In this document: one piece after another, positions 1 to 55,550 of the stretch | Position numbering within the stretch: the stretch's first letter is position 1 | Layout: the number at the start of each line of letters is the position of its first letter | NCBI GenBank assembly: GCA_000310025.1 | Contig: FN649752.1 | Location: 3,396,324-3,451,873 of the forward strand | Reading direction: 5' to 3' | Origin: Ectocarpus siliculosus | Taxonomy: Eukaryota > Sar > Phaeophyceae > Ectocarpales > Ectocarpaceae | DNA: 55,550 bases | The notes under the pieces: generated by a model | Seen by the model: the letters and a program-made list of their open reading frames with translations, nothing else | The model's database searches: none | Told to the model about the DNA's origin: nothing | Made by a program: the position numbers and the translations under genes

Positions 1-2900
1 AGGAGCCATAGTAGTGGTGATGTCCCTTCCAGTGGCGGAGGGGGCGACGGTGTTCACTGCAACGGCGGAGGGTGTGGCCACCGCAACGGGGGAGGGCGTC
101 GGTACATTGACGGTCACCTCGACCTGTTCGTTGCGTGGGGAAGGATGGACGGCCACGCCACACAAACAGAGAGGACAGGCGAGTAAAAAAAACAGAGCAC
201 AAGAAATACCCTCGTGATGGGGGGCGTGACATTGACAGCAGTGGGAGATGTCAACACACCATTATCAACAGACGACTGCTACCACTACTTACCGCAACCA
301 CATGCAAACCACGAAGACGACTGCGACGATAACAACCAACAACACACGCAAACCCTTCGAATGCACAAAATAAATGCGATTAACTCCGCACTACCCAACA
401 TCCACGACGAAACACGCAAGACAGGGAGGAGAGGCAGTTAAAACATTCGTCATGGCCCAAAACGCTTGTGGCATTCCCGAACCCGCCATCCCTAACGACA
501 TGCGTGAGGGTTGTGTAGCCGCGCGGAGCAGCAACCCAAGAACACAAGACAGAAAAAGGCCGGCCGGATACCAATCAGGAGAATGCGTCGGTTCGCGGTT
601 CGGTTCGTGGTTCGGTTCGCGGCTACGCGTCGGTTCGGCTTGTTTCACGGGTTCGATGTCGCTGTACGGGGTACAGTCGCCTCGATTCGGGCCAACGACC
701 TCGGTTCGCGACTGCGGTCGAGCGATTTGTGCGGTTGGTTTGCGGTTCCGGTTCGCAATACGGTACGGGTCGGGTCGGCGATAAAGGGGTTCGAACCGGG
801 ATCCGTGAAAGCCACGGTACGGGGAGGGAGGGGACTACTCGGGGCGGAGGGGGGACGACGCCCGCGAAAGAATAGGGGGGGGGGGGGGCGTGGTTTTTTG
901 TCGCAATGGCCCTTGTTGCGGCGGAACTAGAGGTTGAGGGGGATGGGAGCAGCTGTAGCTGTTACCGTAGGCACGGGGGTTGGTGGGGGGATGGGGGCAG
1001 GTGTCTCCGGCGCCACAGGGGCAGGCGTGGCGACGTCCACATATATTTCAACCTGCAACAGGTAGGGAGGGGATGTCGGCAAGGTGCGCGGGAAGGAGGG
1101 AAAGGGTGTGTGCCTGTTTCTTACAATGTTAGCATCGACCACGCTTAACCGGCTGACCAATGAATACACATACGTCAGTCCCAGTGGCGTGATCGCCCTA
1201 TAATTTTCGCGTCTCACCCAACAGAATTGAGAGAGTATGCTATTTAGCTTGGTTCATTCCAACCCGAGTCAGCGTGAAGGATTCAACAAGAGTAAAAGGT
1301 GGAGCAAACAAACTACCCGCACTACCGTACCAAAACATTTTTGGGAGGATTTAGGCCACCGTTTCGTCCTCAATTGCCACGAGACACCTCGCGCCCATAT
1401 AAACGGCAACCGAGGCATCAACCACAAGAGGACAACAACTGGAGCCTGGGGCACCGCCCGTGGGGGCGCGGCGGCTACGGCCTGCATCTCTCGGCCCCCC
1501 TCCCCCGGCCGCCGCCGCCGCCGCCACCACCAAGCCAACCGTTCCCACCACGAAACGCGCAACACCAAAGAGGTGCAATAACAGACCAATTACCTCGTTG
1601 ACGCTCAGCCATTGGTCGTCCGCGAGGTCGCCCGTGAACCGCACGTACCGCCCGCTGGAGCCCGTGGGGAAGGCGAAGTCCTCGCCCTCTCCGAGCGGGG
1701 TCGGTATGGTGTTGATGTCCTCGAAGGAGGTGGTGAAGGTGGTGCCGTCGGTGGAAGTGGACACGACGAAGGGGTTCGTAACTCTGTCCTCTTCGTTGCT
1801 CTTATAGAAGTCTTTCTCCGAAAAAAACGGTGCGCGGGGCAGACGGGCGGGGGGGGGGGGGGTATCAGTTTGTCAAACATGCCTCGTCTTAATTGGTGAC
1901 AAACAGCAGCTTCTTGGTCCGTTCCTTTGGCGCCTAGCTCCTCGGCCGCGAGCCGCCTCATCTTCCACTCTACGTAAGCCTGTGGGAGGCGTCCTATTTC
2001 GCTATGAAATCACCGACAACGGACTTCACGTTTTCTCCGCAAGTGTTCAAGTAAGATTTCACTCCAGGAGTTGCACACCCTACAGTAGCATCAGTCAAAA
2101 ACAACAACCGTCGGGGCAAACCTACTCTGTTGTATCATCCACGAACGACGGAAGGCCGAGCGGGACCAAAGAAGGTGCACGCTCGGCGCCTCTCTCTCTC
2201 GCCTATGCACTGCCGTAGGAGGCGGAGAGATGGCACTAGTCTACCCCCCCCGTCTCGCCTACTACTTGTACGCACTACCGAAAAAAGAGTAGGAGATGTG
2301 ACAGCCCCCCCCAGAACGATTTTCAAAGCTAGGTTGCTCCACAATCAAGAATTTACTGCTGTGCCAATACCAAGAATGGCGGTTGTGGAAACATCTCGGC
2401 GAGGGCTTTCCGCAGACGTATCGGACCCTCTTGCTGCACCCACTTGGTCGGGTGCCATACCTCCGCCCCTTACGGTAATGTAGGCACATAAAAGCCACGC
2501 ATGGCATCAAACAGAGCGAAGAAGCAAGCGCTTGGCTCGGAGAGCAGCATGCCCTCAGCGCTCACCATCATCGATGAGGTACAGAAGTCGCGCCGCTTAA
2601 AGATGGCTTGCACTACCGCAAACCGCATGTGGGGCGGCCGAGGCCGGCGGGCTTAGGCAATTCTTGCGCCCAATTTCTCGTGGTGTTTGTGTGCGGACGA
2701 ACAAGCCTTGAATCTTTGAATGACTTCAAACTAATGTCGTGTTTAGAGGTGACTGCCGGAGACTGCGATGGCTGCACCCCGAAGGCTTTCCCCCTCACAT
2801 GTGGTGCCACGGGTCGCTGACGAGGTTTCCCGTGGGGTAGAGCTTTTACGAAACACGAACTATCCGACCACTCGAAACTTGAGGCTCAACAACAAAGAAA

Positions 2901-2962
<62 letters not shown>

Positions 2963-3695
2963 AAGAGAGAGCCACCAGGTGGTTATATGCAAACTCGGCA
3001 AAGCTGCCATAACTCGTACACGTGTGCTATACTGTACACCGACAGAGAAACATCTTCTTGCCGAAGGAGCCAAATTTTTCAAGCTTTCAAATTCCTCTCG
3101 CTCTCCGCGTTCCAAACGCACCCACACGAAACGGCGCTGTAAGTGGTGGTCTTCTCCGATCTAGTGCCTAGTGCGGCGGAAACAACGGCATTCAAAGGCA
3201 CCACGGACCAACCGAACCACCGCAGCAAAAACACGGCACTTGAGAGGAGGCACAGAATTCAGGCCTGGCCGCACGACGGCGGCGGCGGCAGTAAATAGTG
3301 GCGGATATGCTCTGATATCCTCCTCCTCACATATGGTAAGCTTGATGAGGCTCTGCGACGAGCCGAGATCGAAGGTCGCGTAGCACTCGAACTCTGTTCC
3401 CTCCAGGGCCGTCTCGCATGACCACCGCGAGTCTGGTACGTCGTTCAGATTTCCATCCTGCCGCCCGTGTCGGAAGCGTACGGAAACGTCGCGAGTGAAC
3501 GAGAAATAAACTAAGTTCATGTGTCAGTCAACAACGGGCCAGCCTTGGTCGATGCTAGAAACATCCTATCGGCCTACAGCAGTACTACCGATTGTAGATG
3601 ACACCTGTTCGAAAATAGTCGACTGATGAAATCCGGGAACGGTACGCCGCCCTTGTCATGGCAGCGACACTGCCGACGACGAAGAGAGCTAACAT
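1..3695 (-). CDS. Secreted discoidin (F5/8 type C) domain protein, partial
   Basis: Minus-strand multi-exon gene running off the left edge. Exons seen: 3457-3331, 1811-1594, 1052-966 and 123-1, joined by GT..AG introns with matching phases. The first carries the start of an F5/8C fold (DGNLNDVPDSRWSC, then FDLGSSQSLIKLTI). The second continues it (FYKSNEEDRVTNPFVVSTS, STDGTTF, GRYVRFTGDLADDQWLSVNE) and the third closes it (VEIYVDV), followed by a Pro/Thr/Ala-rich stalk. The fourth starts with a similar VEVTVNV and another P/T/A-rich stretch. F5/8C domains bind glycans or lipids on the cell surface; an extracellular or cell-wall role is inferred. A possible first exon at 3695-3605 encodes MLALFVVGSVAAMT, which looks like a signal peptide, but its phase to the next exon is unresolved, so an exon is missing or the start is wrong. 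The stalk exon could instead end the gene at a stop near 927. Confidence 0.72.
584..800. repeat. Degenerate CGGTTCG repeat
   Basis: The hexamer-like unit CGGTTCG recurs about a dozen times, tightly at 584-660 and more loosely to 800. It lies in the putative last intron of the discoidin gene. No coding sense or RNA fold was recognised. Confidence 0.6.
2896..2972. repeat. GA dinucleotide microsatellite
   Basis: About 75 nt of almost pure (GA)n with a few AAAG interruptions, located in the large intron of the discoidin gene. Confidence 0.95.
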
Positions 3696-4039
3696 AATCG
3701 TGTGTCATTCCGCGACGACCGTAAGTTGGACAACCCCACCCACCGCCGCCGGTCGGGTGAGGTGTAGACAATCATGTCGAAAAATGACACAACTTTTGTT
3801 CGGAATTTGCACACGTGGTAAATGGTGTGCGTTGGTACTTGGGAAACGGATCGTGCTTGTCTGACCGCTGGGCTGTCCCATCCACAAAACTCGCTTTGCA
3901 CGGGGGTCGTGGAGACACTACTGAGCACACAAGACATCCACACGGTGCAAAAGTGACGTCACCAACAACAACAGCTGTGAGGACCGAAATTCGATGGCGC
4001 CGTACGGTCCACATGGACGGCCTTCTTTCAGCCATCCAG

Positions 4040-4310
4040 TGGGAATTAATCACCAATACCCTCACCATGCAGGGTTGATTACCATTGAGGATTCATCACC
4101 AACACCATTTTTCACTACCCTCACCATTCAGGATTGATCACTTATAGTGCCATCAACGTCGCCATCCCCACTGTACCCATTTCAGGATTGACCACCAATA
4201 CCATCACCATAACCATTCTGTGTTGATTACCAGCACCAACACCATTCATTGCCATCCAAGACTGATCGCCAGTACATCACCATTAGCATTAGCATTAGTA
4301 ATAACCAGCA
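4040..4310. repeat. Degenerate tandem repeat (CAGGATTGATCACCA type)
   Basis: Four to five imperfect copies of a unit of roughly 60-70 nt built on ACCATTCAGGATTGATCACC with CACCA/CATCACCAT fillers. The copies are diverged and contain no gene. Confidence 0.65.
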
Positions 4311-5688
4311 AACCCGTAGGACCGGGTTCGATGAGGCGCTCACGTTCATCAAGTCCGGACTGCACCCGTCGGTGCCGCAGCCCGCGAAGTCATTGCTTGC
4401 ATCATAAGCTCGCGTGTCATACTTGGTCGCGGTCACCGAGTAGTCCGCTTGTTCTGTGTAAAGAGCAACGCCAGGAACATACAGAAGTAGTAGTAGCAGC
4501 GATTGCACAACACAGAGCAAGGGCCCCAAGCCGGTCAGAACGGGTAGATACATGGCTGAAAGGACAGCAACATTTTGGACAAACTGCAACGAAAGCTGGG
4601 TTTAGACTGACGCAGCCAAGTGTCTCGCGGCGTAGCACCTCACAGCCGCGTGTGCGTCAGAGGAACCGCCCGTCCACGGTATGCATACGTTGCTGCTGCT
4701 GCTGCTGGTGCCCCTCTGGGTACATCCAACTCAACACAGCAGGTAGTAGCGGAATTTGCGCCTTCTCTCCCGGTTAGAGGCACTGTCTGCATCACGTCGA
4801 GCGATCGATTTAGTTAATAGTTAGCTTCCACACTTAGGACTGACACATGCTTCTCCTTTATGAACCCTTTCTTATCGCTGACACCCTGCTGTCGCTATTG
4901 CCCGTGACCCCGTCGTACGCTGCGCTGCGCGTCGGGCGCCACGCAACATCGGTCTAGGTTTCGCACTAACGGCCAAACATAATGCCTCCGGCTCTTGCTC
5001 GCTTCCACAGACACCGCTGCCGTGTTTTTTTGCTCAGGGCCGGTTCTGGACAGCTTCTTCTCTTCGTGCCTTCGTTTTTGGCGGCAACGTGATGCGTCCG
5101 ACAGGACGTAAGATCATGGCACTGGATCCGAAGGGTGTTCATTCCGTCCTTCGATTGAAACGGCCGTATTTGGCGCGGTGTATATTCACTTCCACGAGAG
5201 AACAGCCCGGCTCCCTACTCGTTCAAGGTGGCTTGTTTGGGTATGGCCAGGAAAGGCCTAGTCCAACAAGGACTGTATGTCTAGAGGAATTCGGAACAAT
5301 TACAAAGGGATGCTGAGAGTGTGGGAGTGATATCATGCTGCAGCAGAGAGAGGCCTATTGTTAGTGGAACCCTACGCCATCACATAGTGCTGCACGTACA
5401 AAACACAAATATCGTGCGCATGAAATGTTGTACAACAGCAGCGTTCAGTAGTTTTGAGCTGAAAGGCGGGGACGCAGGACGTACGTCCCTTGCGTTGCGA
5501 AAACGCCTCCCAGATGTATTGGGACACAGTGTGACAAAAAATCAGCCTCGTCCACGCTCTCTTTGGCGGCAGCAACCGCTTGTAAAAAACAACAAAAAAT
5601 CCCCTTCGACGGTGGCGTTATCTCGAACGGGTAGTCTTTCTTTGATATTTCCAGAATTACAGTACTGGACCCTCTATAGTGCCGTGAA

Positions 5689-6295
5689 TAGTGCCAGTGC
5701 CTGGTATAGTGCCGGCAAAATCTCTGGACACAGACAGCGCCCTCAATAGTGCCGGTTGGGCACCACAGCGCACCGCAATAGTGTCGGTTTACACACACAC
5801 AAATAAATAATATAAAAAAACACACAAAACACAGCCGGAGAACAGACGCCACACAGAAAACAGGGTTCACGTGTTGCTGCAGACCCGAACAACTCTGCGC
5901 AGAGGCGCACCATGCCTTGTGCGGAAGGTGAACTGTGCCTTCAACAAGACAGAACGCCGCAAGCCCCTCATGAGAGAGTTTTTCGAGACGTTGTGAGGGC
6001 GGGGGGTGCATGGTTGTGTTTTTTTCTTGCGGTGCGCTTCCTGTGTGTTTTTCTTGTGTTTTTTTTTCTTGCAACATCGAAGCAGGTGCGCGAGGCAGAC
6101 ATGAGAGGGTTTGTCGCGACGCAGTGAGGGTGGGCGGTACATGTTTGTTTTCGTTCGGTGCGCTTTCTGTCGTGCTTTTCTTGGTTTCTTTTTATTGTTT
6201 TCTGGCAACATCGAAGCGCCGGAACCGGCACTATTGAGGCACTATTCTGAATAGTCCCGGTGCCCGGTAAAGTGCCGGTAAAATTTCAAGACACA
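5689..6295. repeat. Short direct repeats bounding an internal tandem duplication
   Basis: A roughly 48-nt sequence (GAATAGTGCCAGTGCC..) at 5689 recurs in the same orientation at 6249 with several mismatches. ATAGTGCCGG and its complement recur around both ends. Between them lie two tandem copies of a 125-130 nt unit (about 5955-6083 and 6084-6213), each ending in GCAACATCGAAGC. The arrangement suggests a degenerate non-autonomous element, but no protein is encoded. Confidence 0.6.
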
Positions 6296-6471
6296 CCTCC
6301 GCACTAAAATGAAATCCCAGGCTTTCTCTCGCGAAATTGCTGTTGAACATCTCGACGACCACAGCAAAGCTGCTGTAGATGTGGCTTAGAGCAAGAAGAG
6401 CACCGAGGTCTGTCCCCGCTCGATGCTGTTTGGTTTGACTGCATGTTGTGGCTCTTCCTTTCTGATTCGTG

Positions 6472-6790
6472 ATGGCCTCCGAGACTCGTGATGAGGAGAT
6501 TTTATGGTCAGGGGGAACAGGAGGCCATGCTGATAGACGGAGATGCAGCTCCTTCCAGCGGCGAAGCAGCAAGAATTGGTGATGTCACCATCGCAAACGC
6601 CCAACGCAGGAAGAATCGCCAAGTCCTCCTTCTGTTGGCGCTTGCGGCGGACGTCATTGCCCAAGTCTTACTGTCTTGCTGCATTATTATCGTTGTAAGG
6701 AGCTGCATCTCCGTCTATCAACACGGCCTCCTCTTCCCCCTGACACTTGAGTTTCCTCATAATGCGCCTCGGAGTCTCCACTCCACACAG
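6472..6790. repeat. Fold-back inverted repeat (MITE-like)
   Basis: The left arm at about 6472-6556 (containing GATAGACGGAGATGCAGCTC) is matched by its reverse complement at about 6695-6790, with a spacer of roughly 140 nt. The spacer has no coding potential. No clear target-site duplication was found, so element identity is inferred from the structure alone. Confidence 0.7.
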
Positions 6791-7922
6791 TGCCTCGCGA
6801 TGTTGTTACAGCCAGCCTCCACGCTGCTGACCTGCCTCGGGTATCTACTGTAGCGTCAGCGTGCTTGTGATACACCCTCTGCTGGCTGCGGATTCTGAAA
6901 TTTGATGGGTTTGTGGAGTACCATGGCTATGCAGGCGTTGTTGTTGACACCTGTCCCGGGCGCCGGACGGACACAGAAGTCAGTCAAGTCAAGTCAATCC
7001 CTGGAAAAAATAAAAATAAAATCCCACCCTAACAGCACTGCTGTTTGTGTGCTTTTTGTGTGTTTCCGAGTCGGCGCGTGCGTGCATCTCAGGTGCCCAT
7101 GTTCAAATGATGTGTCGCCAGCCAAACAACGACGGAACATAAGCGCTTTGCCCTTTCATAAAAAAACGCCGCCAAACACCGCCCGCGAAACTCCACCCAA
7201 GGGCAGAAACGACAAAAACCCTTCTCGAGAGGCTAGGCTGGTTTCGAAAAAATGCCCACCCCGTCCGCGCACGGTTGCCAGCGATGAGGCTGCACCACGA
7301 CGACATCACTTCCATTTGGTGTGTGCGTGCTTTTCGGGGATAAATTTTTTGTGATTGTTCTTGTCAGCCGGTTTTCCTCCACTCTCACTGCAATGACTCC
7401 AACACATCCTGTTCGACCGCTGTGGATTTCTTTTTTTTTTTCTCCCATCATTGGACTCTGTCGTCTGCCCCTTTGGCCCCCATCCTCCACTTCTACTCCC
7501 TAGACGACCCAACAGGGGTCACATAGGAATGGGGAAATATATGCTATCATGTATCTCGAATGGGTAGTCTTGTGTGTTTGAGTATGTGGAGATAGCATTG
7601 TGGTTGTTGGAGTCCACGTACGGCATGGCGTTGGAGAAGTAAGTGTCGTCCCCCGTGTCCGTAGGCAAGCAGCCGATCAGTCGATCAGTGCGCGCGCGGC
7701 GTTTATAACGCGGTCCCGATCGGGGTTGCTGAAGGCGCTTTGGTATGTGTTGGCGATGGCGGCGAGTGGCGTGGAGTGGTAACCATCGCATCTATTGCTG
7801 TACTTTCCTACATATAACACATAGGAGAGAAGTCTCTGGCTGATCGAAGCAGAACGAAAGTCTCGCTGGTCGCTGGTCCCAAACTAAACTTGGAAGCGAA
7901 TAACGAACGGCCGAGACACATT

Positions 7923-7971
7923 GCGCGCAGCAGCAGCTGCAGCAGCAGCTGCTGCAGCAGCAGCAGCTGCT

Positions 7972-8009
<38 letters not shown>
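7923..8009. repeat. CAG/CTG trinucleotide array
   Basis: About 85 nt of CAG repeats interrupted three times by CTG-containing GCTGCTGCAG blocks, so parts of the array are self-complementary. It could be read as poly-Ala in one frame, but nothing around it resembles a gene. Confidence 0.9.
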
Positions 8010-8010
<1 letters not shown>

Positions 8011-9086
8011 CCTCTTCGTTCTTTACTTCCAATCTCCGGGGTTGCAGGATCAACCGGTGAAGGGAAACGCGTGTACCCGCCGAGGGCGCGGCGTGTACCG
8101 GCTACTACAAAATGTAGCGAGTGGAATGTGGAAAATCTCAAATCTACCGCCGTATCTACTACATACTGCTGTTGCAGTAGTCTACATCGGAAATGTTGGG
8201 CGGACCGCCGCCCGTGTGAGGGCTTCGGTGTGCAACGACGCCCGCGTAGATAGACCGGGCGACAACAGGGCGACAACAGCAGCAGTCGGCGGGATGTTGG
8301 CTCGCCACGAGGTCGGCAAGAAGTTTCACACCTTCCTGCTTCCTACAAACCGGGAGTTTTTTTGAAGTAGAAGAAGAAGGTCCGCCTCTCGGCTCTGCCC
8401 CTGCTGCTGCGTGTGTCTGCGATTTTTATTGACCGCTGTGTCGGGTCGGTCCGACAGCAGAAGCTAAACTGATGCGATCACGCAGCGAATTGCTCACGAG
8501 AGCTCACGAGAGCCCCGGGGTCCTGGAATGTTTGCCCACGTAGGGCGCTCACACAACTGGCAAAATATACGCACACGAGAGGGAAAAGCGAACACTGCTG
8601 CCTCTGTTTGCAAAGGACACGATGCACACACATGCACACACACATGTGACGAAATGTACTCACAAAAGAAGGAAAGCTGCCTTCCCCCAAAGAGACAAAA
8701 AACTTCAGAGCTTACTTTTGTACACCACCATCACTCACGTTCCACACCACCCGCGAGCCGGACCCCGCCGAGAGCAAGAGGAAGGGCCACCAGCAATGGC
8801 TTCGCCTTCCTCAACAGAACCATGTTTCCCTCTAGCACGTCCAAACCAATCAACGACGCGACTGGCCAGGGCAGAGACACGCCAGACGCACCACAAACAG
8901 CAATCACACACTCAACTTTTTCACGGGGGCTCCGGCAGTTCAGTTCTAGCATCATCCCCCCAGACATGAAACCTGCGCTCTGCGCTGCACGCTGCAGTTG
9001 CTGCTTTAGGTGGATTCAAACCAATGCTGTGTGCTGGGCTGCGAGGTACTGCGTCTGTCTTCGCGTGCACGAGCTAGGCGATTGTC

Positions 9087-12000
9087 ATGCCTCGGACGTG
9101 GCTCTTGTTTATGGCCGTGTGGTCGTTTGAGAGGAGCGTTTGTTGGGGCTGGTCTTTCCTCGTGCCAATAGCGGCACCGGCAGCATCGGCAGCATCTACG
9201 GCACGGGTAGCCATGTCCGCCACGACAATGGATACGCAAGCCCTAGCCCTACCGTCGCTGCCACCGTCCTCCGTTTACGTGAACCTTCCATTCTGCCGAC
9301 GGCGCTGCTTCTATTGCGACTTTCCGATCAAGGTGCGAATCACACGCTGAGGCGACGGATACATACTTTATTATTCCTTAGTACTGCTGCCGCTGCCGCT
9401 TTCTTTGAACCATTGAATAGCCCATGCGGTTGCGTTTTCGTGCGCAACTGCTGCGCATTGCGGGTACACTGCTGTACACTGCTGTACATGCACTGCACTA
9501 CTCTGTTATAGGAGACAGGTTGCGCCTGTTAAACCAAACAAGAGAGGGCGAGACGGACATTATCTGTGCCAGTACGCCATGCGCATTCTTACCGCAATCC
9601 ATACTCTAGAGATAGGCACGTTGTAGTTGCTGCTGAATGGCAATCAATCAACACTTGAAGACTTGAAGCAGTTTTTTTTTTTTTCATTAACAGCAGTAAA
9701 TGCACTCATACCATCGGTCAGTGCCCAATTTCACCCCCGGTGCGTCCGAAAAGGCGCAGGGTATACCCTGCCGTGACTACTTTTCTCAACAACTGTACCC
9801 TGTTTTCGGAAATGTACCCTGTCCTGACGGGAAATCGTGAAGATTCAGTACGTATGTGAATCTGTGGTTTGTGGAGGCGTGTTGGAATTCGGAAAAGCGG
9901 GGATCGAAGAAAAATAGAGACAGCCTCGGTGTCAGAAAGTTTTTGTGCTCTCGCTGGGCGAGAGACAAGCAAGTGCGTTTGAGAGAAGGAGAGGAGTAGC
10001 AGATATAGCAGCTTTGAGGAGCAGCAAGCACGGGGTGCCGCCTAGGATTTGATCGATTTCGGGATGGACGGCAATGATGGGCAACCGGCGAGGGCGAACG
10101 GCGCCGCGGGCGTCGCGGCGGCCAGTCAAGGCAGTCCGGCGGACGGCAGTCACCCAAGCTCGGCCGCCGGTGGCGGGGACGCCCAAAACAGGCAGCAGCA
10201 GCAACAGCAACAACAACAGGCAGCAGCAGAATCAGCAGCAGCAGCAGCAGGTCAGGTGCCGCAGCAGCAGCAGCAGCAGCAGGATCTCCAGCACGGCCAC
10301 CCGCAGCAACAAAACGACGGCGGTCCGGCGGCAGCAATTCCGCCGCCGCCGCCCATGATTCACGGAGCCCCCCAACCTCAGCTGATGCAACAGCAGCAGC
10401 AACAGCAGCAGCCGCAGCAACAGCCCCAGCAACAGCAGCAGGAGGGCAGTGGGAGTAATCCGAACCTCTTCTCGCTGCTACAACAGCTCGTGACCCAGGG
10501 TAGTCGCCAGCAACAACAGATTCGGTCTCTCCAGGATGTGGTCGTAAATTTGACCGGCATCCGGCAGCCCGCCCAGGGCGCCGCGGCCCACAACAATGCC
10601 CGGGATGGCCCCGCCTACAACAATAGTCAGTCAGTAGTCCTCCCCCTGGTCCAAGCGCCGCCGCCGCCGCCGCCGCAGCAGCAGCAGCAGCAGCAACATC
10701 CTCACCAGCAGCAGCAGCACCAGCAGCAGCACCAGCAGCAACAACCTCACCACCAGCAGCAGCAGCAGCACCGGCAGCAGTCGCAGCCGCTACCATTGCA
10801 ACAACAGTATCAACACCAACAACTCCAGGCCTACCCCCACCAGCACTACCTCCAGTCCTCGTCGGCCGCGCCCCAGGGATACCAACAGCTCGCGAGCATC
10901 CCGGGGGCCGCGCCTGTTTACAATGCCCATCGGCTGAAAGAAGCCCAAAAGCTGGAGGGCCGCACGTGGGAAAAAGATGGCCAAGCGGCCCTGTACCTAA
11001 TGCGAGGTGCTACCTTCTCGCCCGTCGTCATGACGGGAGGCGAATTCGACCACATCATTCGTGACGTGGCCCACCCGCAACCGGGCCTGCACGCGCTGCT
11101 TACCTTCGGCGCCATCGACATTGCGGCGTTCTCGCCGCCGCGCCCCCCGGGGGTAGCGGCGGTGACACGCACGTTCGACGTGCATCTCGACACCTTCGTT
11201 CGCGTCCTGGAAGTCGTCATCAAGGACGGCATGGCGGGCGCCTCGCCGGCCGGGGCCGACAGGGTTGGCCTGTTTTTCCGGGAACTTTTCAGGATCTCCG
11301 AGGACCTCCGCCACTACACTTCCCGCCACTGCGCTGAGTTCAGGGGCTGCGAGGCCGACGTCTTCGCCAGGTTCAAGCAAGACGCCAACCTCGATTGGGC
11401 CGATTGCGTCAGTCGTCTGACCACCGAAGCTAGGGCGCTCCGGCAGCGCAACACCCTCTCCCCTCCACCCCCCAATACGGTGGGGGCGATCCAAGTCCCG
11501 CAGTTCTCACGGACGTTGATCCTGATTGCGGAGGGTACGGCTTCTTCGATGGTGGGTCTCCTGCAGGGGGGTCTAGCCCGTCAGCAGCAGCCAAAATCGG
11601 CCGCCGCTAGCACCAAGCGCAAAGCTACTTCACAGGGTCAACCTGCCCGCACCCCCGCCGCACCAGTCCCATACTCTTCCACGGCAGCCGCCAACGCGTT
11701 TGCACAGACCGTTGCCGCCTGGAACACGCCCGACAACGAGTGCTTCTACACGTGGTCGGGCACGTCCTGCACACGCCCGCGGTGCGAGAAGGGGCACACC
11801 CAGCGGCACCCGTCACTCCTGCCTGCTGTTCCTCCCCCCCCCCCCCCTCCGCCCGCTCCGCCCGCTCGTGCCCCCCCTGCCCCGAGAGCGACACAAGCAC
11901 CAGTCGCGAGGTACAGTCATGGAGGCGGCCGGGGAGGAGGAGCAGCTGGAGGAGGAGGAGGTGGAGGGCGCGCGGGAGGAGGCCGTGGCGGTACCAATCC

Positions 12001-15000
12001 GTGACGGTGCGGGCCCCACTTCCACGAGGTGGGGCCGACAAGGGGGGGTGGCGAGCTTGGCACGGGAGCGAATGCCTTTGCGGACAGCAGAAGGACAGTA
12101 GCGAGCGTGGGAGTTCCCCTTCCCGGGTCGGTGGCACCCGCTGTGTTTTACGGTGAGAGCATGAGTTGCGAACCTGTAATTTCCCATACTGTCAACTGTT
12201 TGGATTCGTTTTCACCCTGTATAGTGGCGGACACCACTCACGCCAAAACGTCAAAAACAGTAGCTACGGGGGCGGACACCCCCGGCGCTAAGTACGGGTC
12301 ATATAACACACAAGCGGAGGACACCGCACTGGTGATAGATAAGTCACAACTATTGGCGGACACCAATTATACGATATTGACACATACCGGGCGGACACCC
12401 GGTGTGAACATGCATTACCCTCACTCCCGCATACGGTGGACGCCGTTCCCGCGATAAACGCACTATCGGGAAACCCATCACTCCCGCAAACGGTGGACGC
12501 CGTTCCCGCGAAAAACACACTAACGGAAAACCTATTGGCGGACACCAATAGCGGGATCAATAACTGCTCTGCCTTGCACTCCACGAAGACTGTGGTGGAC
12601 GCCACACGTGCTGTACAATGCAATGCAGTCGCCTCGGGGGAGGACACCCCGGGCGAATATAATTGGCCCCGCGGCACGCAAGCGGTGGACGCCGCGAGCG
12701 TTGTCGGTAAACAAACAATACTGGCGGACACCAGTAGTGTGCAATGTGAACATGCATTACCCTCACTCCCGCAAACGGTGGACGCCGTTCCCGCGGAAAA
12801 CACACTAACGGAAAACCTATTGGCGGACACCAATAGCGGGTTCAATAACTGCTCTGCCTTGTACACCACAAAGACTGTGGCGGACACCACACGTGCTGAA
12901 CAATGCAATGCAGTCGCCTCGGGGGAGGACACCCCGGGCGACCATTATTGGCCCCGCGGCACGCAAGCGGTGGACGCCGCGAGCGTTGTCGGTCAACAGA
13001 AAGTACTGGCGGACACCAGTAGTGTGCAGAAGGACATACACGGGGCAGACACCCTGTGTAAGAATTTGTCAGTCACACAGCCCCGATTGGCGGACACCAT
13101 TCGCGGGAACGACACGGAATTGGCGGACACCATGACCGTTTCAAAAGCTACCCCGGGGGCGGACACCCCGGGGGATGCATCGTTGGCACGTAGGGCACTA
13201 GCGGCGGACACTGCTAGGGCCGCTGACATCACAAAAGTAATGCGACAGGGTTGCGGGTCGAATTGAGCGATTTCTCACTTTGGGGCGGGGAAAGAACCTT
13301 CGGCCCTAGAGAGTCCAAAAAAGACAACCTTTTCGAGAAACTTAAAAACTCTGACCGATAGACTCGAGGCACAGAGAAGCATGCTCGCGTCAAGCCTACA
13401 ATCGCTAGACGAGAAACAATGTATCATTCGGAAGATGGCGGATATTGGTAGTGATTTGGTAAAGCTCCACGATGGAAGGCTGGGAGACGTCGCGAGGGAA
13501 TCGGCGGCACTTTGGTGTCACCGCCGTTGGACGTGAGCGACGTCAAGCAGTATTTCGGAGAGGAGAAGGGTTTCCCGGGCATGGATGACCTCATTGAGAT
13601 AGTCGGTGAAGGAGCCCCTGCCCCCACTCTAGTATCGCAGCAAAATCTCAAGAAAGCCTTGGCATACGGCAACCACCGTAGCGTAGACGATCACCAAACA
13701 CAAGTGTGGGAAAAACTATGCGACGATGTCAAGCGTAATAGGTGTATCGTCCTGAGAAAGGCGAACGCATCGGACGTACGTGGGACTAGAGTAGCTCCGT
13801 TGGGAGCGGTCCCAGGAAAAAAAGTGAGGATCATCAACGACTTCTCTTTTGACCCAAGCACAAGCAAGGGGTCAAAAGGTGGGCTCAACAAAGATACCAT
13901 CATGTCTGGAGTACCACGTTGCCTGTGCGGCGAAGCGCTACCAGCTTTCCTCGAGGAGCTCACTAGCCTACGAGTAACATGGCCTGACAAGAGAATTCTC
14001 GCAGCCAAGGCTGATGTCACCTCAGCGTTCAGAAATGTTAGGATTTCACCAGATCATGCTCACAACTTTTGCTACGTGATAGGAGACGTGCTAGTAGCGG
14101 ATCTACGGCTGACATTTGGCTGGGCAGCTTCACCAGGTTTGTGGGGTGTGTTAGCCTCCGCTGCAGAGCTCTCGCACCGCAACACGTCCCTCGCGAACGC
14201 CCGACTACTACCAGAAGGAATCGCAAGTGATGTCTCACGTCAAACTAAAACCCCCTTGGGAAAAAGGCTCCCCAACCCCAATACCATCGTCGGCAGGCGT
14301 ACAACCGCATAGAGGCGGGGGACCCGCGGACGATTTCTTGGCCAGGGTCTACGTTGACGATTTCTTGCTCACGAAGGTCCAGCATGACCCCACAGACGAA
14401 TCGGCACTCATTGCTTCCGCCTCGCTAGCTTCGGACCATGTCAGACTGTTTGGCGAGGGAGAAGTCGGAGAAACCCCCATTCTTGTCCCGAAAAAGAGCA
14501 CCGACTGGGACACGGTCATAGAGGCCCTGGGGTACACCATAGACACGCATGATGGCAGAATTGCAACCACTCCCGAACGGGTAAGCGCGATCCGGAACAC
14601 CTTAGAGGTAGCTTGGCCCCACGATAGGAAGAAGGCCAGTGTTCAAGAAGTCCTCAGCATTGCAGGAAAACTCTGGAACCTCACCTATGTCATCAGGGCT
14701 GGTAGATACTTTGTGTGGCAACTGCTCCGCCTATCGGGTCTGCATACGCAAGCCAGTCGACACACACGTTCTCGACGTCTAATAGTGGACTTTGGTAGAG
14801 AGTTCCACGGCGATATCGCCTTCTGGAAGTGGGCCATCAACCAGCCCCTGGCCCTTCGAGGGGAGTCCCTCAGCGCATCGTTCCTACTCCACGTTAAACG
14901 AGCACCATCACGCCACTACCTCTCAGACGCTAGCTTCACAGCGATTGGCGGCTACTGCCCCGAACTAAAGACTTTCTGGAGATACACGATCGAACCCTCG

Positions 15001-18000
15001 CTGTCTGCGGAGCTCAAGCGCAAGGCGCAGGTGAAGGAGACGTCAGACATTACGATCAATCTGTTAGAACTCACGGGCATGTTCATGACGCCGTGGGTAG
15101 TCCAAATGATCCTGAAAGACAGACCCGTAGAAGAAGGGCAGTCGGTGTTGATGCGCGGGGACAACGTGTCAGCCGTCAGCTGGACTAACAGGTGTGGGGG
15201 GTCGCGTGACAGGCGCGCTAGCCTCATAATGAGACTCATGGGTAGGATGGAGATTTCTTGCGGCTGGTGCCACGTGACCAAGCACATCTCTGGTCGAAAG
15301 AACACACTCGCGGACGGGATCTCACGTTGGGAAGAAAACGAGATCGCCGCCAACGTAAGAATGCTCACGAAAGACTCAGGGTGGACACAGCAGGATATCG
15401 GGGAAGAGGGACGAGCGTTGCTCAGCATTATTCTCCAGAAGAAATTACCGAAAGATAGTCTGGACGACTCGGTATGGGACATTATGGTCCAAGGAACAGA
15501 AAATATCTGACACGGCAAAGAGATCGAAGGTAGGGCAGTAGGACACCGCTCCGCGTTCTGGTCGATCAACGAATTATCAAAGGAATTGAGATATCGAGGA
15601 GACTGAAGCGGCGGACCCGCATCACACTCACGGTTTCATGACGCCTTGATAAAATGGATAGCCGGGGGAGGCAGAGTTGGTTTGGACGACCAAGTTTTCT
15701 GATCTCCCCTCAAGCCAGTTGGGGCTATCCCGGGTTCGGCATGAATTTGTCGTACCTTAGAATGGAACCCCGAAATGTTCGCTTTCCTTACGCTATGAAA
15801 GCCCGGTGATCGAATATCAGGAACACAGGGAAAAGATGGCCGGGGAGGCACGGGCGACGAGGGGAGCGGTTGGTCAACGCACTCACCTTCGGGTCGTTGG
15901 GAAGTGGTACCAATAAGGTGTATCAACGGATGTGGAACACGTGGAAGGAGGCTCGAGCAGGGGCGGGTTCGGGCCCGTGGCTCAGCGAGAGCGATGGGGT
16001 GGAAAGTGCAGTGCGTGAGTTGTCTGTGTTCATGGCTTGCCGGTGTTTCGGTCACAAGAACCAGAGTCGGACTATTCGCGGGTATCTGTCAGCCATCAAG
16101 TACTTCCATAAGATGCACGCAGGATGGGAGTTGCCCACTTCGCATTTCCAGATCCTTGCCATGTTGAAGACCATTGATAGGGTCCACGCCAATACGCAGA
16201 CAAAGCCTAAGATTAGGAATCCACTTTCGTGGGACATGCTAGCAGCTGGAAAGAGCGTGGTCGAACATTCGGGAGAATCAGGGAAGTTGATCTGGTGTGG
16301 ACTTGCCCTCTCGTACCTGCTGATGTGCCGAGCTTCAGAAATCTGGGCGGACGACTCGGGGCTCGTGCACTCAGATTTTTGCCTGACAAGAGGAGACCTG
16401 GGTTTCTTTTGCGGTCCGGTAAGGGTTGCATGGGCAGACAGAAGGCAGGCTAGCCGAGTGGAAGTCACGTTCAGAGCGTCAAAAGCAGATCAGAAACGTT
16501 TGGGATCAACCGTCACTAGATCAGGAGAGGCGTTGAAGGTGTTACTGGGTCTGTTAGATCTGCACCCCGAGCTCGGGAGTCACGCGCCGTTGATGCAATC
16601 GTGGACACAAGACAGGTGGAAGGTTATTTCGAGAGCAGAGGCATCTAGACACCTCAGGTTACTCGTGAGCGTGGCGGGTAGAGACCCGCAGAAGTATGCA
16701 TTGCATTCAGGAAGGATCGGGGGGGCCACGCACCTAGCAAGTATGGGGGCGTCGGTAATCCAGATTCAGAGAGCCGGGAGGTGGAAGTCATCGGCTTTTA
16801 TGGTGTACGTTAGGGCTGGGGGTGAAGGAGCGAAGTTCGTGTTTCAGGCCCTTACGGAACCCGAGGAGTGACCGGGGAGCGGCTTCGGAGGAGTAGGTCA
16901 TCGGACATGCCTAATGGAGTAAGATATGTTTAGGCCAGAGGCCGAAACAATAGTAATGATAGGAGGGCAATCTTGGGAAGTTTGCAACGGGTTAGTCCGA
17001 TAAGAGAACGTTGGGAGCAAGACGGCATTTTACCTGCGCTCTCAATTTGTTTCATGTGTCTTGGTTTTTCTTTGGTTGCCTGCAGAAAAATAATCCAGAA
17101 TTCTTGAGCAAACATAAAGAGACCCTTTCATTAATCATTTCCCCCGCAGGATTCTTCCCAACTCCTTTTCCCCTCCAACCATGGGATACCAGATGGCGAA
17201 TCTTCCCGCCGAATAACAACCATGGCAACGGGGCAGGAATCAGTTTCCGACCCTGCGAAACAACACCAACCATCACCTCTTCGGCTCTAAATTAACAATG
17301 GCCGGGCAATAAAAAAAAGAAAAACAGCACAATTGTTCCGTTTGGGAACATGGACACACGCGTACAATACCCGTGGACTACTGCTTGCTTCAGTCTATAT
17401 GCGAGATGCACGGGTCACGCTATGAAAGCGAGACCGATCCAGCATGGTTGACATGCATATATGCATGTATGTGCCAATGTGTGGCCCTGTGCTGGCGGCG
17501 AACTCGCGCCCGCAGATAGGGTGGAGGGGAGAGGCAGGACCAGCACACACAGACACACCCTTGACATCAATCACGCACACACGAGTCTTATCGTTACTCT
17601 AGCAGCAGGACACTGCTGTGTCGTCCAACTCAATCACTCTCCCTGTCGGTGGAGAGAGGAAAGAGTGCTCGCGTTGTATTTCATCGGCTCATCCCGCTGA
17701 AGCCTGACGTCTTCTTACTACATTGATTGATTGGTCGGCTTGGTTGGCTGGTAAGCGTGACCGCTGCTGCTACAGCAGTAGTTCAAGCAAGAAACACATC
17801 GCATTTGAGACACAACGGACAACACACGCACGCACACACGGCATATCGCAATCGAGACACAACAGACAACCCCCTCATTTTGTTTTCTTTTTCCGTGTGA
17901 TTTGTACTCTATTCTTGTTTTGTTTCCCCGCGGCGTCGTATGTGCCGGGTTTTGCGACCACCGGCTCCCCATTTTTGTGGACTATAGAGCTAATGTGAGA

Positions 18001-21000
18001 GAAACAACAACAACAACAACAACAACACGCACGCACACATGCATATATAAGCATGTCAACCATGCTGGATCGGTCTCGCTTTCATAGCGTGACCCGTGCA
18101 TCTCGCATATAGACTGAAGCAAGCAGTAGTCCACGGGGTATTGTGCGTGTGTCCATGTTTCCAAACGGAACAAATTGTGCTGGGGTATTGCCCGGCCATA
18201 TTGTTGATTTAGAGCCGAAGAGGTGATGGTTGGTGTTGTTTCGCAGGGTCGGAAACTGATTCCTGCCCCGTTGCCATGGTTGTTATTCGGCGGGAAGATT
18301 CGCCGTTTGGTATCCCATGGTTGGAGGGGAAAAGGAGTTGGGAAGATTCATGATTGATGAAAGGGTCTCATTTCCCGTCAGGTCAGGGTACATTTCCGAA
18401 AACAGGGTACAGTTGTTGAGAAAAGTAGTCACGGCAGGGTATACCCTGCGCCTTTTCGGACGCACCGGGGGTGAAATTGGGCGCTGACCGATGAAATGAG
18501 TGCATTTACTGCTGTTAATGACTGTGTACCCAGGTGTGTCGCTTTTTGACCAGGGTATACCCTGTTGTGTCGTTTTCCCTTTTTTTTCCTCTTTCACTTG
18601 TATAATAAGAGGGAGGGGAGGGAGAGAGAGACAGACAGGCAGAACGAGACAGAGATAAAGAGAGGGAGGAAGAGATAAGGCATACATACATGTACTGCTG
18701 TACAGTGGTGGGACGTTTTCGCTGCACGTCCTCCGTCGTCTTCCCCCTTTATATATTCTCCCTTCTTCATCCCCTCGCTGCCTCGGCAAGGTTTTGCTTA
18801 GGCATGACCCAAAGCGAGGGGGGGGGTCTTTCTAGCGAGCAGGGCTAGACTCATCCTCAAGGGACCGATACCTTCTTGCTACGGCGCACCCGCCGCAAGG
18901 CGTGCGTAGTGGTGGAGTTGGGTCGGCACTGGTGCGTCAGGTACAAAGGTGCAGATGCGCGGGCCTCGAGGCCGTCGGTGCAGACAGCAATGCCCATCTC
19001 GTTTTTGTGCGCGGAGGCAGACGCCATCAGAAAGGTGGACGGGCACTATGTACACGGCCCTATGCTTGCTAGAGGGAGCTGTACTGTCTCAGTAACCTGG
19101 TTTTGCCATCAAATGAGGAGGGGACAGGTGGTGACGAGCTGACTGGGCTGGTTGACCCTTCGGCGCGAGAATTTTCAGACCAAGAACCCTAAGTGCAACG
19201 AGGGAGAAAGCGAGGCACCGACTGGGAAGGACAGCAACGAGAGCGTGTACGAAGCGGAGCGGGTCGAATTTGGTCGTGCTAGGACTGGCCACAGCGACAC
19301 CGGAGAAGCGGCACCGGAGCAGCGGCACCGGAGCAGCAGTGGAACCGGAGCATGCGGACGGCATCGAACCGTGTCGCACGGACAAACATCTCTTGTGTTG
19401 TCAAATATTTTCCGTTTTTTTTTCCTGAATATAGGTGTTAGGTGTGTGTAATGACGTCACTGGTTTTGTAGAGAGACGCGGCAGAGATGGCGCGGATAAC
19501 CCGGGTGCCTTAATTGTGTACCTGCATCGTGGAAGACCCCTTCAATGTGGAACGATTCCTAGTCAGTGCCGATGTTTACACTGCTGTGTCTAACACAGAT
19601 GATCTGGATAGATTCGGGCGATTGTCAATTGCAATGATGGCTTTGGTTGGTTGTTCTTCTTCATTGTATGTCCACGGGACCATTTTGACAGCACTTCAGA
19701 CAGCAGCTGCATGCCCCGAGCTTGTTGTGCACCATACACCATGGTGTTATTTTGTACAGACAGCACTTCAGACAGCAGTAAGTACGCTGTAGTCGACAAA
19801 CATTCATTTTGGTGAAGTGCGGGACAAGGGGGGTGATGCCGCCTGCTGTAGTCGAATTGTAGTGTGTGGGCGTGTAGTTCAGTTGTGAGCACGCAAACGT
19901 GCTGCAGGGATTGTAGGTGTACCTCCTCGGGCTTGGGTACCCTTTTCTTGCTAATAGTGTGCGTGTTCTTTAGATCTTCTGATGGCTTTAGCATTTTTGT
20001 GACCACGGGCCGAGTCTTTGCTAGATTTTGGGATTAGCAACTGACACGAGTTTAATGTGAAGAAAAACAACAACAACAACAATAGAGTTTTTAGCGCCTT
20101 TTGCCTCTTGCTCCGTGTTGCCTCGTCTGGTAGACTATTACTGTAATTAGTACATAGTCTATGCGTAGTCTCGACGAGGAGAGAGGAAGCAGGCCGTGCA
20201 CCTACAAATCTTGTGGATACATGTGGGCCTCTCGTGATGGCTTTTCTATTGTACGGAGTGTGTTGTTTATCATTTTGAAGCGCATGGTCAGCCAAAACCA
20301 CAACCATGTCACCTTCGGGCGCGTGCAGTCTTGGCCTCTTTCCTGCCAAGCTTGTTCCTGCAACAGATACCCGTCCAAGGCGGTGTTTGTGACTGCTTGA
20401 CGTTCAGCGGGGTGACCTTCGCGGTGGTGTTAATTTATATATATATATATATTTTTTTTTTTATGCCAAAGATCGATTCGGCGCACAGCGTGGATGTGGT
20501 GACCTCCAGCGTCGAACCTCCAGTTGCAACTTCCGTCGTTGTTCCGACGTCAGGCATCGAGCTCGCCGGCCAGAGTGCAAAACCCGTTGGCGAGCGAATC
20601 ACCCTTCAGTGTTGCGTTACAACCGCCGAAGAGTTGTATTCATCACACAGAAACGACCCTTGACTGGCGGGTATACTAGCCGTCCAAGCTTCACGAACCG
20701 CCCACCATCTCCTCTCCACCCGCCATCCGCTCATGGTACTAACGCGTCAATGCATTCACTGCCTTGCTGACACTTCGCACTACACTCACGTGCCGCCAGG
20801 TGGTGGGCGACCGGCCCGGAGCAGCTGCGGCAGCCGCTAAGCCGTACGTCGACAACGTCGTTCGAGAGATACGCGCAACCGCCGCCGCCGCCGCTATCGA
20901 AGCTCCGAAATTACCTGCTCGAGGGGGAGCTGGCGGCGACGATACCATGGAGCACTCCGGCCGCGGCGGCGGCGTCAAGACGCTCTTTTTTGGTGGGGGA

Positions 21001-24000
21001 ACGCCTTCTCTCTGCCCCCCGGAGCTTGTGGGGTTGCTGATCGAGACGGTGCGGAATTGCTACGGTATTGCTGCCGGCGCGGAGATATCCATCGAGATGG
21101 ATCCCGGTACGTTTGACGAGGTATGTATGTCTACATACGCGAACGCGGTCGATGCGCCCGCGTCGTCCATGCCGGTTGGCTAGGCCAGCGAAAGACATAA
21201 TAAGCAGTTGCGTGGTGATGCTCGATCTCATGATAATTGCCCGTGAGCACTAAATCGCGGTAGACACGCAACGCGAAAGCTTTTGACGTGGGTGTGGGAC
21301 ATCACGGGCACCCCACACCATGTTTGATCGTCGAAAACACGGCAGTAGTATGCCATAGAACACGGTCGCATTTACCTCATGTGGTGCATGCATACCTGCT
21401 GCGCTTACTCTTTGGTGCTGTTGTTGCCTTGTCAAGATGATTCGAGCCGCGTTTGCTCTGCCCTTTGGGCCATTTTGTCTTTTGCGGCATTTGCGCCATA
21501 CTGTAACAGCAAGAACCACTTTCTTATTTCCCCGTCCACCTTTTGCCCATCCTGACCTCGGATAACGCAGAGCCCGACCCCAAGGGCTTGGTGCTCCATG
21601 TCTGTGGCGTTGGCTCAACTGTTCACCGCTCACTCCCCCGGACGTTCTCTCTGTGTCACTTGGCGTTCATCGCCCAGGCTCGGCTTGAGGCCTTTCTGGC
21701 TCTCGGGATAACACGGGTGAGCATGGGGGTCCAGTCTTTCGACGCCGGGTTGCTGGAGGCTTGCGGAAGGGCACACTCCCTGGCGGACGTGTACCAGGCG
21801 GTCGAGCTGTTGCGAAAGGCCAAGGTGGACAACTTCAGCATTGACCTCATGAGGTACTTCGCATTCTGCTTTGGGGTTGCAACCTGACCTCAGGAGAGTT
21901 CGACAGCTACAAAAGCTGTAGTGGCAGTTGTTGCAGCACCTGTTGAACGGCAGCTAGTGCTGAGAGGTTCGACGACGCCGTTTCCCGCTGAGGTGTTGAG
22001 TTGCTCGTTCCTGCCGTGGTGATGCCTGCGAAAAACTCGACCGCCCATACGATCTGGACCAAAACACGACACAAGAAATAACGTGAGAGAAACGTGTACC
22101 GCTTGAGCCTCGACTGAAAGTGCCCTGTACAAGATATATAACCCTTGGATTTTTGTATGATTCACGCGATCGCGTCTCGTGCGCGCCATCCCCGACCACG
22201 TTCTCGCCCCCGCCTGGATGCGTGCGAAACCGACGTTGTGTTTGTGTGAAGTGGACTGCCCAAGCAGACGGTCGAGCAATGGGAGCACACGCTGTCTGAG
22301 GCGATTGCCACGGGCGCCGCGCACATCAGCGTCTATGACCTACAGGTGACTTGGCTCGCATGTAACGGTTTCGACCACCGTGGTCTTAAGTTGTGGTAGT
22401 TGGCGCGTTGTTGTGGCGGGGCTCTTGCTTACATTTTCAGGGGGCTCAATTGTGGCCGGCGGGTCTAGTTGGATCGAATCCTTCCGGCACGTTGATCAGC
22501 GACGTGGTACACACCACCCAAGACATTTTTTTTCAAGATAGTGAGTAGAAGTGATGATTGCCAACTAAAGAGGAGCTTAGGTCTTAGCTCGCAGAGCGCT
22601 GGAGCCCTGGCGCTTTCCAGTGACCCATGCTGCAGTCATGGGGGTTAGGTCCGGCCAGCGCGTTCACAGCTGCGGTTCCACCTTTGAGTCGAAGCATGTT
22701 CCGTTTTCAGTTTCAGTTTCAGGTGTAGCCTGCCGAAGTGACGTGGTCACATGGGTGGCTATTCAAAACCACAAGCGCGCGCACCCCAGCCGGAGGCACA
22801 TTTTTGCCTGGTTGGCAGGCTGTTGAGGTTGACCTTCTCCCGACCTCTTGTTGCGGCCATACGCTTTACTTTTGGTTTCCAAGTTTTTTTTGTCAACGGC
22901 ACCCCCGTGTTGTGTTTGTTTGCACCCCAGCAAACCACTTGGAACCTGTCAGGTTCTCTTTTTTGTCAACCGCACCCCAATGCCATATTTTTTTTGCGCC
23001 CCAGCAAAATCACCGTGGAAGAACCTCTCTCGTTTTTTTTTTTTGTTCAACATCCCCGTGTTATGTTTTTTTGCACTAGAGCAAATCACTTGGAACCTGT
23101 CGCTTTTTTTTTTCCCTGATGGGCAGGTCGAGGCCGGCACGCCGTTCGGGCGGTGGTTTAGCCCCGGGGAGGCGCCTCTCCCCGAAGACGAGACTTGCGC
23201 GGACATGTACCGGACGGCAAGCGGAGTCCTCGGTCAGGCTGGCTACGACCACTACGAGGTGAGAATATTTCAATGATTCAATGCTACATACTTAAGGGTA
23301 CAATAAACGGAAGCGAAGGTGAGAGGATTTCAATGATACAATGCTATATTCTTGTAGTCTAAAGAGGGTACAATAACCGGAAGCGGCCCGAAGGACGCGC
23401 GTCCTGCTGTGTCGTGTGGCGGTACCGGAGGCCAAGATTTTGCCGATAGACGGAAATATAGCTGCCCTCTCTCTGACAAATCTCGGACCCAAGATTTTGC
23501 TGTCGGAATCATTCGAGCAAGCCTTTTGGCGCCGGAGAAGAGAGCGGAGACAGAGTCTTGCCGTCACGAGCAAATGCCCGCGAGATGTCCGCTCGAGGAA
23601 AAGGCACGCCGAGGAAAGACGCCTCAAAGCGACACGGCAACAGTGACCCCGAGACTAAAGAATGAGAGAACACACAGGACACGAAAATGGTGCCCACCGA
23701 GAGCATGATCGTTGGGGACGAGCGTGTACAGTAATAGTGCTGCTGCCTGACGTCGTTGCGCTGCCATCTAGTAGTAGAAGGTAGTACGATTGCGTTCTTG
23801 GCTCCCGTAGAGCTATCTCGTGGAAGCGAAGCGCTGCGTGTTTTGGTCGCGCGGTTTTGCCTGTCGTTGGTCTCTTTCGCTGGTGTCTCCCTGTGCGTGT
23901 GCTTCTACTGACGACGTCCGTACAAGTATGTACGCAGCTTCATGGCTCTTGGTTTTATGACAAAGACATATCCGCCGCAAGCTTGAGTCGGATTTCGAAG

Positions 24001-25532
24001 TTTTTCGTATATTCTTCGGTAACAGACCCTACTCATTCTGTAATCTGCATATAGATGCAACGTCCACCGTGAATCAGGGGTTGATATCTACCATCGACAG
24101 CGAACTCAGGTCCGTACCCGAACTGGCCTCCCTACAACAGATCGGAAGTTTGACACAGAAGCCGTTGTACCACCAATCTCCGTCGTGAATGGAGTATCCT
24201 CCAATCCAACGGAACAAGAGCGCGGCTGATCCCCCCCCCCCCCCCCTCTCTCTAAGGCATGCGAAACATGAGTACGCCCCCCCTGCCCTCACTCCTGGCT
24301 CACAACAACACGCCTCCTCCCAGATTTCCAACTACGCGCGCCCGGGGTTCCAGAGTCGGCACAACCGCGCCTACTGGGAGAACGTGCCGTTCCTAGCCTT
24401 CGGCAACGGAGCGGCGAGCTTTGTCGACGGGTATCGCTTCTCGAGGCCCCGGGGTTTGCCGGAGTACGGGCAGTGGGTTGGCGAGCTGGAGGAGGAGGGC
24501 TGGGATAAGGCTACCGGTGCGCCGCGACGGGCAGCTTGTGAGGAGGTTTTGCCAGGCGGTGGGGGCATGGGCGATGGGGCGGGGGCAGAGGAGAGCCGCC
24601 CCTCTCGCGAAGCTCTGGAGCGGGTAAGTGTGGGGTGGTGTTTGGTGTTCGGTGTTTGGTGTTGGGGGGATCAGGGTGGTGCTATTAGGTTCTTTCTCGT
24701 GGTGTCGCTGCCGGGGGATTGGACGGAGGAGGGCGTGCGCTTGTGGTTTTACACATGCATATGTTCCAAGGCCTTTGTTTTTGTGGTGCTTGTCAACATC
24801 GATTTCTGACGAAGCCCGTCAGACTACCCCCCCGGTGACCCCGCTTGCACCTGTGCATCCGCCACTTGTTCCCGAGACCCGGGAGACCCGTGTGCGCCGC
24901 GACTTCGAGGACCACCTCTCGCCCCAACCCGTCCCTTGCCCCCCGATCAAGCAAACCAACCAGTCCTGCCTGTGGCGTTGTCGCAGGACGCTCTCTTGGA
25001 CGACGTCATGCTGGGGTTTCGATTAAAGGAGGGCTTGGACCTGCGGGTCGTTGCCTCTAAGTACGGCCACTCCGCCGCGCGGCGGGTCGAGGAAGGCGCG
25101 ACGGAGGGCATGAGGCAAGGCTGGGTGGTCCGCGACACCGCCGCAAGAGGTAGCCGTGGTGGTGACGCTGGTGCCGGCGGCGAGAAGGGAGGCAGAAACG
25201 TCGGCCGTGTTGATGACGATTTTGTCTACGACGGTGGACGCGGCAGCAGCAGCACCCTTGGTGCGGGTAGCGCCGCCGGCGACGTCGGAGACCACGGTAG
25301 AACTAGTCCGGGGAGAGGTTTTCCAGACGACCGCAGCGGGGGCCAAGAAGATAGAAGAGCAGAAGTCGCGAGCGATGGCGGTCCAAGAGGCGAGTGGGGA
25401 ACACTTCGGCTGTCAGATCCCGACGGGTTTTTGTTCTCCAATTCCGTCATTTCCTCCGTTTTCTGCGAGCTCGACGGGTGGAAGAGATGCGATCAGGAAC
25501 AGGATGGTGGGGTCGCCGCGGCTGATAGATAG
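9087..25532 (+). CDS. hemW: HemW-like radical SAM protein, seven exons
   Basis: Exons 9087-9332, 20800-21120, 21678-21853, 22252-22345, 23127-23258, 24324-24623 and 24987-25532 join in frame with GT..AG borders to give 604 aa. HemW proteins are radical SAM enzymes related to coproporphyrinogen III dehydrogenase that act as haem chaperones. Visible signatures: the [4Fe-4S] motif [10 protein letters not shown] (Cys 70, 74, 77), [28 protein letters not shown] (split over an intron), [32 protein letters not shown] and a C-terminal [15 protein letters not shown] and the ISNYARPG block fit HemW rather than HemN. At 604 aa it is longer than the usual 380-400 aa. The excess is in the N-terminal leader (possible organelle targeting), Ala-rich exon 2 and Gly/Asp-rich insertions in exons 6 and 7. 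Intron 1 is 11.5 kb and holds a DIRS-like retrotransposon. The start at 9087 is the first in-frame ATG; 9111 is an alternative. Confidence 0.9.
9685..9835 (+). repeat. Left inverted terminal repeat of DIRS-like element
   Basis: 151 nt beginning CATTAACAGCAGTAAATGC and ending CCTGACGGGAAAT. It is the reverse complement of 18370-18520 with only four mismatches by eye (about 97% identity). It contains the self-complementary core AGGGTATACCCT. The outer side is flanked by a run of T. Confidence 0.92.
10064..12004 (+). CDS. Gag-like protein of DIRS-like element
   Basis: 646 aa from ATG 10064 to a TGA at 12002-12004. The N-terminal half is Gln/His/Pro-rich with long CAG-encoded runs. The middle (about residues 290-510) is globular and lacks a family match I can name. 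Near the C-terminus, the [12 protein letters not shown] segment fits a CX8CX4CX3H zinc finger, followed by a proline stretch and a Gly/Arg (RGG-type) tail. A zinc finger plus an RGG tail suggests nucleic-acid binding as expected for Gag. The reading frame stays open directly after the stop codon, so a longer readthrough product is possible. PolyQ is likely unordered; whether it matters for assembly is unknown. Confidence 0.8.
   Translation: MDGNDGQPARANGAAGVAAASQGSPADGSHPSSAAGGGDAQNRQQQQQQQQQAAAESAAAAAGQVPQQQQQQQDLQHGHPQQQNDGGPAAAIPPPPPMIHGAPQPQLMQQQQQQQQPQQQPQQQQQEGSGSNPNLFSLLQQLVTQGSRQQQQIRSLQDVVVNLTGIRQPAQGAAAHNNARDGPAYNNSQSVVLPLVQAPPPPPPQQQQQQQHPHQQQQHQQQHQQQQPHHQQQQQHRQQSQPLPLQQQYQHQQLQAYPHQHYLQSSSAAPQGYQQLASIPGAAPVYNAHRLKEAQKLEGRTWEKDGQAALYLMRGATFSPVVMTGGEFDHIIRDVAHPQPGLHALLTFGAIDIAAFSPPRPPGVAAVTRTFDVHLDTFVRVLEVVIKDGMAGASPAGADRVGLFFRELFRISEDLRHYTSRHCAEFRGCEADVFARFKQDANLDWADCVSRLTTEARALRQRNTLSPPPPNTVGAIQVPQFSRTLILIAEGTASSMVGLLQGGLARQQQPKSAAASTKRKATSQGQPARTPAAPVPYSSTAAANAFAQTVAAWNTPDNECFYTWSGTSCTRPRCEKGHTQRHPSLLPAVPPPPPPPPAPPARAPPAPRATQAPVARYSHGGGRGGGAAGGGGGGGRAGGGRGGTNP
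12002..12036 (+). promoter_or_regulatory. Candidate UGA-CGG stop readthrough signal with 3' stem-loop
   Basis: The gag stop is TGA followed by CGG. After a 7-nt spacer comes a perfect 8-bp GC-rich stem: GGCCCCAC at 12012-12019 pairs with GTGGGGCC at 12029-12036 around a 9-nt loop. UGA followed by CGG or CUA plus a 3' stem-loop is the known type II readthrough context of several RNA viruses. The frame downstream is the one carrying the hairpin array. Readthrough itself is inferred. Confidence 0.55.
12005..13266 (+). CDS. Gag-extension ORF encoding ADT/VDA repeats
   Basis: In frame with gag after its TGA, open through about 12360. One single-base shift (between 12365 and 12390) moves it to the frame that stays open to a TGA at 13264-13266. 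Restoring that shift would make about 420 codons. It has no convincing ATG, which fits expression by readthrough. The peptide is low-complexity and repeats L/V/G-A-D-T and V-D-A at regular spacing, each falling on one hairpin core of the array. It has no known domain. It may be a real spacer protein between Gag and Pol or simply a frame kept open by the structured array. Confidence 0.5.
12221..13219 (+). repeat. Array of 23 short hairpins with a constant loop core
   Basis: Cores of 10 nt, GGCGGACACC or GGTGGACGCC (rare GGAGGACACC, GGCAGACACC, GGCGGACACT), start at 12226, 12271, 12316, 12355, 12390, 12435, 12492, 12537, 12594, 12639, 12684, 12723, 12777, 12822, 12879, 12924, 12969, 13008, 13044, 13089, 13122, 13158 and 13203. 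In 21 of them the flanks are complementary (for example CTATT..AATAG, TACT..AGTA, ACC..GGT, AAC..GTT, CTAGC..GCTAG), giving stems of 4-8 bp with loops of 6-7 nt; those at 13089 and 13122 keep only 3 bp. Intervals are multiples of 3 in 21 of 22 cases and 45 nt in 11. A 285-nt segment is duplicated in tandem (12481 and 12766). No other copy of the array was seen in the window. Confidence 0.85.
13267..15510 (+). pseudogene. Pol of DIRS-like element: reverse transcriptase and RNase H, frameshifted
   Basis: The coding trace starts right after the TGA at 13264 (first ATG 13381) and runs in three frames: 13267 to about 13510, 13512-14312 and 14227-15510. RT signatures: [35 protein letters not shown] and the catalytic YVDD in [10 protein letters not shown]. 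RNase H-like signatures follow: [22 protein letters not shown] and [16 protein letters not shown]. Between the two RT frames the join falls near 14225, inside LLPEGIASD / [11 protein letters not shown], where related elements are continuous, so a one-base indel is likely. The element is therefore probably unable to make full Pol, unless these are assembly errors. Confidence 0.85.
15810..16871 (+). CDS. Tyrosine recombinase of DIRS-like element
   Basis: The frame is open from 15810; the first in-frame ATG is only at 15930, so the true start is unclear (TTG 15870 or a lost upstream joint). The catalytic set of the phage-integrase fold can be followed: Arg in MCRASEIW, His-x-x-Arg in [17 protein letters not shown], and the nucleophile Tyr in FMVYVRAG near the C-terminus. 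The N-terminal part ([29 protein letters not shown]) resembles the SAM-like DNA-binding half. It would integrate the circular cDNA of the element. All active-site residues remain, so this ORF may still be functional although Pol is broken. Confidence 0.85.
   Translation, partial: SNIRNTGKRWPGRHGRRGERLVNALTFGSLGSGTNKVYQRMWNTWKEARAGAGSGPWLSESDGVESAVRELSVFMACRCFGHKNQSRTIRGYLSAIKYFHKMHAGWELPTSHFQILAMLKTIDRVHANTQTKPKIRNPLSWDMLAAGKSVVEHSGESGKLIWCGLALSYLLMCRASEIWADDSGLVHSDFCLTRGDLGFFCGPVRVAWADRRQASRVEVTFRASKADQKRLGSTVTRSGEALKVLLGLLDLHPELGSHAPLMQSWTQDRWKVISRAEASRHLRLLVSVAGRDPQKYALHSGRIGGATHLASMGASVIQIQRAGRWKSSAFMVYVRAGGEGAKFVFQALTEPEE
17119..18369. repeat. Large inverted repeat abutting the right ITR
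   Basis: The left arm at about 17119-17475 and right arm at about 18030-18369 are reverse complements with scattered mismatches and small gaps over some 340 nt. For example, the stretch around CCAACCATGGGATACCA and the one around CCAGCATGGTTGACATGC occur in both. The loop of about 550 nt carries simple repeats such as (CAA)n and duplicated GAGACACAAC. The right arm touches the inner end of the right ITR. DIRS elements have an internal complementary region here, but that normally matches the ITR ends, so this may be a nested fold-back element. Confidence 0.8.
18370..18520 (-). repeat. Right inverted terminal repeat of DIRS-like element
   Basis: Reverse complement of 9685-9835 with four mismatches over 151 nt. 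Outside it, another AGGGTATACCCTG occurs near 18553, so the terminal region may extend a little beyond the part shared with the left ITR. Confidence 0.92.
18521..20799. other. Remainder of HemW intron 1
   Basis: No gene recognised. It contains a direct repeat of GACAGCACTTCAGACAGCAG at 19687 and 19759, a (CAA)n tract near 20067 and a (TA)n tract at 20435-20453. It ends at the acceptor CCGCCAG before 20800. Confidence 0.6.
22880..23115 (+). repeat. Tandem repeat in HemW intron 4-5
   Basis: Three imperfect copies of a unit of about 75 nt built as T-run, GTCAACGGCACCCC, CACCCCAGCAAA, CACTTGGAACCTGTC. Each copy carries a polypyrimidine-AG that resembles a splice acceptor. The real acceptor at 23126 follows the last copy. 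Confidence 0.75.
23256..23383 (+). repeat. Tandem duplication containing a splice donor
   Basis: The sequence from GGTGAGA through ATTTCAATGATTCAATGCT to GGTACAATAAACGGAAGC is repeated at about 23315 with small changes, so the donor of HemW exon 5 exists twice, 60 nt apart. Use of the second would add an in-frame TGA. Confidence 0.75.
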
Positions 25533-26817
25533 GTAGCTCGTTTGGTTGTGTTTTGTGGATGTGCAAGGACCTGATTGTCTAGACTCCGCGATTGAACGCG
25601 GACAACATGTAGAGTGTAGTTGTTCCCGAATGATAGATACCCTTGGCAGTTGTGAACTGACGAACAAAAACTATGTAACAGACGAGGTTGCCCTACACGC
25701 ACACCGACATTTTTCCGGAGTTTCAGGCATCCCAGCGTCGGGTTGATGCCCCTATCCTTCCATGAAACGCCTTGGTGCGATCGGAACTATGCGTGGGACC
25801 TCTTTTTGTAGAGCAAAACACATTTTTTTTTTTCTCGCCGGTACGTCGGTGTCTGCGCGTGGTCACTGACGGGCCTCTAATGGCAAGGCATAAAGGTTTC
25901 AAATCTGTTTTGTATGTACTCTTTCCGTGGTTTGTGTGTGTTCCTCTCCGCGAGCGATTTGATTCATGGGTGTTCTCGTGTCTGTCTTTGTGCGTTGGCG
26001 TTTCTTTTCTCTCTGAATGAGGTTGGTGGCTTTTGACGTTTCGTGTCCTCCAGCTTTTTGGTGCTCTGCTGATCAAAATGGTTGATATTGCTGGGTGTAG
26101 TAGATCTGTCGATATAGGCCGTCGTGAAACGACCCCGAGAGCCTCCCTGATGTCATTGCAATATGATTCGCTGGTCCTATTTTGCGAGCACTTGGGTGAA
26201 TTGACAATGTGCTCGGTGATGTGGACGCAGACGCCAATGCGGCGACACGCCACACCCTCACATTTCCATCGTGGGTGGTTGGTTGCTATGACAAACTTTG
26301 CCAAGATGAAAAGTTATGGCCGATGACAGCCAACCCTGAAAAGGCCTTCCCCCGGGTTCTTGCAGGAGGATATCTGCGCCCTCTGGGGAGCACCCTTGAG
26401 CGAATGCCTCAATGTTAGCTATTACTGAGTGTGCTACAACCGAATCGCAGCAGCAAATTAGCTCAGACGAGCCAAGACGAGCCAGTAAAGATACGTGTAG
26501 TGCTCGAGAATGACAACTGCCCGAGTATCTATCGAAGGCACCGAACAGCGTTCGGTTGCGTGTCTCCCTTGAGTCGCTACCACCCAAGTACAACAGCCGA
26601 GAAGGTTTACAACTTTTGCCCCCCCTCCCCCCCCGAGAACACTTGGTCCGGGAAGTACGATGATGACCTCACACAATTTTCAGGGAAAAAAGGACCGATT
26701 CGACGTGACGTGACCACGGGCGAGAACCGTTTACCATCCATTGAAGAAACTCCCCCCCCGCCCCCGCCCCCCTAAACAGGCGAAAAGTTACTCATTCCCT
26801 AAAGACAAAAAAATGTT

Positions 26818-26960
26818 GAGCCACACCTTCGGCAAAAATGGGAAGGAACAATTGGCCATTGGCGATCGGTCCTGTGGGAACAGTGCTCCGTCCTCTCGAG
26901 GACGCGTGGTCAACGGCCTCACTAACAGCTAAGGCGTACAAAACATGATTAAGCCCCCCC
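26818..26960 (+). mobile_element. 3' fragment of a non-LTR retrotransposon (copy 1)
   Basis: Translates in part as KEQLAIGDRSCGN, APSSRGRVVNGLT, matching the C-terminal end of the larger copy at 39199-40015. It ends in GCGTACAAAACATGATTAAG followed by a run of C. 5' truncation is typical of LINE insertion. Confidence 0.75.
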
Positions 26961-28249
26961 TTGGCGCCGACCCGAATTCGGTGGTACCTTACACGGGCGG
27001 ACGTGGACGACGAGGGGAGGGGCGTGCAGGGAATGGAGGAGAGATTCAATTTGAGAGCACCCAGACACCTCCTACGCTTTCGAATTAAGTACAGAACCCA
27101 GCAACCCTATCCAGCAAAGATGTACCGAGGTAGGGCAAGCCGTTAATAGGGAAATGGACCCCAGTGTTTGGACTCGGAGGCTGAGGTCAAAAGAAAAGCT
27201 GGTACAAGGGTTCTATAGCAGATAGATACCGACAAACGAGGTTTTAACGGGGGTCAAGAGACTTGGTATGCATCACACTAGGGAACTTACGCATCCTCGC
27301 CAAGTCAGACAAGGCGTGTGCATCGTCGGGTGTTTTTCACCTATATCCCCCGCTCCTCCCCTTTCCCACCGGGAGTGTTGGGGTAGGTGGCACTCAAGGC
27401 GAAACTTAGAAAGCTTTCTAACGCGATCCCATTGTACGGTTGATCTTGAAACAACGGCAGTTTCTCTTTGCACCCGTACTCGTTCAGGAGTCGAACAGAA
27501 AATTTGAAGAAAATCACGAACGACTGACCTTTGCGTACGGCGAAACAAACGCGCGTTTTACCACCCCATGACCACGACCTCAGCAAGCGAAGAGGTGAGC
27601 GAGCTTGACGTTTGGCCGTAGTACACCGTCCAATCCCGGGCAACAACAAGCAATGTCTTAGTCCGCCTTCCCTGGCGGAATCAATCGATCGCCAGAGTAT
27701 CGTGATGATGGGTCCCACGTTCGCCTTCCGGCGTCGAAAGTCTATGTATCCATGCAGAGCTCGCCGCCGTCATCAGGGGGCAGTGAAGCCTGTTCCGAGC
27801 AAATCAAGCAACGGCGGTAGAGACGAACAGCGAGGGGGTATGGCAGGGGGGGGAGGGGGGGGGAGAGAGCAGCGAATAAGAGGGTCACTGAACGCATGAT
27901 TGCTGTCATGCATCCAGTGACCCTACCAAAAAAACAGCGACCGACCAGAATCACGAAAATAGCAACATCGAACAACAAGCTGGAAATGAACAAACGGGCG
28001 AGATGGGGGGACACGATGACACATGGCCCGAGTGGTGCTCCAATGATGTGGTCCAAGGTTCGTGTTTAACGACAAACTTCCCAGGCTCCGGTGGACTAAA
28101 GCAAAACTTGCCCCTTCCTACTGTCCGATCTCGCTGCTCCGGGTTTACCCGCCGCTTTCTTCATGCCACAGACACGCGCGTCACCTTGCTTGCCGATACT
28201 CATAGTATCCTCCTTCCTTCGAACCCCACCATGCCAAATCTTGCCGTAT

Positions 28250-30640
28250 ACCCTAGTCATTCCCGGCTTCCTCCGTCCTCCATTCCGTCGATGATTCGTA
28301 TCCTTCCAGCAACGGCTCTATTCACAAATCCGTCGCCCGCTCGCCAACGATGCTGTCCACCTTCGGTTTCCTCGTTGCATTCCAGCCATCCAATCATCAT
28401 ATCCGTTGCATAGTATCGATCCAGCTGACCACCTCTGCCCTTACTTCCGTCACCCATCCCATCCTTGCACTCCTTTCACCTAGCCATCCTTTCCATGGCA
28501 TTCCATCATTCCAGCTGACCGCCTGGCCATACCTCCGCCATCCGTTTCCGTCGTTGCATTCCATCCATCCGGCCATCCGTTCAATCGCCGCTGTTGTTGC
28601 ATTCCAGCCATCAAGGCATGCTTCCCATTACATTTCTTCCATTCAGCCGGCCGCTCAATCCATACCTCCGCCATCCATTCCGCCCTTGCATTCCAGCCAT
28701 CCGACCATTTCCATCGCATTCCACCATCCATCCATCCTTTGTTGAACAGAACCGGCCCGCACTTTTCCGCTTTCGCAGGCGCTGTCGCTGTCGCTTTCCC
28801 TGATGACTTTCGCTGTCGCTATCGCTTTCCGCTTTCGCAGTGTCGCTGTCGCTGTCGCTGTCGCTTTCCCTGATGACTTTCTTTCGCAGTCGCTGTCGCT
28901 GTCGCTTCCCGCTTTCGCGGTGTCGCAGTCGCAGTCGCTGTCGCTTTCCCTGATGACTTTCTTTCGCAGTCGCTGCCGCTTTCCCTGATGATGTTCGCAG
29001 TCGCAGTCGCTGTCGCTACCCGCTTTCACAGTGTCGCGGTCGCTGTCGCTGTCACTTTCCCTGATGGTTTTTCGCGGTCACAGTCGCTGTCGCTTCCCGC
29101 TTTCGCAGTGTCGCGGTCGCAGTCGCTGTCGCTTTCCCTGATGATCTTCGCGGTTGCAGTCGCTGTCGCTACCCGCTTTCGCAGTGTCGCAGTCGCAGTC
29201 GCTGTCGCTTTCGCTTTCCCTGATTATTTTCGCTGTCGCAGTCGCTATCGCTTCCCGCTTTCGCAGTGTCACAGTCGCAGTCGCTGTCGCTTCCCGCTTC
29301 CGCGGTGTCGCAGTTGCAGTCGCTGTCGCCTTCCCTGATGACTTTCGCGGTCGCAGTCGCAGTCGCTGTCGCTACCCGCTTTCGCGGTGTCGCTGTCGCT
29401 GTCGCTGTCGCTGTCGTTTTCCCTGATGACTTTCTTTCGCAGTCGCTGTCGCTTTCCCTGATGACTTTATTTTGCAGTCGCTGTCGCTGTCGCTTCCCGC
29501 TTTCGCAGTGTCGCAGTCGCAGTCACTGTCGCTTTCCCTCATGATCTTCGCAGTCGCAGTCGCTGTCGCTACCCGCTTTCGCAGTGTCGCAGTCGCAGTC
29601 ACTGTCGCTTTCCCTCATGATCTTCGCAGTCGCAGTCGCTGTCGCTACCCGCTTTCGCGGTGTCGCAGTCGCTGTCGCTGTCGCTACCTGCTTTCGCGGT
29701 ATCGCAGTCGCAGTCGCTGTCGCTTTCCCTAATGATCTTCGCAGTCGCGGTCGCTGTCGCTTTCCCTGATAATTTTCGCGGTCGCAGTCGCTGTCGCTTT
29801 CCCTCATGATCTTCGCAGTCGCTATCGCTGTCGCTTTCCCTGATAATTTTCGCGGTCGCTGTCGCTGTCGCTTCCCGCTTTTGCAGTGTCGCAGTCGCAG
29901 TCGCCGTCGCTACCCGCTTTTGCAGTGTCGCAGTCGCTGTCGCTGTCGCTTTCCCTGATGATCTTCGCAGTCGCTGTCGCTGTCGCTGTCGCTTCCCGCT
30001 TTCGCGGTGTCGCAGTCGCAGTCGCAGTCGCTTTCCCTGATGACTTTCTTTCGCAGTCGCAGTCGCTGTCGCTACCCGCTTTCGCAGTGTCGCAGTCGCA
30101 GTCGCTGTCGCTTTCCCTGATGACTTTCTTTCGCAGTCGCAGTCGCTGTCGCTACCCGCTTTCGCGGTATCGCAGTCGCAGTCGCTGTGGCTTTCCCTGA
30201 TGATCTTCGCAGTCGCAGTCGCTGTCGCTACCCGCTTTCACAGTGTCGCAGTCGCTGTCGCTGTCGCTTTCCCTGACGATCTTCGCGGTCGCAGTCGCTG
30301 TCGCTCTTACCGCTTTCCCAGGCGCAGTTGCTGCGCCATGCCTCCGCCATCCATTTCCGTCGTTGCATTCCACCCATCCGGGCATCCGTTCAATCGCATT
30401 CAATCCATTCCGCCGTTCGTTGCATTCCACTCATCCAGGCATCCTTCCCATCACATTCCATCCGTTCAGCCGACCGCTCAATCCATACCTCCGCCATCTA
30501 TTCCGTCGTTGCATTCCCAGCCTTCCATCCAGCTGGCCACTCTTCTTATCCATACCTCCGTCATATTTTCCGTCGTTACTTTCCATTTATCCAGCTATCC
30601 TTTCCATCGCATACCATCCATCCACCAAGTCGCTCTTGTC
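28250..30640. repeat. GTCGCT/GTCGCA minisatellite flanked by CCATCC repeats
   Basis: From about 28770 to 30325 the sequence is built of GTCGCT and GTCGCA hexamers arranged in two alternating units of about 37-40 nt, one containing ACCCGCTTTCGCAGTGTC and the other TTTCCCTGATGATCTT. On both sides (28250-28740, 30330-30640) are CCATCC/CATTCCA repeats in the same orientation that share the same longer stretch (CCTCCGCCATCC..TTCCGTCGTTGCATTCCA). Long frames on both strands (AVAVA on plus, SDSDCD on minus) are by-products of the hexamer. Confidence 0.9.
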
Positions 30641-31016
30641 ATACACGTCTCACCTAGCTACCTGTGTGCTCCTGTTTCGATTCGCCTAAGCTCGCCCGGC
30701 AGATCGAGAGGTCTGACAGCCGCTCGCTCCCGATCGTTGAGAAAACACATTTCTTCTAGGGATAGACTATTGTAGACTGTACAAGTATATATTTATGCAG
30801 CGAACAATGAGTGAGCACGTGGTGGGTTTTGTACGACAAGGTGTTGGCCGGCGCACATAACTTGACCGATAGACTATCTATGCGTTTTTTCTTTTCTCTG
30901 GATACATACATAGTCTACAGTATTCTTCCAAGCAAACAAACTTCGACTTTTTTCAGCGTCAACGGTATTGTCAATGTTTGCCATTACAGGGTAAAACAAC
31001 TACGTATAATACTTAC

Positions 31017-31088
31017 CTCGGAAGGAGCCAGGTTGAGCTCATCCAAGATGATCCAGTAGCCCTTCCGGAGGGATTCAACAAGGACGCC
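31017..31088 (-). pseudogene. Orphan midasin-like AAA+ exon
   Basis: A 72-nt minus-strand exon with a good acceptor (TTTTTCCTTGCAG) and donor (GTAAGT) at its two ends encodes 24 residues, GVLVESLRKGYW and IILDELNLAPSE. This is the Walker B region of a midasin (Rea1/MDN1) AAA+ module, the giant ATPase of 60S ribosome assembly. Neighbouring midasin exons should code for about 5,000 aa, yet none was recognised on the minus strand from 25.5 to 36.9 kb. Downstream lies the minisatellite and then the HemW gene. It is therefore probably a displaced exon copy or part of a rearranged gene; a mis-assembly is possible. Confidence 0.6.
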
Positions 31089-34000
31089 CTGCAAGGAAAA
31101 AGACATGCACACATCACATTTTAGGTATGGTTATCACACGTTGGTATGTTGTGACTTTGTTCGGTGCACAATCAATCGTGTATTCACCGCAAACAAACTT
31201 GTTTCATGTACACACACACACGTGTCCGTCCTTCTTCTACTTACATAATATCTCAAAACAGTCAACGACCCACTGAAATGCCAGCTGACAATATATTTTG
31301 GTCAGTGTTGGGAAGCGAGAATAGTCTAGATACCTGCGAAGATTGAACTTCCAAGAATGACTGGGGAGAGGCGACGAGGCGAGACGGGAGGACTAATAAT
31401 GTGCACCCGCTTGGTTTTGGTGAGACGGAGTTAATGTCTCCTCTTTTCTCAAGTTTCAAAAGTGTACCTAGCCTACAGATTTTTTTACCATGCATCCGTT
31501 GTGTATACAGCTTGGTACAGCCGTAGTAAGGCTCTAGGTCCATATTGCATGCTCAAACTTTGTTGTAATAAGGGGACCAACCGACTCGCACTTGCTGCTG
31601 CTGCTGCTGCGGCGGCGGCTGCTGCTGCTGGCACAAAATGGATGTGTGTCACTTTGTAGAGTGCACTGGTCAAGGAGCAGAGGAACTGGTTGTCTGACAT
31701 GGTTGTCTGACGACCTTCATAGTCTACGGTCGCAGGTACATTGGTACTTCGATGCTTCTACTGCTGTAGTTGTGGTCGAACCTTGCTTGGTGGACTCGTG
31801 AGAAAGATCATGATCATCCGGCCAAACAACGGAGATTGCGTAGATTTCCATCCTTCGCACGACCCCCCTTTCATCCTACCTGTACGTCTTCTACAAATAT
31901 ATTAGGTGCGCTTGCAAAAGCGCTTGACATGTTGCCAGAGCCCCTCTTCCTACCTCACGGGCAAGGAACAGCATCTCGAGAGGCCACCACTGCTGGTGGT
32001 GCAGCACCCCGGCCTTGTCTTGGAAGGTGACTACGATCAGGAAACACACAGCACACAACACACGACACCCACCCACGGCAGACAAACGCGGCGGAATAAA
32101 CTTTTGAAGTTTTGAAAGTATTTGCCGCCACACCACACACCACAGCAGTTCGATTTGAGTCCCGTTGCGCGATCGCCTTGAAACGAGATGGGTATGCAAT
32201 TCATTTGCAGGCATCCTAGCCAATGTGCCTGGCCTCTGCGCTCTAGCGCAACCAGTGTGCACAGAAGAAGTTGCTGCGGGCGGAGAGACAAAACACACAA
32301 ATCATCCGATCAGCCCGCGCGATCTGGGCTACTCGGGGATCCTGCTCTTTCGCCTCCTCTATCCTTGATCGAACCTTTCCCGCTGTACATGCAGTCTACA
32401 CCCTTGTCTCGGCTGAGAGTGGCTACGGAACTCATAGACACTAAACGTGCGTGACCTACAGCAGTAGCTTCTAAGGGACCCGGCTGGACGCTTACCGAAG
32501 AAAGGCGAACCAGAGAGGGCGAGGGAACCGGCTGTCCGGTCGTTGTTGCTGATGATGTGCACGGCGGTAGGTCGACTAAGTCCGCAGGGCTTGGAGTGAT
32601 TTGCTTGGATCGTGCGAGGCCGAAGAAAAGAGAGAAGCGGGGTAGCGAGTCAAACCTCTGGAGTAACCCTCAGCAGTAGTGGAAGTGGAGGTGCGACACT
32701 CTCTCAATCAATCTCATTGCACTCTCTTGTCAACAAATGGAACGAGCGGAACCACACTGATGAACAAAAAAAAAGGAGGGTCAACACTTGGTCAACAAAA
32801 CAATGGTTGCGAACAACAGGCACGAAAGCGGTGGAATCTTGACAGGGGCACGCCTACAAAAACTACCCACCACCACCGCTCTACAACGACTCTAACAGCA
32901 GGACAAGGCCAGTAGCACACACAAGGGGCACAGCCGTCTGTCGCTTTACCGCGAATGCACTGGCTCGACGGGCAGAAGGCCTACAATGTACAAGGATAGG
33001 AGAGCGTGGACGGTCCGCTCGCCACAGGGGCAGCAAGTGCTACTGCTGTATGGTGTGTTTCTTCAGCCAGCATCTGCTTTTGGCGGGCCTTTCGATGCAG
33101 CATTCACAACTGTAGTGTTCTCACAACCGAATGCAAGGCCCAACGATAGAGCAGAGTGGCCAAGGACTGAGCTACGCGCGAGATAGGAGAGAAAGCCAGT
33201 CGCAGAACGTGGTTCGAGAGATGGTTGAACAAAACATGCAGCATCGCTGCTTCTGTCCGATCATGGTTTGAGATCCTGAGCGGACGAGCCTCTCACCGTG
33301 CAAAAACCTATCAACAGAGGGGATAGAAAACAGCTTATGCGGTGGAAAGGCTCTCCCCCCCGCTGCGAAATATCCACAAACAAACCGTCCGACACACCAT
33401 ACCGTGGCCGGCTCGCTAACCGAAGGTTGCGAGCTGTTTAGCTACAACTGGAGCCATGCCCAAACGGCCGGAACGAGAGGGTGAAGGCTGGGAGAGAGGA
33501 GAGCATGGGAGGCTGCGGTACATGACTGCCCCCGTATCTTTTTCTCACCTGCTGGACCAGCTGGCAACCGGCCGACAGCTTCATCCCTTGAAAGTAACAG
33601 CTCTGCCGAGGCAAGCATCCCCTCCTCACCCGCGGGTAGGATCGGGCTCTCGCACACCCGCGAGCACGATTGTGTTGAGCTGCGATGGCTGGATCTTGGG
33701 CGCTGCTCGATCTTGGGGTCGCTCGGCCGAGGACTTTATCGGTCCACATCAGAGATTTTCAGAGAGAGGATGCGGAGAGAACGTGGGGCCCTTGGCTGGA
33801 TCAACCAACATGTATGTACGCTCGGCCATCGAAGCGCGACGTGAGTGGCAGGCCCAGGAGCTGTGAGAGGTGCCTGGGCTCCGTGCGGCACGGCAGGCGC
33901 GGTGATGCATGGACTGCCTGGGATGAAGCTTGCTGGTTGGGAGAAAGGTAGGTGCGAAAATGACCATGTCCCGTTTTATAATTGATTTTTGAGGGCCCCG

Positions 34001-36879
34001 CGGCTCCCGCCCCCCCCCCCCCCCCCTACACCCGCTGCTCCCCCTAAGATTATGGGACCCTCCGACTTCCTTCGCATGTGGGTGAAATAAGTACTATTTA
34101 TTTAGTGTTTTACACGTTGATCCAAATCATGTGTAAAGCGTAATTTACTTCAGCCCTACTGTGTACTGTAGCCTCTTCAAAAAAACGTGTCGTCACTGTC
34201 TGAGATCACACACATTATTATTACTACATGCAAACAAATGTTTTTTACATGTACTACCACTGCTGTACGCGGTCGCCAATCTATTCAGTTATTTACAGTA
34301 CAGTATGGTTCGGGAGTGAAAAACGACCAACATATGCCGAACTTTTTGAACGACAGAATGACGTCGCCTGGCTTGTTCGTGTCCGCGTTGGTGACGAGAG
34401 CGCTGCGTGTCTCGGGTCTTCAGACGTGCTGTGATATGATACGCCCGCGAGCTATTGAAGAACCAACACCGGCGGAGTTGTACACTAGCCCCAACAAATC
34501 CTGCCCGGTGAACCTCTCAGCAGATGGTCGATCGACTACTATTATTATAGTTCACAGAAACATTTGGAAATAAATCAGGCGACGATCAGTGACCCCGGGG
34601 AAGAGAATCTCGTATTGTTGGGATCTCCAACCCCTCGCGAAATATTCAGACAACTGGATACATACGAAGACGATCGATCTATGTGGATGATCCAGGGAAA
34701 GGTCTTGCTTCGCCAAACTGACTACACTGCGTCTGTCTCCAGCCCATGTGCGGCGGGCGCTGAACAACCCACCAACAAGACTACATACTACAACACAACA
34801 CCAAAATTCGGGGGAATCTCGGCCGGAGAACTAGCTAGGCGATGGGCAGCTCTCCATTGGACGAATCACTCACCTATCGCTGCCTGCCGTACGCGGCGAA
34901 CATCTCTTCATTGTAGACGACCTCAGGATTAGTGTAGTGGGTGGCGCTGCAAGACTTCGCGAAGGAGACGCCGGTTGTTGGATTTCATTGAGCCGAAAAC
35001 AACCAACGACGACGACCTGCCCGTCGTCATGCTGTATCCCGATCGAAAGCGCTTCATTCACGGTAAGCTGGTGGCGAAGAAAAATCGTCCCCGCGGAAGG
35101 GCCGTGCTACTTGTCATTCTCTCTACATCTTTTATGTGATTTAATTCAAGGGCTCCTTCTTTCTGTGTTGTCGGGGTGCGATGTGTTTGATGCGCGTCTG
35201 CCGAGGCCCGAAATCAGGCGGGCATATAAAAAAATCGAGCGTTTCGGTTTTTATGTTTACTCCGGCGGCATGTTTCGGCCAGAAACGAGAGTGCACGCGC
35301 TGGTGCTTGTCTGCGGCTCGTTGCTGATTGGACTCTGGAAGTCCGTTAGACTTCCTGCCAGAACCAATCTCGTCTTCATTGTCGAAGTTAACGAAACGAC
35401 GACAGTTCGCACGGTCACAAGCAAGCTTAGGTACTCTTCAGTGTTTCCGTGCCCCAAACATGGGTTGAAAAAATAAGACCGCCCGGAGGGAGTTTCGGCT
35501 CCCTGCGACGGGTTTTCTCGTACTTAGTGGAGCCTAGAGAGAGAACGAGTGCCGACAGCGCTGGCTGGCTGAGCATGAATAGTCAAAAGTCTCAACTGGA
35601 CACGAAGGCAAAGAAATTAAAGGGTTTTGTGGTCCCGCGCCCACTCGCCAACGGATCCAATATCTCAAGTTGTGAACGGAGGGATTCTCGATATTTCACG
35701 CAGGAACATGGGCTCGGTAGAGTTCGTTGAGAGACAAACCCCCGCTTATGTACGCATCATCTCCACGTGAAGCTTCGTCCGTAGGGCCAGGATACCGTCA
35801 TCCAAGACAGCATAAAGCCCGCGCATGCTACATAGATTCGCCCGGCTCCGGTAGGAAGTAGACGAACCCACCCACCGTATGGTACCACCCACGTTGGCGC
35901 GGCCAAAACTGGGCCACGCTCGACGGAGCGTTACGTACATCGTACATCAAAAGTTGGACTCAAATCGTCTCATGCTTCAAGTGTCGTGTGGTTTTCGGCG
36001 AGCGGATGACCCGTCAGTTGAGCGATCCACCCCGCCCTACCGCTCTCGCTGTCCTTCATCGACCAGGAGACCAAAACTAAAACGTCTGCGCAAGGACCAC
36101 AAAAAACGCGACTCCACCTGCATCGACAAGATATGCTTGATTCGACTCTCCCAAACCCCTTCAAGCTTGCACTACCGGCGCGTTGGGACCTGAAAGCGCC
36201 CAAGGTTACAGTACCCATGAACCGCAAAACGAAAATATCAACAACCAGCAACGAGGATTACAACGCAAGAGATGGGGCTGGAGGGCGGGGTTTTTACGAG
36301 AAGTCGCACGAGGTGTGGCGGGGACCAGGTACTTGTTGATGGCCTCTCTATGAAGAGGGGACACCTGAGGTCCAAAATATAGTAACGCCCGCTTCATCAC
36401 ACTCGCTCAACCAGAAACCGTATGCGCGTTCACGACCGTGCCTCGAACCCCTCCCTCCCCAAAAGAGTAGACCTGACTAGGGCAACAAGGTCGTGCGCTT
36501 CGACAGTACTTGGTGTACAAAATAACCTTCTATACTTGTAGGTAAAAAAAACATCCCGTTGGCCAGGATTTGCCGTCGGTCCCTTTTGAGTAACTAAATG
36601 ACTGCAGCAGCCGGGTGATCCACACCTCAGACAAAAAGATGCTACTCAAGTCTCGATCTCCTGTTTCTTTTCAACAAGAACAACGAAACGAACGATAACC
36701 AAAAGCAGAACAGGCAGGCAGTCCTCCGCACATGGCACACGCAGATCAGAAACAAACAAGGCTACGACCAAGTGGGCAAACAAACCACCTTCCTTCCCAC
36801 AGGAATGCCGCCGAACACGCCCAAATCATGCCGAGCGAGATCAGCAAAACATAGAAAGATGCTCCTGGTCAGAGAGACA
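31089..36879. other. Region without a recognised gene
   Basis: Short protein-like stretches exist, such as minus 32350-32290 (EEAKEQDPRVAQIARADR), minus 32573-32496 with a donor GTAAGC, and plus about 34955-35134 (VVMLYPDRKRFIHG followed by a possible donor). None could be tied to a family or joined into a gene. A GCT/GCG repeat lies at 31590-31630. Confidence 0.4.
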
Positions 36880-39800
36880 TCATGGAGCGAACTCTACTCT
36901 CAAGGAAGACATCATGAACTCGCGCTGGATGCGCTGCATGATCTCCATCCTGATCGACTTCAGGCTTGCGCTTGACCCCGTCATCTTCAGCGTTATCACC
37001 GGCTGCAACAGAAGACAAGGCGGTGCCGACAACAAGGTGGGGGGGAGGTCATCACAGACGGCCCAGAAAAAACTAACAACGCACGGGTAGGTGTTCGGCG
37101 CGATCGGGAAGGTGAGGGAGACTGAGGTGTAAACAAAGAGAACGCTAAAAAATCGAACAACACGAGCTGCGTTGTTGGTAGGTCACCGAACACATTACTG
37201 CTTTGGGCCTAAGTGAGGCAATTGTCCATGTCATGTTTGGGACCCGACGAGCTCTACATTTTGGTCCTCCTTTTCGAACTGTGTCTGTGGTGGATCAGAG
37301 GCGCCCTCTGAGGCAGTGCCATGGCCCATACCTGTGCCCACCGGCCTAATGGATCGGGCTGGAGGGCGTGGACTTCAGTCTACAATACACACACTACCAA
37401 AACCAAGCTAGCATTTGTGTCACGGTCCGTTGGAGCGGGTTGCCCTCTCGTTTGTAGTCGCCAGCTATCGCATGTTGTAGTCACATGTGTGCCAGTCAAC
37501 ACCCAAAGCTCGAGTGACTGGCCCCCTTTCGAAAAATTGGAAAAAAATGGTTTCGGTCCCGTGCCCTGTCAACAGTTGGGTGATAATACGCCGCGTTTCG
37601 GCAACGAAGACCATGACAACGTGCTTCATGTTGCTAACTTGATCTTGTTATTCGGCGGACCAAGTTCATGTCCACGTCGATGTTGGCGGCGAAGCATGCG
37701 GCAGAATGGCCAAGCAAGTGTCGATGCACTCATATCAATAAATGGTGCGTGTCTCCTAATGTTCACCGAGAAAAGAGTTACCTGAATCGAAGACACCCCG
37801 GTAAGCGATTGAATGTTGATGCTTCCCCCCGCCACGCTCAGGAATGGCCGTACCCCGTCCAGCACCTTCTCGACGTTCTCAACCTGCATGCAATTGCATA
37901 AAAAACACATTTTTTTCGTGATGGAGAAGCAGAAGAGAGGGGGCGACGAGAGTTAGCGTTGAAGAAGCGGAACGTGTACCCAGCGTTACTCAAGCCACCA
38001 AGCACACAACATGTCGTTTGTTCGCGTGCTTGGCTTGGCAGAAAGAAAAGTACAGCAACAGGCCGCGAAACGAGGCGCTTGTAATAAAGTTTGTGGTGCC
38101 AACCAAACGTACGGGTTGGAGGAGACGGGTGTCAAGACAACGTGGCACCGAGAGCCACACTGAGCCCTCTCGCACACCGCCGTCTCTCTTGGCTTGCTGA
38201 AAACCTCCGTTTGAATTTAGGGTCCGAAGACAAGCACAACAGGGGGAGGGTGAGGTGTGGAAACCAACTTCCCCGTACCCTACAGTACGCACAAAGTAAC
38301 AAGTCGTGTACATGAAAATAAAAAATAAAGGAAACAAACGAACCGGAATGAGCATTCGTTCTTCTCTCTACGCGTCGAAACCAAAGTTTGGAACACCTGC
38401 CTTGCGTCCGAGGCAACAACAAGGGCATGGACCACGTCGGACCCTAGACCTGAAGATTTCGGAGCACTCACGTCATCCCCAATGAGGAACCGGTTGCGCC
38501 TAATTTCAAACCCATAATCTCCTAGATGTTTTTCCGAGGTTGTGAGGCGGGAAAACATAGTGGCAGGAAGAAATAACCCCGGCTTTGGAGCAGCACATCC
38601 AAACATCTCCAAGGGCAACACAGGTCGATGCTATCTCCCTCTAGGACGTCGCATCCACCCGGTACCGAACAGGCCGGGAAGTACTGAGCTGAATTCTTCC
38701 ATACTGCATGAAACACGACGATGGGCGCACAATTATTCAGTTCTGCTCCGAGCGGACATGTATGACATAAAAAAAGAAAAAAAGACGCTCGCGCCCTCTA
38801 CCTTCCTACACCACCCGACAACCACCAGCACACATCCCTCGCTCGCAGCTCTGTTATCTCACCGTCAGCTCCGGGCCGTTGGGGATGGACTGTACGACCT
38901 CGCTGATCTCCGGGATCCGTTGCACTAATCGCCTCTCCAGACCCATCTTCATCGTCATCGTGCTGGAAGGGCAGCTGCCGCAGGCGCCCTCCAGCTCCAG
39001 CCGCACCACCGGACCGTCTATCTCCACCACCCGCACGTTCCCGCTGGAAAAAAAAGCACCAGGAGAGAGGGGGAGGGGGGGTGATGTTCTTGGTTGTCAT
39101 CGACCCACAAAAAAGACTCACATAGTTCAGGTATATGCTAAGTTTTGGCGCAGCGTGCGATAACCGTGTCTGGGTTGGCGGGAGGGGGGGGGGGGGGGGG
39201 CGTACTCTTATGTTTTGCATGCCTTAGCGGTTAGACCATTGACCACGCGTCCTCGAGAGGACGGAGCATTGTTCCCACAGGACCGATCACCGATGGCCAA
39301 TCGTTCCTTCCTACTTTGCCAAAGGTGGCTCAAAAACGTCTTCCCTAGTCTGTCTATCCTAACGATATCCCTTCCCGCCTTTTCAAAACACTTCCTACTC
39401 CCCAGTACAGCTACCGTCCTCTCCTCTCTATTCCATGCCTCAAACATCTCCCTGTACCTCCCTTCCATTTTTCCCAGCTCAGTCATGTACACTTCCCTCT
39501 CCTCTTCGTACCACGGACATTCCGCGACAACATGAACACGGTCTTCGCATTCGAAGCCGCAATCATATTTGAACTTGTCGTCTTCGTCGTCTACCGTCCT
39601 ATGTCTTCGTCGACGTTCTCGAAGGCATATGTCCCCGGTCCTGAATTTGACCTTAAGCTTTGGTCCCTGCATCCATTGGTCCATGTAGGTAATCCTTGTA
39701 CCCTATTCCTTCTTTCAACATTCTGTACACTTCTAGACCCTCGTTATCCTCGGTTTCTTTCCTTAGATTCTGTTCTTCTCTCTCGGCACAAGCAACAGAT

Positions 39801-41874
39801 ATCTTCTCCTTGAACCCCTGTAGACCCTCCGTTTCCAGCGTTTCATCTTCGTCGATGTCTAACCCCTTCCATACGTCCTCTACAACCTTGACCCATTCCG
39901 TGGGGTGTCTACCCCTCTTTTTGTTTGTCCGCTTCGCCTCCCATACTATTGTCGGCGGGAGGGGGGGGGATAAGAGTGGGGGGGGGGATAAGAGTGTACC
40001 AGCCACAAGTCGCAAGGCCAGAGGTGGAATCTTGCGTCATTGCACGCCACAGACGGCGCTGGGTAGGTCTATGATTGATGGAGGAAAGAAGAAAGGCGTC
40101 AATTTTAGTCACGCCCTGCCAGTCTTCACCCCAAACCGGCGCCGGACGCTGAGGAAGGCGCATGTAGGTTGCCGCAGTAAAGCGGTATGGGGTTTCGACG
40201 ACATGTGTTCACCATCAAAGGCTCCATATACGCGATTCTAGCAATCAAAATGTGGAATTCTATCCTGTACAAGTTGTTGCGTGGTTGGGTGTGCATTGGT
40301 TTGGGTCTTTTTTAACTTTTCAGTGTTGAGGACGCAACGACGTAATATATCTGCACACAACGAACCCGTTGCGCTTTCGCCACAACTCCCGTCGAAACGA
40401 GAAACACGCAACACGCAACCACAAGTTACAAGAATCGACGCCATCAAAGCGGTTCGAATTGAGACGGAACAAGCAACAGGAAACTGATACATCGATCGCC
40501 GCAGGATCCCATCGGCGCAAATTGCCGACATCGGCAAGCCATGTGGAGCGATCACGACAGAATGCCAACTCAATCACCTGCACCATCCTCAGCCGTCACA
40601 AACTCTCACCAGAGAGAGAATGCCCTGTGGTCGACGGGAAAAAAACTGTGGTATAGTATGTTTCATAACACTGCGCGTAAGCTACAGACAAGCAAGCAGG
40701 TTTTCAAGCTGTCAGCGACATCCTTATCAGTGTGAAATGTAGGCGTCTCTGTAGGACCGTTAGTACTTGTTTGGGATATTTCGCAAGGGGCGCGCCCGCC
40801 TGGCAAATTTTGTGTGTTTCGTTTCAACGCCGGACTGTTGACCAAGTCTAAGTATGCCAATCGCGCCGCGTATTTCTGAGCAGATCCAGAGACAGAGAGA
40901 CGGCAGAGATGTGCGACACACACGCAAGATGTCATCTGGCCTTCGTCTACGTTGATTTCATCCTTGACTTGTAGCCTACGTGATGGGCAGTGAGGGGCAG
41001 ACAAAGGAAAAGGACAACCACGTGGAGAGCGGGCAGCCCTCCTCTGCGTAGATCCAACAAGAGAGGCGTTTCACAAAGCGCTGTCCCCGGTGCAATATTA
41101 ACATTGCAACTTTGCCTTGTGTTTTTCCCTGCTGCTGAAGCACACAAGCTGGCTTCGCGATACATCCTCTGTGTGTGTTTGCTACCGTCAAAACCTCATT
41201 CGTTTATTGTTAGAAGAGGACGAGGGCGTGAAGGGGACAATTCTCATGCTCACAGCACACAAAAAAAGCCCCGCAACAGCAGCAGTCGCTCTAACAGCCA
41301 GCAGTAGCAACGCACCGGGCTCATGTAGTCCCAGCAGGGTGCAACAACACAAACACACGTGGAACATGCGCTTGCAAGTTGCGTCTTCATCTGCGAACAT
41401 CGCAGCTCCCGTCCATTCCCTCTCCTACACACATGTGCATACGTCTCACCCATCCGACATGAGGTACGGTCGCATCTCGTCCAGCACGGTCTCGACGTTC
41501 TCGAGGGTGAGCGTCAGCAAGGCCTCCGGGTCCTCCTCCTCATCTCCCATGTCCGCCATGCCGGGCGTGGCGAACGGAGATTCGATGTCCGTCGACGACA
41601 TGCGGCGAGGCTCAGCAGCCCCGGTCCGCCGCGGCGCCGCTCCCCACCCCCGCGCCTGCTGTTGCGCGCTGCTGCAGCTGCTGCTCGCTGCTGCTGTACG
41701 AGCCAGTGCGGACGTCGACGACGACGAGCATGAGCGGCAGTACGCTGGGCCCGCCGGGACGAACGCAGGGGGCGCAAAGGCCCCCGCCCGCGAATTCTGG
41801 AGCGAGGTCGCTGCTACAGCCGCCACCGCGATCCCTCTCACGAAGCTACTCCCCCTCCTCATGGTGAGTGGCAT
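36880..41874 (-). CDS. Plastid NFU-type iron-sulfur scaffold protein, four exons
   Basis: Exons 41874-41450, 39043-38863, 37883-37782 and 37002-36880 join in frame with GT..AG borders: 272 aa from ATG 41862, or 276 from 41874. NFU proteins carry and hand over [4Fe-4S] clusters in the SUF pathway. The N-terminus (GIAVAAVAATSLQNSRAGAFAPPAF) has a hydrophobic signal and an AFAP-like motif, as in proteins sent to complex red-lineage plastids. A first NifU C-terminal domain (ENVETVLDEMRPYL.., VRVVEIDGPVVRLELEGACG, SCPSSTMTMK) bears the cluster-binding CxxC (about Cys 159 and 162). A second, degenerate domain (ENVEKVLDGVRPFLSVAGGS, PVITLKMTGSSASLKSIRME) lacks the cysteines, as in plant plastid NFU1-3. 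Intron 1 (2.4 kb) contains a LINE fragment. The C-terminal tail after MQRIQREF is short; an additional exon cannot be excluded. Confidence 0.9.
39199..40015 (-). mobile_element. 3' part of a non-LTR retrotransposon (copy 2)
   Basis: Lies in intron 1 of the NFU gene on the same strand. Two minus frames (40015-39653 and 39684-39208) continue one another through a frameshift near 39680. Together they give the C-terminal region of a LINE ORF2, including a zinc knuckle CGFECEDRVHVVAEC (CX3CX4HX4C) and PWYEEER, then KERLAIGDRSCGN and GRVVNGLT. The reverse transcriptase itself is missing, so the copy is 5'-truncated and dead. The 3' end is followed by a pure run of C on the minus strand. Confidence 0.82.
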
Positions 41875-42293
41875 GTATGATGTGGTGCCGCTCTCGGAGC
41901 CGAGTGAGAAAGGGAGAGAGAGAGAGCCGCGAGAAACGCGCCGTCCCCAAAAAGCAAGCTCGCACAAAATCAACAGAAGAGAGCGAGGGTCAGCAAATGT
42001 TTATCTCTCTTAGCAGCTTCTTGACGAACGCAGCTAAGTTGGTCTCCGTGCTTCTTTACTTGTTGCGTGGGTGAATCACGGCAACACGGCGCTGTACGTA
42101 GCACCTCGAGGCGGCACATTTGCCTCATAGAGCCCCGTATATCATTGGGATACTCCTCAATTTACTCTGCGGGGCCTCAAGCTCAACGCTGGTTGTGGTG
42201 GACGCCCCAAACCCAAAAAACCGACCTGGAGCCAAAGCAAACGCGCAAAAGGCAACCAACAACCCTGTGATCCACACTCGCTAAGCGTACACC
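41875..42293. promoter_or_regulatory. Shared divergent promoter region of NFU and SR genes
   Basis: 419 nt separate the start codons of the minus-strand NFU gene and the plus-strand SR protein gene. It holds no other frame of note. No TATA box at a convincing distance was seen; a bidirectional promoter is inferred from position only. Confidence 0.45.
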
Positions 42294-45200
42294 ATGAGCC
42301 GCGACAGGGGGAGAGGCGGGTACGGCAGGGACGACAGCCGCGGCCGTGACCGCGGCGGCGACCGCGGGAGAGACTCCGGGCCGGGAAAGGTCTCCCTGCT
42401 CGTCCGCAACCTGACCTTCCGCACTCGAGTGGACGACGTGAAGCGTATCTTCACCGACTTCGGGGACGTGCGCGACGTCTACCTTCCCCTCGACTTCGGC
42501 ACACAGTGAGTCCAGTCCATAGCGCCCTTGCTCGGTGGCACCAAGCGATAGCGAGCGAAGCTCTCTCTCTACTCTCTCCTGCGAAAGTAGCTTTTTCCCT
42601 CGCATTTTTTGCACTGCTTTTTTTCATTTTCTGGGAAGCATCTATTATACATTATACATCCCATTTCCGTCGCTTTTGTGAATAGGTACAGGGTAGAGAG
42701 AGAGAAGAAAGAAATTGCAGTCGGCGGGGGGGCCGCCCTCCTCCTTGGGCCGCCTTGCGAGACAGGGACCGCGGATATGTTCGCGAAACGCCCGCGCCTC
42801 TGCCGCTTCGATGAACCCGATAACATACAACAGTCGGCGTCTTTTTTCGTCTCATCACCCCTTCAAAAAGTATGGTATAATTTAATAGGGATTCTATTTT
42901 TTTGCGTTCTCGCGTCAGTTAGTCTGTGTTTTGGCGTCGTCGTGTGGACTTGTTGAGGGCGTGCCGGTCGGCTATCACAGGTCAGCCCGAGCTCGTCTGT
43001 GTGCGCCTGATGAAGTTCCAACCAAAGGTACCCATGATACATATTGGTCTGCACGGGAGGGAGACTCAAATCGGACTACAAGTATAGTCTCGTTATGTTT
43101 TGTTTTGTTTGGCGTTTGTGTGACAAACGAAACCGGCATGAACATACACGTATTTGTACTGGTTTGGACGTTTACTGCTGCTGTACTCATGCATGCATCT
43201 TGTGCAATCAATCAGCGTGTTCGTGGATATGATTCGGCACCAACGCGCCGACGCGGGATGCATCTCCTCCGTCTTTTGCCGTACACGTCAGTCAAGTAAC
43301 ATTCTTGGCCATGGAACACTCACTGCTATTTTTCGACTCCCTCGTATGCTGCACAGACGTAGCGCAGTCGGTGCCAAAAGAGAGATGCACACACACGATT
43401 TTTATTTTATTTTTTTGGCACCCCTATGTGTATACACTAAATAATAACCTGTGTCCACAGCACGCGTCCGTGTCAACGAGATAGATGTTGTAGATGTGGT
43501 TCGTGTCGCTTGGATCCACTCTCTGTCAAGAAGGAGAGCTGCAAATTTGCTTCGATCTTGTCGCAATGATGGATGAGATCAACCCACGACAACAAGGCAT
43601 TACAATGCGTGACCTGGTGGGCGAGCATGTGCATCGTATATCAAGGGCTCCACTCACACCAGCGCCGGCCCAATTGTGGCTCCTACTGGGTGTGTGTATT
43701 CTTGACCTCCTTTGTAAGACAGAGGAAGCTGTGTTCAGTATCTAGTCCTTTCGTTATAGTTGAAGGGACAACCTGCTGCACACACGCACGATTTTGACTG
43801 TCTCTTCCTTCCTCTTTTTTTTTCTTCTTGTGTGTTGCCGTCTCTTCGACGCTCTCACGGGGAAGAAGGGCAACTCTTTCGTGTGGTGGGAGGCGATAAG
43901 AAGGTCAAACGAACCAAGTGCCCAAGTCAAGTCAAGTCAAGAAGCCCCCCCCCCCCGGCCCCGAGTACTAGAGAATCCAAGAAACCACCCGTGTTGTCCC
44001 CCCGAAGCCGAGCCGATTCAAGCCAAGCCCCCAAGTCAAGCGTCTGTCTCGATTAGTGTTGGCGTTTTTCAACCCCCAAGACGTCCCTGCTGGGCCAACA
44101 ACTTTGTTGAGAGGGGGTGAGAGTGGGAGCGGGGGTGGATCTCAAGACAAAGAGCCGTGGATGTGAATCCCAAGAGAGGCAATTCCAAGTTTCCAAGCCC
44201 GAGCCAGGGAACAAGAGGACGGGGGAGGGAAGAAGGGAAGGGAAGGGAAGAGAAGAGGAACGGGAGAAGAAAAAGAGGGGGGTTCGGCACACAGGCCCCT
44301 TGGTCGCCTCGAGCTTGTCCGAAACGCGTCAGCGGGGTTACGTGGGTTTCTCTATGAAGTCGCGGGAATGAGAAGGGGGGTGCAGGCACAAGGTCCAGTG
44401 AAGCCAATCAAGAGAAGCTTGCGACAGAGAGTATATCCAAGATCCGACAGAGAAAGAAGAATCCCCGTCCCCCCCCCTCTGTTGCTGCCGGCGCAGAGGA
44501 GCATCAAGGCGGAACGGTGATTCGGTCGTGTGCCAGAGGCTGTATATGGTATTGGTAGGATTTGAATTCCGTTTGCGTATGCCGAGGTTTTGCATTTGTT
44601 GAGAGGGATAAGAGTGAGCGATGAGTCTTAATGTTGCGCCTGTTTTTGAGTATCGCAAATCCTTGAGCGCGTGTCGATTTCAATATCCCGAACACCCCAT
44701 GTCGTTACCTCTTTGTCGGGGGCAGTTTGTTTCTTGGTACGAGATGTTTCATTTCGGCGGCCGAAAAGCTTGTACCCTCCACAGCCTTTGTTCTCGCCTG
44801 CTGTGCTTTGGCCCTCACTGCTTCTGCCCCCTTTGTTGTGCACCCTTGCCATCGTCCGCCCCCCGCAACGCCTTCGGCTTACTCTGTGACTGCGACGTGA
44901 CTGGACCAAACGTGACACTGCTCGGTGCTTCCTTTGGCCGTGGTCATCTGGGCGAACAGGAAGCCTCGCGGCTTCGCTTTCGTGGAGGTGAGAAGAGGAC
45001 GCACAGCCAGCAAGGGAAACGCCGTTTTTTGTTGTTTTTTTTCGGTCGTACAGATGTCGTGTCGGCGGTAGCTGTTGCCGTTCGTGTAACACAAGCGGCA
45101 GCGTAGGTACACAGCAGTTGTTAGTTTGCGTTGTTGCTTTCACAAGGGTCTGATGGGATATGGCGACCGCTCTCTGCGTCTCTCTGATTAAACACCGGTA

Positions 45201-47247
45201 TTCCAGGCGGACCGTGCGAGAGGCTCGAGCCGATGGGTCACGTCTGTTGTATTAATCCACACCGCTTTGGGGGGAAATGTGCCTGCTGCATCTGGACTCT
45301 AGTCTGCACATTTCTGCCCTAGTAGTCCACATTGAATGAGAAGCCAAGGATATCACGCCCAACGAAGATACACGGACCGCCCGTTTATTTCTTCTCCTTT
45401 TTGTGTCACGATGTCTCACACGCGTCTTGTCGGTATAAGTTGGTCTAGTGCTTTCTACCTCTGTGCTTCCTTTCCCACAAAATGGGATGAGAGCAACCAG
45501 AGAAAAGCGAAGATAAGGATGACAATCAACCCGATTGTGTCTTGATGCGGTGCCGCTTGTGCTTGCTCCATCCCTTTTCAGTTCTACGACCCCGGAGACG
45601 CCGCCCACGCGAGAGACCGCCTCGATGGCTACAACCTGGACGGTCGCAACATCTCCGTCCTCTATGCCCAGGTTCGCGCAATGGTAGTTATTTGCCGTTT
45701 TGCCACTGATGTATGGTTGAGCTCCACTTACCTGTGTGTTGGCACCCCCTGGGACCCCAAACTACAGATGCTCCCCCGACCCAGCTGTTGACGATTTGGG
45801 AGGGAAAGGGTCCCATCGTTTTGGATCCTATGTATGTAGTCACGCTTGGCCTTTGGCGAAAATAGGTGGAAAGACCCACACCCATGCGATCGATTCTCAT
45901 TCGTGTGTGTACTGTACTCGGTCGAATAGCCTTCATCGAAGTTTCACACGATCTGTGGAAATGAAGATGATGGGGACCAAAGGCAAGGTTTTCTCGGCGA
46001 CTCAGACGATGCCGCCCAGTTGGGATTTTGTTCTTGAGCATCTTCGTGGTGTTGATGCGCACCTGACCGTCTTGGATGGCGTCATATTGACGGCGACGTG
46101 CACATTGTGCCCCCCCCATCTCCGCCCGCCAACTCGAATTTAGCCGTGAACTTTGGTTTTTAACAGGTTTCTGTGTGTGGATTCGATGTGCCGAACTACG
46201 GTATTTTCTCTGTACAACTCTCCTGCCACTCCTCTCGTGCAAAGCACTACTGCTGCACGCCCCCCTTGTTCGTGCTTTTTGCAACAAATATTTTGCTTCT
46301 TGTGGCTGGCCCCTTTGCTTAACTTCCGCAATAATTAATGGCCCCCACGAAATTGCACGCCTGCAACAGGAGAAGCGCAAGAGGCCCGACGAGATGGTCC
46401 ACAAGGAAAGGGTCGAGGGCCGCGGGGACTACGGCAGGGGGCGCTCCAGATCGCGCTCGCGCGGGTACAGCGGCTACGCGGCCCGCCGCTCCAGGTCCCC
46501 CCCCCGACGTCGCTCCAGGTCTTACTCGAGGTGTGTGGATGGTGGGGTGCTTTGCTCGTTCCTTTCACCTGCGGCACCGGTAAATGGGTACCCCTCGTCC
46601 CGCCCTCGTCCCACCCCGCCGGAGAACATGTTGATTCAAGTTTGAGAGAGACGCCCAAGCCGCATGCAGTTTTTCCTCCCGGCAAAGTCTTGTTGAGCAC
46701 GAATAATCTCTGGTGGTCGAATACATCTCCTTGTGCTTTCAGTGTTGTTGGGGGGCGAAATTGGCGCTCTTTTTTTTCGAGGGCTGGAGAAACGACTTCT
46801 TCCCCCCTGCGTTTGCGCCATCCTCTCCCGTCTGTGTTGTTGTCTTCGTTCCCTACGCCTGTTTCCCCGCTAACCACTCACTTTTTTTCCCTTGCCCACA
46901 CTGGGGGCTCCGCAATACCGCACAGGTCTCCTCCCCGCAGGCGGGACAGGAGCTACTCCAGGGGCCGCGAGCGCCGCCGGTCGAGGTCCCGCTCCCGGAG
47001 CCGGTCCCGCAGCTACAGCCGCGGAGGCGACAGAAGCAGGGGACGGGACTCGCGCAGCCCCTCCCCCCGCCGCGAGCGGTCCCCCTCCCCGAGAGACCGC
47101 CGGAGGTACAGCGACGAGGAAGAGGAGGATAACAAGAACAAAGCCGACACTGGCAAGGGCGGCGGCGGCGGCGACGATGAGGAGGAAGGCGGTGGCGAGG
47201 AGGGTGGTCACGGCCGTGGTGAAGATGATGACGGCGACCAGGCTTAA
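42294..47247 (+). CDS. SR splicing factor, SCL/SRSF10-like, five exons
   Basis: Exons 42294-42505, 44960-44987 (28 nt), 45582-45671, 46370-46530 and 46926-47247 join in frame to 270 aa. SR proteins bind exonic enhancers and recruit the spliceosome in the nucleus. A short Arg/Gly/Asp-rich N-terminus precedes one RRM (about residues 30-110): RNP2 LLVRNL, then IFTDFGDVRDVYLP, and RNP1 KPRGFAFVEF formed across two introns, ending LDGYNLDGRNISVLYAQEK. KRKRPDEM after the RRM is typical of the SCL30/SRSF10 type. The C-terminal half is an RS domain (SRSRSRSRS, RSPPRRRSRSYSR) with an acidic-glycine tail (EEEED, GGGGGDDEEEGG). Intron 4 has two in-frame acceptors (before 46926 and 46941), which would differ by five residues. 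Introns are long (0.4-2.5 kb); SR genes often hold regulatory exons there, but none was identified. Confidence 0.9.
44217..44275. repeat. Purine-rich GGGAA tract
   Basis: About 60 nt of almost pure purines (GGGAAGGGAAG..) in intron 1 of the SR protein gene. It may form triplex or act as a splicing enhancer; only composition is seen. Confidence 0.7.
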
Positions 47248-48782
47248 GTTGTCGGGCGACGGCGGCGTGCTGTGTAGCTGTGAAGCTACAGGCCACTGGT
47301 GATAGGTAGCCAGTTGCGCAGCCGTGTGGTTGGTGGAAGCGTGCGCAGCAGAAGCTCGCGCTTCGAGGTGCTGCTGCTCATTGAAGCAGGGCTCTGTACT
47401 GGTAGTCATGGCAGAAAAAGGGAAAGGGAAAGAAATACAGTAGTGGTAGAGAAGAAACAGGGTCGCAATTTACGCGAATATGTGGGTCGTTTTCTTGTTA
47501 TTCTCGAGGTGGGGGAACGGTATTAAACTACCAAGCGAGAGCGTGAAGGGGACACATTCCCTGTAGCGATGTTCAGGCATCCTGGTGGTCTTTTTAGTGG
47601 ATGTTGTCTCGAGTAACGTTAACGTTTGGAGCGGCCATGTCCCTTGCGTGCGGTGTAGGGACACACACGTGTCGTTGTTGGGCGTGTGCCCAAGTCTCGC
47701 ACCGTGAACCGGACTTTTGGGGGTAACGATTGTCAGCGGGCACCGAACCCAGCGCGAGGTGCGGCAGTCACGTCTGTATGCCGTGGCCAGTATGTCGTCG
47801 CCTTTTGTTGCCGCAAATCTGTGCGGGTATGCAGCTCACGGGTGGGTTAGCATGTGCGTATCGTTGGCTGGCGTATCGTAGATAGTGTGTAGCTGACAAC
47901 GAAGTGATGGTCTTTGAAAGCCGGCGTTGTCGGTGAACGAAGCAATACAATTGTACAGCAAAAGGAAACCTCTGTGGTGCCTGAAGGTCGTTTCTTGTTT
48001 CCTCTTTTGAGAGGAACCCAAACAGCGACCTGGAAGGGTCTTGGCACCTGTTCTTGAGCCAATGGATGGACACATATGGATTGTCCATGCATCCTAGGAC
48101 TCTGTCGCTGGAAGGGCTGATGAAAAGTCCACAAGCCTAATGACTTCCTATGTAGCTCCCGTGGTCTTGAAGTGAACGAACGTCGGGACGATACCGCGCG
48201 TGGTGAATGGTGAATCCATGCGGCCTCTTGAGCTCTCAGGGAAAACAGAGGTCTCCAACAATGCAAAGACAGCAATATGCAGCACCGACCTTCTGTCCTC
48301 TCGAAAAGAGACCGAGACACGTGAATTCTAGTCCACAAAGTTTATTATGCGGGCATCGGAAGAACAAGCAAGGCTCGGACGTAAGAGCTACACGAATGTA
48401 CGATTCGTACGTGTACCGTCGCCAATCCCGGAACAATAGAGCCAGCTCCGTGTCAGCATTGATTTCGCTGAGGTCGACCGACAACGCCATATATATGGCA
48501 TTTGCTTACTTCGAGGAAACGTCGATTGAGGTCATGCGACATCGAACGTGCGCGCACGTAGGTTGCCACTTGTCAATTATTGAGGTGTGCCTGAGGTATG
48601 TACAACGAATTTAAATGGATGATGGTGCATTGTAAGAGTCTTATGTACACTACTGCTGCTGCAGTCTAGTTGCTGTGTTTGCCCGAATCGGCCGTACGTG
48701 TTCAGCCGGGAGAGTGATTCTGAGCTCTCTCGCGCGCAAGACCAACTCAGTATTTTCCCCCTTTACTACGTACTGACACACA
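47248..48782. other. Intergenic region between SR and patatin genes
   Basis: Holds the 3' end of the SR gene and upstream region of the patatin gene. No conserved frame, RNA gene or repeat of note was recognised. Confidence 0.5.
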
Positions 48783-51700
48783 ATGACGGGTCGGGGTTCA
48801 TCTCCCGTAGCTCATGGCTGTGACCTGGCAGCCAAGACTGAGAGTTGTTCCTCAGCTGCGTTCTCGACACGCCGACAGCAGTCGACCGGTGCCGGAGGAG
48901 ACGACGGGAACATTAACATTTCTTCTTCGTGCCATCCCAGGGTGAGGCCTGCGAATAATCTCGCCAGTTCTACAGAAGCTGCTGGCGGCGGAGTTGATAG
49001 CACCGACGACAACACGCACCAGCATGGTGACGATCATGGCGGTAGCGGTGATGATGACTGGTTCGAAATCGTCGATGTGGACATCACAGAGGTGTCGGCA
49101 GGAAGAAGAGGAGGAGGAGGAGGAGGAGGAGGAGGAGCAACACCAACGACACCATCAACAACAACACCAACAGGCACCAAAACTGCAGCACCACCAGCGG
49201 CCCCCAAACAGAACCAGCGACTTCCGGCCTTCAACTTCTCGTTTGCAATGGGCGGGTGGCTCATGTTCTACACCTTTGGGGTGGCCAAATGCTTGCTGGA
49301 TCACGGGCTGCACAACGTGCGACCCACGGAGCAGAGCGTCATCGGAAGCTCTGCTGGTTCTCTGGCCGCCGCTGCTTTGGTCCTCGAGGCTGACATAGAC
49401 AAGGCTAGTAACGAGCGTTCGTTGTGTTTGGACAAACACCGCGCGCTATGCATCTATGGTCGGGCACACCCCTTGTAGGCTGAGTTTCAAACGGGAGTTG
49501 CCCGGTTTCTGTGTTAAGTTCGTCGGCACTATCATCCTCCTCGCGAATTTCCGCGAAGCTGCGTCCGAAAACATGCTACGGATCATCATCTGTCAACTTG
49601 TGACCAAAATTGCGAGGCTGGGAAATTGCCTGCACCATGTGCGTTCTCAAAGCTGCAGACGCGCCATAGAGCGCGTTGTGGTTAAACGTCAGTCTTCTAT
49701 AAATGAACGCACCAATAATACCGTCAGTCCTGAAAGTTTCGTCGACTACCGTACTGTGCTGCCGTAGATATGACGAGAGTCTAAAGCACATGCAAGGACG
49801 TGTACAACATGCACCGCTGTAGGGTAATAAGGTAGTAAATCATACAAGTTAGAGTGCGAGTCGATCTTTCTGCGTACCGCCACAGGTAATCATGCGAGTT
49901 GGTCAACGCGCCCATTGCGGTTTTCGCACCTATCGCAGTACATCGCACGCGTGAGTGCGCACCAAACCAAGAACGGCATGGGTGGATGATTGAATTCGAT
50001 TTCCGTACTGAACTGGTGTCGGTACTATGGCACTCCTATCGCCCAACATCGACCCCCATTGCGATAAAGAACATGATACAGCTCTACACCCCCGCTTCGG
50101 GCGTACGTCGATTATTGCTCGCTACCGCAAGCGGCTCCAGGCCATACGTTCAGCTGTACCGCGAATATTTCAGTGTACTATATGTAGTAGGATCTTTTTG
50201 TTTTGCCGTGGACTCCACTCCCTCTCTCGACTTGCCACAGCATGCACCGTCCCGGTGCACGCATTGAAACGAGTTTGATTACTACGTAGACTATTCTCTC
50301 AACCAAACAAACACACAACACACACGTTACATACATCCCGCAAACCTACAACGCACCGATGACAGAGGGAAGTCATAGACTAAACAATATGGCGACACCT
50401 CCGTAGTCGCCGAGGGGGACAAAAAATGGCAATGAATGGAAGATGTCGTTTTCGTGAGAGGTACGTCAACAAACAAACTCAATCAAGCCCAACAAGAGGG
50501 ATGTCGTCACTCCCCGTGAGCGCCGAGGCTCATAAACCTTCCAACCGAAATCAGGCCGGTAAAAACCATATCGCTGTTGGTATTCCGCAGGCGCCACGCT
50601 TGCCCTGGAGCAGATACCACACCACAACCCCATGCGAACAAGCACCGCTCCCCCCCCCCCCCTCTGTGCCAACAACAACGACGAAATTTTCTGTTGATGA
50701 ACGACGACGACGGCCAACAACAACTAACAACAGATAGTGGAGCAGGCCAAGACGAGCTTCATACCCCGGGCGCACGCCGCGAGGTTCTTCGGCTTCGTGT
50801 ATGGCATGTTCTACATCGGCCAGTTCCTGCTTGAGTCCCTGCTCGCGTGCCTGCCCGTCGAGAGGGTGGGCCGAAACACGTCCCCGCCCGGCCGACTGAC
50901 GGTGGTCCTGTCCTCCGTGCTCGGCTGGAAGTCTATCCGCGCCAAGGAGTTCCGCGACGGGGACGACCTCATCGACGCGCTGCGGTGCTCGTGCGCGTGC
51001 TTCCCCCTGGTGCTGCCGCACGTGTTTCGGGGGAAGCGGTGCTTCGACGGGGTGTTCTCCGAGGGACCGAGCGCTCCCAGCCTGGACGAGGAGGAGGCTG
51101 GGGTAAGGAGGAAGAGGAGGAGGTGGAGGAGGAGGAGGTGTTTTTTATCTCGGACGGCGATGATGAGGGAGGGGAGGGGGGCGTACTCACTGACGTTTTG
51201 CGTGGCTTCTTCGTTGTTAGACCAGCGTCCTCGAGAGGGAGAGAGGAGCACTGTTCCAAGGAGGACCGATCACCAATGGCCAATCGTTCCTTCCTACCTT
51301 GCCAAAGGTGGACCAATATCATTTTCCCGACCGTACCTAGCGCGCGTCAGTCGGGGGGGGGGGAAGCCACGACCGGGCCAAACCCAACCCGGATGGTTTT
51401 TCACTGCAGTACCGCTCGGCATGTAATGTACGAACGGTGGTTCTCTTCTCTTCGGGCTGCAACTGTTCCGGTCCTTGCTCAGTACCGTAGTGATAGCAAC
51501 AACAATGAAAGGAGTGCCTGCTTTGATCTCCAGCTCGCGTCTAAACGTCCCCCACCTCCTCGGCACCTGCTTGTTACTCGCGCACACGTACATTCTACGT
51601 ACATACGCATACCAACCGCGCCAGGGACGCAAAACGGTGACCATCAGCCCGCTGTACGCCAGCACCGCGTCGATACGCCCTTCCCGGTACGTGCCCCTCT

Positions 51701-52905
51701 CCTGGATCGCCCTGCCTCCGAACGACCCCGGGGCGATCGACTGGCTCTACGACCTAGGGTACCGCGACGCGCTCTTCTGGATGGCCAACGAAGGGATCGA
51801 ACACACCTGCTCGCACGTGTCCAGGCTCTCCAAGTTCTCAAGCAGCAGCAACGGATGCGCTCCCGACAGCACCATGGCCAAGGACAGCGTTTTAGAGGGT
51901 GGGGCATCCGCCCTCCGCAGAAGAGACAGCAGCAGCAGCAGCAGCGAAGGCGACGACGACGAGAACGACGAAAGGTTGGCGGCGGAAAGGGCTACACCCT
52001 CGAACCCTACGACGTCTGCTAGCAGCAGAAGAAGCTCGTCCAACTCTTGTGGCAGGACGTCATTGGAGGAAACGGCGTCTGTTTCGTCGGCGGCTCCTCC
52101 TCCTGGTAACAGTAGTGGTAGCGGGTTGGAACAAGGGAACAACGGCAATGAGTCGCTATCATCGCCATCGCTATCATCGCCATCGCCATCGTCGTCCTCG
52201 TCGTCGGGTGTTGCAGCCAGACGAGGTAACGAAGGAGGAGTAGGACTCAAATCAACAACGGCACGAGAAGACGGGGAGGGGAGAAGGAACGGAGGCGGCC
52301 AAGAGGGGCAGTTCTACGTCAGGCCGTCCTTCACCCTGTCCGGCTGCCGCATGCGTCCCCGCCGGGAGCGGCACGCCGAGCTCGACGCCCCCCGGTTCGT
52401 CCCCTCCCTCGAGAAGTTCGTGGGCCACGGGAGCTACCACGCCCTGGCCGACTCCCTCTTCTGCGTCTTCTTCAACGTCGTCTGGCGGCCCGCCGCGGCC
52501 CTCCTCCTCTGCGCCGAGCTCGTCACCAGCCTCCTCCTGGCGTCTTCGCGGGCGTTCGCGAAGGACCTCCGGCCGCTGTTGTGGTGGCTCCTCCCGACCC
52601 TTCTCCTGGGGGAGGCTGCCCTGGAGCACTGGCCGACCGCGATGGAGGGCATAGCAGCGGCTGTCGCTGTGGCGGCGGTGGTGGCGGCCGCGGCCAGCCG
52701 GGAGGGGGCTCCGGGGAAGGAGAGCTGGCGGGAGGCACGGCGGTCCGCGCGAGCGCTGGTCGACTTCCGCTGCGTGCTGGGAAGCACCCTGCTGCTGCCG
52801 TGGGGACGAGGAGGGAGAGGAGAGGGGGGTGAAGGCGGTGCGGGCGTAAAGTCGGAGGCTCTCGAGGGGAGCTTCATGTACAGGGCTGTATCGTTTTTCA
52901 TGTGA
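48783..52905 (+). CDS. Patatin-like phospholipase, three exons
   Basis: Exons 48783-49407, 50738-51102 and 51625-52905 join in frame to 756 aa. Patatin-like enzymes cleave acyl chains from lipids with a Ser-Asp dyad. The first 135 residues are low-complexity and acidic, with poly-Gly. The core begins at FNFSFAMGGWLMFYTFGVAK, CLLDHGL and carries the nucleophile elbow GSSAG (Ser 190) followed by LAAAALVLEADIDKA. The likely catalytic Asp is in CFDGVFSEG (about residue 312), where DGG/DGA is usual. Exon 3 continues the fold (KTVTISPLYAS, WLYDLGYRDALFWMANEG). It then has a Ser/Asp-rich linker and a hydrophobic C-terminal region with probable membrane segments (PAAALLLCAELVTSLLLASS, LLWWLLPTLLLGE). 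Intron 2 contains a LINE fragment in antisense. The second acceptor (TAG before 50738) was chosen because it alone keeps the frame. Substrate and subfamily are unknown; a further intron in exon 3 is possible. Confidence 0.82.
51178..51345 (-). mobile_element. 3' fragment of a non-LTR retrotransposon (copy 3)
   Basis: Minus-strand match to the 3' end of copy 2 (GRKERLAIGDRS.. and the DNA around CCTCGAGAGG and GGCCAATCGTTCCTTCCTA). It lies in intron 2 of the patatin gene. Its end is again followed by C-rich sequence on the minus strand. Confidence 0.72.
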
Positions 52906-55292
52906 AAATGCATATATTTATAATCATGATGCTGTCTGTGTAAGGAGGGTGCACGAAAAACGTTTTTTCGACGCCAATGCACCCAAGTTCGTGTTTGGGA
53001 CATTTTCGAGGGGGGGGGAGGGGGGTGACGGTAGTCTATTTTCTGTAACACGGCGGGGCCGTGGGGGAGAACCCTATTATTGTACCGGTACCCTATGCGC
53101 GAGCTAGAGTCCTCTCTTGCGAACCCCTTCTAAGCCATGATCACACGAAACGGGTGTGCAGCATAAAATTAAGAGAGCACCTAACTAACCCGCTCAAAGT
53201 ATGCGTGAAACATCGTCCCTCGTAGCACACGATGTGTCCCCCATACAATAAAGCGTCTTGTGGGAAACGTTCTCTAAGTCCCAAAAGAGGTGAAAAACCG
53301 ACAATCTTTTTTCGGCCTTCCCAAGGGAGCGGGGGGGGTACTACCTATTATTTAATAGGTGGGCGGGATGACTTTTACGTGCACCCTGTGCTGTGAGACA
53401 CTTTTTTTACAGTTGTTTGCGTCCGTCCGCAGTTAGTTGCTTCAGGGCCTACATATCGTTTTGGCCGCGGCTCGGCGGCGGTTCTTGTACGTACGTACGT
53501 GGTAGTTGTTAAGGTTAGGCTACAAATGGCCGCTATACATCGTGGGATTCAGTGGGGTTCTTAGCCGGACTAACATATTAAATGGTGCTCAAGCAAGCTC
53601 AAGTTCTAACTGTTGATACAATAATAATAGATGGTGAGCATGACTGCCACGTTTGTTTGTAAGTGCAGGCAGGCGTGAACAACTAACTAACTGTGTATGA
53701 TTTGGTGGTGGAAGTGGGTGGGCGTGGGGGCGGTGAACAGTGGCGAGGTTGGAGATATTTATCATCATGGTGTAGGTCGGGTAGTAGGTGGGTGGGTAGG
53801 GTGTAGAGGCGGCTCCTCCGAGGGTTTTCTTCCTCCGTGTGTGGGACAACACGGTCTCTCCTACCACCACCCATGAATGAATACCGTACATCCACCACCA
53901 CTCACTGCCATCTATCTGTTGGCGTGAGCTAGCTAATGCCGACGGCGATGTGTGCGTGTGTTCAAGGCGCTCTTTTGATGAGAACGCTTACAAGCCTTGT
54001 GGGTAGTAACCAACCTTCCTTGGGGAGGGGGTCTACAGGGTGCACAATTGTGTGTTGCTTAGCTTAATGTCTCATCTATATGCGTTCGATTCTTTCTGTT
54101 TTTTTTTTTGCGACTACGAAAAAGTGTTCCCCTCTCTCTGATGAAGGGTAGGGAGCATGACGCATTGGCTACCAGCCAGACCGGTTCGTGATCACTGCCG
54201 AAACATCAACGAGTACAGAGTGAGGAAGAGCAAGGTTTCTGAAAACCTTTGCTGTTGGAAAAACGACGACATTGCGTCTGGAACAGATGGCATGGCCATC
54301 CATCCCAACGGGGGCAAGCGATCTTGTACATCGCAGATAGATTCGTTTTTTTTGTGCAACCGACTTGGAAGATCCGACACCAGCTTGTTGATGCTTGGGG
54401 GAGATTTGGTGCAATGGAGATACAAGAAACCGTATCCTATAAAGTATTCGGGAGCACATTGCTTGCGCGAAAGCAAGAGAGGTCGGCGAGGGGGGACGAC
54501 GGGGGTCGAAGCCGCCATGAAATGCAACTTTCTCTCGCATTCGCTGCTTCGGCGCACAGCACGAAAACGTGCAAACGGGAGACGAAGAAAAAAAAAACCG
54601 GTTGATTGATCCTACAACGTCAATTATCGCGCTGAATACTTTACGGGTGTTCGTAAACATGTCGAGTAAAAACATCGTATAGAAGAGAATGTCACCGCAT
54701 CAGCCGCCGCCACTCCCGGGCTCCAGTAATCCTCACCCTTTGTGCGTCTAGGGTACAATTTACACCGTGCTCCAACTCGGTACGGCTCCCTCTAGAGCAT
54801 CTGGACAAAACCCTAACTAGGTCCGCAGAAAACTCTACACACCCTTGTGTATCTACCAACAACGATAATAAAACGTACAACCAAAATAAAACAAGTATTC
54901 TCTCGCAATGTTATTCAAAACCAACCGCCTTCGATGCCTACCCCACCCCTCCCTCGCCCGCCACTTAGACGCACATTGAAGCGTGTGTGCAGCCACCTCC
55001 TGAGAGACTCCCAGTGAAATACGAGAGACTCCAAGTCAAGTAAATGCCGACGTGCGATATTCGAAACGTCCTACCTCATCCCCATACAAAGCGACCCACA
55101 AGCCCGGGCCACACAACCAAACACCCACGAAATACCTAACGATAAATCAAGCAGGACTAGAGACTCCGGGAAAACCACCCGCTGATTGAAGTGTATAACC
55201 CCGCCCCCCCTTCACACACACACGCAGAAAGTCAAGAGCTGAAAACGACTCGAAAAAGAGAAAAAGAAAGTCCGGCCGGCCCGTGCGCTTAC
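52906..55292. other. Intergenic region without recognised gene
   Basis: Contains homopolymer G/C/T runs and a short (GTAC)n near 53489. A 168-codon minus frame (54675-54169) overlaps equally long plus frames and shows no recognisable domain, so it is not called. Confidence 0.5.
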
Positions 55293-55440
55293 CCCATGCT
55301 GACGCCGGCACTAACCGGAGTTGGCTCGCCACCCCACATGTACTTGTACACGGCACCATAAAGTAAGGCACGACGGGTCACCACGTACTGCTGCAGAGGA
55401 CGGCATGATCCAAACCGTACATCGCGCCAGCGTACCCCCT
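55293..55440 (-). CDS. Probable exon of an unidentified protein, partial
   Basis: A minus-strand open stretch encodes VRWRDVRFGSCRPLQQYV and ALLYGAVYKYMWGGEPTP, ending at a good donor (ATGGG then GTAAGC) at 55292. Composition and the donor suggest a true exon. Its 5' boundary is hidden by a run of C at 55441-55462 close to the window edge. I do not recognise the family, and it could be a chance frame. Confidence 0.4.
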
Positions 55441-55550
55441 TGCCCCCCCCCCCCCCCCCCCCAGCGGGGGTTTTTTGAAAAAAAACGGACATGCCCCCGA
55501 AAAAAAAAGGAAAAACACGGGGGGCGGAGGAAACCCTCCTCCTGTTTTAC

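Follow-up and report, generated by a model that had tools for sequence, protein, structure and literature searches.

A string of hairpins with a near-constant loop and diversified arms opens the pol frame of a probable DIRS-like retrotransposon in Ectocarpus siliculosus

Introduction

A 55,550-nucleotide stretch of the Ectocarpus siliculosus genome (contig FN649752.1, positions 3,396,324 to 3,451,873 of the forward strand; hereafter the window, in whose numbering all coordinates are given) carries a retroelement in which a short core sequence recurs between flanks that differ from copy to copy and yet remain complementary. An initial annotation of this DNA, made from the letters alone, described 23 such cores, 21 of them with complementary flanks, and proposed that the fold is under selection. 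This locus therefore raises the question of whether the pairing exceeds what chance and coding would produce, where the array lies relative to the genes of the element, and what such a structure might do for its host element.

Results

The arms of the array vary but still pair, and the loop stays nearly constant

The array (12219 to 13219, forward strand) consists of 23 hairpins whose cores, counted from the first loop base, span positions 12228 to 13205 at spacings of 33 to 57 nt and conform to the consensus GG-[C/T/A][G/A]GAC[A/G]-C[C/T]. Stems are 3 to 9 pairs long. At least four contiguous paired positions flank 21 of the 23 cores if G-U pairs are allowed and 19 if only Watson–Crick pairs are counted, whereas control NRGACN sites elsewhere in the window carry a Watson–Crick stem of at least four pairs in only 3 of 408 cases. 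By arm position, pairing is found in 23 of 23 hairpins at position 3, in 21 at position 4 (G-U counted), in 15 at position 5, and in 12 at position 6. Positions 3 to 7 of all hairpins together form 79 pairs, compared with 38.5 ± 5.0 when the 3′ arms are re-dealt among hairpins, and none of 20000 re-deals scored as high, which bears out the original description of the flanks.

Part of the array is an internal duplication (12475 to 12743 and 12760 to 13028, forward strand; 94% identical), and thus the 23 cores are not all independent. The observed pairing of the 18 distinct flank pairs that remain was also matched in 0 of 20000 re-deals of the 3′ arms. The 10 distinct stem classes form 32 pairs against 15.0 ± 3.4 after re-dealing (0 of 20000 as high), and in seven of these classes an arm's own partner is strictly the best one available.

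Covariation was scored on 19 aligned hairpins, the other 4 of the 23 being omitted as repeats. The score was 0.519, compared with 0.158 ± 0.036 for shuffled and 0.06–0.17 for slid alignments, and two-sided changes occupied 29 cells, compared with 10.1 ± 2.5 in shuffles; measures that count only pairs or pair types in these hairpins were not above shuffles (5 versus 4.4 and 15 versus 13.4, respectively). Mean pairwise identity among the 23 cores is 0.82 in the loop, 0.34 at stem positions 3 to 7, and 0.36 further out, and these values are 0.83, 0.32, and 0.35 when the second copy of the duplication is removed. The unpaired loop is therefore constant, whereas the arms are as variable as the spacers and still pair. 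This is the within-molecule covariation around a near-fixed loop that had been proposed, and chance complementarity is ruled out by the re-dealing of arms, the control sites, and the covariation score.

The two positions that close the loop had also been said to change together. Among 249 hairpins in 16 loci they read C..A (156), T..G (54), A..A (32), T..A (5), or another combination (2), such that the coupling is real but not absolute; in the duplicated hairpin pair at 12596 and 12881, both closing changes occur together.

Folded as RNA, the first half of the array gives a z score of −5.0, with 0 of 100 shuffles as good, and in the minimum-energy fold of the full 1011-nt array longer-range pairs displace some of the hairpins. 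When 25 sequences were searched with a hairpin covariance model, it matched all 23 window cores (19 of which had built the model) as well as loci L016 and L025 to L028; the remaining matches at E values up to 1 fell at a single further place in the window, once in L037, and once in L040. Rfam covariance models gave four matches (E up to 1) between positions 9000 and 18000, none of them within the array, in which no known RNA family was thus recognized. Searches with the protein encoded by the array (no match at E up to 1) and of IMG/VR (no match) likewise yielded no relatives.

The host is probably a DIRS-like retrotransposon

The retroelement copy that bears the array runs from 9837 to 17117 (forward strand; both ends approximate), an extent that it has in common with a second copy, L076, and at its left end also with L077. 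A gag-like ORF (10049 to 12004, forward strand) is glutamine-rich, includes a CCCH-like motif recognized by eye and a Gly/Arg-rich tail, ends with UGA, and has no Pfam match. Downstream lies pol (13512 to 15510, forward strand), which encodes reverse transcriptase (RT) and RNase H and in the window copy occupies two frames (ORFs 13512 to 14312 and 14227 to 15510). There are at least 101 pol matches in the same genome, and one RT relative carries the label Ectocarpus sp. CCAP 1310/34. The YVDD motif is nearly invariant among RT relatives, and the predicted model of one relative (P0013) has structural matches to RNase H and to retroviral RT. A third ORF (15870 to 16871, forward strand) is tyrosine recombinase-like, with an HxxR...Y pattern seen by eye; its matches to Phage_integrase in Pfam (E 0.085, below cut-off) and to Cre (E 0.12) are both weak.

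The left and right ends of L076 showed no match over 10 nt, and neither inverted terminal nor split direct repeats were found there; the window's 152-bp inverted repeats fall outside the extent common to element copies. Both copies could be truncated. The DIRS-like class named in the initial annotation is therefore kept as probable: an RT with RNase H, as expected for the DIRS order, is present, but the recombinase is matched weakly and terminal repeats were looked for without success.

Inverted repeats in two sets lie on either side of the retroelement or after it (9684 to 9835 with 18370 to 18521, 97% identical over 152 bp; 17147 to 17468 with 18034 to 18352, 92% over about 320 bp), and they possibly belong to another element into which the retroelement inserted. 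Further downstream, an ORF at 20764 to 21183 contains the motif FFGGGTPSL, known from HemN/HemW-like radical SAM proteins, and may represent a host-gene exon.

Relatives carry arrays of two unrelated designs

The initial annotation had suggested looking for the array in related elements, and arrays are present there. A DNA search identified 12 close places, the window's own included, and 4 distant ones; the distant places (L025–L029, 67–73% identity) retain hairpins of the window type, here called design A, and the loop is nearly constant across families that are about 30% apart. In a sister subfamily whose RT is 57–65% identical, an array of unrelated sequence occupies the same position (design B; loci L037, L039, L040, and L068–L072, with L075 decayed). 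This array is clearest in a repeat of 120 nt, in which purine-rich spacers surround the palindromes CCAATA-CGTG-TATTGG, CTAGTG-GNAA-CACTAG, and CCCCG-TTAC-CGGGG. Paired changes are found here as well (CTAGTA..TACTAG in L070 and CCCTT..AAGGG in L068), and permutation of arms gave 91 pairs observed versus 58.6 ± 6.0, a comparison for which two bases were clipped per arm and which serves as support only. The design B hairpins have no loop in common.

In a midpoint-rooted RT tree, designs A and B form one clade with the protein relatives P0002, P0003, P0004, and P0006 (support 99/97), and the families at 53% identity fall outside it. No array was found in L066 and L067, which lie upstream of RT fragments near design A, or in L073, within the design B range, and none was seen in L041, which is partly N. 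Array-less before the RT are also the 53% families (L043, L045, and L053) and the families at 38% (L060, L061, L064, and L065); the sequence windows that reached a z score of 3 lay in the RT for L053 and in the gag-like part for L065, N-containing windows having been skipped (all of L062 and part of L063). The Gag-like ORF of three of four array-less families includes a CCCH-like motif, seen by eye, and the gag-stop-pol layout is common to three of the four: in L060, L064, and L065 the Gag-like ORF is followed by one stop and then by the next ORF in the same frame, whereas in L061 the frames differ. A gag-stop-pol arrangement in one frame may thus be common here.

Pairing was also assessed from protein sequence alone in 3 of 21 protein relatives, those with core motifs in the linker. 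Residues flanking the cores were codable by pairing codons more often than permuted ones in P0003 (p 0.0032) and in P0002 and P0003 together (p 0.0014), P0002 by itself not reaching significance (p 0.068), and the flanking residues of P0006 beat random residues of its own linker (10 of 12 points; p 5e-5). Two other RT relatives, the proteins P0005 and P0017, carry quite different tandem peptide repeats before the RT (VDPSGRQNFPHGK.. and QGHTAAD.., respectively).

The array is the coding start of pol behind a readthrough-type stop

The array had been placed in an interval between gag and pol. It is instead the N-terminal part of pol, which several copies keep as one open frame, rather than a spacer. 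The gag frame closes with UGA-CGG (12002 to 12007, forward strand), and 9 of 15 loci have the same TGA CGG at this place. A GC-rich hairpin begins at the eighth base after the UGA (12012 to 12036, forward strand; −23.4 kcal/mol, with 5 of 200 shuffles as good). This hairpin is present behind the UGA in six of eight design A loci and, in an altered form, in four of six design B loci (L068, L069, L071, and L072). Type II readthrough signals of viruses are described as a UGA followed by CGG or CUA with a 3′ stem-loop about 8 nt further on (PMC3542737). The design A stop and hairpin fit this description at the level of sequence; the design B stop reads UGA-CAA and lacks the CGG or CUA. Open-access literature on readthrough in tyrosine-recombinase retroelements gave only a retroviral match.

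The first core lies 224 nt past the gag stop (12004 to 12228). Between them, in frame with gag, is a conserved 23-residue peptide (12089 to 12157, forward strand), and similar post-stop peptides are present in P0002, P0003, P0006 to P0008, and the design B loci, such that conservation among relatives is found on both sides of the array, in this peptide and in the RT. Of the 22 steps between cores in the window copy, 21 are multiples of 3 and the exception is 35. Every listed spacing is a multiple of 3 in L010, L013, and L016, and some are not in each of L015, L018, L025, L026, and L029. Three of 15 loci (L010, L013, and L016) have a frame without interruption from the UGA to the far end of the array; it runs for 867 amino acids into the RT in L010 and reaches the locus end in L016, and in L012 it is open from within the array to the end. 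In the other 12 of 15 loci the frame is broken in or near the array, and frame changes in the window copy interrupt both array and RT.

Each core is flanked by residues whose codons are reverse complements of one another (Leu..Asn, Val..Thr, Thr..Val, and Gly..Pro). Synonymous shuffling, the codon-preserving control that had been called for, yielded far fewer stems: the L016 array has 16 stems of at least four pairs, compared with a mean of 2.6 and a maximum of 7 in 200 shuffles, and 14 perfect hairpins, compared with a mean of 5.8 and a maximum of 10 in 100 shuffles. The design B array of L037 has 12 perfect hairpins, compared with a mean of 3.8 and a maximum of 7 in 100 shuffles. An RT stretch of L016 gave 8 perfect hairpins versus 5.5 in the same test, and no comparable excess was seen on synonymous shuffling of RT parts and of the linkers of two array-less families. 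Because the stems of both L016 and L037 are lost on such shuffling, coding constraint alone is ruled out as their cause.

Stems and loops vary less than spacers among copies

Variation was measured on 12 aligned copies of the array and on 11 copies of the RT. Variants shared by at least two copies occur at 4 of 242 stem sites, compared with 36 of the 615 sites in spacers (p 0.007), and singletons at 23 and 94 of these sites, respectively (p 0.027). The 138 loop sites have 9 singletons and 6 shared variants, all six from one inverted hairpin: in L019 and L020, the core of the hairpin orthologous to that at 13160 is inverted between intact arms, a natural flip of the loop. By codon position, shared variants number 19/5/12 in spacers and 3/5/16 in the RT, and the spacers are thus without the third-position preference of the RT.

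Shared non-Watson–Crick stem pairs are G-U only (two pairs, no A-C), and singletons comprise 6 G-U and 8 A-C. Among 70 distinct hairpins, counted with at most one non-Watson–Crick pair among the first five, there are 13 G-U and 5 A-C pairs. Because singletons are evenly divided and, on aligned copies, the preference for G-U is confined to shared pairs, we make no claim from these counts as to which strand folds.

Across families, covariation at aligned positions is weak. Two-sided changes affect 2 of 23 pairs, a value equaled in 138 of 500 shuffles, and the RNAalifold covariation term is +0.14; paired cells and the covariation score in the same comparison beat at least 499 of 500 shuffles.

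Discussion

A string of hairpins is favored in one clade of these elements beyond chance and coding, and it exists there in two forms. Since the pairing exceeds both, selection on the fold, as the initial annotation had it, is upheld as the likeliest cause. With regard to function, our preferred reading, to which we give somewhat less than an even chance, is that selection maintains the array as a cis-acting RNA in a ribosome-poor stretch, where it would dock the element's own proteins for ribonucleoprotein (RNP) assembly or packaging. We infer that readthrough occurs and that the sense RNA folds: most ribosomes would terminate at a leaky gag UGA, those few that continue would make a flexible linker from the array, and because so few would traverse it, the array would remain folded on the majority of element RNAs, a string of short hairpins each displaying the near-constant GGAC loop. 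We further infer that the stems diversified so that arms find their own partners and template switching removes repeats less readily, and that the partners are element proteins, most likely Gag or Gag-Pol, for which the array would be a multivalent dock. Such docking would mark the full-length element RNA for RNP assembly and self-specific packaging, and we accordingly hypothesize a role in packaging by Gag. A different constant motif in the sister subfamily would be expected if each family recognizes its own RNA.

The array-less families and design B limit this reading. Because a CCCH-like Gag is present in three of four array-less families, the finger does not predict the array, which weakens the case for Gag binding; because the hairpins of design B differ in their loops, a single loop-binding protein could not act on both designs; and because the layout, like the CCCH-like Gag, is present in three of four array-less families, the array must be dispensable for the basic life cycle. 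Two other roles were set aside. Recombinase targets typically combine constant arms with a variable core, the opposite of the arrangement in the array. As for m6A, the consensus accommodates GGAC but not GGACG, which is how the T..G loops (54 of 249) read.

It is less likely, though a real contender, that the palindromes are without function and are maintained by mutation, with template switching during reverse transcription or replication copying one arm onto the other and tandem duplication spreading the product. The inverted core between intact arms in L019 and L020 is the scar that such a process should leave, the more distant families examined have no array, and repeat conversion is discussed for the coding palindromes of Nematomorpha mitochondria (PMC6649704). 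Copying of arms, however, should not preserve a loop, and here loops as well as stems vary less than spacers, the loop is nearly identical across families about 30% apart, and the cores keep to multiples of 3 in all but one step.

Of similar probability is a role for the array as an insulator against RNA decay, by analogy with the Rous sarcoma virus stability element (RSE), which lies directly downstream of gag (PMC2925335, PMC5580461). The array would in this case shield the gag UGA, whose several kilobases of following RNA would count as a very long 3′ UTR, from nonsense-mediated decay. Its start 224 nt past the stop suits such a role, selection of a fold without a fixed sequence would suit two unrelated designs, and a readthrough structure of TCV protects a reporter in a plant (PMC6277124). 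Yet three families of the same layout do without an array, the minimal RSE of 155 nt (PMC2925335) would leave 1 kb of diversified hairpins unexplained, and in the pertinent part of the carmovirus study unstructured sequence after the stop was protective as well (PMC6277124).

Less probable again is a pacing of translation, in which hairpins would slow readthrough ribosomes and thereby tune the amount of Pol, its co-translational folding, or readthrough itself; the array is in frame, codon-phased, and located between stop and RT, but single stems of 3 to 9 pairs are weak obstacles, a readthrough-type hairpin is already available at 12012 to 12036, and pacing does not call for a fixed loop. Finally, selection on the peptide (x-ADT-x in design A, DPxxxGE in design B), with palindromes as a by-product, is very improbable despite the aspartate that recurs at set positions of both designs, the retention of the frame in some copies, and the avoidance of second codon positions by shared spacer variants (5 of 36), because the flanking residues track reverse complementarity and not chemistry, the stems vanish under synonymous shuffling, and those variants show no third-position excess.

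Several known systems resemble the array in part. Bacterial CsrB and RsmZ sponge RNAs and engineered MS2 arrays with varied stems present constant-loop hairpins on varied stems for multivalent protein docking; unlike the array, they are non-coding or engineered and have unrelated partners, and no homology is implied. The RSV stability element is likewise an RNA element just past a gag stop with kilobases of RNA downstream, but it is retroviral, measures 155–400 nt, and has an experimentally proven function, and no hairpin array is described in the relevant passages of its reports (PMC2925335, PMC5580461). Coding palindromes of Nematomorpha mitochondria are also inverted repeats in translated sequence, but these are perfect repeats of up to 284 bp, and the passages on them describe no fixed loop or phased array (PMC6649704). 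The likeness to viral type II readthrough signals in gag stop, CGG, and hairpin position covers only 12002 to 12036, not the array, and the examples given in the pertinent part of that source are viruses (PMC3542737). In probable element class and host group, the nearest comparison is with the 15 Ngaro and 5 PAT-like DIRS families reported from Ectocarpus, in an article whose main text makes no mention of hairpins, secondary structure, stem-loops, palindromes, or readthrough (PMC12477816). No close counterpart was found in the open-access literature searched or is known to us: none of the cases compared here unites a large number of phased hairpins and a constant loop with arms that diversify yet pair, all within an open reading frame.

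As a bolder proposal, which we offer tentatively, this retrotransposon clade may have evolved a multivalent RNA barcode within pol, a series of distinct hairpins in two forms behind a leaky stop in a ribosome-poor stretch, for packaging its own RNA among co-resident relatives. The stop itself makes readthrough at UGA a candidate for the switch from gag to pol in a probable tyrosine-recombinase retroelement. A second array, differently built, at the same place in the sister lineage indicates that it is a folded string, and not one sequence, that is seemingly kept. The array thereby opens to test how retroelements may mark their own RNA and whether a ribosome-poor stretch behind a stop can serve as a structural site, and it also bears on how repeats may escape collapse through diversified paired arms.
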